Positions 1-64,000 of a stretch of 64,000 nucleotides of DNA are shown here, piece after piece. Each line of letters starts with the position of its first letter. The first letter of the stretch is position 1. The stretch is from Halobacterium litoreum (GTDB lineage Archaea > Halobacteriota > Halobacteria > Halobacteriales > Halobacteriaceae). The notes beneath the pieces are model-generated. The model made no database searches and was not told where the DNA came from. It saw only the letters and a program-made list of their open reading frames with translations. A program made the translations under genes and the position numbers. Location: assembly GCF_021233415.1 (NCBI RefSeq), contig NZ_CP089466.1, positions 1,054,001 through 1,118,000 on the forward strand, written 5' to 3'.

Positions 1-2
1 GC

Positions 3-461
3 ATCCTGCTCGCCGCCGTCATCCTGATGTTCGCGTCCTCGATTCAGAACGCCGTCACCGTCCTCGGCGTCGCGTCGTTCATCACCGCGACGTTCGGGAA
101 CATCCCGGCGTTCGTCGTGCCCGTCGTCGTCTTCCTCACCACGGCGTTCGTGAGTTTCTCCGACGGGTCGTCGTGGTCGACGTACGGCATCATGTTCCCC
201 ATCGCGATTCCGCTCGCGTTCGCGACGGGCGCGAACCTCCCGCTCGTGCTCGGGGCGGTGTTCAGCGGCGGCATCTTCGGCGACCACTCGTCGCCGATCA
301 GCGACACCACGGTGCTGGCGTCCTCGACGTCCGGCAGCGACCACATGGTCCACGTGCGCTCCCAGATTCCGTACGCCGTCATCACCGCCGCCATCACCGC
401 GGCGCTGTTCCTCCTGTTCGGGTTCGTGTTGCCCGAGGGATTCCGCGTCATCCCGTACTGA
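3..461 (+). CDS. nhaC: NhaC-family Na+/H+ antiporter, C-terminal part (5' end outside window)
   Basis: The visible 152 residues are hydrophobic with about four membrane segments and contain GDHSSPISDTTVLAS, the conserved discontinuous-helix motif of the NhaC family. The family exchanges cytoplasmic Na+ for external H+ across the membrane, which fits a halophile's need to export sodium. The reading frame is open to the window edge, so the gene begins upstream. It ends at a TGA at 459-461 and the next gene starts about 100 bases later on the same strand. The family call is firm; the exact ion specificity is inferred. Confidence 0.9.
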   Translation: MLLAAVILMFASSIQNAVTVLGVASFITATFGNIPAFVVPVVVFLTTAFVSFSDGSSWSTYGIMFPIAIPLAFATGANLPLVLGAVFSGGIFGDHSSPISDTTVLASSTSGSDHMVHVRSQIPYAVITAAITAALFLLFGFVLPEGFRVIPY

Positions 462-568
462 CGGGACGACGCGGGTAGCCGGCCGCGACTGCGCCTGCGT
501 CCGGCCACCACGTCGCTGCGAGCCTGAAACCCGATTCAAGACGGTTCGCGCCGTTGTCACGTTCTGCC

Positions 569-1621
569 ATGCGAGCATTCGTGATGAACGGCATCGGCGA
601 GACCGGGTTCGCAGAGAAAGACCGCCCCGAACCGGGGCCGACGGACGCGATTCTCCGCCCGACGAAGGCGTTGGTCTGCACGTCGGACGTCCACACCGTC
701 CACGGCGCAATCGGGGAGCGCGAGAACCTCACGCTCGGCCACGAGGTGGTGGGGACCGTCGACGAGGTGGGCGACTCTGTCACCGACTTCGCGCCCGGCG
801 ACAGGGTCGTCGTCGGCGCCATCACGCCCGACTGGGGGTCGGCGGCCGCCCAAGACGGCCACCCCTCGCAGTCCGGCGCGGCCCTCGGCGGGTGGAAGTT
901 CGCGAACGAGAAAGACGGCGTGTTCGCCGAGTACGTCCACGTCAACGAGGCGGACGCGAACCTCGCGCCCATCCCGGAGTCGGTTACCGACGAGGAGGCC
1001 GCCTACGTCACCGACATGATGAGTACCGGCTTCATGGGCGCCGAGCACGCCGACATTCCCGTGGGTGGCACGGTCGCCGTGTTCGCGCAGGGGCCGGTCG
1101 GCCTGATGGCGACGAAGGGCGCGGACCTGCAGGGCGCGGGCCGCATCTTCGCCGTGGAGACGGTGCAGTCCCGGCAGGACCTCGCGAAGCAGTACGGCGC
1201 CGACGAAATCGTCGACTTCGCCGAGGGCGACCCGGTCGAACAGATACGCGAACGCACCGACGGCGAGGGCGTCGACGCCGCCATCGAGGCCCTCGGGTCG
1301 AGCGAGACGCTCGAACAGTGCGTCGCCGCCGTGAAGCCCGGCGGCACCGTCTCGAACGTCGGCTACCACGGCGAGGGCGAGTACGTGAACCTCCCGCGCG
1401 AGGACTGGGGCGTCGGCATGGCCGAGAAGGACATCGTGACGGGGCTCTGTCCGGGCGGCCGCCTGCGCCTCGAACGCCTGCTCGCGCTCATCGACTCCGG
1501 ACGCGTCGACCCGACGCCGATGACCACACACGAGTTCGCGTTCGAGAACACGGACGAGGCCTTCGAGTTGATGGAGTCCAAGGAGGACGGCGTCATCAAG
1601 CCCCTGATAACGTTCGAGTGA
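569..1621 (+). CDS. Zinc-dependent secondary alcohol dehydrogenase (TbADH/isopropanol type)
   Basis: Medium-chain dehydrogenase/reductase of 350 residues that closely follows the Thermoanaerobacter-type secondary alcohol dehydrogenase. It keeps the CTSDxHTV, GAIGER, ITPDW, GWKF and CPGGRLR blocks. The likely catalytic zinc ligands are Cys37, His58 and Asp149, and the structural-zinc lobe is absent as in that subfamily. The nucleotide loop is AQGPVG. Residue Glu197 stands where NADP-dependent TbADH has Gly198, so NAD use is possible (inference). I chose the ATG at 569; a TTG at 554 is in frame but adds residues not expected for the family. Reaction: reversible oxidation of secondary alcohols to ketones in the cytoplasm. 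Confidence 0.88.
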   Translation: MRAFVMNGIGETGFAEKDRPEPGPTDAILRPTKALVCTSDVHTVHGAIGERENLTLGHEVVGTVDEVGDSVTDFAPGDRVVVGAITPDWGSAAAQDGHPSQSGAALGGWKFANEKDGVFAEYVHVNEADANLAPIPESVTDEEAAYVTDMMSTGFMGAEHADIPVGGTVAVFAQGPVGLMATKGADLQGAGRIFAVETVQSRQDLAKQYGADEIVDFAEGDPVEQIRERTDGEGVDAAIEALGSSETLEQCVAAVKPGGTVSNVGYHGEGEYVNLPREDWGVGMAEKDIVTGLCPGGRLRLERLLALIDSGRVDPTPMTTHEFAFENTDEAFELMESKEDGVIKPLITFE

Positions 1622-1626
1622 CGGCG

Positions 1627-1641
1627 GTAACGCGGAGTTAC
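1627..1641. promoter_or_regulatory. Small inverted repeat GTAAC-N5-GTTAC
   Basis: Five-base perfect arms with a five-base spacer lie six bases after the alcohol dehydrogenase stop and about 50 bases before the next start. It could be a weak terminator hairpin or an operator for the following small genes. Only the symmetry is seen. Confidence 0.3.
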
Positions 1642-1692
1642 GTCGGCCGCCACACTCCATAACAAACGCCGCTCGCGCCGTGGGTTGGCGTG

Positions 1693-1914
1693 ATGAGCGA
1701 ATCAGACCCAACGACCGAGCGAATCGAGGAGACGACGACGTGGCCCGACCTCGCAATCGGACTCTACGACCGACTCACCGGACGCGGCGCCGAAATCGTC
1801 TACGAGTTCGACGACCTCGACGTGGACGTCCCGAGTGGCACCGGCGACGACGCCGAACACGCGCACTGGCACGTGGACGGCACGGTCCGCGTCACGACCC
1901 GTGAACGCGAGTGA
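1693..1914 (+). CDS. Conserved small haloarchaeal protein, unknown function
   Basis: Acidic soluble protein of 73 residues with no membrane segment or cysteine. It contains the block IGLYDRLTGRGAEIVYEFDD and ends in a short HAHWHVDGTV strand-like region, a pattern I recall from small conserved haloarchaeal proteins. A GTG at 1690 directly precedes the ATG at 1693; the ATG was chosen. The stop overlaps the GTG start of the next gene by 14 bases, so the two are probably translated together. No function can be assigned. Confidence 0.7.
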   Translation: MSESDPTTERIEETTTWPDLAIGLYDRLTGRGAEIVYEFDDLDVDVPSGTGDDAEHAHWHVDGTVRVTTRERE

Positions 1915-2314
1915 GTCGCCCACGCCGACCTGGCGCGGCGAACCGCTCTCCGTGACCACCGACCTCTCGGTGTCCGTCGACGGCACCGACGTGGGCGTCG
2001 AGTCGACGGGCGACCGGGTGCTCGTGGACGTGCCGGCGCTCGGCGCCGCCGTCGACGTGCTCCGGAGCGTCCCCCGGGAGCGCCTCACCGGCTTCTCCGC
2101 GGCGCTCCGGGCCGCCGACGTCACCGTCGAGGTCCGCGTCCGGGAGTCGCCGGTCGCGATTCTCGGAGCGGACGCGCGCGCCGGTCCGGTGTCTCGGCGA
2201 CTGGGCGTCGCGCCCGCCGAGTTCCGCGTCGGCGGTGCGCTCGTCGCCGTCGCCCGCGGCGCCGGCGCGTCGGTCGCGGAAGCCCGCCGCCTGCTCGACG
2301 CGCTCGCGTCGTAG
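1901..2314 (+). CDS. Conserved haloarchaeal protein, unknown function
   Basis: Predicted 137-residue protein rich in Val, Ala, Arg and Asp, with alternating beta-rich segments in the first half and a helical C-terminus (GASVAEARRLLDAL). I placed the start at the GTG at 1901, which overlaps the stop of the preceding gene, because the longer frame from 1835 would lie almost wholly inside that gene. No signal peptide or known catalytic motif is visible. The overlap suggests co-translation with the 73-residue protein upstream. Confidence 0.6.
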   Translation: MNASESPTPTWRGEPLSVTTDLSVSVDGTDVGVESTGDRVLVDVPALGAAVDVLRSVPRERLTGFSAALRAADVTVEVRVRESPVAILGADARAGPVSRRLGVAPAEFRVGGALVAVARGAGASVAEARRLLDALAS

Positions 2315-2354
2315 GCGACGGCTACTTTTCTCGGTTCGAGTCGTCGTCTCGGGT

Positions 2355-2549
2355 ATGCTCCTGCGCATCCTCGCCGCGGTGACCGGTCTCTTCGAACTCC
2401 TCGTCCCCCGGCAGTTCGTGGACTGGTGGATGGGAGTCGCGACCGACGACGACGGCGACCTGAAACCGTGGGTGTACACCGTCGCCCGCGTCGAGGGTGC
2501 CGTCCTCCTGCTGTGGGCGCTCACGAGAGGCTGGCGCGAACGCGACTGA
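2355..2549 (+). CDS. Small membrane protein
   Basis: A 64-residue protein starting at ATG 2355. Residues 2-20 (LLRILAAVTGLFELLVPRQF) form a hydrophobic helix and residues about 42-57 (VYTVARVEGAVLLLWAL) a second, with an acidic loop DDDGD between them. This two-helix hairpin is common among small conserved haloarchaeal membrane proteins. It follows the previous gene by 40 bases on the same strand. Function unknown. Confidence 0.65.
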   Translation: MLLRILAAVTGLFELLVPRQFVDWWMGVATDDDGDLKPWVYTVARVEGAVLLLWALTRGWRERD

Positions 2550-2570
2550 GACTCTCTCGCACACCGAGAC

Positions 2571-2580
2571 AAAACTTATT
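2571..2580 (+). promoter_or_regulatory. Basal promoter (TATA element) of the 2.6-3.3 kb transcript
   Basis: AAAACTTATT stands out from the G+C-rich surroundings and matches the haloarchaeal TATA pattern. It would direct initiation about 25 bases downstream, before the possible small ORF at 2647 and the gene at 2930. Confidence 0.5.
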
Positions 2581-2646
2581 GTACGGGGGCAGAATTTACG
2601 AGTCACACTGCGACTCGGAGCGACCGAGTCCACCGGGTGACCGATA

Positions 2647-2775
2647 ATGACCGCAACGACATCCCGCGCCACCGACTCTCCCTCGATTAGTGGGGAGTCC
2701 GCGTGTGCTCGCGTGGGATTCGTCGCGGCCGGATATCACCCGAACGCGCAGTCCGCGTCCACCCTCGCCGCGTGA
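2647..2775 (+). CDS. Possible 42-residue small protein
   Basis: An ATG frame of 42 codons, preceded at a usable distance by GGTGA (a Shine-Dalgarno-like match) and by the TATA element at 2571-2580. The product is Ser/Ala/Thr-rich with one cysteine and no recognisable motif. It may be a real small protein, a leader peptide for the gene at 2930, or chance. Evidence is limited to the start context. Confidence 0.25.
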   Translation: MTATTSRATDSPSISGESACARVGFVAAGYHPNAQSASTLAA

Positions 2776-2929
2776 AGCGGCGATTCACCCCGGGGAGGAC
2801 GCGGACGCCGTCGACACCTACCGACGGCACTGCGTGTTCTTCTCCGGAACCCTACGCGTGAGCGCGGGCTGCCCGCTCCCGACGGGCCGGCCCCGTGGTC
2901 CCACCGAGTTCGACTCTCGGCGGGAGCCT

Positions 2930-3271
2930 ATGGCAGCAGCCAGCCAGACGGTCCGCGTCGTCGCGGACCTCACGATGCACGTATCGCGCAACGCCGCCGG
3001 CGACCTCGAAGCCGGCGCGGAGAGCGTCGTCACCCGAATCGACGCCGTCGGCAGCGTCGAACGCGTCGACGTGACTGACCTCCGCCCCCGGCTCAACGAC
3101 CTGCAGGTCGACGCAACCATCGAGGCGACCCTCGACGTGGACGACGCGCCGGACACCGAAGCCGCCACGCGAGAAGCCCTCATCGACGGCTTCGGCGTCG
3201 ACAGCGTCGACGACCTGCAACTCGACCGCGCCGTCGTCCCGCCCGGCGAACCCGTCCAAGAGGTGGGTTAG
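2930..3271 (+). CDS. Conserved hypothetical protein, probable small alpha/beta domain
   Basis: The 113-residue product begins at ATG 2930 (MAAASQTVRVVADL). It has alternating beta strands and helices, TVRVVADLTMHV near the start and DLQVDATIEATLDV in the middle, and an acidic C-terminus. It is likely a small cytoplasmic domain. The frame can be extended upstream to 2690, but that stretch has low-quality composition and crosses the probable leader, so it was not used. Function unknown. Confidence 0.6.
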   Translation: MAAASQTVRVVADLTMHVSRNAAGDLEAGAESVVTRIDAVGSVERVDVTDLRPRLNDLQVDATIEATLDVDDAPDTEAATREALIDGFGVDSVDDLQLDRAVVPPGEPVQEVG

Positions 3272-3314
3272 CCGGGACAGCGAACCGAACCGCAGAAGAA
3301 TCGACCGAGAGCCG

Positions 3315-4328
3315 CTACCCGCGCCACTCCAGCGCGGTCGCCGCCCACGTGTAGCCGGTGCCGGCCGCGAGGAACAACACCGTGTCCCCGGACTCGACGT
3401 TCCCGGCCCGTACGCCCTCGTCGAGTGCGAGCGCCTGGTCCACGCTCTGGACGTGCCCGTACTCGTCGAGGTAGTGGTGGGCGTCCTCGCCCACGCCCAG
3501 TTCGTCGGTCAGCCAGTCGTGGAACGACCGCTTCATGTGCGTCAGCGCCACGAAATCGAGGTCCTCGCGCGTCAGCCCCGAGCGCTCCAGCGCGTCGTCC
3601 GCGACGTCGAGGAAGTTCGGGCCGCTGACGGGCGCGATTCGCTCCTTCATGTCGTCCGAGGCGACGGTGAGCGCGTGCAGCCCGGCGTCCACCGTCTCCC
3701 GCGACGGCGGGCGCTCCGACCCGCCAGCGGGCATGATTACGTCCTCCGAGAAACTGCCGTCCGTGAGCGCGGCGGACTCGTGGACGACCGCTCGCGTGCG
3801 GTCGCCGGCGTCCCGCTCCAGCACGAACGCGGACGCGCCGCTCCCGAAGTTGAACATGAAGGAGGCGTCCTCGTCGCCGTAGTCCACGAGGTCCTCCTCG
3901 CGGCTCGCGGACACCAACAGGGCGGTGTCCACGTCGCCGGTCTGGAGTTGGGCGCGCGTCTGCCGAATCGCGAGGGGCGCGCCCGCACACAGCGTGTAAC
4001 TCTCGGTCGCGTACGCCGCATCGGCGCCGAGGCGCTCGGCGACGTTCGCGGCCGCCGACCACACCACGTAGTCCTTGAACTCGCTCCCGTGGTAGAGCAC
4101 CAAATCGAGTTCTTCGGGGGCCACGTCGGCGTCCGCGAGCGCGTCTTCGGCCGCCTCGACGCACATGTCGGTCGCGTGGTCGGCGTCCGGCGGACAGACG
4201 TGTTTCCGTTCGATGCCCATCTTCTCCACGACGACCGCCTCGGGAATCCCGCTCTCCGCGGCGATTTCCTCGCCGGTCACCGTCTCGTCGGGCGTGTAGA
4301 CGCCGTAGCCGGTGAGACAGACGGTCAT
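3315..4328 (-). CDS. KAS III / HMG-CoA-synthase-like thiolase-fold acyltransferase
   Basis: A 337-residue thiolase-superfamily protein of the FabH type. The nucleophile is Cys114 in YTLCAGAP and the second catalytic residue is probably His264 in LTHMKR. The usual third residue, Asn of the YGN motif, is replaced by His292 in EYGHVQSVDQ. Such enzymes condense an acyl-CoA with a second thioester or transfer acyl groups; the substrate cannot be read here. The start ATG overlaps the livM stop as ATGA, so this is the last gene of the ABC transporter operon. Its presence there suggests that the imported compound is handled as a CoA ester (inference). Confidence 0.8.
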   Translation of the reverse strand: MTVCLTGYGVYTPDETVTGEEIAAESGIPEAVVVEKMGIERKHVCPPDADHATDMCVEAAEDALADADVAPEELDLVLYHGSEFKDYVVWSAAANVAERLGADAAYATESYTLCAGAPLAIRQTRAQLQTGDVDTALLVSASREEDLVDYGDEDASFMFNFGSGASAFVLERDAGDRTRAVVHESAALTDGSFSEDVIMPAGGSERPPSRETVDAGLHALTVASDDMKERIAPVSGPNFLDVADDALERSGLTREDLDFVALTHMKRSFHDWLTDELGVGEDAHHYLDEYGHVQSVDQALALDEGVRAGNVESGDTVLFLAAGTGYTWAATALEWRG

Positions 4329-5605
4329 CGCTTGAACCTCGCGAGGTACGCCGGGAGTTGCTTCGCGACGGTGCCGCCGAGGCGGTCGCGCAGCGCGCCG
4401 AGCAGGCCGCCGGGCACGTACAGCACGAACATCACGAACACGACGCCGAGGTAGAGCGCGGCGTGCCCGTTCAGGAACGTCTCGATGCCCTGCCCGACGG
4501 TCATCCCGTTCAGAATCGGCGTTTCGAGCACGCCGGCGGGCACGTAGTCACGGAGCAGCGGGAGCAGGCCGCCGCCGCCCCCGGTCTTCGAGAGGAACTC
4601 GCGGATGCTCCGGTCGAACAGCCGACCGTACAGCGGCCCGGCGAGCGTGCCGAACCCGCCGATGATGGAGGCCAGCAGGGCGTCCCCGCTGACGAGGAAG
4701 TAAAGCGAGTTGTCCGGCGTGACCGACCGCCGGTAGCCCGCGAACAGGCCGCCCGCGATGCCGGCGAAGAAGCCGCTCGCGGCGAACGCCGCGAGTTTGT
4801 ACCGGAACGTGTCGTAGCCGACCGCGCGGGCGCGCTCCTCGTTCTCGCGGATGGCGACGAGCACGCGACCGAACGGCGAGTGTACCATGCGCTGCATCGC
4901 GAGGTAGCAGACCAGCACCACGAGGCCGACCATGTAGTACGACACTTCGGTCGCGCCGAGGTCGAGGAACAACAAGTCGAGTTCGTCCCCGCGGAGCGGG
5001 CCGATTGCGAAGTTCAGCGCGTCCACGAACGGCACGCCGATTTCGAAGCCCTCGGGGTGGAGGCTGTTGCTGACGGAGACGCCGTCACGGGGGTTCGACC
5101 CGAGGTAGTCCCAGTCCCGCATCAGCACGTACAGCACCTGCGCGAACCCGAGGGTTATCATCGCGAAGTAGACGCCGGAGAGCCGGAACGACACCGACCC
5201 GATGACGACGGCGAGCAGCGCCGCGAGCACGCCCGCGAGCAGCAGACTCACCATGAACGGCGTGCCCGCCGGGAGCAGCGGAATCTTCCCGCTGGCGACG
5301 AGCACGACGAAGTAGCCGCCCGCGCCGTAGAACGCGGCGTGGCCGAACGACAGGTAGCCCGTGTAGCCGCTGATGAAGTCGAAACTCATCGCGAACAGCC
5401 CGAAGTAGAACACCGCAATCATCGTCTCCGTCTGCGGGAGGAACGCCTCGAACTCGGCGACGCCGCCGAGGAACGAGTAAATCAGCGGGTAGACCCCGAA
5501 GAACGCCACCACGAGCAGGTGCGCGACGTGGTCGCGGGCGTACTGCCGGACCCAACTCGTTTCGGCGTCGGTCGCGTCCTCGCGACCGACCGACTCGGTG
5601 CTAAT
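4325..5605 (-). CDS. livM: Branched-chain amino acid-type ABC permease LivM, apparent ATT start
   Basis: LivM-family inner permease with about nine to ten membrane segments and the conserved YTGYLSFGHAAFYGAGGY and SIIGGFGTLAGP blocks that contact the ATPases. No ATG, GTG or TTG occurs between the in-frame stop at 5621-5623 and the GTG at 5512, yet the intervening 31 codons encode a family-like leader (SWVRQYARDHVAHLL) running into the first helix. An ATT at 5605-5603 overlaps the livH stop and has GGAGGTG seven bases upstream, the same spacing as livF. I take ATT as the start (426 residues). The GTG at 5512 would give 395 residues and clip the first membrane helix. Confidence 0.8.
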   Translation of the reverse strand: MSTESVGREDATDAETSWVRQYARDHVAHLLVVAFFGVYPLIYSFLGGVAEFEAFLPQTETMIAVFYFGLFAMSFDFISGYTGYLSFGHAAFYGAGGYFVVLVASGKIPLLPAGTPFMVSLLLAGVLAALLAVVIGSVSFRLSGVYFAMITLGFAQVLYVLMRDWDYLGSNPRDGVSVSNSLHPEGFEIGVPFVDALNFAIGPLRGDELDLLFLDLGATEVSYYMVGLVVLVCYLAMQRMVHSPFGRVLVAIRENEERARAVGYDTFRYKLAAFAASGFFAGIAGGLFAGYRRSVTPDNSLYFLVSGDALLASIIGGFGTLAGPLYGRLFDRSIREFLSKTGGGGGLLPLLRDYVPAGVLETPILNGMTVGQGIETFLNGHAALYLGVVFVMFVLYVPGGLLGALRDRLGGTVAKQLPAYLARFKR

Positions 5606-6578
5606 GGCCGCCCACCTCCGCTAGGCCGGAGATGCCCTGCGGGCGAACGACGAGCACGCCCACGAGGATGAGGAAGACGGTCAGTTCCGGGAGCCCGGAG
5701 AACGTCACGATGCCTTGGTTGAACACGTACGTCATGACTGCATCCACCATACCGACGAGGAGTGCGGCGACGACGGTGCCGCGGAACGACCCGAGGCCGC
5801 CGACGATGACGACGACGAACGCCGGGAGCAGCGTCTCGGACGCGAGCGGGACGCTCGCTCCCCAGACGGAGTCCCACATCAGGAGCGCGCCCGCGAACCC
5901 GGCGAGCGCGGCGCCGAGCGCGAACACGACCGTGAACACGCGGCGCACGTCGACGCCGAGCGCGGCCGCCATCTCGTCGTCCTCGCTGCCGGCGCGCACG
6001 ACGAGGCCGTACCGCGTTCGGTTCAGGAACGCCCACACCGCGGCGACGGTGAGGACGCCCCACGCGATCTGGAACAACTGGAGGTTGCCGACGGACGCGC
6101 CGAGCACGTCCACGGACTGCCCCATCACGGGCGGTTTCGTGGAGAGCGCGGCGCGCCAGTCGGCCCGCGGCTGGACGCCGTAGAACAACACGACGATGCG
6201 CGCGAGTTCGTCGATGACCAGCGTCACGCCGAACGTCAGCAGAATCTGGTAGACCGGCGGCCGGTCGTACAGTTTCCGGATGAGGCCGACCTCCATCGCG
6301 GCGCCGACGCCGCCGACGAGGACGGCCGCGACGACCGCGGCGAGGAAGAACCACGCGAACGCGGCCGTGCCGCCGCCCGAGAACGTCACCATCACGAGGC
6401 CGGCGACGTACGCGCCGAGCATCGTCAGGGAGCCGTGGGCGAAGTTCAGCACGCCGAGCAGCCCGAAGATGAGCGTCAGGCCGAGCGCCATCATCGCGTA
6501 CAGCGACGCCTTCGCGAGGCCGTTGACGAACACCTCGAAGACCGCGGTCGCATCGAGCGCGGCGACTGTCGCGGTCAC
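5601..6578 (-). CDS. livH: Branched-chain amino acid-type ABC permease LivH
   Basis: A 325-residue polytopic permease with about eight helices and the LivH blocks LGLTLIFGLLGVLNFAHG near the N-terminus and VVIVGGLGSFRGT in the last third. It pairs with LivM to form the membrane channel of a HAAT-family importer. The GTG start at 6578 overlaps the livF stop (GTGA) and has GGAGGT seven bases upstream. A longer open frame to 7286 exists but runs through livF and was rejected. Confidence 0.9.
   Translation of the reverse strand: MTATVAALDATAVFEVFVNGLAKASLYAMMALGLTLIFGLLGVLNFAHGSLTMLGAYVAGLVMVTFSGGGTAAFAWFFLAAVVAAVLVGGVGAAMEVGLIRKLYDRPPVYQILLTFGVTLVIDELARIVVLFYGVQPRADWRAALSTKPPVMGQSVDVLGASVGNLQLFQIAWGVLTVAAVWAFLNRTRYGLVVRAGSEDDEMAAALGVDVRRVFTVVFALGAALAGFAGALLMWDSVWGASVPLASETLLPAFVVVIVGGLGSFRGTVVAALLVGMVDAVMTYVFNQGIVTFSGLPELTVFLILVGVLVVRPQGISGLAEVGGH
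5603..5619 (-). promoter_or_regulatory. Shine-Dalgarno site and ATT initiation codon of livM
   Basis: On the minus strand GGAGGTG (5619-5613) is followed after seven bases by ATT (5605-5603). The sister gene livF has the identical GGAGGTG and seven-base spacing before its GTG, and livH has GGAGGT seven bases before its GTG. This site decides the start of livM. Confidence 0.65.
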
Positions 6579-7270
6579 GCTGACAACCTCCGGAAGCGCT
6601 CGTCGTCGGTCGTCACGCCCTCCGTGGAGCCCTCGTCGACGACCGTGCCGTGGTCGACGACGTAGAACCGGTCGGCGATGTCGAGGGCGAGCGGGAGGTT
6701 CTGTTCGACCAGCAACAGCGTGGTGTCCTCGGCGACTTCGCGCAGCGAGTTCGCGACGTTCTCGACGATGAGCGGCGCCAGCCCCTCGCTCGGTTCGTCC
6801 ACGAGCAGGAGGTCGTTCTCGCCGACGAGGCCGCGGGCGATGGACAGCATCTGCTGTTGGCCGCCGGACAGCGTGCCGGCGTCGCGGCCCGAGAACTCTT
6901 CGAGGTCCGGGAACGCCTCGTAGGCCGTCTCGAGTCCCTCGCGTTCGCTCTCCCCTTTCGGCACGGAGAGCCGGATGTTCTCCTCGACGGTGAGGTGTGC
7001 GAACACGCGGCGGTCCTCGGGAATCCACCCGACGCCGCGGTCGGCAATCTCGTGGGTGTCGAGGCCGACGACGCTCTCGCCGTCGTAGCGCACGTCGCCC
7101 TCGCGGGGCGGCGTCAACTGGAGAATCGACCGGAGCGTCGTCGTCTTCCCGACGCCGTTCCGCCCGACGAGCGCGACGACTTCGCCACGCTCCACTTCCA
7201 GCGAGACGCCCTCGAGGACGTGGCTCTCGCCGTAGTACGTGTGGATGTCCTCGACTTCGAGCAGGCTCAC
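6575..7270 (-). CDS. livF: ABC transporter ATPase LivF
   Basis: A 231-residue ATPase with Walker A GRNGVGKTT, the family-typical WIPEDRRVF block, signature TLSGGQQQML and Walker B LLLVDEPSEGLAP. It powers import together with LivG. The GTG start at 7270 overlaps the livG stop as GTGA and has GGAGGTG seven bases upstream. Start choice is supported by that site and by the family's usual length of about 235 residues. Confidence 0.93.
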   Translation of the reverse strand: MSLLEVEDIHTYYGESHVLEGVSLEVERGEVVALVGRNGVGKTTTLRSILQLTPPREGDVRYDGESVVGLDTHEIADRGVGWIPEDRRVFAHLTVEENIRLSVPKGESEREGLETAYEAFPDLEEFSGRDAGTLSGGQQQMLSIARGLVGENDLLLVDEPSEGLAPLIVENVANSLREVAEDTTLLLVEQNLPLALDIADRFYVVDHGTVVDEGSTEGVTTDDERFRRLSA

Positions 7271-8055
7271 GCCACCCCACCTCCACTGGAGTCGGCGGCG
7301 TCCTCGCGCTCGTAGCCGCCGAGGTACGCCTGCCGGACGTCCTCGTCGTTGCGCACGTCCTCGGGGGGACCGTCGGCGATGACGGACCCGCGGTCGAGGA
7401 CGACGACGCGGTCGCTGACGTTCATCACGATGTCCATGTTGTGTTCGACCAGGAGCACGGCGTGGTCGCTCGCCACGTCCTCGATGAGGTCGACGATGCG
7501 GTCGACGCTCTCGCTGGACACGCCGGCGTTCGGCTCGTCCAACAGGAGTACGTCCGGGTCGCCCGCGAGCGCGACGCCGACTTCGAGTTGGCGCGCGGCG
7601 CCGTGGCTGAGATTCTCCGCGGTGGTGTCGGCCTCGTCGGCGAGGCCGACGCGTTCGAGGATGCCGTAGGCCTCCTCGTAGTGTTCCTCGAAGGCGTTGA
7701 CGTTCCGGTGGAACTGTCGGCCCGTGTCGGCGTCGGCCTGCGCGGCGACGCGCACGTTCTCGAGGACGGTGTTCGTCGGAAAGATATTCGTAATCTGGTA
7801 CGACCGGTGGACGCCCATGCGCGCCGTCTCCGCCGGGTCGGCGTCGGTCACGTCCCGCCACCCGTCGTCGGTCCGGAGTTCGACGGCGCCGTCGCTGGGC
7901 GCCAGCGTGCCCGTCAGGAGGTTGAAGAACGTCGTCTTCCCCGCTCCGTTCGGGCCGATGAGCGAACACAGTTCGTCGTCGCCGAGTTCGAAGTCGACGT
8001 GGTCGACGGCGACCAGTCCCCCGAACCGGCGGGTCAATCCCCGCGTCCGCAACAT
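7267..8055 (-). CDS. livG: ABC transporter ATPase LivG with unusual signature motif
   Basis: A 262-residue LivG-type ATPase with Walker A GPNGAGKTT, Q-loop region SYQITNIFPTNTV and Walker B VLLLDEPNAGVS. The signature reads LSHGAARQLEVG, in which the usual QQ/QR of LSxGQQR is replaced by AA. The C-terminal LivG extension (YLGGYERED) is present. The ATG directly abuts the stop of the substrate-binding protein gene. It couples ATP hydrolysis to import with LivF. Confidence 0.9.
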   Translation of the reverse strand: MLRTRGLTRRFGGLVAVDHVDFELGDDELCSLIGPNGAGKTTFFNLLTGTLAPSDGAVELRTDDGWRDVTDADPAETARMGVHRSYQITNIFPTNTVLENVRVAAQADADTGRQFHRNVNAFEEHYEEAYGILERVGLADEADTTAENLSHGAARQLEVGVALAGDPDVLLLDEPNAGVSSESVDRIVDLIEDVASDHAVLLVEHNMDIVMNVSDRVVVLDRGSVIADGPPEDVRNDEDVRQAYLGGYEREDAADSSGGGVA

Positions 8056-9414
8056 CTACAGCGAGCAGTTCATCTGGTCGCTGTCTTTCGGAATCGTCGT
8101 CTCCTCGGCGGAGACACGCGAGAGCGGCTCGCTCGGCATGATGGGTGCCTGCCACGTCTCCGACCACTCGTCGCTGGTCGGCGCGACGTTCGCGACGGTC
8201 ATCTCGGAGCGAGCCTGATTGTTGTACTCCTGGAACGTGTAGCCGCCCTCGCCCTTCGGCGTGTCCGTGACGGTCATGCCGGTGAGCGCGTCCTGGATGT
8301 CCGCCGCGTCCGTCGACCCGGACTCGTTGATGGCTTGCACGATGGCCGACGCCGCGGTGAACGTCCCGGAACTGAACAGGTCCGGCACGGTGCCGTAGGC
8401 AGACGAGTACTGGTCGACGAACGTGCTGTTGATGTCGTTGTCGTACTGGTTCCAGTGATACCGGGTGGTGAACGGTCCGGCCTTCACGCCGTCGAGTTTC
8501 TCCTCCGTGAGCGGTTCGCCGAGTTGGCCCTTGAGGGTCTGCCCGAGGACGTTCGTCGCGACGCGCGTCGCGAACCCGCCGAACAGGCGGTAGGAGTAGT
8601 CGCCCTGCAGGAACTGGGAGAACATCGCGGGGAGCGTCGACACGGTGAACCCGCCGACGACGCCCTCGGCGCCGGCTTCCTCGGCCTGCTGGAGGAGGCC
8701 CTCCCACTCGGAGTGCCCGCTCTCCACGAAGCGCTTGCCGACGATTTCGACGCCGGCGTCCGAGAGCACGCGCTCGTAGTTGTTGACGACGGCCTTCCCG
8801 AAGGAGTAGTCCGCGCCGAACAGGTAGACGCTGTTCACGTCGGACTCCTCGGCGACGTACTTCCCGCCGCTCCGGGCGTCCATCGCGGTGTTCTCGCTCG
8901 CGCGGAACAGTTGGTTGCTACACGACTCGCCGCCCGAGGTCAGGCTCGCGGACGCCGCCGGGCCCGCCATGTACGGGATGTCCGTCGCGCTGAGGACGTT
9001 GTCGACGACGCGCTGTGCGGCGCTGGAGGACGCACAGCCGAACAGCATGTCGACTTCCTCGTCGGTGACGAGGTTGCTCGCGATGGACTGGGCTTCGTCG
9101 GCGTCGAACTGGGTGTCGCGGACGACGAGTTCGTACGTCGTCCCCTCGATTTCGACCTCGTGGGTGCCCGTGCCGGGGTCGGCGATGGGGTCGGTGTCAC
9201 CCTTGTACGCGAGCCCGGAGAGGAATCCCCACAGCGCCTGTTGTCCGTAGTACGCGATGCTCGTGGATAGCGGCTGCATTACGCCAATTTTCATGTTGTC
9301 GGGGCTGCTGGACCCGCCGAGGCCGGCACACCCGGCGAGGCCCGTGATTCCGGCGGCGCCCGCTGCGCCGAGCGACTTGAGTACGGTTCGACGTGACGTG
9401 CCAAAGTCCGTCAT
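8056..9414 (-). CDS. ABC transporter substrate-binding lipoprotein (HAAT family)
   Basis: A 452-residue periplasmic-binding-type protein. It begins with a Tat signal (SRRTVLKSLG) and a lipobox LAGC with Cys29, so it is exported folded and lipid-anchored, as usual in haloarchaea. The mature part starts IGVMQPLSTS and follows the LivJ/LivK-like type I fold, with a single internal Cys pair candidate (GCASSS, ESCSNQ). It is the first gene of the livG-livF-livH-livM operon and sets its specificity. The ligand could be a branched-chain amino acid, amide, urea or aromatic acid; the sequence does not decide this. Confidence 0.9.
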   Translation of the reverse strand: MTDFGTSRRTVLKSLGAAGAAGITGLAGCAGLGGSSSPDNMKIGVMQPLSTSIAYYGQQALWGFLSGLAYKGDTDPIADPGTGTHEVEIEGTTYELVVRDTQFDADEAQSIASNLVTDEEVDMLFGCASSSAAQRVVDNVLSATDIPYMAGPAASASLTSGGESCSNQLFRASENTAMDARSGGKYVAEESDVNSVYLFGADYSFGKAVVNNYERVLSDAGVEIVGKRFVESGHSEWEGLLQQAEEAGAEGVVGGFTVSTLPAMFSQFLQGDYSYRLFGGFATRVATNVLGQTLKGQLGEPLTEEKLDGVKAGPFTTRYHWNQYDNDINSTFVDQYSSAYGTVPDLFSSGTFTAASAIVQAINESGSTDAADIQDALTGMTVTDTPKGEGGYTFQEYNNQARSEMTVANVAPTSDEWSETWQAPIMPSEPLSRVSAEETTIPKDSDQMNCSL

Positions 9415-9497
9415 GATAGTTCACTCTCCGACTGTTCCTGCAAATACTGCCGGGTTAACATGTGAACAGGCGCCACCGGACGCAAAGCGAGCGGCGG

Positions 9498-10193
9498 TCA
9501 CTCGATGTCCTCGATGGCTTCGATGACGCGCTGAATCATCTTCTGTTCGCCCCGGCGGAGGTTCTTCGACACCGCGGGTTTCGACACGTCGAAGCGGTCG
9601 GCGAGCGTGCCGAGCGTGGCGTCCCGCGGGCTCTCGTAGTAGCCGTCCGAGACCGCGGCCTCCAGGGTCTGTCGTTCCACGTCCGAGAGGTCTTTCGCGC
9701 CCTCGATGAGCGTCATCGCGGCGCCCGCGTTCTGGACGAGTTGGTGGAGTTCGGTCTCGTCCGTGTCGTCGCGGCCCACCACGTCGAACTCGTGGGAGCG
9801 TTCGAGCGCGGCGAGCGCGTCGTCGGCGCGCTCCGTCTCGTCGAACCCGAGGTGCCACGTCTCGGTGCCGGCCTCGGCGAAGAACGGGCCGGTGACGTAG
9901 CCGTCGTGGGCGTGGACGACCGTCATCGCGTCGGTCGGCCCGACGACGGTCCGGAACTTCGCGACGTTGTCCACCTTCGAGAACAGCTCGTAGTCGGCGA
10001 CGTGGCCGTGGCCCCGCACCGACGACAGGCCGTTTTCGAGCGCGTCGCGGTCGGCGGCCTCCGCGACCATCCGGACTTCCGTCCGGTCCGGGTTCGTGTC
10101 GCAGTGGACCGAGGAGAAGGCGACCTCGTGGCTGTCGCTCGCATGGACGAACGGGCAGTCGTACTGCTCCACCTCCATGCTAACGTTAATCAT
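9498..10193 (-). CDS. HTH_10 (bacterio-opsin-activator type) transcriptional regulator
   Basis: A 231-residue regulator with an N-terminal sensor-like domain beginning MINVSMEVEQYDCPF and a C-terminal HTH_10 domain (about residues 170-228) containing GYYESPRDATLGTLADRFDV and SKPAVSKNLRRGE. Haloarchaeal members control transport and catabolic genes. It lies 83 bases upstream of the substrate-binding protein gene on the same strand, so it is the obvious candidate regulator of the import operon. The first ATG (10193) was preferred over the one at 10178 because related proteins share the opening block. Confidence 0.85.
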   Translation of the reverse strand: MINVSMEVEQYDCPFVHASDSHEVAFSSVHCDTNPDRTEVRMVAEAADRDALENGLSSVRGHGHVADYELFSKVDNVAKFRTVVGPTDAMTVVHAHDGYVTGPFFAEAGTETWHLGFDETERADDALAALERSHEFDVVGRDDTDETELHQLVQNAGAAMTLIEGAKDLSDVERQTLEAAVSDGYYESPRDATLGTLADRFDVSKPAVSKNLRRGEQKMIQRVIEAIEDIE

Positions 10194-10235
10194 CGTTTCT
10201 ACTCGTCTGTACCAGGGAAACGACAGGTAAAACGT

Positions 10236-11804
10236 TTACTCTGTGCCCCCACCGAACCGCTCTCTGAGCGCGTCCCGGTCGATTTTCGAGGGGCCGCTGG
10301 TCGGCATGTCGTCGACGAACGCGACGTGGTGGGGGTGCTTGAAGCGCGCGAGGCGACCGTCGAGGAACGAATCGAAGTCCTCGACCGTCAGCGAGTCGTC
10401 GCCCTGCACGATTGCCTTTCCGACAGTGCCCCACGTGTCGTCGGGCACGCCGATGACGACCACCTCGCTCACGCCGGGGTGGTCGGCGAGTGCGTCCTCG
10501 ACTTCGGGCGGGTAGACGTTCTCGCCGCCGCTCACGAACATGTTCTTCTTCCGGCCCTCGATGTAGTGGTAGCCGTCCGCGTCCACCCGACAGAGGTCGC
10601 CCGTGGACACCCAGTAGTCGTCGGCGTCGACGGTCGTCGGGTCGTCGACGGCTGGCACGCCGAACGCGTCGGCGGTCTCCTCGGGCGCGCGCCAGTAGCC
10701 CGCGGCGGCGTGTGGCCCCCGGAGTTCGAGTTCGCCGACCTCGCCCTGGTCGACGCGCTCGCCGTCGCCGTCCACGATCCGGGCGTCCACGTGCATCGCG
10801 GGGACGCCGACGCTGTCGGCCTTCTCGCGGTCCCAGCCGTCCGGCATCGCGAAGTTGTTCGGTCCGCACTCGGTCAGCCCGTAGCCCTGCGAGAGGTCGA
10901 CGCCGCGGTCCCAGTACGTCTCCATCACGGCGCGCCGGCACGGGCCGCCGCCGCTCTTCGCGAACCGCAGCGTCGAGAGGTCGGTGTCCGGCCAGTCGTC
11001 GTGCTCGGTCATCATCCGCAGGACGGCCGGCACCGCGACGAGCACCGACGCGTCGTACTCCTCGACCAGATTGAGCACCTCGCCGGGGTCGAAGTCCCGC
11101 GCGACGACGACGTGGCCGCCGACGTGAAACAACGGCATCGTGAGCACGTTCCAACCGCCCGTGTGGAACATCGGGAACACCATCGGCGTCGCGTCGCCCG
11201 GCCGGAGTCCCCACGCGGTCACCGTGTTCGTGGCGTTCCACGTCACCGACCCGTGGGTCAGCACCGTCTCCTTCGGCGTGCCCGTCGAGCCGCCGGTGTG
11301 CAGGAACATGAACGGGTCGTCCGTGGACAGGTCGGGCGTCTCCACGGGCGAGTCGTCGTCCGGAACGTGCGCGCCGAAGTCGTCCCACCGGTGGTCGCCG
11401 TCGGTCGTCAGCGACAACACGTCCGCGTCCTCGGGCACCGCGTCGGCCACGTCGCCGTCGAACGGCTCCTCCACGACGACGAGTTCGGGGTCGACGTTCT
11501 CGAACAGTTCCGCGAGTTCGGGCGGTGCGAGGCGATGAGACAGCGGCGCGAACACGCCGCCCGTCTTCCCGCACGCGAACACGAGGTCCACGAGTTCCGG
11601 GCGGTTCCGCGAGACGACGGCGACCCGCTCGCCGTCCGCGACGCCGAACTCGCGGAGCAGGCGCGCTGTCCGGTTCGCTCGCGCGTCCATCTCCGCGTAC
11701 GTCCACGACTCGCCCGTGGTCGCGTCGGTCAGCGCGGGGCGGTCCGGGGACAGCGCCGCGCGGCGGGCGCTCCAGTCGCCCACCCAGTCGCCCGCATCAC
11801 TCAT
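10236..11804 (-). CDS. AMP-forming acyl-CoA synthetase
   Basis: A 522-residue ANL-superfamily adenylating enzyme. Visible motifs are the P-loop-like TGGSTGTPK (residues about 170-178), GYGLTECGPNN, the ST GDL hinge region WVSTGDLCR and the C-terminal lysine region GPSKIDR. It converts a carboxylic acid, ATP and CoA to the acyl-CoA in the cytoplasm; chain length or ring specificity is not evident. Its ATG overlaps the end of the hydrolase gene by eight bases, and it sits upstream of the regulator and the ABC importer, which suggests activation of an imported acid. Confidence 0.88.
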   Translation of the reverse strand: MSDAGDWVGDWSARRAALSPDRPALTDATTGESWTYAEMDARANRTARLLREFGVADGERVAVVSRNRPELVDLVFACGKTGGVFAPLSHRLAPPELAELFENVDPELVVVEEPFDGDVADAVPEDADVLSLTTDGDHRWDDFGAHVPDDDSPVETPDLSTDDPFMFLHTGGSTGTPKETVLTHGSVTWNATNTVTAWGLRPGDATPMVFPMFHTGGWNVLTMPLFHVGGHVVVARDFDPGEVLNLVEEYDASVLVAVPAVLRMMTEHDDWPDTDLSTLRFAKSGGGPCRRAVMETYWDRGVDLSQGYGLTECGPNNFAMPDGWDREKADSVGVPAMHVDARIVDGDGERVDQGEVGELELRGPHAAAGYWRAPEETADAFGVPAVDDPTTVDADDYWVSTGDLCRVDADGYHYIEGRKKNMFVSGGENVYPPEVEDALADHPGVSEVVVIGVPDDTWGTVGKAIVQGDDSLTVEDFDSFLDGRLARFKHPHHVAFVDDMPTSGPSKIDRDALRERFGGGTE

Positions 11805-12594
11805 CGAGGAACTCCCGTACCGCGTCGTTCACGCGCTCGGCGTCCTCCACGAAGAACAGGTGCGGGCCGCCCTCGACGAGTTCGAGGCGGCTGTCCGGCA
11901 GGCGCTCGTGGAGCACCTCGCTGTTCCCGACCGGGAGCACGCGGTCGGCGGTGCCGTGCATCACCAACACCGGCACCTCGACGTCGCCGAGGCGGTCGCT
12001 CGCATCGAACGTCGCGACGGCGGCGCCCTGTGCCTCTCGCGCGTGCTGCGGCGCGTCCGAGTCCAGCCGCCAGTCGATAATCCGTTCGAGCAGGTCGTCG
12101 TCCTCGGCGAGCGCGTCGGTCATCGCCGGCGCCATCTTGTACCGAATCTCCTCGCGCTGGTCGAGGCCCTCGGGCACCTCGAACATGCGCTGTTGCGTTT
12201 CGGGCGGTGTCGGCTCCGCGACCTCGCCGCCCGGCGACGTACACAGTAGCGTCAGCGTCTCGGCCTTCTCGAAGTCGAGCGCGTACTGCTGGGCTATCAT
12301 CCCGCCCATGCTCGCGCCGACGACGTGGGCCGCCTCGACGCCCGCGTCTTCGAGGACGGCGTCCAAGTCGGCCGCCATCTCCGCAATCGTGTACGGCCCC
12401 TCCGGCGCGTCCGAGTCCCCGGACCCCCGATTGTCGGGGACGACGACGTCGTAGTCGTCGGCGAGCGCCTCGCGCTGCCAGTTCCACATCCATCGACCGT
12501 AACCCAGCCCTTCGACGAGGACGACCGTCTCGGCGTCCGCCGGCCCCTCGCGCTCGTAGGCCAGCGTCACGCCGTCACGGGATACCGTCTGCAT
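11797..12594 (-). CDS. Alpha/beta hydrolase
   Basis: A 265-residue alpha/beta hydrolase with the nucleophile elbow GASMGG (Ser in VVGASMGGMIAQQYA), an acid-region MHGTADRVLP and a C-terminal His in GGPHLFF. The oxyanion strand is VVLVEGLGYGRWMW. The start is the ATG at 12594 (MQTVSRDGVTLAY); a longer frame to 12624 adds an implausible basic leader. It is the promoter-proximal gene of a minus-strand pair with the acyl-CoA synthetase and may release a carboxylic acid that the synthetase activates. Confidence 0.83.
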   Translation of the reverse strand: MQTVSRDGVTLAYEREGPADAETVVLVEGLGYGRWMWNWQREALADDYDVVVPDNRGSGDSDAPEGPYTIAEMAADLDAVLEDAGVEAAHVVGASMGGMIAQQYALDFEKAETLTLLCTSPGGEVAEPTPPETQQRMFEVPEGLDQREEIRYKMAPAMTDALAEDDDLLERIIDWRLDSDAPQHAREAQGAAVATFDASDRLGDVEVPVLVMHGTADRVLPVGNSEVLHERLPDSRLELVEGGPHLFFVEDAERVNDAVREFLDE

Positions 12595-12682
12595 GCGCCA
12601 ACGATGCACGACCCTCGCCTTCAACCCCGTGCTTCACATGTTAACCGTGGGGTTTTCCGCCGCCGCCCCCCGAGTCTCACCC

Positions 12683-13078
12683 ATGCCAGTCGCGTCTGTC
12701 GGCGACACCGCCGACGCCTCGATTACCGTCACCGAGGAGACTATCGAATCCTACGCCGCCCTCTCCGGCGACGACAACCCCATCCACCGCGACGAGGAGT
12801 ACGCCAGCGAGACGATGTTCGGCGGCCGCATCGCTCACGGGATGCTCTCCGCGGGCCCGGTAAGCGCCGCGCTCGCCGACCTCCCGGGCGACATCATCTA
12901 CCTCTCCCAGGACCTCCAGTTCGAGAACCCCGTCTTCCCCGGCGACACCGTCACCGCCACCGTCGAAGTCGTCGAGGACCTCGGCGGCGACCGCATCCGC
13001 GTCGAGACAACCGCCGAGACCGACGAAACGGTCGTCTCCGGCGAAGCCGTCGTGCTCTCCGTCCAGCACGAGTCGTAG
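12683..13078 (+). CDS. MaoC-like enoyl-CoA hydratase
   Basis: A 131-residue hot-dog-fold hydratase. The hydratase motif is complete: DDNPIHRDEEYA with catalytic Asp and His, followed by FGGRIAHGMLSAG. Members hydrate trans-2-enoyl-CoA to (R)-3-hydroxyacyl-CoA, feeding PHA synthesis or beta-oxidation. It is closely similar to the catalytic part of the PhaJ-like protein encoded at 27.6 kb. It is divergent from the hydrolase gene, with 88 bases between the starts. The start is ATG 12683. Confidence 0.87.
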   Translation: MPVASVGDTADASITVTEETIESYAALSGDDNPIHRDEEYASETMFGGRIAHGMLSAGPVSAALADLPGDIIYLSQDLQFENPVFPGDTVTATVEVVEDLGGDRIRVETTAETDETVVSGEAVVLSVQHES

Positions 13079-13125
13079 TTTCTCTTTCGTCCGCCCCGTC
13101 CGCAGAACAGCCCCGCCGCAGTTCG

Positions 13126-14826
13126 TCAGTACCGCGGGTCGCTCCCGAACTCGTCGTCGCCGAACTCGCCGCCGCCGAGTCCGTCGTCGCCCTGTTCGTC
13201 CGGCAACACCCCGGGGTCGGCGCTCCCGACGGCGTCCGGGTCGGGTTCGGTGAGGAAGTCGTGGAGCGTCGGGATGTCCGACAGGCTCGGCCCGCGGTCT
13301 CTGCTCCCGCGGAGTCGGCGCCGCGGCGTCGCGACGCGCGCCTCGTTCGACTCCGTGGACTCCGCTCCCGCCGAGTCCGCGCCGCCGCCGAGTTTCGCCT
13401 CGATTCGCTCCACGGAGCGCTCGAAGCCGATTGCCTCGTAGCCGTCGCGCGCCGCTTCGAGGTGCGTGAGCCGCGCGCCCGACTCGTCGGCGAGGATGGC
13501 GCGGCGCTCGTGGCGCTGGGCGTCGAGGTGCGCGAGCATCTCTTCTCGGCGCTCGGCCGGCACGTCCTGTTCGGCGAGCGCCGCCTCGCCGTCGTCGAGG
13601 GCGTCGATTGCGCGCTCGTGGTCGCCGCGCGTCGAGTGGTAGTTCGACGCCACCACCGCTCGCGTGTACGTCGGCTCCCACGGGTCGAGGAACGCGTACT
13701 CGCCGGCGATTTCGCGCGCGTCGTCGAACGCCGCGACGGCGACGGCGTGGTTGCGCTTGCTCCGGTGGCGGTGACCGACAGCGCGCGCTCGCTCGTAGCG
13801 CGCGTGTCCGACCACCCAGTCCAGTCCGATTTCCCGGCCCGCCGCGACGGCGCCCGAGAAACACAGTTCCGGCGCGCGCGAGTCCCGCCGCGACACCTCG
13901 CCGGTCCAGTAGAGCGCGTTCGCGAGGACGTACGCGAACGCCTCCCGAGACTTCCGGGCGGCGGGCGCGACGGCGGCGCGCCACGCCTCGCCGCGCTCCC
14001 AGTAGTCCGCGCCCTCGGCGCGGTCCGTCGCCTCGTCGTACGTGAGTTCCGTCGGGTGGCGACTCGCTCGGCGGTTCGCCTCGCCGACGCCCGCCGTCGA
14101 CGCGACGAACGCGAGGTAGTACGCCAGAAAGCGGTCGTCGCGCTCGATGACGTCACCGAGGTCGTAGCCGAGACGGTAGAGCAGGTCGTGGCACTCCCGG
14201 GGGGAGTCACAGGCGACGGCCACCGTCGCCGCGAGCGCGTCCACGGCGTCCACGTCGCCGATTTCGCTCGCGTCGTCCAGCCCCGACGCCAGCGCCTCGA
14301 ACCTCTCGCGCGAGTCGATATCCGGGCCGGCGGGCGTCGTCGCGCTGATTCGCAGCAGGTCGTAGCGCACCGCGTGGAGCGCGTCGGACGCCCGGTCGTC
14401 GGCGCGCGCGAGGGTCGCGACGAGGGACGCGAATTGCTCCGCCGCCAGAAATCCGCCGCACGCGACGGCGAGCGCGACCGCGCCCTCGCTCGCGGCGAGC
14501 AGGTCGCGGGCCGCGTTCTCGTCGCCGCGAGCCGTCTCGGTCACGCGCTCGTCGACCGTCGGCCCCGGCACGCGCAGCGTCGTCCGCTCGCCGCGGACGC
14601 GAACCCGGACTACCGCGAGTCCCGCGCCGTCTGCGACCGTCAGCCATTGCTTCCCGCCGTCCCGTTCCACCGAGACGCCCTCGGTCGGTTCGACGGTCGC
14701 GTCGCTCGCGCCGTCGAGCGTGTAGCGTCGCTGTGGGTCGTCGCCGTCCTCGTGGTCGCCGACGACGCGCGTCACCGTCGCCTCGCCGCGGGGGAGCGGG
14801 CGCGTCCAGCGGAACCGCCGACTCAT
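13126..14826 (-). CDS. Large hypothetical protein with TPR-like helical repeats
   Basis: A 566-residue protein without signal peptide. The first 90 residues are beta-rich (a probable small sandwich). Residues about 95-470 are Ala/Arg-rich helices of roughly 35-residue spacing that resemble TPR repeats (for example around DPWEPTYTRAVVASNYHSTRGDHERAIDAL). The last 90 residues are acidic and disordered, ending in a Gly/Asp/Glu-rich tail. Such proteins often act as scaffolds. No catalytic motif is visible. It precedes the RNA-ligase-like gene in the opposite reading order on the same strand (50 bases apart). Confidence 0.65.
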   Translation of the reverse strand: MSRRFRWTRPLPRGEATVTRVVGDHEDGDDPQRRYTLDGASDATVEPTEGVSVERDGGKQWLTVADGAGLAVVRVRVRGERTTLRVPGPTVDERVTETARGDENAARDLLAASEGAVALAVACGGFLAAEQFASLVATLARADDRASDALHAVRYDLLRISATTPAGPDIDSRERFEALASGLDDASEIGDVDAVDALAATVAVACDSPRECHDLLYRLGYDLGDVIERDDRFLAYYLAFVASTAGVGEANRRASRHPTELTYDEATDRAEGADYWERGEAWRAAVAPAARKSREAFAYVLANALYWTGEVSRRDSRAPELCFSGAVAAGREIGLDWVVGHARYERARAVGHRHRSKRNHAVAVAAFDDAREIAGEYAFLDPWEPTYTRAVVASNYHSTRGDHERAIDALDDGEAALAEQDVPAERREEMLAHLDAQRHERRAILADESGARLTHLEAARDGYEAIGFERSVERIEAKLGGGADSAGAESTESNEARVATPRRRLRGSRDRGPSLSDIPTLHDFLTEPDPDAVGSADPGVLPDEQGDDGLGGGEFGDDEFGSDPRY

Positions 14827-14875
14827 AGGCGACTCGTAGGGAGCGGGGCGGTTTCAGGCCACGGATTCGGGCGCG

Positions 14876-15682
14876 TCACCCGCCGCCAACGACTCGGCTG
14901 GCCCGCTTCGCCACCGCCGACTGGAACGCCGCCGGGTCGACGCCCGCATCGTCGCCGAACAGCACGGCGTACCGCTCGCGAGCGAGCGTCTCGACGACGC
15001 GCTCCGCGACGGCGTCCACGTCGCTTCCGACCTCGTCTGCTGCCGCCTCGATGCGCTCGCGAGTCGCGAACTCTGCGGCCGCCGCCTCGGCGTCGCCCTC
15101 GAACGGCGCCACCTCGACGGCAGTGTCGAATCGCCGGACTGCGCGGTCGCCGGTCTTGTTCCGGACGAGGACGCCAGCCGCCGGGCCGTCGCGCCACGCC
15201 GACACCGGGGCGTCGTAACTTCCGGGGTCGAAGTCCGTCGCGCGCACCTCCTTCGCGACGGCGTTCAGGGGCGTCAGCCCGAGACGCTCGAAGGTCCGTT
15301 CGACGGCGTCCGGCGGGAGGAAATCGCCTTCGACGCGGGCGTCGAAACCGAGGAATGCCGGCGTCCTCGCCCAGTCGTAGTCGACGCCCTCGAATCGGGG
15401 CGCGACGCCGAAGAACGTGGCCGTCTCGGTGTCGTCGAGCGCGTCCCGGAGCGCGCCGCGGTCCAATCGCTCGCGAACCTCGCGGGCCGCAGCCCGGTAG
15501 CCGACCGGGATTTCGCCCGGCGGGAACACTCGCTCGCCGTCGCCGAACCGGAGGAGGCCGTCGCCGCCCAACTGGAACCGGAGCGGGCCGCCGGCAACCC
15601 ACTCCTGCACCCAGAGGTGACCGGCGTTGAACAGGCCGACGGGCGCGGACTCGACGTCGGGGAGCGCGGGGAACGCCTGCAC
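14876..15682 (-). CDS. RNA-ligase-like protein lacking the catalytic lysine
   Basis: A 268-residue protein whose layout resembles the covalent nucleotidyltransferase fold of RNA ligases: a motif III/IIIa-like segment FFGVAPRFEGVDYDW followed by FLGFDARVEGDFLPP, and a motif IV-like segment PAAGVLVRNK. At the place of motif I (K-x-D-G) it reads EWVAGGPLRF, so both the adenylated lysine and the aspartate appear missing. The C-terminal 80 residues are helical. It may be an inactive family member with a binding or regulatory role. The family link is by eye; the loss of lysine depends on that alignment. Confidence 0.5.
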   Translation of the reverse strand: MQAFPALPDVESAPVGLFNAGHLWVQEWVAGGPLRFQLGGDGLLRFGDGERVFPPGEIPVGYRAAAREVRERLDRGALRDALDDTETATFFGVAPRFEGVDYDWARTPAFLGFDARVEGDFLPPDAVERTFERLGLTPLNAVAKEVRATDFDPGSYDAPVSAWRDGPAAGVLVRNKTGDRAVRRFDTAVEVAPFEGDAEAAAAEFATRERIEAAADEVGSDVDAVAERVVETLARERYAVLFGDDAGVDPAAFQSAVAKRASRVVGGG

Positions 15683-15723
15683 GGGACTGCGGTGGCGTTC
15701 CGCCGGGGTAAGCGTTCCCCCGG

Positions 15724-16404
15724 TCAGTCGGCGAACTCGTTTCTGAGGTAGACGCCGAGGTAGCCGCCGAGCGCGCTCAGCGCCACGACGAAGAGCGCGG
15801 AGACGCCGAGCGCGACGGCGAGCACGCCGGCGACGAACGCGTTCCCGCTCGCGGCGAGTCCGGCGGCGAGGAATCCGAACAACACCGCGAGCGGGACGGC
15901 AGCCACGAGACCGGCGGCGCCGCCGACACGCACGCCCGCCGTCCCGTCGCCGTCGTGGAGGTAGCCCGCGACGCCGCCGCCGACGACGGGCGAGACCGGG
16001 ACGAAGGAGGTGACGCCGGTGACGACGGCGCCGAGCACGGCGACGCTGACGGTGTCCGGTGTCCCGCCCGGTCGACCACGGACGCGAGACCGGTGTGCGA
16101 CGTAGCCGACGCCAGCGAGCACGAGCACCGCACCCGTCGCGGCCGCGCCGAAGCCGCCCCAGCGCGCGAGTTCGTGTGTCGCGTCCACGAGTTCGGCTTC
16201 GGTGAGGACGTCAGACCGGAGGGTTCCCTCGGCGACCATCTCGGCGATGCGGTCGCGGTCCGCACCAGCCCGGAGCGCCAGCCCGGCGAGTGCGGTGCCG
16301 AGACCGAACAACACGAGCACGACGCCGACGAGCCAGTCGACCGGCTTCCGGAGGAGAATTGGCGGTTCGTCCGCGGGCGCGTCGGGTGAATCGGCGGTCG
16401 CCAT
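15724..16404 (-). CDS. DUF5518-like membrane protein
   Basis: A 226-residue protein with about five membrane segments: WLVGVVLVLFGLGTALAGL near residue 25, a helix near residue 95, and a C-terminal set containing PVVGGGVAGYL followed by GVRVGGAAGLVAAVPLAV, the pattern of haloarchaeal DUF5518 proteins. An acidic extracytoplasmic loop (residues about 50-80) separates the first two helices. Function unknown. It is divergent from the DMT transporter gene, with 93 bases between starts. Confidence 0.7.
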   Translation of the reverse strand: MATADSPDAPADEPPILLRKPVDWLVGVVLVLFGLGTALAGLALRAGADRDRIAEMVAEGTLRSDVLTEAELVDATHELARWGGFGAAATGAVLVLAGVGYVAHRSRVRGRPGGTPDTVSVAVLGAVVTGVTSFVPVSPVVGGGVAGYLHDGDGTAGVRVGGAAGLVAAVPLAVLFGFLAAGLAASGNAFVAGVLAVALGVSALFVVALSALGGYLGVYLRNEFAD

Positions 16405-16497
16405 ACTGCACGTGTCGGCAGCCCGTCTCTTAACTCCGACCGGTGATTCTCGCGGGCGGGCGGAGAGTTATACCGCGCCGCCCGGTACGTGGCGCGC

Positions 16498-17388
16498 ATG
16501 GACACCGGACTCGGCTCGCGGTTCGACGCGGACGCGCTGGGGTTCGCGCTCGTGTTCGTCTCCGCCGCCGGCTTCGGGACGCTCGGTATCTTCGGCGTGT
16601 ACGCCCAGCGCGCCGGCCTCTCCATTCCGACGGTGCTCGTCTTCCGGTTCGTCCTCGGGTCCGCGTTCGTCTGGACGGCGCTCGCGGCCCGCGGTCGCGC
16701 GCGCCTGCTGCGCGGTCGCACGCTCGGCGTCGCGGTCGCGCTCGGCGCGCTCGGCTACGCCACGATGAGCGGCCTCTACTTCGTCGGCTTGGAGTTCATG
16801 ACCGCGGGGATGGTCGCCATCGTGCTCTACACGTACCCCGCGTTCGTCGTCCTCCTCGCCGCGGTCGCCGTCGGCGAATCCGTCGGTCGCACGACGGTGC
16901 TCGCGCTCTGTCTCGCGCTCTCGGGGGTCGCCCTCGCCGTGGGTGCGAACCCCGCTGGCGCCTCGCCGACCGGCGTGCTCGTCGTGCTCGCGGCCGCCGT
17001 CGCGTACGCCGCCTACATCACCGTCTCCCGGGCCGCCCTCGACGACACCGACTCGCTCGTGTTGACCGCGCACGTGCTCCCGGCGGCCGCCGTCACTTTC
17101 CTCGTCGTCGGCGCCGCGACCGGCGACCTCGCTGTCCCCCGCGCGCCGACCGACTGGGCCATCCTCGTCGGCGTCGCGGCGCTCGCCACCGCTGTCCCCG
17201 TGTTCGCCTTCTTCGCCGGTCTCGAACGCCTCGGCGCGAGCCGGGCCGGCATCGTCAGCACCGTCGAACCGCCGATTACGGTCGCGCTCGGCGCGCTCCT
17301 GTTCGCAGAACCCGTCACCGCCGTCACCGTCGCCGGCGGCGCGCTCGTTCTCGGCGCTGTCGTCCTCCTCCAGTCCTCGCCCGGCTAA
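16498..17388 (+). CDS. EamA/DMT-family transporter
   Basis: A 296-residue protein with ten predicted helices arranged as two EamA repeats. The C-terminal repeat carries the typical FFAGLERLGASRAGIVSTVEPP block. DMT transporters export or import metabolites such as amino acids or nucleobases; the substrate is unknown. ATG 16498 was chosen over an upstream GTG at 16489 three codons earlier. It ends 125 bases before the first 9-bp repeat array. Confidence 0.85.
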   Translation: MDTGLGSRFDADALGFALVFVSAAGFGTLGIFGVYAQRAGLSIPTVLVFRFVLGSAFVWTALAARGRARLLRGRTLGVAVALGALGYATMSGLYFVGLEFMTAGMVAIVLYTYPAFVVLLAAVAVGESVGRTTVLALCLALSGVALAVGANPAGASPTGVLVVLAAAVAYAAYITVSRAALDDTDSLVLTAHVLPAAAVTFLVVGAATGDLAVPRAPTDWAILVGVAALATAVPVFAFFAGLERLGASRAGIVSTVEPPITVALGALLFAEPVTAVTVAGGALVLGAVVLLQSSPG

Positions 17389-17512
17389 TTCATCACCTCG
17401 GCCGGTCGCGCTATCTCGCCTGCCCCTCGTCGCGAGGGGGTCGTCGCCCACGGCTAATCACGGCGTGCAGTCAGCCGATATCGCCACTCGTCGCCACAAA
17501 CCGGACCGTGTA

Positions 17513-17566
17513 AAATAGGTAGAATAGTTAGAATAGGTAAAATAGTGGGGGTAGTTGGTTCAGTTG
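17513..17566 (+). repeat. Left array of 9-bp direct repeats (consensus GAATAGGTA)
   Basis: Four clear consecutive 9-base units occupy 17513-17548, with consensus RAATAGKTA; two weaker units continue in the same phase to 17566. The block is strongly A+T-rich in a G+C-rich chromosome and lies about 40 bases before the aspartoacylase-family gene. The same unit occurs inverted at 20745-20789 and inside the segment, so it behaves like an iteron or protein-binding array rather than chance low-complexity DNA. Confidence 0.8.
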
Positions 17567-17606
17567 GGCTGTTCGAAATATCTGCCTGCACACCGAACGT
17601 TCCGAC

Positions 17607-18638
17607 ATGAGCGTCGACGCATTCACCTACGACGGCGGGCGCGTGGAATCCGGCGAAACCCAACGCATCCGGTACACCGTCAGCGAGACGTACCTCGGCG
17701 ACCCGATTCGCATCCCCGTCACCGTCGTCAACGGCGACGACCCCGGACCGACCGTGTTCCTCTCGGCCGCCGCCCACGGCGACGAACTGAACGGCATCGC
17801 CGTCGTCCGCGAAGTCGCCCGCGAGTGGGACCACGGCGACGTCCGCGGCACGCTCGTCTGCCTGCCCGTCCTGAACGTGCAGGGATTCCTCACCCAGCAA
17901 CGCTACCTCCCCGTCTACGACCGCGACCTCAACCGCTCGTTTCCGGGGAATCGCCGCGGCACGAGCGCGCGACGCGTCGCCGCCGCCATCTTCGAGAACT
18001 TCGTCCGGCCCTGTGACCTCGGCCTCGACTTCCACACGTCGACGCGCGGCCGCACCAACATGCTCCACGTCCGCGCCGACATGGACGACGACCCGACAGC
18101 GCGCCTCGCGCAAGCGTTCGGTGCGAGCGTCGTCGTCGCCGGCGCCGGCGAACCCGGAATGCTCCGCCGCGAAGCCACCGAACGCGGCGTTCCCACCGTC
18201 ACTGTCGAACTCGGCGAAGCGCACCGATTCGAACGTGCGCTCATCGACCGCGCGCTCGACGGCGTTCGCAGCGTGTTCGCGGAGTACGGCGTCTTCCCCC
18301 AGGAGACCGTCCGCTGGCCGGGCTGGCGGACGGTCATCCGGTCGGCCGACGAGAAGACGTGGCTGCGCGCCGACGTCGGCGGCATCGCCGAGATGCAATG
18401 CGAGCGCGGCGACCTCGTCTACGAGGGCGACGCCGTCTGTGCTATCACTAACCCATTCCGGGACGACGTGGCGACCGTGACCGCGCCGTTCACCGGCCTG
18501 CTCGTCGGTTCGCTCGAGAACCCCGTCGTCTACCCCGGAAACCCGCTCTGTCACCTCGTCGAACTCGACGACCGGACGCGACGAGTCATCGAATCGCGCC
18601 GCGGACGTTCCCCGCCGGAGGAAGATTCTATATCGTAG
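17607..18638 (+). CDS. Succinylglutamate desuccinylase/aspartoacylase-family hydrolase
   Basis: A 343-residue zinc carboxypeptidase-fold enzyme. The zinc motif AAAHGDELNG gives His and Glu ligands, DLNRSFPG is the substrate-arginine region, and LDFHTSTRGR supplies the third ligand His. A C-terminal beta domain (residues about 235-325, with VYEGDAVCAITNPF and APFTGLLVG) resembles the lipoyl-like domain of this subfamily. It removes acyl groups from amino acids or peptides. It lies alone between 9-bp repeat arrays and shares no overlap with parA, so a functional link to partition is not implied. Confidence 0.85.
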   Translation: MSVDAFTYDGGRVESGETQRIRYTVSETYLGDPIRIPVTVVNGDDPGPTVFLSAAAHGDELNGIAVVREVAREWDHGDVRGTLVCLPVLNVQGFLTQQRYLPVYDRDLNRSFPGNRRGTSARRVAAAIFENFVRPCDLGLDFHTSTRGRTNMLHVRADMDDDPTARLAQAFGASVVVAGAGEPGMLRREATERGVPTVTVELGEAHRFERALIDRALDGVRSVFAEYGVFPQETVRWPGWRTVIRSADEKTWLRADVGGIAEMQCERGDLVYEGDAVCAITNPFRDDVATVTAPFTGLLVGSLENPVVYPGNPLCHLVELDDRTRRVIESRRGRSPPEEDSIS

Positions 18639-18646
18639 AATAGAAT
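18625..18646. repeat. Inverted repeat ATTCTA-N5-TAGAAT overlapping the gene end
   Basis: Six-base perfect arms (18625-18630 and 18636-18641) straddle the TAG stop of the aspartoacylase gene, and GAATAGAAT (18638-18646) resembles the 9-bp unit of the flanking arrays. It may be an isolated member of the same family of sites. Confidence 0.4.
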
Positions 18647-18668
18647 TTATAACCTACCGCCTTCGGGG

Positions 18669-18685
18669 GCGTCAATTCTTGACGC
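18669..18685 (+). terminator. Perfect hairpin GCGTCAA-TTC-TTGACGC
   Basis: A seven-base-pair perfect stem with a three-base loop lies 31 bases after the aspartoacylase stop. It is not followed by a clear T tract. It may end or stabilise the transcript, or be an operator. Confidence 0.4.
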
Positions 18686-19229
18686 TCGTATCAGCGCGAA
18701 CGCGCACAACGCGACTCGACAGTCGGCGCGACGCGAACGCTGATTCGTCAGCAGGAACGTTCGTCAGTAGGGACGTGGCTGTTCGCGCGGCCGCGCGAGC
18801 ACCCACACGACGAACTGTCGCTACTACTGTTGGCGGCGTCTGGAGCCGACGACACTCGTTCGCCGTCGCTGCGGCGTCGGTCGGGAGACTCCAGCAACGC
18901 TTACGGCTCACACCCTCGAATTCTCTCGGCTCGGCCCGCTCAACCCTCGCGGGCAACCCGACGTTTCGCTCGAAACGCAGTTCATAAACTCCATGTCGAG
19001 ATACACAAGCCGGTGATTTCCGAACGGTGATGCTACTGCCCGTAGCGGTGCGAACGCGTCGGTGTAGGCGAACACAGCGTCAGTGGGGCTGCCGGTGTCG
19101 AACGACTCTCGAACGCGGGTCTGTCCGGGGGGAAGTCGCCGCTCACTGCGCGCTCTCGCGTTCGGGTAGGCAATCGGCTCGCTGATTCGCGAGTGATTCT
19201 GTGGCCGGCGACACACGCCTCCCAAAATA

Positions 19230-19312
19230 GAATAGGTAGTTAAGGTACCTATCGCAACTTGCTCGCTTGTTTCACGTAAGCCACCTACTTTAGCCACCTC
19301 TCGTACCTATTC
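19230..19312. repeat. Internal cluster of 9-bp motif copies upstream of parA
   Basis: GAATAGGTA at 19230-19238 is followed in phase by GTTAAGGTA (19239-19247), which overlaps an inverted TACCTATCG (19246-19254) to make a GGTACC-centred dyad. Further copies in the opposite orientation are CACGTAAGC and CACCTACTT (19273-19290) and a perfect TACCTATTC at 19304-19312. The cluster lies 100-180 bases upstream of parA. Confidence 0.7.
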
Positions 19313-19317
19313 CCGGT

Positions 19318-19325
19318 GTTTTATC
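19318..19325 (+). promoter_or_regulatory. TATA-like element of the parA operon
   Basis: GTTTTATC directly follows the TACCTATTC copy at 19304-19312. Initiation would fall near 19348, leaving a leader of about 65 bases that contains the dyad at 19381-19398. Confidence 0.4.
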
Positions 19326-19380
19326 TACGACGACGCGGAACTGCCGCCTGACTCAGCGAAGGTGCCCGCCCACCGATTGT

Positions 19381-19398
19381 GAGATAGGCACCTATCTC
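19381..19398. promoter_or_regulatory. Perfect dyad GAGATAGG-CA-CCTATCTC before parA
   Basis: Eight-base perfect arms with a two-base spacer end 14 bases before the parA ATG. The arms contain ATAGG/CCTAT, the core of the 9-bp repeat, so the same DNA-binding protein may bind here. The position suits autorepression of the parA operon, or an mRNA hairpin that limits translation. Confidence 0.6.
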
Positions 19399-19412
19399 TG
19401 ACGAGGGACACA

Positions 19413-20285
19413 ATGCAAACGGAACCACGCGCTGTCAGCGTCGGCATCCTGAAGGGAGGTTTCGCGAAGACGACCACCGCACTCAACCTCGGGCGCGAAC
19501 TCGCCCACCGGAACGGCCGCGCGCTCGTCGTCGACCTCGACGACAACGGCCACATGACGCTCAATCTCGGGTTCGAGGACGAGTACAACGCCGGCGAGGA
19601 CGGCGACAACCACGCCGAAGCCGTGCTCATCGACCGCGAGGACCCGCGAGAGTACATCGTGAACGTCACCGAAGGGCTCGATTTGTTCCCCGCACACGAG
19701 AACCTCGAGAGCGTCCAGTCCGCGCTCAAGGAGGCGACGATGGGGACGACGCGCCTGAAAGAGGATCTCGTCGACCCCCTCCTCGGCGAGGAGTACGACT
19801 ACGTCGTCGTCGACTGCCCGGCGAACCGCGGGAAACTCAACGACAACGCGATGTACGCCACGGGGAATCTCGTCATTCCGCTGCGGCCGGAGAACGGCTA
19901 CGAAACGGGGTTGACGAACACCCTGAACCGACTCGTGAAGGAGGCTCGCGAGTACTTCGAGTTGGACATCCTCGCCATCGTCCCCTCGGACCTCCGGAAG
20001 CGCATCGACCAGCAGACGCGGGACCGCGAACTCCTCCGAGAGATTACGACCCGGGACGCCATCGACCACCTCGTCCCGAACTTCGCGTACCTCTCCGCGG
20101 ACGACTGGGACGCCATCGACGACGGCGACTACGACGGCGACCTGCCGGGCATCCGGTATCGCGCCGCCATCGACGAAGCCCACCAGGAGGGCGTGCCGCT
20201 CCGGGACTTCGACGACGAGTGCGACCAACTCGACGCGTACGACGAACTCGCTCGCGTCGTCGAGCGCGGGGAGGTGGTGCGGTAA
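19413..20285 (+). CDS. parA: ParA/Soj-family partition ATPase
   Basis: A 290-residue ParA-family ATPase. The deviant Walker A is KGGFAKTTTALNLG (KGGxxKT, starting near residue 14), the Walker A' region is VVDLDDNGHMTLNLGF and Walker B is YVVVDCPANRG. It has no N-terminal HTH, so unlike plasmid P1-type ParA it probably does not bind operator DNA specifically. Such ATPases position DNA or protein cargo using a partner that stimulates hydrolysis. It overlaps the next gene by one base (TAATG), and the operon is surrounded by 9-bp repeats. Chromosomal or integrated-plasmid origin is undecided. Confidence 0.9.
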   Translation: MQTEPRAVSVGILKGGFAKTTTALNLGRELAHRNGRALVVDLDDNGHMTLNLGFEDEYNAGEDGDNHAEAVLIDREDPREYIVNVTEGLDLFPAHENLESVQSALKEATMGTTRLKEDLVDPLLGEEYDYVVVDCPANRGKLNDNAMYATGNLVIPLRPENGYETGLTNTLNRLVKEAREYFELDILAIVPSDLRKRIDQQTRDRELLREITTRDAIDHLVPNFAYLSADDWDAIDDGDYDGDLPGIRYRAAIDEAHQEGVPLRDFDDECDQLDAYDELARVVERGEVVR

Positions 20286-20659
20286 TGGGGTTCGACGACC
20301 TCGAAGCCGCCGAGCGAGAGCACAACGCCGACGACGAGTCGGGGGAGGCGACCGAGCAGTCCTCAGCGGAGGCCGCGACTGAGACGCCGACTGACGCCGA
20401 ATCTGGTGCGAGCGACGAGGCGTCCGCCGAGCAGCCCGGATTCGAGTTCGACGACGTGAAGCAGTCGCCGATGTACGCGCGCCCCGAGGCGTGGGCCGAA
20501 CTCGAGGACGCCCTCGACCTCGAAGTCGTCCGCGAACTCCGCGAGACGGGCATCCGGAACGAGGCGAAACGCGAACTCCACGACGCCGTCCTCCGCGTCG
20601 CGGCGCGTCACCCCGCGGAGATTGCCGACGCGGTCCGCGACGCCCGCCGGGACGACTGA
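20285..20659 (+). CDS. Small ParA-partner protein, probable site-binding adaptor
   Basis: A 124-residue protein whose ATG overlaps the parA stop (TAATG). Residues 1-55 are acidic and disordered (Glu, Ala, Asp, Ser, Thr). Residues about 56-124 form a helical domain with FEFDDVKQSPMYARPEAW, a tract WAELEDALDLEVVRELRETG and RNEAKRELHDAVLRVAA. I recall similar proteins beside ParA on haloarchaeal plasmids. It is not a ParB: there is no ParB box or KorB HTH. By position it is the likely activator of ParA and binder of the 9-bp repeats (inference). Confidence 0.7.
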   Translation: MGFDDLEAAEREHNADDESGEATEQSSAEAATETPTDAESGASDEASAEQPGFEFDDVKQSPMYARPEAWAELEDALDLEVVRELRETGIRNEAKRELHDAVLRVAARHPAEIADAVRDARRDD

Positions 20660-20744
20660 CTGCTCGGGCCCGAATCTGTCGTTTTGCGCGCTCACAACCC
20701 AGAGTAGTGACCTGTCTCAAGATGTGTGGGATTTCTGGGAGAGT

Positions 20745-20789
20745 TGCTTATTCTACCTATTCTACCTGCCTTACCTATTCTATCTATCT
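20745..20789 (-). repeat. Right array of 9-bp direct repeats (consensus TACCTATTC, inverted to the left array)
   Basis: Five consecutive 9-base units fill 20745-20789. Two are perfect TACCTATTC (20754-20762 and 20772-20780) and the others are one- to four-base variants. The orientation is opposite to that of the array at 17513-17566. It lies 86 bases after the ParA-partner gene and 95 bases before the SDR gene. Confidence 0.8.
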
Positions 20790-20883
20790 CCGGTGATTCG
20801 AACAATCTCGTGGCGGCGTGGCGCTGGCTCGACCCCGGAAACAGTTACGTCGCGACCGCACCACTAGTCGGTTGACGCGAACA

Positions 20884-21675
20884 ATGGACCTCGGACTCGA
20901 AGGGAACGCGGCGCTCGTCGCCGCATCGAGCAGTGGACTCGGGAAGGCCGCCGCGACGGCGCTCGCCCGCGAGGGCGCGAACGTCGTGGTCAACGGCCGG
21001 GACGAACAGCGACTGGACGACGCCGTGGCGGAGATTCGCGAAGTCGGTGGCGGCGACGTGGTCGGCGTGTCCGCCGACCTCACCGACCCGGACGCGGCGG
21101 AGACGCTCGTCGAGCGCACCGTCGAGGAGTTCGGCGGCCTCGACCACCTCGTGACGAACGCGGGCGGCCCGCCGAGCAAGTCGTTCGCGGAGACCACCGA
21201 GCGCGAGTGGTACGAAGCCTACGACCTGCTCGTGATGAGCGTCGTGCGCCTCGTGCGCGAGGCGACCGAGCACTTGCAGGCGGATGGCGGCGGGAGCGTC
21301 GTCACGTCCACGTCCCGGAGCGTGAAGGAGGCGCTCGACGACCTCGTGCTCTCGAACTCCGTCCGGATGAGCGTCGTCGGCCTGGAGAAGACGCTCTCCC
21401 GGGAACTCGCCCCCGAGGTGCGCGTGAACGCGGTGCTGCCGGGCGCCCACCGCACGGAGCGCCTGGAGTATCTCGTGCAGAACGCGGTCGACAGGGGCGA
21501 GTACGACACCTACGAGGCGAGTCTGGCGTCGTGGACCGACGACATCCCGGTCGGTGACCTCGGCGACCCCGAGGAGTTCGGGAACCTGGTGGCGTTCCTG
21601 CTCTCGGAGCGCGCGAGTTTCGTGAACGGCGAGGCGGTGACCGTCGACGGCGGGAGCGGGCGCTCGAACCTCTAA
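20884..21675 (+). CDS. SDR-family protein with atypical active site
   Basis: A 263-residue Rossmann-fold short-chain dehydrogenase/reductase-like protein with the cofactor loop ASSSGLGKA and LVTNAGG. The canonical catalytic YxxxK is not present: the aligned stretch reads SNSVRMSVVGLEKTLSREL, as in an SDR branch with SNxxR in place of Tyr-Lys. Activity as an oxidoreductase is therefore uncertain. The C-terminal GEAVTVDGGSG is typical. ATG 20884 was chosen; the earlier in-frame codons run into the intergenic region. It is followed by the large flavin/Fe-S dehydrogenase 40 bases downstream. Confidence 0.8.
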   Translation: MDLGLEGNAALVAASSSGLGKAAATALAREGANVVVNGRDEQRLDDAVAEIREVGGGDVVGVSADLTDPDAAETLVERTVEEFGGLDHLVTNAGGPPSKSFAETTEREWYEAYDLLVMSVVRLVREATEHLQADGGGSVVTSTSRSVKEALDDLVLSNSVRMSVVGLEKTLSRELAPEVRVNAVLPGAHRTERLEYLVQNAVDRGEYDTYEASLASWTDDIPVGDLGDPEEFGNLVAFLLSERASFVNGEAVTVDGGSGRSNL

Positions 21676-21715
21676 CCCAAAACCACTCGTGGCCGTCCGC
21701 CGAACGTAGGGTCGA

Positions 21716-24712
21716 ATGGCTTCGAACAGCGAGCGACCGGCGCGCGCGGCGGTCGACGAGCGGTCGGAATACGACTACGCGGGCGAGGACGTGGAGCGGC
21801 CCGCGCTCGTCGCGGCGCTCCGCGGGCGCGTCGACGGCGAGGTGCGCTTCGATTCGTACTCGCGGGAACTGTACGCGACCGACGCGTCGGCCTACGAGGT
21901 GACGCCGGTCGGCGTCGTCTTCCCGGCGGACACCGAGGACGTGGCGAGCGTGGTGTCGTACTGCGCGGACCGCGACCTCGCGGTGCTCCCGCGGGGCGGC
22001 GGCACGAGTCTCGCCGGGCAGGCGGTCAACGAGGCCGTCGTTCTCGATTTCACGCGTCACATGGACAGCGTGGTGGGCGTCGACCCGGACGCGCGGGAGG
22101 CGCGCGCCGAGGCCGGCACCGTGCTCGCCGACTTGAACGGCCGGCTCGCGCCCCACGATTTGAAGTTCGCGCCCGACCCGGCGGCGGGCGACCGGAGCGC
22201 GCTCGGGGGCGCCATCGGCAACAACTCGACTGGCGCCCACTCCCTGAAGTACGGGAAGACCGACGCCTACGTCGAGGAGTGCGAGGTCGTCCTCGCCGAC
22301 GGCTCCGTCGAGACGTTCGGCGAAATCGAGGTGGCGGAACTCCGCGAGCGCGCGGACCCGGAGAGCGACGACCTCTTGTCCCGAATCTACGCGGGCGTCC
22401 GCGAAATTCTGGACGAGCACGCCGACGAGGTGGAAGCACAGTTTCCGGACCTGAAGCGCAACGTCTCGGGGTACAACCTCGACCGCCTCGTCGAGGAGGC
22501 CGAGTCGGGCACCGTGAACCTCGCGCGCCTGCTCGCCGGGAGCGAGGGGACACTCGCCGTCATCACGGAGGCCACCGTCTCCCTCGAACCCGTGCCGGAG
22601 ACGAAGTCGGTCGCGTTCCTCACGTACGACAGCGTGCTCGACGCCGTCACCGACGTCCAGCACGTCCTCGACCACGACCCCGCCGCCGTCGAACTCGTCG
22701 ACGACACCCTCATCGACTTGGCCGCCGACACCGCCGAGTTCGAGGACGTGGTCGCACTGCTCCCGGAGGGCACGCGGGCCGCGCTCCTCGTGGAGTTCTA
22801 CGCCGAGAGCGACGCCGACGGCGAATCGAAGGTCGCGGACCTGCTCGCCGACCGGGTGGGCGACGTGGCCTTCGACGCGCTGGAGGCCCACGACGACACC
22901 GAACGCAAGCGCTTCTGGAAGCTCCGGAAGTCCGGTCTCCCGATTCTCCTCTCTCGGACGAGCGACGAGAAACACATCTCGTTCATCGAGGACGCCGCCG
23001 TCCCGCCCGAGCACCTCCCGGAGTTCGTGGAACGCTTCCAGCAGGTCTTGGAAGCCAACGACACGTTCGCGTCGTTCTACGCGCACGCCGGCCCCGGCGT
23101 CCTCCACGTTCGCCCGCTCGTGAACACCAAGTCCGAGGCGGGCATCGAGGCGATGGCGAACATCGCCGACGCGGTCACGGACATGGTCGTGGAGTTCGGC
23201 GGCTCCGTCTCCGGCGAGCACGGCGACGGCCGCGCCCGCACCCAGTGGAACCGCAAACTGTACGGCGACGAACTCTGGGCGGCGTTCCGCGACCTCAAGA
23301 CCGCGTTCGACCCGGACTGGCGGCTGAATCCGGGGCAGGTCTGCGGGGACGTGTCGATGACGGAGAACCTGCGCTTCGACCCCGACTACGAGTTCGACGC
23401 CGGCTTCGATTCGGCGCTGCGCTGGGAGAACGAGAACGGGATGCAGGGGATGGTCGAACTCTGTCACGGCTGTGGCGGCTGTCGCACCAGCCAAGAGAAC
23501 GGCGGCGGCGTGATGTGTCCGACGTACCGCGCCGCTGACGAGGAGATTACGAGCACGCGGGGGCGGGCGAACGCGCTCCGGCAGGCGATGAGCGGCGACC
23601 TGCCCGACGACCCGACCGGCGACGAGTTCGCGACCGAGGTGCTTGACCTCTGTGTCGGCTGCAAGGGCTGTGCGAAAGACTGCCCGAGCGAGGTGGACAT
23701 GGCGAAACTCAAGGCGGAAGTCGAGCACGCGCGCCACGAGGAGCACGGCGCCGGTCTCCGCGAGCGCCTGTTCGCAAACGTCGACACGCTCGCCCGCGTC
23801 GGGAGCGCGCTCGCCCCGCTCTCGAATCGCCTCGCCGACCTGCCGGGCGCTCGCGCGCTGCTGGAGGAGACCGTCGGCATCGCCCGCGAGCGCTCGCTCC
23901 CGACGTTCGAACGGGAGACGCTCCGAGACTGGTTCGACGCTCGCGGCGGAGCGCGAGTGTCCGAGTCAGAGGCCGTCCGGCGCGCGGTGCTGTTCCCGGA
24001 CACGTACACGAACTACAGCCACCCTGAGGTCGGGAAGGCGGCGGTGCGCGTACTGGAGGCGGCGGGCGTCCGCGTCGACCTCGCGGACCGCACCGACAGC
24101 GGGCGGCCCGCCCACTCCAAGGGCTTCCTCGACAAGTCGCGGCAGACGGCCCGCCGGAACGTCGCCGCGCTCGCGCCCCGCGTCCGCGACGGCTGGGACG
24201 TGGTTGTCGTCGAACCCTCCGACGCCGTGATGTTCCAATCAGACTACCGCGACCTGCTCGGGTCGAACGCGGCCGAGACGGTCGCCGGCAACGCGTACGG
24301 CGTCTGCGAGTACCTCGACGCCTTCCGCCTCGACGAGGCCGTGAACTGGGACGCCGGGAGCCTCGGCCTCGCGTACCACGGCCACTGCCACCAGAAGGCC
24401 ACGAAGAAAGACCACCACGCGGTCGGCGTCCTGCGGCGCGCCGGCTACGGCGTCGACGCGCTCGACTCCACCTGTTGCGGGATGGCCGGGAGTTTCGGCT
24501 ACGAGGCCGAACACCACGCGATGAGCACCGCCATCGGCGATATTCTCGTCGGGCAGGTCGGCGAGAGCGACGCCGACCTCGTGGTCGCGCCGGGGGCGTC
24601 CTGTCGCACCCAACTCGGCGACCTGCTCGACGCGTCGTTCGCCGCGTCGCCCACCGACCGCGACGGTCCGCCGACCCCGATAGAGATGCTCGCCGCGGCG
24701 CTCGACGGCTGA
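21716..24712 (+). CDS. FAD-linked D-2-hydroxyacid (D-lactate/glycolate-type) dehydrogenase fused to Fe-S GlpC-like domain
   Basis: A 998-residue multidomain protein. Residues about 45-275 are an FAD-binding (PCMH-type) domain with PRGGGTSLAGQA and GGAIGNNSTG. Residues about 280-560 are the FAD-oxidase C-terminal domain with SGEHGDGRARTQW. Then follow two cysteine clusters, CHGCGGCRTSQ with CPTYRA and CVGCKGCAKDCPSEVDM, typical of 4Fe-4S binding. The last third is GlpC-like with one CCG motif (STCCGMAGSFGYE). It oxidises a D-2-hydroxyacid and passes electrons to the membrane quinone pool. The first seven or so residues could be trimmed to a later start. Confidence 0.88.
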   Translation: MASNSERPARAAVDERSEYDYAGEDVERPALVAALRGRVDGEVRFDSYSRELYATDASAYEVTPVGVVFPADTEDVASVVSYCADRDLAVLPRGGGTSLAGQAVNEAVVLDFTRHMDSVVGVDPDAREARAEAGTVLADLNGRLAPHDLKFAPDPAAGDRSALGGAIGNNSTGAHSLKYGKTDAYVEECEVVLADGSVETFGEIEVAELRERADPESDDLLSRIYAGVREILDEHADEVEAQFPDLKRNVSGYNLDRLVEEAESGTVNLARLLAGSEGTLAVITEATVSLEPVPETKSVAFLTYDSVLDAVTDVQHVLDHDPAAVELVDDTLIDLAADTAEFEDVVALLPEGTRAALLVEFYAESDADGESKVADLLADRVGDVAFDALEAHDDTERKRFWKLRKSGLPILLSRTSDEKHISFIEDAAVPPEHLPEFVERFQQVLEANDTFASFYAHAGPGVLHVRPLVNTKSEAGIEAMANIADAVTDMVVEFGGSVSGEHGDGRARTQWNRKLYGDELWAAFRDLKTAFDPDWRLNPGQVCGDVSMTENLRFDPDYEFDAGFDSALRWENENGMQGMVELCHGCGGCRTSQENGGGVMCPTYRAADEEITSTRGRANALRQAMSGDLPDDPTGDEFATEVLDLCVGCKGCAKDCPSEVDMAKLKAEVEHARHEEHGAGLRERLFANVDTLARVGSALAPLSNRLADLPGARALLEETVGIARERSLPTFERETLRDWFDARGGARVSESEAVRRAVLFPDTYTNYSHPEVGKAAVRVLEAAGVRVDLADRTDSGRPAHSKGFLDKSRQTARRNVAALAPRVRDGWDVVVVEPSDAVMFQSDYRDLLGSNAAETVAGNAYGVCEYLDAFRLDEAVNWDAGSLGLAYHGHCHQKATKKDHHAVGVLRRAGYGVDALDSTCCGMAGSFGYEAEHHAMSTAIGDILVGQVGESDADLVVAPGASCRTQLGDLLDASFAASPTDRDGPPTPIEMLAAALDG

Positions 24713-24721
24713 GAACGGCGA

Positions 24722-25987
24722 CTACTCGCCGGCGAAGTCGCGCGCCTGCGCCATCCAGTCTTCGATGCGCCCCGCGGCCACGTCGATCTGTTCGGCGAGC
24801 GCGCCGGCGTCCGCGCCCGCGAGCGCAGCGAGATTCTCGATACCGGCGTCGCGCAGGCGCTCGGCGTACCGCGGGCCGATGCCGTCGACGCGTTCGAGGT
24901 CGCCGGGGTTCGCGGCGCCGTCGCGTGCCCCGAACCACTCGCAGACCGCCGGCCACAGTTCCCGGTGGGCGGTGCGGCCGACCGACAGCCCGATGTGGCC
25001 CGCCGACACCTCCATGATTTCGGTGTCGTCGCTCGGCACGCGGTCGTTGAACGGCCGGCTCGCGGTCGGCGGGACGAGGTGGTCGTACTCCGCGACGATC
25101 TGGAGCATCGGCATCGTCAGATTCTCCAGCGGGACGCGTTCGCCGTCGATTGTGAGGTCGCCCTCGGCGAACTTGTTGTCCTGGTAGACGTCTTCGAGGT
25201 ACTCGCGGTACACCTCGCCGGCCATCCCGATGCCGTCGTCGAGCCAGCGCTCCATGCGCGCGAAGTTCTCCACGAACTCCTCGTCCTCGAGGTTGTCCGC
25301 GAGGCGGATGTACTTCGACACGCCGTTCTCGACGGGGTCCATCGACGCGAACCCCGCGTCGAAGAACGTCGCCGGAATCGTCCCGAACGTCTCCGCGAGC
25401 GTCGCCGGGTCGAAATTCTCCTCGGCGCCCCACTCCTCTAAGACGCCGCCCGTCTCGTCGAAGTAGAGGCTCGCCGCCATCAGCGCCAGATTCCGCACCT
25501 TCTCGGGGTGGAGCGCGGTGTACATCGCGCTCATCGTGCCGCCCATGCAGTAGCCGAGCAGATTTATCGAGTCGACGCCCGAGCGCTCCCGCACCACGTC
25601 CACGCAGTTGTCGATGTACCGGTTCACGTAGTCGTCAAGCGACAGCGCCGCGTCTAACTTCGACGGCTCGCCCCAGTCGACGAGGTAGACGTCGAAGCCG
25701 TCCTCGAGGAGGCGCCGCACGACGCTCCGGTCCGGCTGCAAATCGAGGATGTACGGGCGGTTGATGAGCGCGTACACCACGAGAATCGGGGTGTCGTGGC
25801 GCTGCTCGGTTAGTGGCTCGTAGTGCAGGAGGTCGAGTTTGTTCTCGCTGTAGACGACCTCCGAGGGCGTCTGCCCGACCTCGACGTCCTGCATCGTCTC
25901 GGCGGCGTCGGGCGCGTCCGCGGTCCGTTCGACGAGCGTCGCCGCGGCGTCCCAGAACGCCGCCGGCCCGGAGAGAGCACCCCGCAT
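24722..25987 (-). CDS. phaC: Polyhydroxyalkanoate synthase catalytic subunit PhaC (class III)
   Basis: A 421-residue PHA synthase. The lipase-like box LLGYCMGGT places the nucleophile at Cys147, with the acid in AEYDHLVPP and His in [10 protein letters not shown]. It polymerises (R)-3-hydroxyacyl-CoA on granules with PhaE. The C-terminal 60 residues ([20 protein letters not shown] and on) form a helix-hairpin-helix-like extension, known in haloarchaeal PhaC. The ATG follows the phaE stop by four bases, and phaR-phaP-phaE-phaC form one transcript. Confidence 0.95.
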
Positions 25988-25991
25988 CGGC

Positions 25992-26540
25992 TCACTCCCC
26001 CTCGGTCTCTACCGCGTCGAGGATTCGGTCGAGGCGCTGTTCGACGGCGTGCTGGCGGCGCTCCAGTTCCACGAGGCGCTCCCCGATTTCGGTCACGTCG
26101 CCCTCCGTCGGCAGCCCCATCTCGTGGACGGCGTCCTCGGTGATGTCGTCGAACTGCTGGCGGAGTTCGAGCGCGTCGTCGAGGCCCTGCCCGGTCGCGT
26201 ACGCGAACGCCGACGTCTCCATCGTCTCCTTGAACGCGCGGTTCGCGGCGTTCAGCCACGTGTCCCGGAAGCGCTCGACGTCGACGTCCTCGCCCTCGAC
26301 CACGTCTGTCACCTGTTCGAGGGCGTCGTCGGCGGCCTGCATCCACACCTCGTAGGCGTTCGCCACCGACGCCGCCGTCTCGTCCGCGCGGTTCTGCCGG
26401 GTGAGTTGGTCGACGGAGTCCAGCCACGCGTCCACGAACCGCGACTGCGCGTTCATCGTCTGCTCGGCGGCGTCCGCGTACTGGCGGTTCACCTCGGCGA
26501 CGCGCTCGAACCACTCCATGCCGGGCGTATCGCTACTCAC
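25992..26540 (-). CDS. phaE: PHA synthase subunit PhaE
   Basis: A 182-residue helical protein with the PhaE-like block [16 protein letters not shown] and a C-terminal coiled-coil ([21 protein letters not shown]). PhaE has no catalytic residues but is needed for activity and stability of the class III synthase. I placed the start at the GTG at 26540, which overlaps the end of phaP by eight bases; the frame extends to 26600 with an unlikely basic leader. Start at Met 26519 is the alternative. Confidence 0.88.
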
Positions 26541-27075
26541 CGTCACCACCTCCTTCGACCTCGATTTCCACGGGTTCGGTCGCCTCGCCCGGCCAGCCAC
26601 TCGCGTCCAGCCACTCGCCGCCCCCCATCCAGTCCGCGTCCGTCCAGTCGCCGGCCGCAGCGAGGTCGTCGGTCGCAGCGAGCGCGGTGTCGAAGCCGGC
26701 GGCCACGAGGTCTGCGTAGACGCCGACCATCCCGTCGTACGTCTCCAGCGCGTCCGCCGTCGACTGCGCGGTGCGCGCCCACCACTCGTCGGTGAGGTCC
26801 GCCATCGACGTCAGGCTCTCCTCGTAGGCGGCCTCCACGTCGCCGAGGCTCTCCTCGTTCGGGAACGTCGCGCGCATCGCCACGACCGGCAGTTCGAGTG
26901 CGGTGTTCGCCATCGTCGTCGTCTCGCGCTGGGCGCTCCGCTGGGCGTCCATCGAGTTCGCGAACGCGCGCGTGAACCGCCGGTGGACGTCGAACGCCTG
27001 CCGGGTGGCGCGGTGGCTCTGTTCGAGCAGCCGGCGCTGCATCGCGAACGGCGACGCCATCCCCGCGTCACTCAT
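26533..27075 (-). CDS. phaP: PHA granule-associated protein PhaP (phasin)
   Basis: A 180-residue amphipathic, helical protein with almost no cysteine and a C-terminal Trp/Gly/Asp-rich tail. It sits between phaR and phaE, the order known for Haloferax phaRPEC. Phasins coat PHA granules and control their size. The first ATG used is 27075 (MSDAGMASPF), overlapping the phaR stop as ATGAGTGA; a GTG at 27084 is possible. The family call relies on position and composition. Confidence 0.82.
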   Translation of the reverse strand: MSDAGMASPFAMQRRLLEQSHRATRQAFDVHRRFTRAFANSMDAQRSAQRETTTMANTALELPVVAMRATFPNEESLGDVEAAYEESLTSMADLTDEWWARTAQSTADALETYDGMVGVYADLVAAGFDTALAATDDLAAAGDWTDADWMGGGEWLDASGWPGEATEPVEIEVEGGGDGE

Positions 27076-27373
27076 CGCCGTCACCCCGCGTTTCGAGGGG
27101 GATGACGACGGTCTGGACGATGTCGCCCTCCTCGATGCCGAGGGCCTCGCGTTCGGCGTCCGGGATGCTGATGCGCCCGCCGCTCTGGACGCGCGTCTTG
27201 AACGTCGCCGTCGTCCGGCTCATCGCGTCGAGGCCGCCGAGTCCGGCGTCCATCGACGGCGCGAGCATCCGGCGCATGAACTCCGTCTGCTGTTCGAACG
27301 CGCGCTCGCCGGCCGTCTGCACGTCGCGTGCGAACGCCGCCGGCGGCCACGTCGAGTCGTAGTTGTCGGGCAT
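27068..27373 (-). CDS. phaR: AbrB/SpoVT-domain PHA regulator PhaR
   Basis: A 101-residue protein with a helical N-terminus and a C-terminal AbrB/SpoVT beta-hairpin domain (residues about 60-95): GGRISIPDAEREALGIEEGD followed by IVQTVVIPLE. In Haloferax mediterranei the related PhaR represses its own phaRP promoter and binds granules. It is the first gene of the phaR-phaP-phaE-phaC operon and diverges from phaJ, so one intergenic region could be controlled in both directions. Confidence 0.88.
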   Translation of the reverse strand: MPDNYDSTWPPAAFARDVQTAGERAFEQQTEFMRRMLAPSMDAGLGGLDAMSRTTATFKTRVQSGGRISIPDAEREALGIEEGDIVQTVVIPLETRGDGDE

Positions 27374-27618
27374 CTGTCGTCAGGAGGTACGCCGGATTCG
27401 ACGTTAAGCGTAGTTACCAGATGGGTTCAGATGGCGACAGACGGGGCTGAGAACCGGAGCGTGGTGCTCGATGCCGTCGACGCGAACCCCTCGGTAGACT
27501 GGCCACCATCGCGACAGTAAATCGACGGCGCCACGATGCGACGACGCGACGACGCGGCCTAATTCTGGCTCGCATCCCCCCAAAACGGCTGTTCACTCCC
27601 GTCCCGTCGTGTCTACGC
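27374..27618. promoter_or_regulatory. Shared divergent control region of phaR and phaJ
   Basis: This 245-base region separates the minus-strand phaRPEC operon from the plus-strand phaJ. GCTTAAC on the minus strand (about 27400-27408) could be the phaR TATA element, and CCTAATTC (about 27558-27565) a phaJ element. By analogy with Haloferax, PhaR should bind near the phaR element. No clear long palindrome is seen. Confidence 0.5.
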
Positions 27619-28239
27619 ATGGACCAGTTCACGGGCGACCCGGTCACGACGTGGGCGCGCGCGACAGACCAGTGGCTCCGCTTTTCCACCGACGTCGTGC
27701 AGCGCGCCGCGGAAGCGAACCGCGCGGCCGCCGCCGCGTTCGGATTCGCTCAGGCCGACGCCGAACGCCGCGACTCGACGCTCCCGTCGATGGCGTATCG
27801 GCGCGACGACTGGACGTTCGAGTGTACCGTCGACTCGCGCGAGGACATCGGCGTCGGCGAACACGTCTCCTTCTCGAAGGAACTCACGGACGACGACGTG
27901 CGCGCGTTCGCGAAGGCGAGTGGCGACACGAACCGCCTCCACCTCGACGACGAGTTCGCCGCGCGCACCCGGTTCGGCGAACGCATCGCCCACGGCACGC
28001 TCGTCAGCGGCCTCGTCAGCGCCGCGCTCGCCCGCCTCCCCGGACTCACCATCTACCTCGAACAGGACGTGGAGTACCTCGCGCCCGTCCCCATCGGGGA
28101 GCGAGCGACCGCGACCTGCGAGGTGGTCGAGAACCTCGGCGGCGACCGCTACCGACTCACCACCGTCGTCACCGACGGCGACGGCGACGCGGTCGTGGAC
28201 GGCGAAGCAATCGTTCTCGTGGACGAACTCCCGGCCTGA
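27619..28239 (+). CDS. phaJ: PhaJ-like (R)-specific enoyl-CoA hydratase with N-terminal extension
   Basis: A 206-residue protein. The last 135 residues are a MaoC hot-dog hydratase with the complete motif SGDTNRLHLDDEFA and FGERIAHGTLVSG. The first 70 residues are a helical extension (TWARATDQWLRFSTDVVQRAAEANRAAAA) like those of PhaP/PhaE and may tether it to the granule (inference). It makes (R)-3-hydroxyacyl-CoA for PhaEC. The catalytic half resembles the 131-residue MaoC at 12.7 kb. Confidence 0.85.
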   Translation: MDQFTGDPVTTWARATDQWLRFSTDVVQRAAEANRAAAAAFGFAQADAERRDSTLPSMAYRRDDWTFECTVDSREDIGVGEHVSFSKELTDDDVRAFAKASGDTNRLHLDDEFAARTRFGERIAHGTLVSGLVSAALARLPGLTIYLEQDVEYLAPVPIGERATATCEVVENLGGDRYRLTTVVTDGDGDAVVDGEAIVLVDELPA

Positions 28240-28359
28240 CCGTCCGTGCCGAGCCGCGAGTAAGCACGCCGTACCGCTCCGACCGCCCCGTCCGCCCGGT
28301 GTTACTCGCGTTAAACCGACGTAATAGCCGGAGTATGCCGTCGTTGTCGGGTGTAGGCT

Positions 28360-29124
28360 GTGTATAGCAATGAGCGGCTGGCGCGTCTCTCCGCGCGACT
28401 GATGCAAGAGTTAGCGACAGAAGCGACTGCCCGGCGTCACCGGGCGGACCGGGGCGACGCGCCGGAAAGCGAGGCGTCGGCGAGCGACGAGACGGCGAGC
28501 GAGCGCCCCAGCACGTCCGGCGACGGCGGCGGCCGCGACGAATCGGTCTCGCCGAGCGAGGCCGCGGAAGGCACCGACCGCCGCGACGACGCGACTGCCA
28601 CCACGCCGCACGTGCGACTGTACGTGCGCGGGTCCTCGGTCGCCCACGACCGCGAATCGGCGGTCCTCGAAGCACTCGAAGCGCTCGCCGACGACGGCGT
28701 CATCGACGCGGTGAACGTCCACACGTGGCCCGAGAAGGTGAGCCTGCGGTCGGCGGGCACCGCGCGCACCGACGTTCTCGACACGTACCAGCGCTTCGAG
28801 GCGTGGGCGGACGACCACGACGTGTCGATTCGACCGCCGTTCGTCGTGCGGCAGGTCGACTCCTCGATTACGCGTGAGCGCGACGAGGTGCTCGTGACGC
28901 CCGCGCTCTGTCTCACCGTCTGGGACGGCGACGACCTCGTCGGCGTCTACCCCTGCAACCACGAGGACGGCGTGGAGACCGTCGAGGACGGACTGGCGAA
29001 CGTCGCCGACGGCGCCGCCGCGAGCGCTCGCCGGCTGGCGGCTCGGGTCGCGTCCGAGGACCGGCCCGTGACGCCCGACGGCCGCCTCGAACGCCCGTTC
29101 CGGGAGGTGCAGCCCGATGAGTAG
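28360..29124 (+). CDS. Conserved haloarchaeal protein, possible HTH-associated
   Basis: A 254-residue protein with a helical N-terminus, a disordered Ser/Asp/Glu region (residues about 25-85), and a C-terminal alpha/beta domain with VRLYVRGSSVAHDRES, VHTWPEKVSL and LTVWDGDDLVGVYPC. I recall this C-terminal pattern from a conserved haloarchaeal family. The start is uncertain: GTG 28360 or ATG 28402; an ATG at 28370 is out of frame and stops early. It overlaps phaB by eight bases, so it is in the PHA-side transcript. Function unknown. Confidence 0.6.
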   Translation: MYSNERLARLSARLMQELATEATARRHRADRGDAPESEASASDETASERPSTSGDGGGRDESVSPSEAAEGTDRRDDATATTPHVRLYVRGSSVAHDRESAVLEALEALADDGVIDAVNVHTWPEKVSLRSAGTARTDVLDTYQRFEAWADDHDVSIRPPFVVRQVDSSITRERDEVLVTPALCLTVWDGDDLVGVYPCNHEDGVETVEDGLANVADGAAASARRLAARVASEDRPVTPDGRLERPFREVQPDE

Positions 29125-29914
29125 CGACCTCCGCGAGTCCCGCGCCGGACAGACCGACGCCGAGCGCTCCGAACTGCTGGCGGACCAGACGTGCGTCGTC
29201 ACGGGCGCGTCCCGCGGCATCGGGCGTCGCATCGCCACCGAGTTCGCGGGACACGGCGCGGACGTCGTCGTGAACTACCACTCGTCGCCGGACGCCGCCG
29301 AGTCGGTCGCCGACGCCATCGAGACGGCGGGCGGCACGGCGACGGCGGTGCAGGCGGACGTCGCTGACTTCGAGGCGACGGCGGCGTTCGCCGACCGCGT
29401 CCGCGACGAGTTCGGGGCCGTGGACGTGCTCGTGAACAACGCCGGCGTGAACGTCGACAAGCGCTTCGAGCGCCTGACGCCCGAGGACTGGCAGCGCGTC
29501 GTCGACGTGAACCTCGGCGGCGCGTTCAACTGCACGAAGGCGTTCTACGACGACCTGAAGGAGGCCGAGCACGGGCGCGTCGTGAACATCTCCAGCGTGG
29601 TCGGCCAGCAGGGGAACTTCGGACAGGTGAACTACGCCGCCTCGAAGAGCGGCCTGTTCGGGTTCACGAAGTCACTCGCGCTCGAACTCGCGCCCCACGG
29701 CACCACCGCGAACTGCGTCGCGCCGGGGTTCACGGCGACGGACATGGCCGACTCCATCCCGGAACACGTCCACGACCGCATCTGCGAGCGCATCCCCCTG
29801 AACCGGTTCGCGTCGGTGGACGAAATCGTTCCCGTCGTGCGCTTTCTCGCGAGCGAGGAGTCGTCGTACGTCACCGGCGAAATCGTCAACGTGAACGGTG
29901 GGATGCATGGCTGA
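29117..29914 (+). CDS. phaB: Acetoacetyl-CoA reductase PhaB (FabG-type SDR)
   Basis: A 265-residue SDR with cofactor loop TGASRGIGRR, NNAGVN and the catalytic set Ser-Tyr-Lys in NISSVVGQQGNFGQVNYAASKSG. The QGNFGQVNYAASKSGLFGFTK block is characteristic of PHA-type acetoacetyl-CoA reductases, which use NADPH to make (R)-3-hydroxybutyryl-CoA. The first 20 residues are an acidic extension. It overlaps the previous gene and the following Usp gene, placing it in one operon opposite phaRPEC. Confidence 0.85.
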   Translation: MSSDLRESRAGQTDAERSELLADQTCVVTGASRGIGRRIATEFAGHGADVVVNYHSSPDAAESVADAIETAGGTATAVQADVADFEATAAFADRVRDEFGAVDVLVNNAGVNVDKRFERLTPEDWQRVVDVNLGGAFNCTKAFYDDLKEAEHGRVVNISSVVGQQGNFGQVNYAASKSGLFGFTKSLALELAPHGTTANCVAPGFTATDMADSIPEHVHDRICERIPLNRFASVDEIVPVVRFLASEESSYVTGEIVNVNGGMHG

Positions 29915-30365
29915 CGCCGGCGAGAGCGCGTCCCGCGAGCGCCTCTACCGGAACATCCTCGTGCCGACCGACGGGAGCGATGGCGCTCGCCGCGGGACGC
30001 GACACGCCCTCGACATCGGGAACCAGTACGGCGCGACGATTCACGCGCTGCACGTCGTCGACGAGCGCACGGAAGCCCAGACGCCCGCGCTCGGGAGCGA
30101 GGAACTCCTCATCGAGAAACTGGAGACGGAGGCAGAGGACGTGCTCGAGGCGGTGGTGACGGAGGCCGAGCAACTCGGCTTGGAGGCGGTCGCGCGGTCC
30201 TGCCGGGGCGTCCCGCACGACGAGATTCGGCGGTACGCCGAGGAGCACGACATCGACCTCATCGTGATGGGGATGCACGGACGGGGCGGCGCGAGCAGGC
30301 CGCACATCGGCAGCACGACCGAGCGCCTCATGCGCACGTCCAACGTCCCGGTGTTGCCGGTGTGA
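29907..30365 (+). CDS. UspA-family universal stress protein
   Basis: A 152-residue single-domain UspA. It has the ILVPTDGS start and the ATP-binding signature GMHGRGGASRPHIGST near the C-terminus (G-x2-G-x9-G-S/T), so it probably binds ATP. ATG 29907 overlaps the phaB stop by eight bases. Usp genes beside PHA genes may link storage to stress, but that is inference. Confidence 0.88.
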   Translation: MADAGESASRERLYRNILVPTDGSDGARRGTRHALDIGNQYGATIHALHVVDERTEAQTPALGSEELLIEKLETEAEDVLEAVVTEAEQLGLEAVARSCRGVPHDEIRRYAEEHDIDLIVMGMHGRGGASRPHIGSTTERLMRTSNVPVLPV

Positions 30366-30369
30366 CTCG

Positions 30370-30837
30370 ATGAGCGTCCCCGAGGAAGCCGAGGACCTGA
30401 TTGCCGGCGCGCCGGTGAGCGCGCACGTCGCCACGTCGGTCGACGACCGCCCGCACGCCGCGCCCGTGTGGTACGGCTACCGGGACGGCGTCGTCTCCTT
30501 CATCACTGGCGGGCGGAAACTCGCGAACGCCCGCGAGAACCCGCGAGTCGCGCTGTCCATCGAGCGAGCGCGAGACGGCGACGTGGCCTGGAACGTGACG
30601 CTGCTCGGTCGCGCATCGGTCGTGGACGACGCTGACCGAATCGAGGCGGCGTCGGACTGGATTTACGACAAGTACGACGGCGAGGGCGACGAACCGAGCG
30701 AGGAGACGGGGGCGGGCGGCGACACCGCGGTCGACGGCGGCGCGGTTCGAGACGAGGACGCGGCGGGCGCCGAGGAGTCGGGGTACGCGCTGGTCGAGGT
30801 GACCGTCGGGTCGGCGTCGTGGGCGGTCTACGACTGA
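30370..30837 (+). CDS. PPOX-class flavin-binding protein
   Basis: A 155-residue pyridoxamine-5'-phosphate-oxidase-like split-barrel protein: SAHVATSVDDRPHAAPVWYGY, FITGGRKLANARENPRVALSIE. Such small proteins bind FMN or F420. An acidic insert (DGEGDEPSEETGAGG) is present near residue 115. It starts four bases after the usp stop. The reaction is unknown. Confidence 0.83.
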   Translation: MSVPEEAEDLIAGAPVSAHVATSVDDRPHAAPVWYGYRDGVVSFITGGRKLANARENPRVALSIERARDGDVAWNVTLLGRASVVDDADRIEAASDWIYDKYDGEGDEPSEETGAGGDTAVDGGAVRDEDAAGAEESGYALVEVTVGSASWAVYD

Positions 30838-30839
30838 CT

Positions 30840-30858
30840 CGGTAGGCACGTCCTACCG
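30840..30858 (+). terminator. Perfect hairpin CGGTAGG-CACGT-CCTACCG
   Basis: Seven-base-pair stem with a five-base loop, starting two bases after the stop of the flavin-binding protein gene. A terminator or mRNA-end hairpin for the phaJ-side operon is likely. Confidence 0.5.
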
Positions 30859-30960
30859 CCGGTCGGGTCGGTCGCGCGACGAACGGGGCTAAACACGTTC
30901 GCTGGCTGTCAATCCGACCAATATTTTCAAGTAGGGCAGGGCTAAGGTTTGTTCGTACTC

Positions 30961-32223
30961 ATGTCTCGTCGCTCGACTGGACTGGTGGTGGTCGCCGTCG
31001 TAGTGCTGTCGGTAGTCGTGGCTCCCGCGGCCGCCACCCACAGCGACGAGGTGAACTCCGGCGTGCTCGACGTCGACGTGACCGGCCCCGGCAACGCCAC
31101 CGTCGAGAACGGCGTGCAGGTCGTCTGGCGCGGCGAACGCACCGACTTCGTCGCGCACGTCGGGGACTACGTCTCCGAGTCGGACTCCTACTACGAGACG
31201 TACTACGTCCGACTGACGACCGACCCGGACGCGTCCTACGACCCCCACACCGAGGAGTCGCTGGCCGTCGAACGCGTCGAACTCGGCGAACTTGAGACGC
31301 GTGACGTCACGCTCTCGGTCGCACCGAACGAGATTCCCGAGGGGCGACAGACCCTCTACGTCAGCATGTACCGGCCGGGCGTCCGGTCGGCGTCCCGCGT
31401 CAACCAGACCACCGTCGACCTCGTGTCGGTCTACAAGGGCGGCGACCGGGACGGCGACGGCCTGCTGAACGCGGAGGAGGTCGAGTGGGGGACCGAGTTC
31501 GTGGTCGACCCGACGGACGACCGGCCGGGCGAACGCACCGGCAAGGACCCCGACAACCTACTCGACGACAACATCGACACGGACGACGACGGACTCACCG
31601 ACGGCCACGAGGTGAAGACGTTCGGCACGAACCCGCTCGTGAAGGACACCGACGGCGACGGCGTCACCGACCCCGAGGAGGTGCGCGCGGGAACGAACCC
31701 GGCGGCGAACGACACGGACGGCGACGACCTGGACGACCCGACCGAGATTCAGAACGCGTCGTCGCCCACCGCGAAGGACACCGACATGGACGGGCTCTCG
31801 GACCCCGTCGAGGAGCGCGTCGGCACCGACCCGACCGACCGGGACACGGACGGCGACGGGCTGGCCGACGGCACGGAGTACTTCGAACTCGCGAGCAGTC
31901 CGCTCGTCGCCGACACGGACGGCGACGGCCTCGACGACGCCGAGGAGGTGTCCCGCTTCGGCACGAACCCGGCCAAGCCCGACACGGACGGCGACGGCAT
32001 CCCGGACGGCCGCGAGGTGTTACTCGGCACGGACCCGACGGAGCCGACCGACGACCCGACGGCGGACGCGAGCGACGACGCGGCCGCCACCACCGACGCC
32101 GAGACGTCGACCGATTCGACCGACGAGGCGGCCGACACGCGCACTGCGACGTCGCTGTTCGGCGCCGACCTGCTGGGCGGCGCCGCGCGCCTCCTGACCG
32201 ACCTCCTGGGGGTGTTCGCGTGA
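30961..32223 (+). CDS. Secreted calcium-binding protein with thrombospondin type-3 repeats
   Basis: A 420-residue protein. Residues 1-25 are a Sec signal peptide (LVVVAVVVLSVVVAPAAA). Residues about 30-155 are a beta-rich domain. Residues about 160-360 carry TSP3-type repeats of the form DTDGDGLxDxxE with xTNP spacers, giving about eight acidic calcium loops. The C-terminal 60 residues are Thr/Asp/Ala-rich with a short hydrophobic end. It is exported and structurally stabilised by Ca2+. Its stop overlaps the start of the beta-helix gene, so the two may form a complex at the cell surface. Confidence 0.83.
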   Translation: MSRRSTGLVVVAVVVLSVVVAPAAATHSDEVNSGVLDVDVTGPGNATVENGVQVVWRGERTDFVAHVGDYVSESDSYYETYYVRLTTDPDASYDPHTEESLAVERVELGELETRDVTLSVAPNEIPEGRQTLYVSMYRPGVRSASRVNQTTVDLVSVYKGGDRDGDGLLNAEEVEWGTEFVVDPTDDRPGERTGKDPDNLLDDNIDTDDDGLTDGHEVKTFGTNPLVKDTDGDGVTDPEEVRAGTNPAANDTDGDDLDDPTEIQNASSPTAKDTDMDGLSDPVEERVGTDPTDRDTDGDGLADGTEYFELASSPLVADTDGDGLDDAEEVSRFGTNPAKPDTDGDGIPDGREVLLGTDPTEPTDDPTADASDDAAATTDAETSTDSTDEAADTRTATSLFGADLLGGAARLLTDLLGVFA

Positions 32224-34709
32224 ACCGTCTCGCGCTCGTCCTCGTCGCTGTCGTCGTCCTCGCCGGCGTGCCCGCGCCCGCGGCGACAGCGACCGACGCG
32301 TCGGCGCCCACCTACGTCACGGGCGACGTGAACGAGGACACGACGTGGAGCGCCGACGACGGCCCGTACTTCGTCACCGACGACGTGACCGTCGCCCGCG
32401 GTGCGACGCTCACCGTCGAACCCGGCACGACGGTGAACGTCGGCGGCGAAGTGACGCTCACCGTCCGCGGGAGTCTGCATGCGGCCGGAACGGCGGCCAG
32501 CCCCGTCGCGTTCACCACCGCGAAGCCGAACCCCGGTCCGGGGACGTGGGACGCGATTCGCTACGAGGGCGGCGCCGACTCGACGCTCCGCCTCGCCAAC
32601 ACCACCGTCGAGTACGGCGTGACCGGCGTCGAGGTAGCGTCGAGTCAGGGGCGCGTCGTCGTCGACGACGCGACAATTCGAGCGCACGTCCGCACCGGCG
32701 TCGAGACCGTGGGCGTCGACGCCGTGCCGTCGATTCGCGTGACCGACAGCCGCTTCGCCGACATCGGGTACGCGGGCGTGTTGGTCCGCGCGGCCGGCAC
32801 GAACCCGTACGTGGAGTCGGCGCGCGGCGTCGCGGTTCGCGACACGGCCTTCGAGCGTACGGGCCGCCACGGCGTCGCGGTGTGGGCGCGCCAGATTCGC
32901 GGCGTCGCTGTCGCGGGCGGGTCCGTCACGGGCGTCGCCGAGTCCGGCGTCGTCCTCGACACGAGTCGGGCGGCCACCCAGCCGAGCGCGGCGACCGACC
33001 GCGGGCTCTCGAACGTCGCGGTTCGCGGCGTCTCGGTCACCGGTGTCGGCGGCGACGGCGTCCACGTCACGGGCGGCGAACTCGACGACGTCGCGGTGTC
33101 CGGCAACCAGATTCGGGACGTCGATGGCGCGGGCGTCAACGTCTCGCGGGCGCTCGACGTGGACGACTCGCGCATCGCCGGTAACGTCGTGGAGAACGCG
33201 CGAACGGGCGTCAGCGTCGCGGTGTCGAAGCCCTCCGGCGCGCTCCAGGACTTCTCGCTGACGGTGGCGGACAACGAACTCCGCGGGAACGACCGCGACG
33301 GCCTGCGCGTGACGACGGCGTACGTGCTCGCCGACGAGTTCGCCGTCACCGGGAACGAACTTGCCGACAACGGCCGGCACGGCGCGTACGTCGCGACGCC
33401 GGTGTTCGACGAGACGGTCGTCGCGGACAACGTCGTGCGCGAGAACGGCGCGTCCGGCGTCGTCCTCACCGGGAGTCGCGTGCGCGACGTGACGGCGGCC
33501 GACAACCGGTTCGTCGCCAACGACGGAGACGGCCTCGACGTGTGGGCGTCCGGGGAGATGAGCGGTGTGCGCGTCACCGGCAACGACGCGTTCGACAACG
33601 CGCACGTCGGCGTCTCGCTCGACCACCACGCGACCGGCGCGCGAGCGGTGACTGTCGACAACAACACGATAGCCGGAAACCGCTACGGCGTCCGGTACGC
33701 GGGCCCGACCGCGGTGTCGGCGTCGAACAACACCGTCGCGTTCAACACGCGCTCCGGTCGGGACGGCTCCGTCGCGGACGTGGGGCCGTCGACGGGCGTC
33801 GTCTTCGAGGACGTCTCCGCGAACGTGACGTTCCGCGACAACGACGTGTACGGGCACGTCGTCGGGCTCCGGAGCGAGTCCGACGGCTCCGTGGTCGCCG
33901 AGGACAACTACTGGGGCGCTGAGAGCGGGCCGTTCCACGCGACGCTGAACCCCGACGGCGACGGGAACGCCGTGGAACCGGCGCGCGGGAAGGCCGCCGT
34001 CGTACCGTTCGACGAGAGCCCGCACCGCGACCTGCTCGAACGCCCGACGGTGGCGCTCGCCGCGAACCGGACGACCGTCGCGCCGGGCAACGCGGTGGCG
34101 TTCTCGGCGGCCGAGTCGAGCGACGACGCCGGCGTCGAGTCGTACCACTTCGTCGTGGACGGCACGCAACTCCCGGCGCGCGAGACGCCGACGCTCGTGG
34201 AGGCCTTCGAGACGAACGGCACCCACGAGGTGCGCGTCGTCGTGGAGGACGCACAGGGCGTCGAGAGCGCGCGAGCAGCGCGCGTCGAGGTGACTGTCGA
34301 CCCGAACCGGACCGAGTCCGACACCGGCGACGAGACGACCACGCCGGACGACGGTGACGGGAACGCCACGACCACCACGACCACCACGGCACCGACGACG
34401 CAGGCGCCGGCCCAGAGCGGTGGCGGCGGACCGGGACTGCTCGGCGGCCTGTTCTCCGTGTGGGGGCTGCTCGGGTTGCTCGTCTATGTCGTCGCGCTCG
34501 CCGTCGGCGGGTACGCCACGAACGAAGTGCTGAACGGCCGACGGCCGCCCGTGAAGGGGCGTTTCATCCACGTCATCGCGGGCGTCGCGGTGGGGATTTG
34601 GCTCCTCGGAAGCGTGCTCGGGCCCGGGTCGCTGCTCCTCGTCGGTGCGGGCGGCGCCGGCGTCTGGGCGGCCGCGACGGGCGCGCTGTTCGTGCTCGCG
34701 ACGCGGTGA
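32220..34709 (+). CDS. Surface parallel beta-helix (NosD/PbH1-type) protein with membrane anchor
   Basis: An 829-residue protein. The Sec signal is at residues 1-24 (ALVLVAVVVLAGV). Residues about 30-580 hold many short repeats such as VTGNELADNGRHGAYV and NTIAGNRYGVRY, the pattern of PbH1/NosD right-handed beta-helices. The FDN/NYWGAESGPFH block marks the helix cap. Residues about 615-700 form a PKD/Ig-like domain. A Thr-rich tract (TTTTTTT) leads to three hydrophobic C-terminal helices. The GTG start overlaps the previous stop by four bases. It probably binds a polysaccharide or a partner surface protein. Confidence 0.8.
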   Translation: MNRLALVLVAVVVLAGVPAPAATATDASAPTYVTGDVNEDTTWSADDGPYFVTDDVTVARGATLTVEPGTTVNVGGEVTLTVRGSLHAAGTAASPVAFTTAKPNPGPGTWDAIRYEGGADSTLRLANTTVEYGVTGVEVASSQGRVVVDDATIRAHVRTGVETVGVDAVPSIRVTDSRFADIGYAGVLVRAAGTNPYVESARGVAVRDTAFERTGRHGVAVWARQIRGVAVAGGSVTGVAESGVVLDTSRAATQPSAATDRGLSNVAVRGVSVTGVGGDGVHVTGGELDDVAVSGNQIRDVDGAGVNVSRALDVDDSRIAGNVVENARTGVSVAVSKPSGALQDFSLTVADNELRGNDRDGLRVTTAYVLADEFAVTGNELADNGRHGAYVATPVFDETVVADNVVRENGASGVVLTGSRVRDVTAADNRFVANDGDGLDVWASGEMSGVRVTGNDAFDNAHVGVSLDHHATGARAVTVDNNTIAGNRYGVRYAGPTAVSASNNTVAFNTRSGRDGSVADVGPSTGVVFEDVSANVTFRDNDVYGHVVGLRSESDGSVVAEDNYWGAESGPFHATLNPDGDGNAVEPARGKAAVVPFDESPHRDLLERPTVALAANRTTVAPGNAVAFSAAESSDDAGVESYHFVVDGTQLPARETPTLVEAFETNGTHEVRVVVEDAQGVESARAARVEVTVDPNRTESDTGDETTTPDDGDGNATTTTTTTAPTTQAPAQSGGGGPGLLGGLFSVWGLLGLLVYVVALAVGGYATNEVLNGRRPPVKGRFIHVIAGVAVGIWLLGSVLGPGSLLLVGAGGAGVWAAATGALFVLATR

Positions 34710-34816
34710 CCGCGACTCGACTCGACTCGACTTCCCGGCTACTCGCCGTCATCTGGTAACCAACTGAACGCCAGAGCGCAGTGATTTCGACGGTTATGAG
34801 GGCTGTCGCGGGAGAA

Positions 34817-34850
34817 GGCTTAACCGAACGCTCGACTTACGGCGCGTAAG
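34817..34850 (+). promoter_or_regulatory. Promoter with inverted repeat CTTACG-GCG-CGTAAG
   Basis: A TATA-like GGCTTAACC (34817-34825) is followed by perfect six-base arms with a three-base centre (34836-34850), ending nine bases before the next ATG. The arms lie at the expected transcription start, as a repressor operator would. Confidence 0.5.
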
Positions 34851-34859
34851 ACTCACCTA

Positions 34860-35084
34860 ATGATTCGCTGTCCAGAGCCCGACTGCGGGTGGCAGGCAAT
34901 CGCGCCGTCGGACGACGCGGCGCGCGAGCAGTACGCCGAAAACGTCGTCGACGCGCACACGGAATCGGTCGACGCGGACGTCCCCGACGGGATGGTGCAG
35001 GTGCGAGTCGGGGACGGCGAGTGGCGCACGATGACCGCCGAGCAGGCCGCGACGTTCCACGACGCCGCCGAGACCGACGACTGA
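34860..35084 (+). CDS. Small CPxxxC haloarchaeal protein
   Basis: A 74-residue protein starting MIRCPEPDCGWQA. The CxxxxC pair at the N-terminus (Cys4 and Cys9) with histidines later (AHTES, TFHDA) suggests a small zinc ribbon-like or C2H2-like domain. Such proteins recur in haloarchaea. Function unknown. It lies behind an inverted repeat in its promoter and 50 bases before hsp20. Confidence 0.6.
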   Translation: MIRCPEPDCGWQAIAPSDDAAREQYAENVVDAHTESVDADVPDGMVQVRVGDGEWRTMTAEQAATFHDAAETDD

Positions 35085-35134
35085 CGCGAACAGCGACCGT
35101 ATAACTACGGCAACGCGGCGACTCCCTGTGCGTA

Positions 35135-35506
35135 ATGACCCCGAATCGCCGCGCGGCCGACCGAGCGAGGCGGACCGAGCGACCCGTGATGCCGGCGGAC
35201 GCGTTCGCCGTGGACGTCGAGGACCGCGGGCGCGAGTTCGTTGTGAGCGCTGACCTCCCCGGACTGCGGACGCAGGACATCGACGTGACGGTGAAGAAAG
35301 ACCGCGTGCGCATCGCCGCCGACTTCGAGAACGACGAGGACGGACGCTACCTCCGGCGAGGCCGCGAGCGCGCGTCCGGCGAGCGCGTTCGCGTGCTCCG
35401 CCTCCCGCAGCGCGTCGACGAGAAGCGCGTGTCCGCGTCGTTTCAGGACGGCGTGCTCCGCGTGCACTTGCGGAAGGCGGGCGGGCGGAGCGTCGACGTG
35501 TCCTAA
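35135..35506 (+). CDS. Hsp20/alpha-crystallin family small heat-shock protein
   Basis: A 123-residue protein with the alpha-crystallin fold: FAVDVEDRGREFVVSADLPGL, an acidic DFENDEDGRYLRRGRER loop, LRLPQRVDEKRVSASFQDGVLRVHLRK. The basic start (RRAADRARRTER) is unusual. It acts as a chaperone holding unfolded proteins. It converges with the next gene, the two stops overlapping by two bases. Confidence 0.88.
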   Translation: MTPNRRAADRARRTERPVMPADAFAVDVEDRGREFVVSADLPGLRTQDIDVTVKKDRVRIAADFENDEDGRYLRRGRERASGERVRVLRLPQRVDEKRVSASFQDGVLRVHLRKAGGRSVDVS

Positions 35507-35817
35507 TCGTACGCGAGGCGGTTGAACTCGTAGCGATAGGTGCGCCCCGTCGTCTTCACGACGAGACGCGGGTCGTTGCCCTCCCACTCGACGCGGTCGA
35601 AGTGTTCGCCGAGCGCGCCCGGATTGAGGGAGTCCGGGGGGTTCTCGACGTCGAAGTAGAGGCGGGCAGTCGGTCGCTTCGCCTCGTCGACGCGGGTCGC
35701 TTCGACGGCGAGGACGTTCCCGCTGTCTCGGACGTCGACTTCGCCCGAGAACTCCCACGTTCCGTCGCCGGTGCGAATCTGTTTGCCGCCGAGTTCCGGC
35801 CACGTCGTGTCGGCCAT
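35503..35817 (-). CDS. Conserved haloarchaeal protein, unknown function
   Basis: A 104-residue protein from ATG 35817 (MADTTWPELGGKQI), mostly beta strands with GTWEFSGEVDVRDSGNVLAVEA, ARLYFDVENPPDSLNP and DPRLVVKTTGRTYRYEFNRLAYD. It is probably a small beta-barrel domain. A much longer frame runs upstream to 36645, but it is the shadow of other genes. Function unknown. Confidence 0.7.
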   Translation of the reverse strand: MADTTWPELGGKQIRTGDGTWEFSGEVDVRDSGNVLAVEATRVDEAKRPTARLYFDVENPPDSLNPGALGEHFDRVEWEGNDPRLVVKTTGRTYRYEFNRLAYD

Positions 35818-35870
35818 GACTTCTCGGACGGCGACCAGACAGATTGTCGTTTCGACAGGATGGCTGTGGG

Positions 35871-36257
35871 CTACGTCACGGTGACCGACAGCGACCGCGT
35901 CCGGGGGCCGTCGCACTCCACGAACAGGACGGCCTGCCACGTGCCGAGCGCGAGGTCGCCGTCCCGAACCGGTATCGTCGCGCTCTCGCCGAGCAGCATC
36001 GCGCGCAGGTGGGCGTCGGCGTTGTCGTCCACGCGGTCGTGGTCGTAGTCGCCGTTGGCGGGCACGAGGGCGTCGAGCGCTCGCTCCAGGTCTCGAAGCA
36101 GTCCCGACTCGGGTTCGTTCACCGCGACGCCGGCGGTCGTGTGCGGGACGTAGACGGTGCAGACGCCGCGCTCGCAGTCCTCGGGAATCGCGTCGCGCAC
36201 GGCGTCGGTCACGTCGCGGACCTCGACGCGCTCGCTCGTGGACACCTCGATGGACAT
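35871..36257 (-). CDS. yjbQ: YjbQ/UPF0047 family protein
   Basis: A 128-residue protein with the UPF0047 pattern: the CTVYVPHTTAGVAVNEPE metal-site region, DHDRVDDNADAHLRAMLLG and the LALGTWQAVLFVECDGPR signature. Some members have secondary thiamine-phosphate-synthase activity; physiological role unknown. The start is ATG 36257, following the CapA-like gene in the same direction by 39 bases. Confidence 0.88.
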   Translation of the reverse strand: MSIEVSTSERVEVRDVTDAVRDAIPEDCERGVCTVYVPHTTAGVAVNEPESGLLRDLERALDALVPANGDYDHDRVDDNADAHLRAMLLGESATIPVRDGDLALGTWQAVLFVECDGPRTRSLSVTVT

Positions 36258-36296
36258 ACCTCGGGCTACGACGCGGGCGAACAAGAGCGTGGGCGG

Positions 36297-37280
36297 TCAC
36301 AGCGAGAGGACGAGGGCGTCGCCGTCCCGGTCGAAGGAGGTGCCGAAGGGCTCGGAGCGCTCGCGCATCCGCTCGCGGCTCCACACCGCGGCCTCGTCGG
36401 TCGCCTCGCGGACCGCGCAGTCCTCGATTTCCGTCGGATGGAGGCGCAGCGTCGCCGGCGCGCCGCCCTTGACCACTACCTCGAAGCAGAACCCGCGGTC
36501 GTTCCGGAGCGTCGCGTCCACCGCGTAGTCGTCTACGAAGTCGCCGGTGTCGTAGAGTATCGGCGCGCCGTCGTACACCTCGACGCCCTGGAAGACGTGG
36601 GCGCTGTGGCCGTGAACCACGTCGACGCCCGAGTCCACGAACCACTTCGCGAACGCCCGGAAGCGCGCGGGCGGCGAGACCACCATGTTCGGCCCCCAGT
36701 GCAGGGACGCCACCACGAGGTCGGGGTCGGTCGCGTCGGCGCGGGCCAGCGCCTCCTCGACGGTCGCGCGCGTCTCGGGATTCTCAACGTCGATTTCGAC
36801 GTGCGCGGTACCGGACGCGGAGTCGGTGGCCGCGTACTCGGGCGTGTTGTCGGTCAGCGACACGAACGCCACGTCGAGGCCGTCGGCGGTCACGACCGCG
36901 GGGTCGAGCGCGTCGTCGCGCGTGCGTCCCGCCCCCGAGTGCGCGATGCCGCCGTCGTCGAGCGCGTCCAGCGTGTCCAGTAGGGCCTCGGTCTCGAAGT
37001 CGAGGACGTGGTTGTTCGCGAGCGCACAGCAGTCCACGCCCGCCCGCTCCAGTGCCGGCACCGCCCACTCGGGGTCGGCCCGGAAGTGGAAGGTGTGGTC
37101 GGTGCGGCGCCACGGCTGCCCCCGGTCGGACAGGCAACACTCGAGGTTCGCGAACAGGCCGTCGAACTCGCGGAGGAAATCCAGGCAGTCGCCCCACACC
37201 GCCTCGACCGAACGCGACCGCTGTTTGTCGTCGACCTGCCGCCCGAGCATCACGTCGCCGACGAACCCGAGTCGCGTCAT
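36297..37280 (-). CDS. CapA/PgsA-like metallophosphatase-fold protein
   Basis: A 327-residue protein of the PGA_cap family: the MTRLGFVGDVMLGRQVD start, NLECCLSD, ALANNHVLDF and SLHWGPNMV, with VVHGHSAHVFQGVEVY near the metal centre. In bacteria CapA acts in poly-gamma-glutamate capsule export; here no signal peptide is seen, so it may be cytoplasmic. It follows the coiled-coil gene on the same strand by nine bases. Confidence 0.85.
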   Translation of the reverse strand: MTRLGFVGDVMLGRQVDDKQRSRSVEAVWGDCLDFLREFDGLFANLECCLSDRGQPWRRTDHTFHFRADPEWAVPALERAGVDCCALANNHVLDFETEALLDTLDALDDGGIAHSGAGRTRDDALDPAVVTADGLDVAFVSLTDNTPEYAATDSASGTAHVEIDVENPETRATVEEALARADATDPDLVVASLHWGPNMVVSPPARFRAFAKWFVDSGVDVVHGHSAHVFQGVEVYDGAPILYDTGDFVDDYAVDATLRNDRGFCFEVVVKGGAPATLRLHPTEIEDCAVREATDEAAVWSRERMRERSEPFGTSFDRDGDALVLSL

Positions 37281-37289
37281 CCCCGGCGC

Positions 37290-37559
37290 TCAGACCGTCC
37301 GCTTCAGCGCGTCGAGGCGCTCCTGCAGTTTCTCGACGGCTTCCTCGGCCTCCTCGCCGAGTTGGTCGGCGTCCTGCTCGACGCGGTTCTTGACGTGGCC
37401 GGACGTCTCGCCGTCGTTCGCCTCGACGCGCCGCCGGACGGATTCGAGTTCGTCGCCGAACCGGTCGAGCAGTTCCACCGTCAACTCGATTTCGTCGAAC
37501 AGCGCGTCCACGCGCCCCGAACCGACCGTCGAGAGGTTCTCCGCTGGTTCGTCGTTCAT
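37290..37559 (-). CDS. Small coiled-coil protein
   Basis: An 89-residue acidic helical protein from ATG 37559 (MNDEPAENLSTV). Long heptad-like stretches (IELTVELLDRFGDELESVRRRVE and EEAEEAVEKLQERLDALK) suggest a coiled coil. A larger frame upstream to 37913 is a shadow of the alpha/beta hydrolase gene. Function unknown. Confidence 0.6.
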   Translation of the reverse strand: MNDEPAENLSTVGSGRVDALFDEIELTVELLDRFGDELESVRRRVEANDGETSGHVKNRVEQDADQLGEEAEEAVEKLQERLDALKRTV

Positions 37560-37783
37560 GCACCGGGGTACGCGGCGAGCGCGCATCGTTAGTCGGCGGC
37601 TACTGCGCTCCGGCGACGCGGTCGGCGAACCCGGCCACGCGCGCTCGGTCCGTTCGCGGCGTCGCTGCCGACGAACGGCCACTATCCGGTCGGCGACGCG
37701 CACGCAGTCGGGGAGGGAGGCGCAGCGTCGCTGCTCGCAGGGCGTCGGGAGACGGAAGGTCTCGCCGACCGACAGGAACACGC

Positions 37784-38419
37784 GTGCCAGCCGAACGAAC
37801 CGTCTCCATTCCCATCGACGGCGTCGAACTCGACGGCGCGCTCGCCGTGCCCGAGGGCGCGACCGGCCTCGTGGTGTTCGCGCACGGGAGCGGGTCGAGC
37901 CGCCACAGCCCACGGAACGCGTTCGTCGCCGAGGAACTGCGCGAGCGCGCGCTCGGCACGCTCCTGTTCGACCTGCTCACCGAAACCGAGGACCAGCGCC
38001 GCGAGACCCGCTTCGACGTCTCGCTGTTGACCGACCGCCTCCTCGGCGCGACCGACTGGCTCGCAGAACAGTCCGAGACCGCCGACCTCGCGGTCGGCTA
38101 CTTCGGGTCGAGTACGGGCGCGGCCGCCGCGTTGCGGGCCGCCGCGCGACGCCCCGGTCGCGTCGGTGCCGTCGTCTCCCGCGGCGGGCGCGTCGACCTC
38201 GCCGGCGACGACGTCGAGGGTGTGCGAGCGCCGACGCTGTTCGTCGTCGGCGGCGCCGACACGCAAGTGCTGGAACTGAACCGCGAGGCCTACGAGCGCC
38301 TCCCCGGCGAGCGCGCGCTCCACGTCGTCGAGGGCGCCGAACACCTCTTCGAGGGGGCCGGCGAACTCGACGAGGTCGCGGGCGTCGCCGGCGACTGGTT
38401 CGTCACCCACCTCGCGTGA
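37784..38419 (+). CDS. Dienelactone-hydrolase-like alpha/beta hydrolase
   Basis: A 211-residue alpha/beta hydrolase starting with GTG 37784. The fold is visible in LVVFAHGSGSSRHSPRN (oxyanion), the nucleophile elbow GYFGSSTGAAAA, FVVGGADTQVL (acid) and GAEHLFEGAG (His). Substrate unknown. It converges with the CBS-domain gene, with one base between the stops. The 224 bases before it hold no clear feature. Confidence 0.83.
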   Translation: MPAERTVSIPIDGVELDGALAVPEGATGLVVFAHGSGSSRHSPRNAFVAEELRERALGTLLFDLLTETEDQRRETRFDVSLLTDRLLGATDWLAEQSETADLAVGYFGSSTGAAAALRAAARRPGRVGAVVSRGGRVDLAGDDVEGVRAPTLFVVGGADTQVLELNREAYERLPGERALHVVEGAEHLFEGAGELDEVAGVAGDWFVTHLA

Positions 38420-38420
38420 G

Positions 38421-38843
38421 TCAGTACGGCGGCGACTCCGCCTCCACGACCTTCGAGAGGTTCGCGAGTTCGTCCGACAGCAACACCACGAAGTCGTCCA
38501 TCGTGACGATGCCCGCGACGTTGTCGTCCTCGTCTACCACGGGAAGCCGGCGGACGGCGTGGTCGCGCATCGTGCGCGTCGCCTCGAAGATGCCGTCGCT
38601 CATCGCGACCGTCGTCAGCGCCTCCGCCATGATGTCTTCGGCGGTCGTCTCCGTCGGGTCGCGTCTCGGCTCCAACACCTCGACCACGAGGTCGCGGTCG
38701 GTCACGATGCCGATGGGTTCGTTGTCGTTCACGATGATGACGCTCCCGACGTTCTCCTCGACCATCACGGTCGCGAGGTTGCCCGCGGTCTGGTCGCCGT
38801 GCGCGGTCATGACCGCCGTTCTCGCCACGTCTGCGACTGGCAT
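38421..38843 (-). CDS. Two-CBS-domain protein
   Basis: A 140-residue protein made of two CBS motifs: MVEENVGSVIIVNDNEPIGIVTDRDLV and MRDHAVRRLPVVDEDDNVAGIVTMDDFV. CBS pairs bind adenosyl nucleotides and regulate partner enzymes or transporters. The start is ATG 38843 (MPVADVARTAVM). The frame runs further to 38954 but with an unlikely basic leader. Confidence 0.9.
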   Translation of the reverse strand: MPVADVARTAVMTAHGDQTAGNLATVMVEENVGSVIIVNDNEPIGIVTDRDLVVEVLEPRRDPTETTAEDIMAEALTTVAMSDGIFEATRTMRDHAVRRLPVVDEDDNVAGIVTMDDFVVLLSDELANLSKVVEAESPPY

Positions 38844-38979
38844 AGTGTCTCGACGGTCGCACCGTACCCCTATTGTTGTCCGTAGCCTTCGACGGCGTGC
38901 GTCGAGTAAGGAGCCGTGAACGCGGCGCCGGCCGCGAACGCACCCAATAACCAACGTCCGCTACGGCGATGATTCGGGC

Positions 38980-39408
38980 ATGAACTTCGACGAGTTCACC
39001 GGTACCGTCCAGCACCGACTCGAACTCCCCGGCACCGGTCAGGCCGTGCGCGCGATTCGCGCGACGCTTTCCACCCTCGGCGAACGCATCCCCGAGGGCG
39101 ACGCCCGCAACATCGCGAGTTCGCTCCCGATGGAAGTCGACTGGTATCTCACCGGCGCCGTCCACGAACACGGCCAGCGATTCGACTGGTCGGCGTTCGT
39201 CGACAGAGTCACCGAAATCGAGGGCGTCGACCGGCCCGAGGCCGCCTACCACGCGCAAGTCGTCGTCGACCTCGTCTGTTCGGTCGTCCCCGAAGCCGAC
39301 GTGCGCCAACTCCGCGACCAACTCCCCGAGAGCGAGGACGACGAGAACTGGGGGAAACTGTTCGGCATCGTCGACGCCGGCGGCTGGGAGGCCACACACG
39401 GCGAGTGA
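38980..39408 (+). CDS. DUF2267-family protein
   Basis: A 142-residue protein that follows DUF2267: MNFDEFTGTVQHRLEL, AIRATLSTLGERIPEGDARNIASSLP, FDWSAFVDRVTEIEGVD. It is helical and probably cytoplasmic. In bacteria it occurs near stress genes; function unknown. It diverges from the CBS gene, with 136 bases between starts. Confidence 0.85.
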   Translation: MNFDEFTGTVQHRLELPGTGQAVRAIRATLSTLGERIPEGDARNIASSLPMEVDWYLTGAVHEHGQRFDWSAFVDRVTEIEGVDRPEAAYHAQVVVDLVCSVVPEADVRQLRDQLPESEDDENWGKLFGIVDAGGWEATHGE

Positions 39409-39472
39409 GCCGACACGGCCCGTCACCTGCTGGTAGCCGAACGGTTTTCTCTCGCAGACCCCGAAGCCGGAT

Positions 39473-40501
39473 ATGGACCTCTCTGTCGTCGACCTCTCCC
39501 CCGTCCCCGACGGCGGCACCGCCGCCGACGCGTACGAGCAGACGGTCGAAGCCGCGAAGCAGGCCGAAGCACTCGGCTTCGAGCGCTTCTGGGTCGCCGA
39601 GCACCACGGGATGGCCGACCGCGTCGCCGGCACGACGCCGGAAGTGTTGCTCGGCCACCTCGCCGCCGAAACCGACTCGATTCGCCTCGGGTCGGGCGCC
39701 GTCCTCCTCAACCACTACCAGCCGTTCAAGGTCGCCGAGCAGTTCGGCGCGCTCGACGGACTCGCGCCCGGTCGCATCGACGCCGGGCTCGGGCGCGCGA
39801 ACGGGTCGCCCGCCGTCGACCGCGCGCTCGGCACCGAGCGACACGTCCAGAACCCCGATGAGGACCACCGCGAGAAAATCGAGGCCGTGGTCACGCACCT
39901 CGACGACGCGTTCCCGGACGACCACGCCTACAGCGACGTGACGATTCCGCGCGCCGGCGGCGACACCCCGATGCCGTGGGTGCTCGGGTCGAGTCCGTCG
40001 AGTGCGAAAGTCGCGGGCGAACTCGGTCTGCGGTACTGCTTCGCGGGGTTCATCCGCCCGATGTTCGCGACGCACGCCTTCGACGCGTACCGCGAGCACT
40101 TCCAGCCGTCGCCGTTCGCGAGCGGCGTCGACGAACCGGAAGCGATGGTCGCGGTGAACGCGGTGTGCGCCGAGACGGACGCGGAAGCCGCCCGCCAGCG
40201 CGCCGTCGCCGAAGCCGCCTTCGAGCGCATGAAACGCGGCGAACCCGGCACGACGCCGAGCGTCGAGGACGCCATCGACGAACTCGGGGGCGTTCCGGAC
40301 CCGACGCCCGCGACGCTCGACGACGACGAGTGGCCGCGCGCAATCTCGGGCGACCCGGACACGCTGTCGGGCCTCCTCGACCAACTCGCGGACCGCGTCG
40401 GCGTCGGCGAAGTGATGATTCAACACGTCGTCGCCGACCACGAGACGGCGCTGCGCTCGCACGAACTCATCGCCGACGGCGTCGGCCTGACGCCGCGCTG
40501 A
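39473..40501 (+). CDS. LLM-class (luciferase-like) flavin/F420-dependent oxidoreductase
   Basis: A 342-residue bacterial-luciferase-fold protein with RFWVAEHHGM near residue 40, the GSGAVLLNHYQPFKVAEQFG block and RIDAGLGRANGSP. It is similar in size and order to the MsnO8 subfamily. It may use FMN or F420; the substrate is unknown. The gene starts 64 bases after the DUF2267 gene. Confidence 0.85.
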   Translation: MDLSVVDLSPVPDGGTAADAYEQTVEAAKQAEALGFERFWVAEHHGMADRVAGTTPEVLLGHLAAETDSIRLGSGAVLLNHYQPFKVAEQFGALDGLAPGRIDAGLGRANGSPAVDRALGTERHVQNPDEDHREKIEAVVTHLDDAFPDDHAYSDVTIPRAGGDTPMPWVLGSSPSSAKVAGELGLRYCFAGFIRPMFATHAFDAYREHFQPSPFASGVDEPEAMVAVNAVCAETDAEAARQRAVAEAAFERMKRGEPGTTPSVEDAIDELGGVPDPTPATLDDDEWPRAISGDPDTLSGLLDQLADRVGVGEVMIQHVVADHETALRSHELIADGVGLTPR

Positions 40502-40903
40502 CGCCGCCACCACCGCCGGTCGGTTGTCCTGTCGGTTCTCTCACGCTACCGCCTCGCCTCGCTGTTGCCCGCCGGCATCTCGCACCCGTCTTCGAGCACA
40601 GCGAACGCACCGACGAGTGGCGACGCAAGTCCGACGCGACTGTTCGGTCGCGAGGGGGTAACCGAACGACGGTGGCCGTCTCTCCGAGGCGGTCGGATGG
40701 TCGACCGCGGGTCGCGAACTCTCGCCGGGAGCGGCAGTCGATGGCGGTTCTAGGGGAGACGACGCGAGACCCACAGAACTGATGACTGATTTACTAATTC
40801 TCGGTCTCGCTCTCTATCGAAAGGCAGGTACTACTGCATTACGTCGGTGTATGCGGTATATACTCATATTCTAGAATGCTGTAACGTACGAACGGTGGGA
40901 CCG
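40502..40903. other. 402-base intergenic region with promoter and palindrome
   Basis: The first 300 bases hold no supported gene or clear repeat; short frames there lack family features. The last 100 are A+T-rich and contain a palindromic TATA (GTATATAC, 40856-40863) and ATTCTAGAAT (40868-40877), both just ahead of the Tat lipoprotein gene at 40904. Confidence 0.55.
40856..40877 (+). promoter_or_regulatory. TATA element and palindromic operator ATTCTAGAAT
   Basis: GTATATAC is a near-ideal TATA box and is followed by a ten-base perfect palindrome that ends 26 bases before the ATG. The palindrome contains CTAG, a tetranucleotide rare in haloarchaeal DNA. Repression from this position is plausible. 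Confidence 0.5.
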
Positions 40904-41827
40904 ATGGGGCCTCGACTCTCGACACGCCGCGACGTCCTGAGAGCGGGCAGCGCCCTCGCCGCCGCGGGCGCCGCAGGCTGTATCGGCGCCGGACCGCCGA
41001 TTCCCGGCAGCGATACCGGCGCCTCGTACCCCGCGTGGATACCCCGACCTCGGGCCATCGACGAGGACACGCACGGATGGTTCCGGTACGCCCGACCGTC
41101 GGATATCGCCGCCTACGCGGCGGAACTCGAAGAATCGTACACCAGACTGCGGACGCTACTCCCCGTCGAAGACACGCGACTGGGCCTCGACTTCCACGAC
41201 CCGGACGAGTTCATCGGCTTCGGTGGCGCGTACAACCTCGTCCTGACAGGGGCTTTCGATACCGCCGAAATCGCCACTCGCGTCGGCGCCAACGGATTCT
41301 CCACGCACACCACCCACCGCGGCTATCAGATTTACGAGCGCGACCCGACGAACGCACTTGGCGTCACCGACGACACGATCGTCGTCGGCCGAGCCGGCGG
41401 CGTGCTGGACGCGACCAACGTCGTCACGCAGATTCTCGACACCGGACACAGCGGCGACTCCCGGTACGTCGACAGCGACGAGTCGTTCGCGACGCTCACG
41501 TCCCGGCTCGGCGACGCCCACTTCGCACTCGGTCGTCGCTTCGCGGAACGCACCGAAACCGACCTCCGCGACGGACGGTTCGCCGGGGCCGTGGCCAGCG
41601 GATTCCGCTACGAATTCGGCGAGGACACCACGCGCGGACTGTCAGTGACAGTCTTCGAGAACGCCGCCGACATCGACGTGGACGACGTCGAGGCGTACCT
41701 CGAATACAACGAGGACAGCGGCGACTTCAGCGACGCCGACGACCTCTCCGCCTACCGCGAGGGACGAACCGCGAACGTCGAGTGGTCCGTGGACACGGAA
41801 GCGGCGTTCCGGACAGAGAACCAGTGA
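40904..41827 (+). CDS. Tat lipoprotein of unknown function
   Basis: A 307-residue secreted protein. It begins with a Tat signal (STRRDVLRAGSALAA) and a lipobox AAGC with Cys26, so it should be lipid-anchored outside the cell. The mature part is soluble, mixed alpha/beta, with SDIAAYAAELEESYTRL and ANVEWSVDTEAAF near the end. I do not recognise the family. ATG 40904 gives the correct Tat spacing; the frame extends upstream to 40847 through the promoter and was rejected. It is followed 11 bases later by a membrane protein gene. Confidence 0.7.
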   Translation: MGPRLSTRRDVLRAGSALAAAGAAGCIGAGPPIPGSDTGASYPAWIPRPRAIDEDTHGWFRYARPSDIAAYAAELEESYTRLRTLLPVEDTRLGLDFHDPDEFIGFGGAYNLVLTGAFDTAEIATRVGANGFSTHTTHRGYQIYERDPTNALGVTDDTIVVGRAGGVLDATNVVTQILDTGHSGDSRYVDSDESFATLTSRLGDAHFALGRRFAERTETDLRDGRFAGAVASGFRYEFGEDTTRGLSVTVFENAADIDVDDVEAYLEYNEDSGDFSDADDLSAYREGRTANVEWSVDTEAAFRTENQ

Positions 41828-41838
41828 CACCACCAGCC

Positions 41839-42444
41839 ATGTCAGACACTTCACGCCGACGGTCCAAACTCGCGGCCGTCGGGCAGGCGCTCGTCAAGCC
41901 GACCGTCCGATTCGTCCTCGCTCTCGCGGTGTTGTTCACCGCGCGCGCCGTCCTCGTTCGCGTGCCCGGAGCCGACCGCATCCTCCTCGAACCGACCCTC
42001 TCGGTCGCCTTGCTCGTCTACGGACTCGTCACCCTCGTCATCATGGCGGCGGTGTTCGACTACGCCTCGACCGTCGGCGCCGTCATCGCGGCGGAACTCG
42101 ACGGCCCGAGCGCGATTCGTCGCGCCATCCAACTCGCGACGCTCCTGTTGCTGTTGGTGTGGGCGTACCCCACGTTCACGTGGCTCCCCTACTTCGACAC
42201 GCACCCCGGCCAGTACGAACTCGTGTTTCTCGTGACTGGCCTCGTCGCGGGCGGCTGGCTCGTCGTCCTCCTCTACACGAACCTCGACGAGTTCGCCGAC
42301 CTGGTCGCCAGCGAACTCACCACCGCCACGCCCGCCTTCAGTCCGGACGCGGAACCCTCCGAGACGGACACCACGACCGAGGAGACGGAGACGGAGACGC
42401 GCGACCAACACGCGTCCCGGGACGCGACCGACGACTCCCCGTGA
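41839..42444 (+). CDS. Membrane protein with acidic C-terminal tail
   Basis: A 201-residue protein with four hydrophobic helices: FVLALAVLFTARAVLV, ALLVYGLVTLVIMAAVF, LATLLLLLVWAYPTF and LVFLVTGLVAGGWLVVLLYT. The C-terminal 45 residues are a Thr/Glu/Asp-rich tail (ETDTTTEETETETRDQ), probably cytoplasmic. It sits 11 bases after the Tat lipoprotein and is likely co-transcribed with it. Function unknown. Confidence 0.75.
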   Translation: MSDTSRRRSKLAAVGQALVKPTVRFVLALAVLFTARAVLVRVPGADRILLEPTLSVALLVYGLVTLVIMAAVFDYASTVGAVIAAELDGPSAIRRAIQLATLLLLLVWAYPTFTWLPYFDTHPGQYELVFLVTGLVAGGWLVVLLYTNLDEFADLVASELTTATPAFSPDAEPSETDTTTEETETETRDQHASRDATDDSP

Positions 42445-42570
42445 CAGTACCGTCCGTCGCGACCCGAAACCGCGTCTCAAACTCGACCAGCCAAATCACC
42501 GCAACGCCGTCACTCGCGGACGAACCAGTCCCAGAAAGCGCACCGCTCGTCACGTAACGTCTCGCAGAAA

Positions 42571-42645
42571 TGCTCCGTCAGGGATTTGAACCCTAGTCAT
42601 TGCCGTGAGAGGGCAATATGATTGGCCGGACTACACCAACGGAGC
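42571..42645 (-). tRNA. tRNA-Glu (anticodon CTC)
   Basis: A 75-base cloverleaf on the minus strand: acceptor stem GCTCCGT paired with ACGGAGC, the anticodon stem TTGCC paired with GGCAA around loop CTCTCAC (anticodon CTC, reading GAG), and a T arm TAGGGTTCAAATCCCTG. The discriminator is A and CCA is not encoded. GAG is the dominant Glu codon in a G+C-rich halophile. Flanking DNA is ordinary, and no integrase or duplicated attachment site is present nearby. Confidence 0.93.
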
Positions 42646-42673
42646 GCGTCCACCCAATCGTAGCGCGGGGGTA

Positions 42674-42681
42674 CAAATAAC
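42674..42681 (-). promoter_or_regulatory. TATA-like element of tRNA-Glu
   Basis: On the minus strand GTTATTTG lies about 30 bases upstream of the tRNA 5' end. It fits the usual haloarchaeal TATA spacing. Confidence 0.45.
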
Positions 42682-42723
42682 GATTTCGTCTCGTCGCCCG
42701 CGTGCGAACGACCGACGTGGTAC

Positions 42724-44115
42724 TCACTCGGTGGGGACGTCGGTGTCGGGTTCGTCGGCGACCCAGACGGTTTTGCGGTTGACGAACTCCTGGATGCCGG
42801 CCTCGGAGAGTTCGCGACCGTAGCCGGACTCGCCGACGCCGCCGAACGGGACGCGGGGGTCGGATTTCACGAGTTCGTTGACGTAGACGCAGCCGGCGTC
42901 GATGCGCGAGGCGACGCGCTGTCCGCGGTCGGTGTCGGTGGTCCAGACGCTCGCGCCGAGGCCGAAGTCGGTGTCGTTGGCCTTCCGGACGGCGGCGTCC
43001 TCGCCGTCGACGCGGTAGACGGCGGCGACGGGCCCGAACAGTTCCTCGGTGTCGGCTGGACAGCCCGCGGGCACGTCGGTGAGGACGGTCGGCGGGTAGA
43101 ACGCGCCGTCGCGGTCGAGTGGCTCGCCGCCGGTCTCGACGGTGGCGCCGGCGTCGACGCTCGCTTCGACTTGCTCGTGGAGCGTCTCCAGCAGTTCCCG
43201 GCTGGCCTGCGGGCCCACGTCGGTGTCCTCGCTGGTGGGGTCGCCGACGGTGAGGGATTCGGCGTTCGCGACGAGCGCGTCGACGAACTCGTCGTAGACG
43301 GCGTCGGCGACGACGAAGCGCTTGGCGGCGATGCAGGACTGGCCGCCGTTCTGGTTGCGCGCCCACGCGCCGACGCTCGCGGCGGTCTGCACGTCCGCGT
43401 CGTCTAGCACGACGAACGGGTCGCTGCCGCCGAGTTCGAGGACGGTCTTCTTCAGGTGTTCGCCGGCCGTCGAGGCGAGCGAGCGGCCGGCGGGACCGCT
43501 CCCCGTCAGGGTCGCGGCGCGAACGCGGTCGTCGGCGACGACGCGCTCCACGCGGTCGCCGGGAATCAACAGCGTCTGGAACACGTCCTCGGGGTAGCCG
43601 GCTCGCTCGAAGACGTCCGCGATGGCTGCCGCACAGCCGGGGACGTTCGAGGCGTGCTTGAGCAGGCCGACGTTGCCGGCGGTGAGATAGGGCGCGGCGA
43701 ACCGGAACACCTGCCAGAAGGGGTAGTTCCACGGCATCACCGCGAGTACGGGGCCGAGCGGTTCGTACTCGGTCGTGACGGTGGTGCCGGGCGGACTCGG
43801 GTGGGCGTCGGCGTCGAGGTACGCGCTCGCGTGTTCGGCGTAGTGGTCACAGAGCCACGCGCACTTCTGGACCTCGCTGATGGCCTGAGAAATCGGCTTC
43901 CCCATCTCGCGAGTCATCGTTTCGGCGTACTCGCGTTCGTGCTCGCGCAGCACGTCGGCGGCGTCCGCGAGCAGGCGCTCGCGCTCCCGGACCGAGCGGT
44001 CGCGCCACGACGCGAACGCGTCCTCGGCGCGCGCGAGCGCGGCGTCGACCTCGCTCTCGGTGTGCTCCTCGTAGGTGTCGACGCACTCGCCGGTCGCCGG
44101 ATTCACCACGTCCAT
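42724..44115 (-). CDS. Aldehyde dehydrogenase, succinate-semialdehyde-type
   Basis: A 463-residue ALDH. The catalytic Cys is in NGGQSCIAAKR, and Glu in VLELGGSDPF. NAD(P) contact TGSGPAGRSLA is seen. The length and the SCIAAKR block fit succinate-semialdehyde or related aldehyde oxidation to the acid; substrate is not certain. It is monocistronic, between the tRNA and the Asp-rich protein. Confidence 0.87.
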   Translation of the reverse strand: MDVVNPATGECVDTYEEHTESEVDAALARAEDAFASWRDRSVRERERLLADAADVLREHEREYAETMTREMGKPISQAISEVQKCAWLCDHYAEHASAYLDADAHPSPPGTTVTTEYEPLGPVLAVMPWNYPFWQVFRFAAPYLTAGNVGLLKHASNVPGCAAAIADVFERAGYPEDVFQTLLIPGDRVERVVADDRVRAATLTGSGPAGRSLASTAGEHLKKTVLELGGSDPFVVLDDADVQTAASVGAWARNQNGGQSCIAAKRFVVADAVYDEFVDALVANAESLTVGDPTSEDTDVGPQASRELLETLHEQVEASVDAGATVETGGEPLDRDGAFYPPTVLTDVPAGCPADTEELFGPVAAVYRVDGEDAAVRKANDTDFGLGASVWTTDTDRGQRVASRIDAGCVYVNELVKSDPRVPFGGVGESGYGRELSEAGIQEFVNRKTVWVADEPDTDVPTE

Positions 44116-44219
44116 GCGACGGCGTTCGGCGCACAGTCGGTTAACGTTCCGGCGGCCGGGCGCCGCGGCCCGACGTCGGGCGGGTGTGACCGCGCGGCGT
44201 GCGCCGCTCGCCGTTCGAC

Positions 44220-44840
44220 TCAGCGCTGCGTGATGTAGACGTCTATCTCGCCGCTCGCGGTGCGGAGTTCCCGGATGTTCCCGGAGTACCGAACCGTCTC
44301 CACTTCGTCCTCGTCGAGTATCACGCGAACCTCGTCGCGGTCGTCGCCGCGCCGCACGCGGTCGCTCACGCGCAGGAACGCCTCCAGGTCGTCGTTCGTC
44401 GCGACGAACTGGATGCGCGACGGGTAGTCGTTGTCGTCATCGTCGTCGTCATCGTCGTCATCGTCGTCGTCGTCGACCGGCCCGCCCGCGTAGTCGTCGA
44501 GGTCGAGCGTCCGGCCGTCGAGTCGGAGCCGCGGCTCCGACTCCGTCCATCGAACGCGCTCGATGTCGCCGTCTATCCAGAAGCTGTCGATGGCGCCGGG
44601 GTCGAGGTAGGCGTCGATGACGCCGCGTCCGTTGTCGTTCCGGGCCGAGTCCTCGTCTCGGCTCGCCTCGTCGGCGAGCGCGACCCGGCCGTCGACGACC
44701 ACGCGAACGCGCTGTTCGTCGTCGCCCACGTTCCGGATGACGAGCAGGCGCCACGACGCGCTGCCGCTGGCAGTTCCGAGCAGTCCCATTCCCGCGAGTC
44801 CAGTCGCACCGGCTTTCAGTACTGAGCGTCTGTCCACCAT
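44220..44840 (-). CDS. Tat-exported protein with a 14-residue Asp tract
   Basis: A 206-residue protein. The Tat signal is RRSVLKAGATGLAGMGLLG (residues 4-22), and there is no lipobox, so it may be a soluble secreted protein. A run of 14 Asp residues, broken by Asn, lies near residue 130, encoded by a trinucleotide repeat. The flanking halves are beta-rich (RIQFVATNDDLEAFLRVSD and VRVILDEDEVETVRYSGN). It may bind cations. Family unknown. Confidence 0.65.
   Translation of the reverse strand: MVDRRSVLKAGATGLAGMGLLGTASGSASWRLLVIRNVGDDEQRVRVVVDGRVALADEASRDEDSARNDNGRGVIDAYLDPGAIDSFWIDGDIERVRWTESEPRLRLDGRTLDLDDYAGGPVDDDDDDDDDDDDDDNDYPSRIQFVATNDDLEAFLRVSDRVRRGDDRDEVRVILDEDEVETVRYSGNIRELRTASGEIDVYITQR
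44428..44476. repeat. Trinucleotide (GTC/GAC-type) repeat coding the Asp tract
   Basis: An imperfect series of TCG/TCA/TCC triplets spells Asp codons GAC and GAT on the minus strand. Repeats of this kind can change length by slippage, so tract length may vary between strains. Confidence 0.6.
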
Positions 44841-44911
44841 ACCCTATCCACGGGACTGCGCGGGCTTTGTTATGAAGTCGGCCCGAGACGTCGGCGAGTA
44901 ACTCCGCTCGG

Positions 44912-44927
44912 CTTACTCGCGAGTAAG
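44912..44927. promoter_or_regulatory. Perfect 16-bp palindrome CTTACTCGCGAGTAAG
   Basis: It is upstream of the Asp-rich protein gene and downstream of thyX, in a 152-base gap. Perfect eight-base arms argue for a protein site. The arms share CTTAC with the inverted repeat at 34836-34850. Confidence 0.5.
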
Positions 44928-44992
44928 GTCGCCGGAGACGCGCCGCGATAGCCCGTCACGCCCGGTGTCCGCGTTCGGACGGCGTTACCGGC

Positions 44993-45733
44993 TCAGGGCG
45001 CGAGCCGGTTCTTCCGGTGTTTCATCTCCGATTCGTAGTAGTCGAAGGTGTGGGGACACCACTCCGCCGCGATGTCCAGTAACTGCTCCGTGAGGTCTCG
45101 AATCTCCCACTGGGCGTCCGCCGCGGCGCGCATGTCCGCGATGTGCATCAGCGACCGCGGGTTCAGCGTGACGACGATGTTCACCTCGGTGCCGATGGGG
45201 AGGACGAAGCGCGCGTCCTCGGGCGGCATCCCGAGTTCGAGCAGTTCCTGGTAGTCCTCGACCGACTGCCGGACGGACGACCGGAACACCTCCTCACGTT
45301 TCTCCACCTCGGCCTCGCTCGCGTCGCCCTTCTGATTCCGGCCGACCCAGTCCGGGTCCGTCGCCGACGGCGGCGTCACCACCATCTCGCCGTCTTCTAC
45401 GTCCGCGGGGTCCACCTCGTCGAAGGAGACGTACCGCATCGACTGCACGTCGAAGGACGCGTGGCGGTGGCGCGTCAGTTGCGCCATACACGACCGGCTC
45501 GCGCCCTCGATGGCGAACGTCGCGCTCGGGTGCTCGAAGGGCCCGTAGTGCCCGCGCTGGAGGAGTTTCGCGAGGAAGTTCGCTTTCTTCTCCTCGATGT
45601 CCTCGCCCTCGACGCCGGCCATCGCGTCCTCGAAGGACTGCTCGGCGACCCACTCTTCCATGTAGTCGTTGCGTGCCCCGCGGCAGATGAGTTCCTCCGG
45701 ATTCTCCGTGGCTTCGAGGAGGCGTACTCGCAT
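44993..45733 (-). CDS. thyX: FAD-dependent thymidylate synthase ThyX
   Basis: A 246-residue ThyX with the hallmark RHRHASFDVQSMRY (residues 88-101, RHRx7S motif) and the C-terminal arginine-bearing block NPRSLMHIADMR. It methylates dUMP using methylene-folate-type donor and reduced FAD. I chose ATG 45733 (MRVRLLEATENPE); the frame reaches 45763. No thyA is in the window. Pterin genes are 15 kb downstream, but not in an operon with it. Confidence 0.95.
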   Translation of the reverse strand: MRVRLLEATENPEELICRGARNDYMEEWVAEQSFEDAMAGVEGEDIEEKKANFLAKLLQRGHYGPFEHPSATFAIEGASRSCMAQLTRHRHASFDVQSMRYVSFDEVDPADVEDGEMVVTPPSATDPDWVGRNQKGDASEAEVEKREEVFRSSVRQSVEDYQELLELGMPPEDARFVLPIGTEVNIVVTLNPRSLMHIADMRAAADAQWEIRDLTEQLLDIAAEWCPHTFDYYESEMKHRKNRLAP

Positions 45734-45828
45734 GTTGGACACGACTGCGAGTCCGGGCGGCATAAATCCCGCTAGACGCGAGCGCCCAACCCCGCCAACG
45801 TCTAAGTGCCGGCCCGCGTAGCGAGCGC

Positions 45829-46407
45829 ATGGTCACGAACATCTCGGCGGGCGTGCAGGCGTTCACGAGCAACGTCTTCCTCGTTCCCGGCGAGCGCACC
45901 GTCCTCGTGGACGCCGGCGCGAACTACGACGCGGTGTCCCGCATCCGCGAACAGGTAGACGCTCTCGACGCCGTCGTCGTCACGCACCCGCACCCGGACC
46001 ACGTCGGCAACCTCGACGCCGTCCGCGACGCCTTCGACGTCGAGGCGTGGGGGTTCGAGGGCGTCCCCGGCGTCGACCACGAACTCTCGGACGGCGACAC
46101 CGTCGCCGTCGGCGACCACGACTACGAGGTCCTGCACACGCCCGGTCACGAACCACACCACGTCTGTCTCTACTCGCGGGCCGCCGACGCGTTGTTCTCC
46201 GCGGACCTCGTGTTCGGGAACGGGAGTTTCGGGCGCACCGACCTGGAAGGCGGCGACCGGCGCACGCTCGTCGAGAGCATCGAGCGCGTCGTCGACGTCG
46301 TCGAGCCGTCGCTGGACGTGATGTATCCCGGGCACGGACCGGCGGTCACGACCGACGTCTACGAGAATCTGGAAGTCGCGGCGCGCGCCGCGCGGTTCAG
46401 CCAGTAA
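45829..46407 (+). CDS. Metallo-beta-lactamase-fold hydrolase (glyoxalase II-like)
   Basis: A 192-residue MBL protein with the zinc motif THPHPDHVGN (HxHxDH), GHEPHHVCL and the GHGPAVTTD end. It diverges from thyX with 95 bases between starts. Such small proteins hydrolyse thioesters or lactones. Substrate unknown. Confidence 0.85.
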   Translation: MVTNISAGVQAFTSNVFLVPGERTVLVDAGANYDAVSRIREQVDALDAVVVTHPHPDHVGNLDAVRDAFDVEAWGFEGVPGVDHELSDGDTVAVGDHDYEVLHTPGHEPHHVCLYSRAADALFSADLVFGNGSFGRTDLEGGDRRTLVESIERVVDVVEPSLDVMYPGHGPAVTTDVYENLEVAARAARFSQ

Positions 46408-46417
46408 TCGGTCTCCG

Positions 46418-46684
46418 CTACTCCTTGACGCCGTAGAAGCCGGGTTCGTCGTCGCCGCGCGGCTCGGCGACCACGAGTTCGTCGCCGTGCATCATCACCC
46501 ACGGAATCGCCCAGTCGAGCAGGACGTTCTCGACGTCCGGCGAGAGGTCGGCGTCCGGTTCGAGGTCCTGCAGGAGGCGGGCTATCTCGTAGACGGTGTA
46601 CATCTCGTCGTCGTCCATCAGTTCCGCGGGCGTGTAGAAGTCACACGGGTGGAGTTCGTCGAACTCCGATTTCGGTTCGGGCAT
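46418..46684 (-). CDS. Conserved haloarchaeal protein (DUF5827-like)
   Basis: An 88-residue acidic protein from ATG 46684 with the block FDELHPCDFYTPAELMDDDEMYTVYEIARLLQ, which I associate with DUF5827. It is soluble and mostly helical, with a single cysteine. It is convergent with the MBL gene. Function unknown. Confidence 0.75.
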   Translation of the reverse strand: MPEPKSEFDELHPCDFYTPAELMDDDEMYTVYEIARLLQDLEPDADLSPDVENVLLDWAIPWVMMHGDELVVAEPRGDDEPGFYGVKE

Positions 46685-46774
46685 ACCGACTCTCCGTGTG
46701 TGCCGCCGAAAAAACCCCCGATGCGGGGGAACGCTTTTAGACCCCTCTCGTCTTGCCTCTCTCAAGCGACGCGC

Positions 46775-47224
46775 ATGACAGGACACGATACGACGCGGGC
46801 GTCGGGCCGAAGCGACGCGAAGTCGGCGCTCGTCGACACACTCCGCGACCGCGTCGACGGCAACCTCCGGGACGTGTGGGTGCTGGACGAACAGGCACAG
46901 GAACCGCTGTACCTCCGAGACGACATCGAGGAGCGCATCACCGACGTGGACGTCGAGAAGTACCTCGACAACGAACGCTACGGCTTCGTCACCCGCGAGA
47001 CGTACAACCGCCTCCACTACTCGGAGTTCCGGTACACGCACCGCGGGTTCGACACGTGGGAGTTGTTCCGGACGTTCGTCGTGGACGGCCCGACGAAGGT
47101 CGGCGTCGTCGTGGGCGTGGACTCCGACGGCACGAACTACGACTTCGCGGCGCTCACCGACGCCATCTACGAGGTCGCCGACGAGTACGGCGTCGACGCG
47201 TTCGCGCCCGACCCGGACGCGTAA
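46775..47224 (+). CDS. Conserved haloarchaeal protein, unknown function
   Basis: A 149-residue acidic protein from ATG 46775. The pattern LVDTLRDRVDGNLRDVWVLDEQ, YLRDDIEERITDVDVEKYLDNE and a beta-rich second half (FVVDGPTKVGVVVGVDSD) recalls a family frequent in haloarchaea. It is divergent from the DUF5827-like gene, with 90 bases between. Function unknown. Confidence 0.7.
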   Translation: MTGHDTTRASGRSDAKSALVDTLRDRVDGNLRDVWVLDEQAQEPLYLRDDIEERITDVDVEKYLDNERYGFVTRETYNRLHYSEFRYTHRGFDTWELFRTFVVDGPTKVGVVVGVDSDGTNYDFAALTDAIYEVADEYGVDAFAPDPDA

Positions 47225-47318
47225 CCACGGGGTTGACGCGCGGAACCACGGGGCCAACGCTCGTTCCGGCGGCGCCGCTGGGCGACGAGCGCGAAAGAAA
47301 ACTGGTGGGTGTGACGCG

Positions 47319-47921
47319 TTACTCGAAGAGGGAGACGACGTCGCTGTAGTTCTCTGCGACGTTGTCCCAGTTCACGACCTCGAAGAAGTTGCTGACGAAG
47401 TCGCCGCGGTCGGGGCCGTAGTCGTAGTAGTAGGAGTGCTCCCAGACGTCGAGGGCCATGATGGGGTGTGCGCCCCAGAGCGCGCCCTGGTCGTGCTTGT
47501 CGACCTTGACGTTGCGGAGCTGCTTGGCGACCGGGTCGTAGACGAGGAGCGCCCAGCCGCCGGCGGCGGAGGCCGCGGCCTCGAACTCGCCCTTCCAGCC
47601 CTCGTAGGAGCCGAAGTCCTCCTCGATGCGGTCGCGGAGGTCGCCCTCCGGTTCGCCGCCGCCGTTCGGGTCCATGTTCTCCCAGAACAGCGTGTGGAGG
47701 TAGTGGCCACAGCCGTTGTGGGTTACGTTCCCGAGCGCGCCGGCGGTACTGGAGTAGTCTCCGCTCTCGCGGTTGTCGGCGAGGGTCTCCTCCGCGGAGT
47801 TCAGGCCGTTGACGTAGCCCTGGTGGTGGGTGTCGTGGTGCCACGTGAGCACCTGTTCGCTGATGTGCGGTTCGAGCGCGTCGTAGTCGTAGGGAAGCGG
47901 CGGCAGTTCGTGCTGGCTCAT
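47319..47921 (-). CDS. sodA: Superoxide dismutase (Mn/Fe type)
   Basis: A 200-residue Mn/Fe SOD with ligands in HHDTHHQGYVNGLN, GCGHYLHTLFWENM, and MALDVWEHSYYYDYG (Asp and His). Halobacteria generally use Mn. It starts MSQHELPPLPYDYDALEPH at ATG 47921; the frame can be extended eight codons to 47945. It detoxifies superoxide and is monocistronic. Confidence 0.95.
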   Translation of the reverse strand: MSQHELPPLPYDYDALEPHISEQVLTWHHDTHHQGYVNGLNSAEETLADNRESGDYSSTAGALGNVTHNGCGHYLHTLFWENMDPNGGGEPEGDLRDRIEEDFGSYEGWKGEFEAAASAAGGWALLVYDPVAKQLRNVKVDKHDQGALWGAHPIMALDVWEHSYYYDYGPDRGDFVSNFFEVVNWDNVAENYSDVVSLFE

Positions 47922-48014
47922 GGTGAATTCCTCCGACCCAATCATCTCTCGGAGTCCTGTTAAAGGTTGAGGCCACCCACGTTAGCACGTCTCACGGCGT
48001 TTCTCGCGCTCGTC

Positions 48015-49667
48015 TCACGAGCGCCGGAGGGCGACCCGACCGGCGGGCGCGCGGAGCCGCGCGAGTCTGGAACGACGGGCGTTCTGTGCCGGCGCTGACT
48101 TGTCGACTTCGTAGGCCGTGTACGTCGCGGCGTCCGGTTCGAACTCCACGACGGCGTACCCCCAGTGGTGGCTGTCGAAGAACTCGACGTGTGGATTCTC
48201 GTCTTGGACGGCGCGCTCGACGAGCGAGCGCGCGAACCGCCCCGACGGCAGACCGAGCGTCTCCTTGACGTTCTGGCTGGTGAGCGCGGGCGCGAGGAAC
48301 TCCACGCCGACTCGCTCCCCGGGTTCGGCCTGCTCGCCGTACGTCGGCTTGAGGTAGCCCGCCGCGTACGAGTGCAGGTCGCCCGTGAGCGCGACGGCGT
48401 TCTCAGCCTCCGCGAGCGTCCGAGCGACGGCCTCGCGTTCGGCCTCGTAGCCCGCCCACGAGTCGGCGCTGTACGCCGACTCACCGCCGACCTCGAACTG
48501 GAGGTCCATGTGGATGACTTCGTTCGCCCACGCCGTCCACGTCGCCGACGACGCCCGAATCTGGTCGTCGAACCACTCGCGCTGGCGCTCGCCGAACATC
48601 GTCGGCGTGCCGTCCGGCCCCCGGGGGCTATCGGAGAGCGACGTGGCGAGCGGCGTCGGCAGGTCGCTGTCGGGGGGCGCCGACCGGAACAGGCGCTCGT
48701 CGGTCACCACGAGGTCTAGCAGGTCGCCGAACTCGAACGACCGGTAGAGCCCGAGCGAGTCCAGCAGGTCGGCGTCCGGGTCGTACCGCACTCTCGCGGG
48801 CGTGTACTCCCACCACGCCCGGATTCCGGCGGCGAACAACTCGCGCATGAACGCCTCGTCGCCGTTCCGCGGGTGGGAGTCGTCCCCGGCGTACGGCCGG
48901 CCCTCCCGGTAACTCCAGAACCGGTCGTTGACGACCTCGTGGTCGTCCCACGTCGCGATGGCGGTGTGCGCCGCGAACGCGGCCTGGAGCGCGCTATCCG
49001 ACCGGTACGTCCGATGGAGGTGGCGGTAGTCTTCGAGGCCCATCGCGATGCCGGCGCCGCTCGGCAGCCGAATGTCTCGCCCCGGAAACTGCGACCCGCC
49101 GGCGTGCTCGTAGACGAAGTCGCCTAGGTGGAGGATGTAGTCCACGTCGTCGTTCGCGACGTGCCGGTAGGCGCCGTACCGGCCGTTCCGGTAGTCCTGA
49201 CACGTACACACCGCGAAGGACACCGAGTCCGGCGACGAGTCGGAGCGCGGGAGCGTGCGCAGGCGGCCGGTCGGGGAGACGCGGTCGGCGTGCTGGAAGC
49301 GATACCAGTACGGTCTGCCGGCTTCCAGTTCGCCGTCGAGGTCCGCCTTGACGGTGTGGTCCCGTCCCGGCCCGGTGGTGCCGGCGTCGAAGAGGCCGAC
49401 CGGCGACCGGAAGTTCGGGTCCCGAGAGACGAGCACCGAGACCGGTTCGACGGCGCGGTAGGCGGCCGGCGAGACGCGCGTCCAGACGACCGCGCCGGAC
49501 GGCGTCGGGTCGCCGCTCGCGACGCCCTGCGGGAACGCCTCACGGTCCGGGTCGCCCTCGACGACGGCGCGGTCGGCGCGCACGGCGTCGGCGGCCCGCG
49601 GCACGAGGCCCGCGCCCGCGACCGCCCCGAGCGACCGGAGGAGCGAGCGACGAGTCTGGTCGGTCAT
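48015..49667 (-). CDS. phoD: PhoD-family alkaline phosphatase/phosphodiesterase
   Basis: A 550-residue protein with a Tat signal (TRRSLLRSLGAVAGAG), so it is exported folded. The PhoD fold is seen in FPQGVASGDPTPSGAVVWTR, CTCQDYRNGRYGAYRH, WDDHEVVNDRFW and LTGDLHSYAAGYL. It hydrolyses phosphate esters outside the cell using Fe/Ca. An imperfect direct repeat lies in its upstream region. Confidence 0.92.
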   Translation of the reverse strand: MTDQTRRSLLRSLGAVAGAGLVPRAADAVRADRAVVEGDPDREAFPQGVASGDPTPSGAVVWTRVSPAAYRAVEPVSVLVSRDPNFRSPVGLFDAGTTGPGRDHTVKADLDGELEAGRPYWYRFQHADRVSPTGRLRTLPRSDSSPDSVSFAVCTCQDYRNGRYGAYRHVANDDVDYILHLGDFVYEHAGGSQFPGRDIRLPSGAGIAMGLEDYRHLHRTYRSDSALQAAFAAHTAIATWDDHEVVNDRFWSYREGRPYAGDDSHPRNGDEAFMRELFAAGIRAWWEYTPARVRYDPDADLLDSLGLYRSFEFGDLLDLVVTDERLFRSAPPDSDLPTPLATSLSDSPRGPDGTPTMFGERQREWFDDQIRASSATWTAWANEVIHMDLQFEVGGESAYSADSWAGYEAEREAVARTLAEAENAVALTGDLHSYAAGYLKPTYGEQAEPGERVGVEFLAPALTSQNVKETLGLPSGRFARSLVERAVQDENPHVEFFDSHHWGYAVVEFEPDAATYTAYEVDKSAPAQNARRSRLARLRAPAGRVALRRS

Positions 49668-49707
49668 GTCGACCGCGAGGGACCGCCGAGAGTTTGTAAT
49701 GAGCGCT

Positions 49708-49783
49708 GTACGACACGTAAGCCGGCGTTACGCGCGGTGGGATACGGGTAGGACGGTCGTACGAGACGTAGGACCGTGTTACC
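49708..49783. promoter_or_regulatory. Two imperfect 25-base direct repeats upstream of phoD
   Basis: The block starting GTACGACACGTAAGCC at 49708 recurs with few changes at 49759, as GTACGAGACGTAGGACC, 51 bases later. Both lie 40-120 bases upstream of the phoD start. Two sites at equal phase suit cooperative binding of a phosphate-type regulator, but this is inference. Confidence 0.4.
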
Positions 49784-49824
49784 GGTCGCGGCCCGCTCTA
49801 CGGCGCACTTCGCTCAGTCGTCGC

Positions 49825-49914
49825 GGTTCGCTGGCTTCGCGGTTCGCTGGCTTCGCGGTTCGCTGGCTTCGCGGTTCGCTGGCTTCGCGGTTCGCTGGCT
49901 TCGCGGTTCGCTGG
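49825..49914. repeat. Tandem 16-bp repeat, about 5.6 copies
   Basis: The unit GGTTCGCTGGCTTCGC repeats at 49825, 49841, 49857, 49873, 49889 and 49905 with no mismatch in the first five. Because 16 is not a multiple of three, and no coding frame is supported, it is a non-coding minisatellite-like array. It ends 45 bases before the photolyase stop. Confidence 0.85.
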
Positions 49915-49958
49915 CGCTCACCGCTCAGCAGTTCCGAGGGCCGACTCCTTCCCTGTGG

Positions 49959-51359
49959 TCAGTCGTCGCCCCTCGCTCTCTCGAACGTCTCGATGGCTTC
50001 CTCGCGGCGCTCGCTGTGGTCCACGATGGGGTCGGGGTAGTCGGGCGCGAGCGACCGGCGCTCCGAGAGCGAGAGGTCGGGCCAGTCGTGGATGTCGTCG
50101 GCGGGCACGTCCCGGAGTTCGGGGACGTACGCCTTGATGTAGTCGGCGTCCGGGTCGAAGCGCTCGCCCTGCGTCGTGGGGTTGAAGATGCGGAAGTACG
50201 GCTGGGCGTCGGTGCCCGTGGAGGCCGCCCACTGCCAGCCGCCGTTGTCGTTGGCGGTGTCGTGGTCGACGAGTCGCTCCCGGAACCAGTCGTAGCCCTC
50301 GCGCCAGTCCACGAGCAGGTCCTTCGTGAGGAACGCGGCGACAATCATCCGCACGCGGTTGTGCATGAACGCCTCCTCGCGGAGTTGGCGCATCCCGGCG
50401 TCCACGATGGGGTAGCCCGTCTCGCCGTCCTTCCACGCCTGCAAACCCTCGGGGTCGTCGCGCCACTCGATGGGGTTCTCGTAGTCCTTGAAGTTCTCCG
50501 TGACGACGGACTGATTGAAGTACAGCACCTGCGCGTAGAACTCCCGCCACGCCAGTTGCTGTTGGAACTCCTCGACGCTCTCGCGTGCGCCCTCGCTGTC
50601 GGCGTCGGCCATCGCGTCCTCGGTGCGCTCGTACACCTCGCGCACGCCGATAGTACCGAATTTCAGGTCGGCGGAGAGCCGCGACGTGTTCTCGTCGGCG
50701 GGGTAGTCCCGGCGGTCGGCGTACCGGTAGATGCCGTCCTCGCAGAACGATTCGAGGCGGTCGCGGGCGGCCTCGGTGCCAGCCTCGGGAATCGCGCCGT
50801 CCGGTTCCTCGAACCCGAGGTCGCTGGCGGACGGCAGGTCGTCGCCCGCGACGTCCGCGAGAGCCTCGGCGTCCGGTTCGGGCGCGCTGTCGGTCTTCTC
50901 GCGGTCGGTCCACTTCTTCCAGAAGTACGTGTAGACGGAGTACGGGTCGCCCGCGTTCGTGCGAATCTCGCCCGGTCGGTGGAGGACGGCGTCGTGGAAC
51001 GCCTCGTGGCGCGTGTCCTGTTCGTCGAGTGCGGCCCTGACGGCCTCGTCGCGCTCGTCGGCGAGCCCCGAGTAGTCGTGGTTCCAGACGACGCGGTCGG
51101 CGTCGAACTCGCGGGCGACGTCGGGAATCACGGCCGACGCGTCGCCGCGCCGGACGACGAGGTCCGAGCCGAGTTCCCGGTAGCGCTCCCGGAGGTCGGC
51201 GAGCGCGTCGAGCACGAACGCCACGCGAGGCGGCGCGGCGTGTTCGAGGACGGCGTCGTCGAAACAGAACACGGGCACCGCGTCGCCGGCGTCGGCCGCC
51301 GCGGCGAGTCCGAGGTTGTCGGTCGTGCGGAGGTCCCGCCGGTGCCAGAACACCTGCAT
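49959..51359 (-). CDS. phr: CPD-type deoxyribodipyrimidine photolyase
   Basis: A 466-residue cryptochrome/photolyase protein. The antenna domain starts MQVFWHRRDLRTTDN, and the FAD domain holds EFQQQLAWREFYAQVL, MHNRVRMIVAAFLTKDLLVDWREG and GGWQWAASTGTDAQPYFRIFNP. It repairs UV pyrimidine dimers using light. Length and motifs fit class I. The start is the first ATG. Downstream lies the 16-bp tandem array. Confidence 0.93.
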   Translation of the reverse strand: MQVFWHRRDLRTTDNLGLAAAADAGDAVPVFCFDDAVLEHAAPPRVAFVLDALADLRERYRELGSDLVVRRGDASAVIPDVAREFDADRVVWNHDYSGLADERDEAVRAALDEQDTRHEAFHDAVLHRPGEIRTNAGDPYSVYTYFWKKWTDREKTDSAPEPDAEALADVAGDDLPSASDLGFEEPDGAIPEAGTEAARDRLESFCEDGIYRYADRRDYPADENTSRLSADLKFGTIGVREVYERTEDAMADADSEGARESVEEFQQQLAWREFYAQVLYFNQSVVTENFKDYENPIEWRDDPEGLQAWKDGETGYPIVDAGMRQLREEAFMHNRVRMIVAAFLTKDLLVDWREGYDWFRERLVDHDTANDNGGWQWAASTGTDAQPYFRIFNPTTQGERFDPDADYIKAYVPELRDVPADDIHDWPDLSLSERRSLAPDYPDPIVDHSERREEAIETFERARGDD

Positions 51360-51410
51360 GGCGCTCCCGTCGGGCGGGACCCTCCTGAAGGTGGTGGGTG
51401 GCGCTCGCGG

Positions 51411-51788
51411 TCACCGCCGTCTGAGCAGTCGCTCGACGGCGCCGGCGGCGGCGAGGGCGACGAGGAACGCCGGCCACAGCGCGTAGTAGAGCGGCGTGAA
51501 CGACTCCATCGACGCCGAGAACGAGTCCCAGAGGCAGTAGCCCGTCAGGAGCGCGGTCAGCGCGAGCGGCGAGACGGCGTCCGAGCGCAGGTAGAGGGCG
51601 GCCGGGACGGCGCCCATCGTCCAGAGGCCGACGAGCCAGTACGCCCACGTCGCGGCGACATCGAGCGTCGCCATTCGCGGACTGGGACCGCCGAGGTCGA
51701 GGACGAACTGGCCGTACGCGAGCAGGACGGCGAGGTTCAGGAGGCCGACGCCGGCGGCGACGGCGAAGCGCCGGTTGGAGGAGTCCAT
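51411..51788 (-). CDS. Small four-helix membrane protein
   Basis: A 125-residue protein from ATG 51788 (MDSSNRRF) with four helices: AAGVGLLNLAVLLAYGQF, AATWAYWLVGLWTMGAVPAAL, LALTALLTGYCLWDSF and YYALWPAFLVALAAAGAV. It ends in a short basic tail. It is not recognised. It lies 51 bases after the photolyase start on the same strand. Confidence 0.65.
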   Translation of the reverse strand: MDSSNRRFAVAAGVGLLNLAVLLAYGQFVLDLGGPSPRMATLDVAATWAYWLVGLWTMGAVPAALYLRSDAVSPLALTALLTGYCLWDSFSASMESFTPLYYALWPAFLVALAAAGAVERLLRRR

Positions 51789-51850
51789 CGCTACCGGCGT
51801 TCGTCCCGGCACGGCAAGTGTCTGTTGTCGGAACAGTGCGCCGGCGGTCG

Positions 51851-52312
51851 CTAGTCGCTGCGGAACACGCGGAACGAACCGCGGCCGACGGCGACCTCGT
51901 AGGCCTCGTCTTCGTCCCCGTTGTCGTGCGGTTCGGCTTCGACCGTGACTTCGGCGACGCCGACGGTAGAGCCGACGCGCACGACCTCGGCCTCGGCGAC
52001 GAGGTCGCCGCGAGCGGGCCGGAGGTAGGAGACGTTCAGGTCGATGGTGGCGACGCCCGCCTCGACGGGGTCGTCGAGCGCGGTGCGGACCGAGAGGCCG
52101 CCCGCGGTGTCGATGAGCGTCGCGGCGATGCCGCCGTGGACGTTCCCCCTGCCGACGCCGTGGTTCGCGAGTTTCTCGTGGTAGGGCACGCGCATCGTCA
52201 TCTCGCCCTCCTCGACGTCCTCGACCTCGAGGTCGAGAAAGGAGAGGAAGCCGTGGTCGTCCACGTAGGACTGGATGAACGCGGCCGCGTCGTCCGCGTC
52301 GAACGCCGTCAT
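51851..52312 (-). CDS. PaaI-family hot-dog thioesterase
   Basis: A 153-residue protein with the PaaI-type motif HGVGRGNVHGGIAATLIDTAGG, and LNVSYLRPARGDLVAEAEVV. Such thioesterases hydrolyse aryl or short acyl-CoA. The start is ATG 52312 (MTAFDADDAA); the frame reaches 52339. It diverges from the first acyl-CoA synthetase gene, whose control region they share. Confidence 0.88.
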   Translation of the reverse strand: MTAFDADDAAAFIQSYVDDHGFLSFLDLEVEDVEEGEMTMRVPYHEKLANHGVGRGNVHGGIAATLIDTAGGLSVRTALDDPVEAGVATIDLNVSYLRPARGDLVAEAEVVRVGSTVGVAEVTVEAEPHDNGDEDEAYEVAVGRGSFRVFRSD

Positions 52313-52365
52313 GATTCCCCGTGTGGCGGCGGCCCGCATAAGCCCACCGAGGCGACACCACGGGA

Positions 52366-52390
52366 AAAGTTATTGTCACGAACGTTCGTG
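52366..52390 (+). promoter_or_regulatory. Promoter with perfect 14-bp palindrome CACGAACGTTCGTG
   Basis: A TATA-like AAGTTATTG (about 52366-52374) is followed at 52377-52390 by a perfect seven-plus-seven palindrome, 14 bases before the ATG of the first acyl-CoA synthetase. A repressor bound there would overlap the transcription start. The paralogue at 54148 has no such palindrome. Confidence 0.65.
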
Positions 52391-52404
52391 GTGTTCGGTG
52401 ACAC

Positions 52405-54012
52405 ATGACGAACCTCGTCACCAACGTCGAGTCCGTGGTCGCCGAGCACGCCGAGGAGCCGGCCGTCGTCTACGAGGACCACGAGTTCTCGTACGGGGAG
52501 TTCTGGGCGCAGACCGGGCAGTTCGCGGCGGCGCTCCGCGAGGGCGGCGCCGAACCCGGCGACCGGGTCGCAATCTACCTGCCGAACCTCCCGCAGTTCG
52601 TCGTCGCGTTCCACGGGGCGCTGCGCGCTGGCTGCGTGATCGTGCCGATGAACCCACAGTACAAGAGCCGGGAAATCAGCCACCTGCTCGGCGACTCGGG
52701 CGCGACCACCGTGGTGGCGCTCTTGGACCTCGTGCCGTTCGTCCAGCAAGTACGAGACGACACGGACGTGGAGACGGTCGTGACGGTCGGCGGCGAGGCC
52801 GACGCGGGAACGCCGTTCCGAGAGTTCCTCGTCGCGGACGGGGACGACAGCGTGGCGGAGCGCGCGGACGACGACGTGGCGGTCCAGCCGTACACCTCCG
52901 GCACCACGGGCCAGCCGAAGGGCGTCCAACTCACGCACCACAACCTCGCGTCGAACGCCCGGCAGTCGATGGACATCATGCCGGGCGGGCTGAAGCCGAG
53001 CGACCGGAAAATCGGCGTGCTGCCGCTGTTCCACATCTACGGCATGACCGTCGGCATGAACGCCACGCTGTTCGCGGGCGGGACGTTCTACCCGATGGCG
53101 GCGTGGGACGCACAGGACGCGATGGCGCTTGTGGAGGACGCCGAACTCACGCTGTTCGACGGCGTGCCCGCGATGTACAACGACATCGTCAATCAGCCGA
53201 ACGCCGAGGAGTTCGACCTCTCCTCCGTGCGAATGTGTACTGTCGGTGGCTCCGGCATCCCAATCGAAGTGTTGCGAACGTTCGAGGACCTCTACGACGT
53301 GGAAATCTACGAGGGCTACGGGCTCACGGAGACGAGTCCGGTGACGCACTTCAACAGCCCGAAGTGGGGGCGTCGCGTCGGCTCCATCGGCAAACCGCTG
53401 GACGGCGTGGACGCGAAGGTGATTACGGGCGACTTCGAGGAGGTCGACCCGGTGGCGGAGGGGCCGCTCGACGAGGACGAGGTGGACATGGACGAGGTGA
53501 CGGGCGAACTCGTGGTCGCCGGGCCGAACGTGATGAAGGGGTACGCCGGTCTGCCGGAGGCGAACCGGGAGGCGTTCACCGAGCGCGAGGGGAGTCCCGG
53601 GAGCGAAGCGACCGGGACGTCGGAAGACTCGTCTTCCGGAAAGAAGTGGTTCCACACGGGCGACCTCGGCTATCACGACGAGGACGGCTACTTCTACGTC
53701 GTCGACCGCAAGAAGCACATGATCAACACCGCCGGCTACAACGTCTACCCCCGCGAGGTCGAAGAACTCCTCTTCGAGCACGACGCCGTCGCTGACGTGG
53801 CGGTGGTCGGCATCCCGGACGACCGCCGGGGCGAGACGGTCAAGGCCTTCGTCGTGAAGACCCCGGACGGCGACGCGACGGCGGACGAACTCAAGCAGTT
53901 CTGTCTCGACCGGCTCGCGGAGTACAAACACCCCCGCGAGGTCGAGTTCGTCGAGGAACTCCCGCGCACCACCACCGGGAAGGTCAAGAAATTCGAGTTA
54001 GTCGAGGGGTGA
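52405..54012 (+). CDS. Long-chain acyl-CoA synthetase (copy 1)
   Basis: A 535-residue ANL-family enzyme with P-loop YTSGTTGQPKGVQ, the GYGLTETSPVTH block, the hinge WFHTGDLGYHDEDGY and the lysine region TTTGKVKKFE. It differs from copy 2 by an insert of about 17 residues (SPGSEATGTSEDSSSG, near residue 400). It forms acyl-CoA for degradation or lipid remodelling. Regulation through the palindrome is likely. It diverges from a thioesterase gene. Confidence 0.92.
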   Translation: MTNLVTNVESVVAEHAEEPAVVYEDHEFSYGEFWAQTGQFAAALREGGAEPGDRVAIYLPNLPQFVVAFHGALRAGCVIVPMNPQYKSREISHLLGDSGATTVVALLDLVPFVQQVRDDTDVETVVTVGGEADAGTPFREFLVADGDDSVAERADDDVAVQPYTSGTTGQPKGVQLTHHNLASNARQSMDIMPGGLKPSDRKIGVLPLFHIYGMTVGMNATLFAGGTFYPMAAWDAQDAMALVEDAELTLFDGVPAMYNDIVNQPNAEEFDLSSVRMCTVGGSGIPIEVLRTFEDLYDVEIYEGYGLTETSPVTHFNSPKWGRRVGSIGKPLDGVDAKVITGDFEEVDPVAEGPLDEDEVDMDEVTGELVVAGPNVMKGYAGLPEANREAFTEREGSPGSEATGTSEDSSSGKKWFHTGDLGYHDEDGYFYVVDRKKHMINTAGYNVYPREVEELLFEHDAVADVAVVGIPDDRRGETVKAFVVKTPDGDATADELKQFCLDRLAEYKHPREVEFVEELPRTTTGKVKKFELVEG

Positions 54013-54147
54013 CAGCCCCGGGGGCACGCCGTTCGTCGGCTCTCACTCCCTGAGGCGGTACCCGGCGGTCGAACCGCCGCCCCAGAACCGGCACTGTACC
54101 CCGGTTGTGCAAACGTACTTGCCGCGGTCTACCTTTGAAGCCGGTAC

Positions 54148-55704
54148 ATGGCGAATCTCGTCACCAACGTCCAATCTTCTGTCGAGGCAAACCCCGACGA
54201 CCCCGCAGTCGTCTACGAGGACCACGAGTTCTCGTACGGGGAACTGTGGGAGCAGACGGGCCAGTTCGCGGCGGCGCTCCGAGAGAATGGCGCGGAGCCC
54301 GGCGACCGCGTGGCGCTCTACCTGCCGAACCTCCCGCAGTTGGTCGCGGCGTTCCACGGGGCGCTGCGCGCGGGCTGTGTGGTCGTGCCGATGAACCCAC
54401 AGTACAAGAGCCGGGAAATCAGCCACCTGCTCGAGGACTCGGGCGCCGAGACGGTCGTCGCGCTCGCCGACGTGGTGCCGTTCGTCGAGGAGGTCCGCGA
54501 CGAGACGAACGTGGAGACGGTCGTGACGGTCGGCGGGGAGGCCGACGCGGGAACGCCGTTCCGAGAGTTCCTGACGGAGGGCGACGACAGCGTGGCGGAG
54601 CGCGCGGACGACGACGTGGCGGTCCAGCCGTACACGTCGGGGACGACCGGTCAGCCGAAGGGCGTCCAACTCACGCACCGCAACCTCGCGTCGAACGCCC
54701 GCCAGTCGATGGACATCGTGCCCGACGGCCTCCAGCCCTCGGACCGGAAAATCGGCGTGCTGCCGCTGTTCCACATCTACGGCATGACCGTCGGCATGAA
54801 CGCCGCGCTGTTCGCCGGCGCGACGTTCTACCCGCTGCCGAAGTGGGACGCACAGGAAGCGCTCTCGCTCGTCGAGGACGCCGAACTCACGCTGTTCGAC
54901 GCCGTGCCCGCGATGTACAACGACATCATCAATCAGCCGAACGCCGAGTCCTTCGACCTCTCCTCGCTCCGGCAGTGTACCGTCGGTGGCTCCGGCATCC
55001 CCATCGAGGTGCTGCGGGCGTTCGAAGACCTCTATCCCGTCCGCATCGACGAAGGGTACGGGCTCACGGAGACGAGTCCGGTGACGCACTTCAACAGCCC
55101 GAACTGGGGTCGTCGCGTCGGCTCCATCGGCAAACCCCTCGAAGGCGTCGACGCCCGCATCGTCACGGAGGACTTCGAGACGGTGGCGCCCGTCGAGGAA
55201 GGCCCCGTCGACGAGGACGAGGTGGACATGGACGAGGTGACGGGCGAACTCGTGGTGTCCGGCCCGAACGTGATGAAGGGCTACCTCGGACTCCCCGAGG
55301 CCAACCGCAAAGCGTTCACGGAGGCCGACGGGAAGCGGTGGTTCCACACGGGCGACCTGGGGTACCACGACGAGGACGGCTACTTCTACGTCGTCGACCG
55401 CAAGAAGCACATGATCAACACCGCCGGCTACAACGTCTACCCCCGCGAGGTCGAAGAACTCCTCTTCGAGCACGAGGCGGTGGCCGACGCCGCCGTCGTC
55501 GGTATCGAGGACGACCGTCGCGGCGAGACGGTCAAGGCCTTCGTCGTGAAGACGCCCGACGCCGACGTGACCGCCGACGAGATTCGGGAGTACTGCCTGT
55601 CGAACCTCGCGGAGTACAAACACCCCCGCGAGGTGGAGTTCGTCGAGGAACTCCCGCGCACGACCACCGGGAAGGTACAGAAGTACGAACTCGCCGACGA
55701 GTGA
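54148..55704 (+). CDS. Long-chain acyl-CoA synthetase (copy 2)
   Basis: A 518-residue paralogue of the gene just upstream. The same motifs are present: YTSGTTGQPKGVQ, GYGLTETSPVTH, WFHTGDLGY and TTTGKVQKYE. Whole stretches are identical at nucleotide level, as expected of a tandem duplication. The separate upstream region lacks the CACGAACGTTCGTG palindrome, so the two may be expressed differently. No signal peptide. Confidence 0.92.
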   Translation: MANLVTNVQSSVEANPDDPAVVYEDHEFSYGELWEQTGQFAAALRENGAEPGDRVALYLPNLPQLVAAFHGALRAGCVVVPMNPQYKSREISHLLEDSGAETVVALADVVPFVEEVRDETNVETVVTVGGEADAGTPFREFLTEGDDSVAERADDDVAVQPYTSGTTGQPKGVQLTHRNLASNARQSMDIVPDGLQPSDRKIGVLPLFHIYGMTVGMNAALFAGATFYPLPKWDAQEALSLVEDAELTLFDAVPAMYNDIINQPNAESFDLSSLRQCTVGGSGIPIEVLRAFEDLYPVRIDEGYGLTETSPVTHFNSPNWGRRVGSIGKPLEGVDARIVTEDFETVAPVEEGPVDEDEVDMDEVTGELVVSGPNVMKGYLGLPEANRKAFTEADGKRWFHTGDLGYHDEDGYFYVVDRKKHMINTAGYNVYPREVEELLFEHEAVADAAVVGIEDDRRGETVKAFVVKTPDADVTADEIREYCLSNLAEYKHPREVEFVEELPRTTTGKVQKYELADE

Positions 55705-55752
55705 CGGCAGCGGCCGGTAGCGACTGACGGGGCGCTTCGGCTTTTTCTCGCG

Positions 55753-56571
55753 TCAGAACCGCTCGCTGAGGCGTTCGGCGTCGCGGGCGTCGTGTCCGCA
55801 GAACACGCTCGCGACGGTGCGTCGCGCCAGTTCGCGGACGCGGCGGCGACTGTCCCGCCACGCTTCGTTGCTCCAGAGGAGACTCGTGGCCATCGGCACG
55901 CCGTCGTCGTAGTTCTCGCGCTGGTAGGCCTCGTCGCCCGCGATTATCACGGGGTCGTCCAAATCGAGGTAGAGGCCGAGCAGGCCGGGCGTGTGACCGG
56001 GCAAGTGGAGCAGGTCGACGCCGTCGTACAGTTGTCGGGGTTCGCGGTCGGGGCTGACCACGCGCCAGTTCAGGTCGCGGTCGAAGTCGGATTGGAGGTA
56101 GGCGATGGAGCCGGTGTCGGTGGTCGCGGAGCGGTACGCGAATTCGAGTTCGCGCTCGTGGACGTAGACCGGCGTGTCCGTGCCCGCGAAGTGTCGGAGG
56201 CCGCCGGCGTGGTCGAGGTGGAGGTGGCTCATCACCACCGCGTCCACGTCGCCGAGTACGTAGCCCGCTCCGTCGAGCGCGACGGGGAGCGTGCGCTCGT
56301 CGGCGTCCGGGTGGTGGAACGCCGAGAACAGGGGTGCGGGCCAGTAGCCGTCGCCCGCGTCGGGGTGACTGCCGGTGTCCCAGAGCACCGTCCCCTCGGG
56401 GTGGTCGACGAGGACGTTGTAGACCGGACACTCCACGAGGTCGTGGTCGGGCGCGGGGTCGTCCACGGTCGCCATCGCGGACGAATCCAGCATGTACGCG
56501 CGGTCCGCCGTGATGTGGCCGCGGTCGAGGAAGTGAACGTCCATGCCGGGAACGTGGTACTGATTCGACAA
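55753..56571 (-). CDS. MBL-fold N-acyl homoserine lactonase-like hydrolase
   Basis: A 272-residue metallo-beta-lactamase protein of the AhlD/AiiA-like branch: zinc motif SHLHLDHAGG, HLPGHTPGLLGLYLDL, and GDEAYQREN. The function may be hydrolysis of lactones or other cyclic esters; quorum-quenching is not shown. Start is ATG 56571 or the later ATG at 56544. It converges with copy 2 of the acyl-CoA synthetase. Confidence 0.82.
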   Translation of the reverse strand: MSNQYHVPGMDVHFLDRGHITADRAYMLDSSAMATVDDPAPDHDLVECPVYNVLVDHPEGTVLWDTGSHPDAGDGYWPAPLFSAFHHPDADERTLPVALDGAGYVLGDVDAVVMSHLHLDHAGGLRHFAGTDTPVYVHERELEFAYRSATTDTGSIAYLQSDFDRDLNWRVVSPDREPRQLYDGVDLLHLPGHTPGLLGLYLDLDDPVIIAGDEAYQRENYDDGVPMATSLLWSNEAWRDSRRRVRELARRTVASVFCGHDARDAERLSERF

Positions 56572-56648
56572 AAGGCTACGCTCGAAACCCCGCGCGGGTT
56601 GCCAGTCGTTGACACAGTTTTATGCTCCGACGCCGGGAACCCGTGCCC

Positions 56649-57413
56649 ATGACAGACCGATTCTCGGTGTCCGGGACGGCAATCGTCACCGGCGCGTCCA
56701 GCGGCATCGGGCGCGCCATCGCGGAACGGTTCGCGGCGGACGGCGCCAGCGTCGTCGTCTGCTCGCGCGAGCAAGAGAACGTCGACCCCGTGGCGGAGGG
56801 CATCCGCGAGGACGGCGGCACCGCGCTCGCCGTGGAGTGCGACGTGACCGACCGCGACGCCGTCGAGGCGCTCGTGGAAGCGACCGTCGAGGAGTTCGGG
56901 GGCGTGGACTGTCTGGTGAACAACGCCGGCGCGAGTTTCGTCGCGGGCTTCGACGACATCTCGCCGAACGGCTGGCGGACCATCGTGGACGTGAACCTCA
57001 CCGGGACGTACAACTGCACGCACGCCGCCGCCGAGCACTTGCAGGACGGTGGGGGTTCGGTCGTCAACCTCGCGAGCGTCGCCGGGCAGGAGGGCGCGCC
57101 GTACATGAGCCACTACGCCGCCGCGAAGGCCGCCGTCATCAACCTCACGCGGACGCTGGCGATGGAGTGGGCGGGACAGGGCGTGCGCGTGAACTGCATC
57201 GCGCCCGGGTTCGTCGCGACACCGGGACTGGAGTCCCAGATGGGCATCTCCGCGGACGACATCGACCGCGAGACGGTCGACAAGCGCGTCGGCGTGAGCG
57301 AGGAGATTGCCGACGCCGCGCGGTTCCTCGCGAGTCCCGCCGCGTCGTTCGTCGTTGGGGAGACGCTGACTGCTGGCGGCGTCCCGCAGGGCGAGGAGGT
57401 GCCGTCGCTGTGA
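56649..57413 (+). CDS. SDR-family oxidoreductase
   Basis: A 254-residue short-chain dehydrogenase with cofactor loop TGASSGIGRA, NNAGAS and active site Ser-Tyr-Lys in NLASVAGQEGAPYMSHYAAAKAA. ATG 56649 was chosen; nine extra codons precede it in frame. It overlaps the next gene as GTGA, so the two proteins are co-translated. It probably oxidises a hydroxyacyl or alcohol in the lipid pathway. Confidence 0.88.
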   Translation: MTDRFSVSGTAIVTGASSGIGRAIAERFAADGASVVVCSREQENVDPVAEGIREDGGTALAVECDVTDRDAVEALVEATVEEFGGVDCLVNNAGASFVAGFDDISPNGWRTIVDVNLTGTYNCTHAAAEHLQDGGGSVVNLASVAGQEGAPYMSHYAAAKAAVINLTRTLAMEWAGQGVRVNCIAPGFVATPGLESQMGISADDIDRETVDKRVGVSEEIADAARFLASPAASFVVGETLTAGGVPQGEEVPSL

Positions 57414-58414
57414 CCGACCGCACCGTCCACCTCCCGGTCGCCGCACAGGATAGCCTCGACGACGTCCTCGACATCGGCGTCACCGCCGAAGAACTCGGCT
57501 ACGACCGCGCGTGGTTCCCGGAGACGTGGGGCCGTGACGCCGCGACGACGCTCGCCGCGCTCGCCGACCGCACCGAGGACATCGGTATCGGGACGAGCAT
57601 CGTGAACACGTACTCGCGCAGTCCCGCGCTCGTCGGACAGACCGCCGCCACGCTCGACGAGCACTCGGACGGCCGGTTCCGCCTCGGTCTCGGGCCGAGC
57701 GGCCCCGCCGTCATCGAGGGGTGGCACGGCGAGTCCTTCGAGCGCCCGCTCCGGCGCACCCGCGAGTACGTCGAAATCGTGCGGAAGGTGCTGGCCGGCG
57801 AGCAGGTCGACTACGACGGCGACCTCGTGCAGACGCGGGGCTTCCGCCTGCGACAGGACGCGCCCGACCCGGCGCCCGAAATCGACGTGACCGGGATGGG
57901 CCCGAAGGCCGTCGAACTCGCGGGCCGGTTCGCCGACGGCTGGCACGCCCTGATGTTCACGCACGAGGGCTTCCGGGACCGCCTCGACGACCTCCGCCGG
58001 GGCGCCGACCTCGGCGACCGCGACCCCGAGGACGTGCGAACTACCTTCGTCCTGCCGTGCTGTGCGCTCCCCGACGGCGACGCCGCCCGCGACCTGACCC
58101 GCCAGCACCTCGCGTTCTACGTCGGCGGGATGGGCGACTTCTACCGGAACGCGCTCGCCCGGCAGGGCTTCGAGGACGCCGCCCACGCCATCCACGACGC
58201 GTGGCAGGACGGCGACCACGAGCGCGCGGTCGGCCTCGTGGACGACGACCTGCTGGACGCGCTCGGCGCGGCGGGCACGCCCGAGGAGGTCCGCGAGCGC
58301 TTCCAGGAGTTCGCCGCAATCGACGGGCTCGACGCGGTCGCCGTCTCCTTCCCGCGAGCGGCCGACCGCGAGGTCATCGACGCGACGCTCCGCGCGGTCG
58401 CGCCCGACGCCTGA
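57410..58414 (+). CDS. LLM-class F420-dependent oxidoreductase (TIGR04024-like)
   Basis: A 334-residue luciferase-fold protein with AWFPETWGRDAATTL, GIGTSIVNTYSRSP and RLGLGPSGPAVIEGWHG, the order of the haloarchaeal F420-dependent family often labelled TIGR04024. It starts at GTG 57410, overlapping the SDR stop. It may perform a hydride transfer on an SDR product. A much longer frame runs upstream, but as a shadow of the SDR gene. Confidence 0.85.
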   Translation: MTDRTVHLPVAAQDSLDDVLDIGVTAEELGYDRAWFPETWGRDAATTLAALADRTEDIGIGTSIVNTYSRSPALVGQTAATLDEHSDGRFRLGLGPSGPAVIEGWHGESFERPLRRTREYVEIVRKVLAGEQVDYDGDLVQTRGFRLRQDAPDPAPEIDVTGMGPKAVELAGRFADGWHALMFTHEGFRDRLDDLRRGADLGDRDPEDVRTTFVLPCCALPDGDAARDLTRQHLAFYVGGMGDFYRNALARQGFEDAAHAIHDAWQDGDHERAVGLVDDDLLDALGAAGTPEEVRERFQEFAAIDGLDAVAVSFPRAADREVIDATLRAVAPDA

Positions 58415-58486
58415 ATCCGGGGAACTCCGGGCGCGTTTCCCGGGGTTTGACCCTGCTTTTTCCGCCTCGGTCGCGTACGGAGTGGC

Positions 58487-59458
58487 GTGTACGCAATCGA
58501 AGTCACGGAGTTCGGCGACGACGGTGTTCTCGAACGCGTCGAGCGCGACCGCCCGGAACCCGGCCCCGGCGAGGTTCTCGTCGAGGTCGAGGCCGCGGGC
58601 GTGAACTTCGCGGACGTGATGCAGCGCCGCGGCCACTACCACGGCGGCCCCGAACCGCCCTACGTGCCGGGGATGGAGGCCGCGGGCACCATCGCCGCGA
58701 CCGGCGAGGGCGTCGACCGCGAGGTCGGCGAGCGCGTCGTCGCGATGACCGGCGGGAACGCGTACGCCGAGTACGTCACCGCGCCGGCGCTCGCGCTGTT
58801 CGACGTACCCGAGTCGATGTCGTTCGCGGAGGCCGCCGGCTTCCCGGTGCAGTTCCTCACCGCCCACCACTGCCTCCACGACTGGGGCGGCCTCGAACCG
58901 GACGAGTCGGTGCTGATTCACGCCGCGGCGGGCGGCGTCGGCACCGCCGCCGTCCAACTGGCGAGTCTCCACGGCGCCGAGGTGTTCGGCACCGCCAGCA
59001 CCGCCGAAAAGCGCGAACTCGCCGAGCGACTCGGCTGTGACCACCCCATCGACTACACGACCGAGGACTTCGTCGAAGTCACGGACGACCTGACCGACGG
59101 CGACGGTCTCGACCTCGTGCTCGACGGCGTGGGCGGCGACGTGTTCGCCGACAGCGTCGACGCGCTCTCGCACTTCGGGCGCGTCGTCGCGTACGGCGCG
59201 GCGTCCGGCGAACCCGGTACCGTCGACACCGCCACGCTCCTCTTCGGCAACAAGTCCGTCGAGGGCTTCCACCTCGGGCGCGCGATGGAGCGCGACCCCG
59301 AGCGAATCTACGAGGCGGTCCCCGAACTCTCGGAGCTGCTCGCCACCGGCGAACTGGAGGTCGTCGTCGGGCAGACCTACGACCTCGCGGACGCCGCCGA
59401 CGCCCACCGCGCGCTGGAGAACCGCGAGACCACCGGGAAGGTCGTCCTCGAACCGTAA
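58487..59458 (+). CDS. Zeta-crystallin-like quinone/enoyl oxidoreductase
   Basis: A 323-residue MDR protein without zinc: FADVMQRRGHYHGGPEPPYVPGMEAAG, HAAAGGVGTAAVQLASLHGA cofactor loop and a GAASGEPGTVDTA tail. Family members reduce quinones or enoyl-thioesters with NADPH. The GTG start (GTG TAC GCA) is accepted; it follows the previous gene by 72 bases. Confidence 0.88.
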   Translation: MYAIEVTEFGDDGVLERVERDRPEPGPGEVLVEVEAAGVNFADVMQRRGHYHGGPEPPYVPGMEAAGTIAATGEGVDREVGERVVAMTGGNAYAEYVTAPALALFDVPESMSFAEAAGFPVQFLTAHHCLHDWGGLEPDESVLIHAAAGGVGTAAVQLASLHGAEVFGTASTAEKRELAERLGCDHPIDYTTEDFVEVTDDLTDGDGLDLVLDGVGGDVFADSVDALSHFGRVVAYGAASGEPGTVDTATLLFGNKSVEGFHLGRAMERDPERIYEAVPELSELLATGELEVVVGQTYDLADAADAHRALENRETTGKVVLEP

Positions 59459-59465
59459 GCCGGAA

Positions 59466-60143
59466 TCAGCGAACCGGTTCGATGCCCTCCCGTCGGCCGT
59501 CCAACACGCCGAATCGCTCGCCGCGCCGGCGTTCGAGCCAGTAGAGCAGGCGTTCGGCCCACCGCAGTTTCTTCGCCTTCTCGTCGCCCACGCTCGCGTC
59601 CTCGAAGTCCCATCCCGGGAACACCAGTTTCGCGGCGCCGCAGTGGTCCGCGAGGAACGCGGCGCGGTCGCCGTCCGTGAACCCCCCGAAGTTGTAGACT
59701 GCGTCGACGGGCGCGGCCTGCGTCGTGCCGAGCACGTGGTCGGCGTCGAAGGCGGGGACGTGTTCCCTGATGGCAGAGATGTTGTCGCCGTGGGCGTGGG
59801 CGACGACCGGCGTCCCAGACTCGCTGAGCCGCCTCGCAGTCTCCGGGTTCTTGTCCAGGTCAGTCACCATCGCGTCGACCGAGACGCCGGCGTCGGCGAG
59901 CACGTCAACGGCTGTCGACGCGGCGAACACGCGGTCGGCGTCGGCCGCCGTGCCCGTCTCGTCGGCGAGCGACGGCGCGCCGCCGGCGATTGCGACGGTC
60001 CGCCCGGTGCAGTCGAGTCGCGTCAGGTCGAACGGCGAGACGTACTCCGCGAGCGCGTCCCGCGCTCGCTCGTCGCCGGCGCGGTCGTACCCGAAGTCGG
60101 CGAGAACCGCGTCGTAGACCGGCTCCCAGTCGTCGAACTCCAT
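59466..60143 (-). CDS. mptE: Archaeal 6-hydroxymethylpterin diphosphokinase MptE-like
   Basis: A 225-residue protein of the MptE/DUF115 type: DCTGRTVAIAGGAPSLAD, the DAMVTDLDKNPETARRL metal region, HAHGDNISAIREHVPAF and NFGGFTDGDRAAFLADH. It phosphorylates 6-hydroxymethyl-7,8-dihydropterin in place of FolK. It is next to folP, the following pathway step, on the same strand. ATG 60143 chosen; the frame reaches 60206. Confidence 0.85.
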   Translation of the reverse strand: MEFDDWEPVYDAVLADFGYDRAGDERARDALAEYVSPFDLTRLDCTGRTVAIAGGAPSLADETGTAADADRVFAASTAVDVLADAGVSVDAMVTDLDKNPETARRLSESGTPVVAHAHGDNISAIREHVPAFDADHVLGTTQAAPVDAVYNFGGFTDGDRAAFLADHCGAAKLVFPGWDFEDASVGDEKAKKLRWAERLLYWLERRRGERFGVLDGRREGIEPVR

Positions 60144-60160
60144 GGCCGTTGCTACGCGGT

Positions 60161-60169
60161 CGAATAAAT
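60161..60169 (-). promoter_or_regulatory. TATA element close to the mptE start
   Basis: On the minus strand CATTTATTC lies 18-26 bases before the mptE ATG, which suits a leaderless mRNA. A second element, CTTATA (60266-60261), lies further upstream and would give a structured leader. Confidence 0.4.
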
Positions 60170-60208
60170 GAAAGGATTCCGTGGTCCGAGCCAGGACGCC
60201 CCGCAAGT

Positions 60209-60227
60209 ACCCCTACCCGACGGGGGT
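60209..60227. other. Hairpin between folP and mptE
   Basis: ACCCC (60209-60213) pairs with GGGGT (60223-60227) around a nine-base loop, inside a 130-base gap. It may be a leader structure, a folP terminator, or a small RNA start downstream of the CTTATA element. The length and sequence do not make a tRNA. Confidence 0.3.
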
Positions 60228-60274
60228 CCGGCTTCCAATCCCGGCTTCTTTCCCCGCCGGTATAAGTTTTCCCG

Positions 60275-61390
60275 TTAGTTGCCGGCTGTCGTCATCGCGG
60301 TTGCGAGGTCATCCAGAACGCCGCTCTCGCCCGAAATCCGGCCCGCAGCGGCCCGCAGCGTCGCCGCCGTTCCCGCGACGAGCGCCGGATTCGTGTCGGT
60401 GATTGTCACACCTTCGTCGGCGAGTATCGCCCGGTCGTCGGCCGTTAGACCTCGGACTTCGAAGGCGCGCGCGACGGCGTCCGCGGCGGCGTCCGCGTCG
60501 CCGTCGAGGCGGGCGACGTGGCGTTCGGCCTCCCGCACCGTCGTCACGTCCAACTCCTCGACGGCGTCGGTGCGCGTGCGGTCCCGCGAGAACCGGTGGC
60601 CGACGAGCGCCGCGTCCCGCGTCTCCGCCACGTCGTGAGTCCGAATCACGTGCGCGCCGCGCTCGACGGCCATCGACGTCGCCGCCAGCGACACCGGGAG
60701 CGCGCCCTCGGTGTCCCGTCCGGCGATTTCCTTCAGGAAGTTCTTGCGGTTGATAGAGACCAGCAGGGGATAGCCGTAGCCCCGGAACTCGCGGAGTCGG
60801 TCGAACGTCTCCCGGTCGTCGTCGGTGGTCTTTGCCTCGCTCCACCCGCCGAACGCCGGGTCGAGGATGGTTTTGTCCGTGAAGCCGTTCAGCGAGAGCG
60901 CGTCGTAGATGTCGTCGACGTCCTCGACGGCGCCCGGGCGTTCGAGGTCCGGGGGACTCGCCATCTTCGCCACCGCCACGTCGTGGGCCTCGCACACCGC
61001 TGGCATCTCCGGGTCGGCGAACCCGCAGATGTCGTTGACCATGTCGAACCCCCGCGAGAGCGCCTCGTCGGCGACCTCGCTGTACCGCGTCTCGATGGAG
61101 AACACGGCCTCGCCGTTCACCTGCTCGACCGTCTCGATTGCCGTCTCCAGCCGGTCGAGTTCCTGCTCGGCCGAGAGCACGTCGAAGCGCTTGTTCGCGG
61201 ATTCGAGGCCGACGTCCACGATGTCCGCGCCCTCCGAGATTAGTTCGTCGTCGACGTACTCGGCGGCGGCCGCGGGGTCGTCGAACACGCTCGGGTCGTA
61301 GGGGGACTCCTTCGAGACGTTCAACACGCCCATGATGCGGGGCGGGTGGTCGTCGCCTATCGGGAGGCCGGCGGCGTCGACGGTTCGCAT
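60275..61390 (-). CDS. folP: Dihydropteroate synthase with C-terminal extension
   Basis: A 371-residue protein. Residues about 15-260 are a pterin-binding TIM barrel with IMGVLNVSKESPYDP, DIVDVGLESANKRF, VNDICGF and VSINRKNFLKE, the signature loops of DHPS. Residues about 270-371 are an added helical region (VREAERHVARLDGDADAAADAVARA and onward) not in bacterial FolP. It condenses DHPPP with pABA. ATG 61390 was chosen; the frame extends to 61417. Confidence 0.9.
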   Translation of the reverse strand: MRTVDAAGLPIGDDHPPRIMGVLNVSKESPYDPSVFDDPAAAAEYVDDELISEGADIVDVGLESANKRFDVLSAEQELDRLETAIETVEQVNGEAVFSIETRYSEVADEALSRGFDMVNDICGFADPEMPAVCEAHDVAVAKMASPPDLERPGAVEDVDDIYDALSLNGFTDKTILDPAFGGWSEAKTTDDDRETFDRLREFRGYGYPLLVSINRKNFLKEIAGRDTEGALPVSLAATSMAVERGAHVIRTHDVAETRDAALVGHRFSRDRTRTDAVEELDVTTVREAERHVARLDGDADAAADAVARAFEVRGLTADDRAILADEGVTITDTNPALVAGTAATLRAAAGRISGESGVLDDLATAMTTAGN

Positions 61391-61484
61391 GCCCGGAACG
61401 GGGGGCGGCGCGACCAAAGGCGATGCGGTATCGGCGACACCGGCTTCACGCGACTTTTGTGGGTGCGCGGCCTACCCTCGGCCA

Positions 61485-62045
61485 ATGACGAAGGTGAGCA
61501 TCGGGTTCCGCGGGTGGCGTTTCGACGAGGACGAGGTGTTCGACGAGCACGGGAACTACCGCGACGTCGACGAGATGAGCGACGACACGCGCGAGCGGTT
61601 CGTGCGCATCCCCCAACTCGTCGACCAGCCGTGTGACGTCTGTTACCTCGAGGTCGGCGACGCGGACGCCGACGAGGTGAACGCGCCGACGGCGGTGTAC
61701 GGCGAACCGCGGGGTGAAGTCCTCGTCTGCGACGACCACGAGGCGGCGTTCTACTACTGGTTCCTCGAAGCCGGCGGCGACGAGTACGAGGGGTCGACCG
61801 AACTGCAGGACGCGTTCCACGAGTGGATTGCCGCCGGGAACCGCGAACCCGACTGGTACGACGGCCCGGACCACGTCGACACCGACCCCGAGGCCGTGCC
61901 GGAGCCGGCCGGCGACGAGTTCGAGGCCGTCGACGTGGAACTCCCCGAGGAGGAGCAGGCGAGCGTGAACCTCCTGGACGTCGACGAGGACCTGCAGGAC
62001 GAGGACCTCGACTTCGAGGCGGAGTACCCGACCGGCGATGAGTAA
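61485..62045 (+). CDS. Conserved acidic haloarchaeal protein, possible metal-binding
   Basis: A 186-residue protein from ATG 61485. It has a CDVCYLEVGDADADEV pair of cysteines, VLVCDDHEAAFYYWFLEAGGDEYEG, and a long acidic C-terminus. The cysteines and histidine may bind zinc. It overlaps trmJ (eight bases), so the two genes are translated together. Function unknown. Confidence 0.7.
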   Translation: MTKVSIGFRGWRFDEDEVFDEHGNYRDVDEMSDDTRERFVRIPQLVDQPCDVCYLEVGDADADEVNAPTAVYGEPRGEVLVCDDHEAAFYYWFLEAGGDEYEGSTELQDAFHEWIAAGNREPDWYDGPDHVDTDPEAVPEPAGDEFEAVDVELPEEEQASVNLLDVDEDLQDEDLDFEAEYPTGDE

Positions 62046-62754
62046 GCCCGCCGTCGCCGTCGTCGACGCGAAGACCTCCGGGAACGTCGGGACCATCGCG
62101 CGAGCGATGAAGAACTTCGGGTTCGAGGACTTGTTGCTCGTCGACCCGCCGTACCTCGGTCGGGACTCCGAGGCCTACGGGTTCGCCGGGCACGCCCGCG
62201 AGGACGTGCTCCCGAACGCCCGGGAACTCTCCTTCGACGAACTCGCCGCGGAGTTCCACACGGTGGGGTTCACCGCGGTGACGAACCAGGACGCCACGAA
62301 GCACGTGCGCTTCCCGTTCCGCACGCCCGCCGAACTCTCGGAGAGCCTCGCGGACGTGGAGTCACAGACGGCGTTCGTGTTCGGCCGGGAGCGCGTCGGC
62401 CTCACGAACGACGAACTCGCGCGAATCGACGAGGTGTGTGCGATTCCCGCGAGCGAGGACTACCCCGTCCTGAACCTCGGGCAGGCGGCGACCGTCGCGC
62501 TGTACGAACTCCGCGACCTCGCGATGAACCGCGACCAACTCCCCGAGGTCGAACGCCACCGGGCGACCGAGGAGGAGATAGAGGCGTTCTACGAGCACGC
62601 CGAGGAGTTCCTGGACGCCGTCGACTACCCCGAGGAGAAACGCGACAAGACGGTGCGGATGCTCCGCCGAATGCTCGGTCGCACCCACCCGACGGGCCGA
62701 GAGATAAACACGGTCCACGGCCTGTTGCGGCGCGCCGAGAACCGGATGGAGTAG
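62038..62754 (+). CDS. trmJ: TrmJ-like tRNA 2'-O-methyltransferase (SpoU/SPOUT)
   Basis: A 238-residue SPOUT methyltransferase. It starts PAVAVVDAKTSGNVGTIARAMKNFG, has FVFGRERVGLTNDE and the knot block IPASEDYPVLNLGQAATVALYEL. The C-terminal part is helical. It probably methylates position 32 of tRNAs with SAM. Satellite 9-bp repeats follow its stop. Confidence 0.9.
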   Translation: MSKPAVAVVDAKTSGNVGTIARAMKNFGFEDLLLVDPPYLGRDSEAYGFAGHAREDVLPNARELSFDELAAEFHTVGFTAVTNQDATKHVRFPFRTPAELSESLADVESQTAFVFGRERVGLTNDELARIDEVCAIPASEDYPVLNLGQAATVALYELRDLAMNRDQLPEVERHRATEEEIEAFYEHAEEFLDAVDYPEEKRDKTVRMLRRMLGRTHPTGREINTVHGLLRRAENRME

Positions 62755-62755
62755 C

Positions 62756-62782
62756 CGCCTACGCTACCTAAGCCACCTATTC
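62756..62782 (-). repeat. Distant copy of the 9-bp repeat (two clear, one weak unit)
   Basis: TACCTAAGC (62765-62773) and CACCTATTC (62774-62782) form two consecutive 9-base units, and CGCCTACGC (62756-62764) fits the same pattern weakly. They share TAAGCCACCTA with the cluster upstream of parA. The array lies between the trmJ stop and a convergent MaoC gene, 42 kb from parA. Confidence 0.6.
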
Positions 62783-63250
62783 CTCTCGTTCTTCGGCGCT
62801 ACCGGGGTTCCGGCGCGCGTACAACACGATCGGCTGCATCGTCAGTTTCGGTTCGCCGTCGGCGTTCGCCGTCGTGAGGTCGGTGCGGACGACGCCCCGG
62901 TCGGGCTTGCTCTCCGAGGGCGTCTTCTCGATGACTTCGACGGTGACGGACAGCGTCTCGCCGGGGAACGTCGGGTTCGGCCACCGGAGTTCGTCGACGC
63001 CGATGGCGCCGTAACTCGCGGCGTCGGCGAAGTGGTGGTCGACCAGCAGCCGCATCGTCATCGACGCGGTGTGCCAGCCCGACGCCGCCAGCCCGCCGAG
63101 CGGCGACTGCTCGCGTGCACGCTCCGGTTCCGTGTGGAACCACTGCGGGTCGTACTGCTCGGCGAACGCCAACACCTCGTCTTCGGTCACCTCGTACGCG
63201 CCGAAGGAGAGTTTCTCGCCGACCGAGAGGTCTTCGAAGTAAACTGTCAC
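62777..63250 (-). CDS. MaoC-family dehydratase
   Basis: A 157-residue hot-dog protein: YEVTEDEVLAFAEQYDPQWFHTEPERA, SPLGGLAASGWHTASMTMRLLVDHHF and VDELRWPNPTFPGETLS. Asp and His are present in a degenerate hydratase pattern. It may hydrate an enoyl-CoA; a related haloarchaeal set is annotated as MaoC. Convergent with trmJ, its final bases touch the 9-bp repeat. Confidence 0.85.
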   Translation of the reverse strand: MTVYFEDLSVGEKLSFGAYEVTEDEVLAFAEQYDPQWFHTEPERAREQSPLGGLAASGWHTASMTMRLLVDHHFADAASYGAIGVDELRWPNPTFPGETLSVTVEVIEKTPSESKPDRGVVRTDLTTANADGEPKLTMQPIVLYARRNPGSAEEREE

Positions 63251-63275
63251 GTCCGCGGGTTCGCGAGCGGCGTCG

Positions 63276-64000
63276 TTAGGTGTTGCGCTCGATGCGGGAT
63301 TCGAGGGTGTCGCGGACCGCGTCCGCGTCGGCGCTCGTGACCGAGAACCGGTCGAAGCGCTCGTCGACGTCCAGCGCCTCCTCGAAGAGGCCGCCGCGCT
63401 TGTCGACCTCCAGCAGGCAGTCCACGCCCTCGCCGGTCGGATGCGTCACGACCTCGACCTCGTCGACCTTCCCGGCGAACGGGCCGCTCCGCGGAACGAA
63501 CTCGAACTCCTGGACGAACCGCTGGCCGGAGAACAGGCGCTCGCTCTCGACGGGGTGGCCCTCCCGCACGCGGAATCCGAGGTCGTCGAACGCGTCGAGG
63601 ACGGCCTCCTCGTGGGGACCGGGCTGGACGTCGATGTAGTCGGTGTCGTCCGGGTCGAGCGCCCAGTCGATGTCGAGACCGGTCTCCACCCAGACCTGCG
63701 TGTGGCCGACGGAAACCGGCGTGTCGCGGGGAATCTCGATTTCGGTCTCGAACTCGCGTTCCTCGTCGGCGTCGATGGTAAAGGACTCCGAGAGGCGGGC
63801 CTTCGAGACGACGCCCTTGCGACTCGACTCGTCGGTCTTGTACTTCGTGCAGACGGCGAAGTAGATGCTGTCGACGTCCTGTTCGGTGTCGCCGCCCTCG
63901 ACGTGGACGGTGACGTCGACGGTGTCGCCGGCGGTGACTGTCTCGGGAACGATTGCGTCGACCGTCGCCGCGCCGATACCGACGCGGGAGAGTACGTCTT
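63276..64000 (-). CDS. Spo0M-like (sporulation-control) protein, N-terminus outside window
   Basis: At least 241 residues are visible. The frame is open to the window edge and begins DVLSRVGIGAATVDAIVP, only about two residues from the likely start. The N-terminal arrestin-like domain (VTAGDTVDVTVHVEGGDTEQ, YFAVCTKYKTDES) and the second domain (HTQVWVETGLDIDWALDPDD, DFDDLGFRVREG) follow the Spo0M family. In archaea it may shape membrane or cell-envelope processes. Function is not proven. Confidence 0.85.
   Translation of the reverse strand, partial: DVLSRVGIGAATVDAIVPETVTAGDTVDVTVHVEGGDTEQDVDSIYFAVCTKYKTDESSRKGVVSKARLSESFTIDADEEREFETEIEIPRDTPVSVGHTQVWVETGLDIDWALDPDDTDYIDVQPGPHEEAVLDAFDDLGFRVREGHPVESERLFSGQRFVQEFEFVPRSGPFAGKVDEVEVVTHPTGEGVDCLLEVDKRGGLFEEALDVDERFDRFSVTSADADAVRDTLESRIERNT

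Follow-up and report, generated by a model that had tools for sequence, protein, structure and literature searches.

A 9-bp iteron array upstream of parA and a small partner gene as a candidate haloarchaeal centromere

A Halobacterium chromosome, the replicon carrying the window (the whole 64-kb stretch of DNA analysed here), contains a compact locus that we consider likely to be a DNA-partition module, in which a small partner protein would sit on arrays of a 9-bp iteron and a ParA ATPase would separate the replicon copies. The same layout of parA, partner gene and array is found on many haloarchaeal megaplasmids, where it is probably an unrecognised centromere system that passes DNA copies to daughter cells. 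Haloarchaea combine polyploid chromosomes with several megaplasmids. It is an open question, according to PMC5120986, how they deliver their replicons to daughter cells; archaeal chromosomes reportedly have no genuine ParABS (PMC12704722), and our search of the literature, with subscription journals outside its coverage, found no characterised haloarchaeal par site.

The locus and its arrays

The features of the locus are as follows, in coordinates of the window.

17507..17566, + strand: outer array 1, six 9-bp units upstream of astE (ATG at 17607)
17607..18638, + strand: astE, AstE/AspA family (succinylglutamate desuccinylase/aspartoacylase), PF24827
~19225..19316, no strand: central array upstream of parA, its last element the invariant TACCTATTCCCG; primary candidate centromere
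19317..19340, + strand: TTTTAT (TATA-like) putative promoter element of the parA operon, directly 3' of the central array
19382..19396, no strand: pseudo-palindrome GATAGGCACCTATC, conserved, just 5' of the parA start; possible operator
19413..20285, + strand: parA, 290-aa Soj/ParA-type deviant Walker A ATPase, PF13614 at 1.5e-28
20285..20659, + strand: partner gene, 124 aa; predicted centromere-binding adaptor
20745..20795, - strand: outer array 2, five inverted 9-bp units between the partner gene and the SDR gene (20884)
20884..21675, + strand: SDR-family oxidoreductase gene, a neighbour of the cassette that lies outside it

By motif and domain, the parA product is assigned to the type I (ParA/Soj) partition ATPases. 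Its Walker motif, KGGFAKT, fits KGGxxK[ST] and is shared by all seven Halobacterium chromosomal copies, and the 290-aa chain has no N-terminal HTH extension, its alignment to Soj/ParA structures beginning, as for Soj-type chains, at about residue 6. The partner gene start overlaps the parA stop as TAATG, and overlaps of 1 to 11 bp join the two genes in most loci compared. The gap between astE and parA is exactly 774 bases, and a search for an RNA gene in it found none. ParB (TIGR00180) was not found in this genome (G000) or in G002 by a search whose controls were positive. The initial annotation had listed a tandem array at 17513-17566, an inverted array from 20745, further copies upstream of parA, an aspartoacylase gene, the 774-base gap, parA with an overlapping small partner, and no ParB, and each of these elements is borne out.

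Three arrays phased at 9 bp lie within this one 3.3-kb locus and are absent elsewhere in the window. The units at 17513-17566 are, in order, AAATAGGTA GAATAGTTA GAATAGGTA AAATAGTGG GGGTAGTTG GTTCAGTTG, and the inverted units at 20745-20795 are TGCTTATTC TACCTATTC TACCTGCCT TACCTATTC TATCTATCT. With at most one mismatch, GAATAGGTA is matched 10 times in the window, where 1.29 matches are expected, and none of 100 shuffles reached 10; exact copies number six in the 2.7-Mb genome, five of them at the parA locus. A scan of the 64 kb for phased four-unit TASSTA arrays (score at least 19) returned three clusters, all at the parA locus. As controls, 200 first-order Markov resamplings of the window produced no such array, and intergenic sequence of matched composition produced 0.002 per resampling. 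Triple-unit matches in this genome also fall entirely within the locus, and dispersed chromosomal array sites, which we sought in the same genome, were not found outside it.

Conservation and plasmid ancestry

Of 13 Halobacterium genomes, seven have a ParA of at least 86% identity, and these same seven, and no others, have TASCTA triple arrays (7/7 with ParA versus 0/6 without). The central array aligns and is kept in all seven, within about 200 bp of conserved upstream DNA; the remaining flanks are not conserved. The TTTTAT element is near-invariant in the same seven genomes, its promoter role being judged by eye, and Natrialbaceae plasmids carry a CAATAGGTRCCTAYTG-like sequence at the position matching the pseudo-palindrome. 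The outer arrays, by contrast, have no counterpart at equivalent positions in relatives and are particular to this genome. We therefore rejected them as a defining feature, since relatives keep the cassette without them: the arrays that were initially described as bracketing the cassette are there, but the bracketing is not conserved, whereas the array directly upstream of parA is, and it is this central array that matters most. Nor does the cassette in relatives include astE, which has a 70% identical paralogue 30 kb away, and neither astE nor the SDR gene adjoins it there. Loose three-unit matches at remote positions in G004, G008 and G009 are few and not above the control rate, and were not used as evidence.

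The chromosomal module has a dN/dS of 0.05-0.23 and is thus under purifying selection. Its ParA copies form one clade nested among plasmid ParAs, which, together with this selection, identifies the chromosomal cassette as a plasmid module that was domesticated once.

The partner protein and the iterons

Partner homologues stand 3' of parA in Halobacterium and on haloarchaeal megaplasmids. At 24 of 31 other parA-partner loci, mostly from megaplasmids, the strongest 9-bp periodic signal of the locus is an array no more than 400 bp upstream of parA; the best period is 9 in 28 of the 31, and a clear period-9 array is missing in L037, L040 and L081. In a validation set fetched by the partner gene, all six scorable loci had a period-9 array. 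The initial annotation had named a lack of co-occurrence of arrays and parA in relatives as grounds for refutation; its idea survives this check in Halobacterium, and nearly all homologous plasmid loci have 9-bp arrays upstream of parA. The plasmid copies are often near orc1, and some arrays occur where no intact parA is nearby. The repeat sequence differs from replicon to replicon, and several iteron types can occur in one cell (five in G004, for example).

Iteron type tracks the C-terminal domain of the partner (Spearman 0.54; partial 0.56 given ParA) and not ParA (0.10), in a set of 34 loci that are phylogenetically related, which makes the p-value optimistic. TASSTA iterons are retained at loci with 33-36% ParA but 44-51% partner identity, plasmids with 70% ParA but 30% partner identity carry TCTACTGTG (pHS3, with parA and partner at OE_RS12140-OE_RS12145, has a TCTACTGTG array), and three relatives with a related partner (L037, L039 and L040) are missing the TASSTA iteron. 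Because iteron type follows the partner and not ParA, the 124-aa partner is probably the protein that recognises the array and presents it to ParA. This covariation, together with the co-occurrence in relatives, favours the earlier proposal, in which a new adaptor and putative centromere-like 9-bp arrays serve a compact ParA system.

The partner consists of an N-terminal MGFDDL motif, an acidic linker and a conserved C-terminal domain (approximately residues 50-124). Searches of Pfam, NCBIfam, PHROGs and the PDB found no family for it, and one plasmid partner matches phrog_26668, whose function is unassigned, at 2e-4. A partner profile run against PDB sequences at E values up to 10 found no SegB or other segregation protein, and a search of viral contigs yielded no further partner or ParA sequences. 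AlphaFold with three sequences only (pLDDT 58 and 69.5) gave a low-confidence, all-helical C-terminal model, with which Foldseek found no fold match in the PDB. A ribbon-helix-helix (RHH) fold, which the partner sequence had led us to suspect, is no more than a possibility.

Proposed partition mechanism and rival explanations

We propose that partner molecules line up on the 9-bp iterons upstream of parA, each bound through its C-terminal domain, and that they probably occupy both outer arrays as well, so that the stack of partner on iterons would form a nucleoprotein centromere. The disordered, acidic N-terminal part with its MGFDDL motif would engage DNA-bound ParA-ATP, and this contact may trigger ATP hydrolysis by ParA and move the replicon copies apart. 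Partner binding near the parA promoter should also autoregulate the operon. The plasmid-derived module entered the Halobacterium chromosome once and was then kept by selection. Haloarchaeal chromosomes are polyploid (PMC5120986), and their need for active partition is therefore uncertain.

By analogy, the partner would probably work like the adaptors of delta-omega/parS or SegAB. Type Ib-like par systems (ParF-ParG, delta-omega) likewise have an HTH-less ParA and a small partner gene immediately 3' of it. In delta-omega/parS of pSM19035 (small ParA with an RHH ParB, type Ib-like), a small adaptor also replaces ParB, and the centromere comprises more than one array located at promoters, with short repeats that follow one another directly and can face either way; omega needs at least four contiguous short repeats to activate its ParA (PMC9499535). 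The system described here is archaeal, however, and has 9-bp rather than 7-bp units, and its partner has a long acidic N-terminal linker and no detectable sequence relation to omega. SegAB of Sulfolobales shares an archaeal chromosomal ParA, an overlapping small partner gene and candidate sites upstream of the operon, but the sites of SegB, scattered across the chromosome, are 13-bp palindromes (TCTAGASTCTAGA), and our profile search of PDB sequences detected no relation of the partner to SegB. The window has one match to this palindrome, with three mismatches at 40910, which is below chance, and none near the operon. ParABS with a CTPase ParB has the ParA ATPase in common; in place of ParB, the genome here has an array of iterons and an unrelated small partner. 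AspA-ParB-ParA of pNOB8 similarly combines ParA from an archaeal plasmid with a site-binding protein other than ParB, as predicted here, but comprises three proteins rather than two, with no sequence relation found; AspA binds a 23-bp palindrome (PMC5120986).

It is also conceivable, though unlikely, that the arrays serve solely as transcriptional operators, the partner being an autorepressor that also controls astE and the SDR gene and plays no part in partition. The central array does abut the parA promoter, the outer arrays lie upstream of astE and the SDR gene, and in another Halobacteriaceae genus two genomes have a comparable array in front of a CobW/G3E GTPase gene. However, 6-10 contiguous iterons, spanning nearly 100 bp, far exceed what an operator needs, neither gene adjoins the cassette in relatives, replicon-specific megaplasmid iterons beside orc1 fit partition, and omega of pSM19035 performs both regulation and partition with such arrays (PMC9499535). 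We regard as somewhat less probable again a SegB-like chromosome organiser that acts at many dispersed sites instead of one local centromere. The outer arrays of this genome and remote short arrays in G009, G004, G008 and genus g4 would suit such an organiser, but this genome confines its triple-unit matches to the locus, the remote matches are scarce and, for the looser pattern, close to the control rate, and Sulfolobus SegB has 39 enrichment peaks (PMC12284271).

There is little to recommend the arrays as replication-origin iterons for an initiator, merely linked to a plasmid parA. Many plasmid loci do have orc1/cdc6 near parA, and this genome has a lone GAATAGGTA close to the oriC-like region next to an Orc1 gene; this is a single copy, however, not an array, the chromosomal arrays remain with parA, the closest high-scoring orc1 (of the type considered) being 100-195 kb away, and iteron type follows the partner. 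The least probable reading, in our judgement, takes the inverted arrays for the termini of an integrated plasmid fragment, an option raised by the initial annotation, or of a mobile element. The outer arrays bracket the cassette and pair best as an inverted repeat (34 nt, 79%), and ParA itself is of plasmid descent. Against this, a similar array, the key one, lies inside the bracketed segment, relatives have the cassette, without the outer arrays, in the same chromosomal region, where SDR, astE and orc1 lie in them too, no integrase or transposase was found between the outer arrays, no compositional break was found, and astE, within the bracketed segment, is a normal Halobacterium gene. The outer arrays precede neighbouring genes and are not plasmid ends.

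The partition module favoured here offers a concrete and widespread candidate system, with a protein, a putative DNA site and a specificity code in which iteron and partner covary. More broadly, and only tentatively, haloarchaea may use a centromere class of their own, built from a contiguous 9-bp iteron array and an undescribed adaptor family, with the iteron sequence as replicon identity, and Halobacterium may have domesticated one such plasmid module to segregate or organise its polyploid main chromosome. The candidate system also comes in natural sets, with as many as five different modules per cell, can be tested in tractable laboratory haloarchaea, and would supply markers for megaplasmid incompatibility groups and for stable shuttle vectors.

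The cassette locus and its 9-bp arrays

The window is part of the 2.70-Mb Halobacterium chromosome (G000:C1:1054001-1118000). The two outer 9-bp arrays in inverted orientation that the initial annotation described are present in its sequence, as are the further copies upstream of parA, the astE gene, the 774-base gap, parA itself and the 124-residue partner gene that overlaps it at TAATG:

17507-17566, outer array upstream of astE
17607-18638 (+), astE
19225-19316, central array
19413-20285 (+), parA
20285-20659 (+), partner gene, encoding the predicted adaptor
20745-20795, outer array upstream of the SDR gene
20884-21675 (+), SDR gene

Chance is excluded as the origin of these arrays, because GAATAGGTA with up to one mismatch has 10 matches in the window against 1.3 expected, five of the six exact copies in the whole genome fall in the cassette locus, and phased TASSTA arrays with a score of 19 or more occur in three clusters within the 64 kb, all at this locus, and in none of 200 resampled windows. 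Elsewhere in the window, a perfect 16-bp tandem repeat (TCGCGGTTCGCTGGCT, 5.9 copies) occupies intergenic DNA downstream of a photolyase-like gene (49821-49915). Outside the window, the probable oriC region has a lone TACCTATTC copy, perhaps there by chance, with an Orc1 gene on one side and ORB-like repeats on the other (G000:C1:2545223; L044:5224).

A resident chromosomal cassette with plasmid relatives

In six other Halobacterium genomes, parA is 85-88% and the partner 54-66% identical to the window copies. The genes flanking the cassette vary among these genomes, and about 200 bp upstream of parA can be aligned; this stretch includes the array with its 9-bp phase, TACCTATTCCCG without variation, a TTTTAT box and, ahead of the start codon, a GATAGGTGCCTATC pseudo-palindrome. 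The pattern TASCTA-N3-TASCTA-N3-TASCTA was found in 7 of 13 Halobacterium genomes, exactly those with this ParA, and all its matches in the window genome fall in the cassette locus. Only the window genome has the outer arrays.

The parA-partner-array layout recurs on MEGAPLASMIDS: ParA relatives (60-74% identity) are encoded by megaplasmids of Haloarcula, Haladaptatus, Halorussus, Halobaculum, Halalkalicoccus and H. salinarum. In every case examined parA is followed by a small 'hypothetical protein' gene, often with orc1/cdc6 nearby. We located the strongest 9-bp periodic signal in 31 parA-partner loci of 6.6-19 kb each; it lay at most 400 bp upstream of parA in 24, and 9 was the best of periods 5-15 within those 400 bp in 28 (exceptions in the set: L037, L040 and L081). 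In a validation set of loci later fetched through the partner gene, all six that could be scored had a period-9 array upstream of parA; outside these were L087 (cut by the record start), L093 (the annotated ParA tested belongs to a different type and has an array of period 13) and L094 (no adjacent annotated ParA). Upstream of the other ParA types in L040, L081 and L093 the best repeat period is 13, not 9, which suggests a sister family of ParA systems that uses 13-bp repeats and a different adaptor. A second ParA-partner family, on large contigs (L037:8154-9343 and L039:8954-10161), adjoins a gene whose end resembles transcription factor B; L039 has a 9-bp array of TGTACA type.

In the ParA tree, the seven chromosomal Halobacterium sequences group as a single clade (97/94) inside the plasmid ParAs, adjacent to the H. 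salinarum plasmid type (93/91). All seven carry KGGFAKT, most plasmid relatives KGGFGKT; elsewhere among the loci checked, this P-loop change occurs only in L052. A single plasmid-to-chromosome transfer of the cassette is the simplest reading, although the tree is rooted at its midpoint. In five well-assembled Halobacterium genomes a high-scoring orc1 of one and the same type (G000:C1:968100 in the window genome; L085:8041-9264) is found 100-195 kb from the cassette; this type was not seen on the G010 and G001 chromosomes, both without the cassette. A joint plasmid origin of cassette and orc1 is only a possibility, since this orc1 is less than 50% identical to plasmid orc1s. With a dN/dS of 0.05-0.23, the cassette is not a decaying remnant, and the SDR and astE orthologues, found in the same chromosomal region in relatives, argue that it is stably resident.

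Iteron type and the partner

The 9-mer varies between loci, with still other types beyond these five.

Iteron types among the loci compared
TASCTANNN: one of the 9-mers
TCTACTGTG: pHS3 and relatives
GATTCGTAC: L048
TTGTACAAT-like: L050
GAATAGYAT: L079, L080

Across 34 loci, which are related and hence not independent, so that the p-values are optimistic, the TASSTA score correlated with similarity of the partner's C-terminal domain (Spearman 0.54, p=0.0009; partial correlation given ParA 0.56, 0 higher in 2000 permutations) and not with ParA similarity (0.10). Five loci (L038, L041, L042, L089 and L092) combine a ParA of just 33-36% identity with TASSTA iterons and a related partner; in L050, L051 and L077 a ParA of 70-71% goes with an unlike partner and iterons of another type. 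This reshuffling relative to ParA speaks for partner and iteron being a single functional pair. One genome (G004) has five modules side by side, each with a different iteron, as would be expected if every replicon required an identity of its own.

In the partner alignment, an M-[GA]-F-D-D-L motif at the N-terminus is followed by an acidic linker that varies and then by a C-terminal domain (PAFEY..Q...YxR...E...HDA...). Searches of Pfam, NCBIfam and PDB gave no family, and against PHROGs just one plasmid member scored better than 1e-3, matching a PHROG of unknown function. AlphaFold, from few sequences, modelled a helical C-terminal domain at low confidence that matched no PDB fold; an RHH-like strand-helix-helix is conceivable.

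A candidate partition system

The gene order resembles that of SegAB, and the module would work like type Ib-like par systems. In delta-omega/parS of plasmid pSM19035, ParA activation needs at least four contiguous 7-bp repeats, and the arrays overlap promoters (PMC9499535). By analogy, the partner would coat the iterons and its flexible N-terminus would contact ParA-ATP on the nucleoid, triggering release cycles that separate the copies; the outer arrays may be extra loading sites or operators. That the parts exist and are linked is observed; the mechanism built on them is our inference.

In G015 and G024, from another Halobacteriaceae genus, 9-bp arrays of the same type as in the cassette, but away from intact parA, lie upstream of a CobW/G3E-type GTPase gene (L097:6850-6950 and L098:6790-6870, respectively), and L098 has a partial, degenerate partner copy (KRKLRDHGVKDVTDRELDDAIARTIP...) 1.6 kb from its array. 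Such placement makes a regulatory role beside partition likely in some cases.

Haloarchaeal segregation is treated as an open question in reviews (PMC5120986). Because the module showed none of the tested markers of SegB and ParB, the partner had no detected relation to omega, and a literature search limited to non-subscription journals returned no account of such a partner or of any par site from haloarchaea, the adaptor family and the 9-bp iterons, as a candidate centromere class, would be new.
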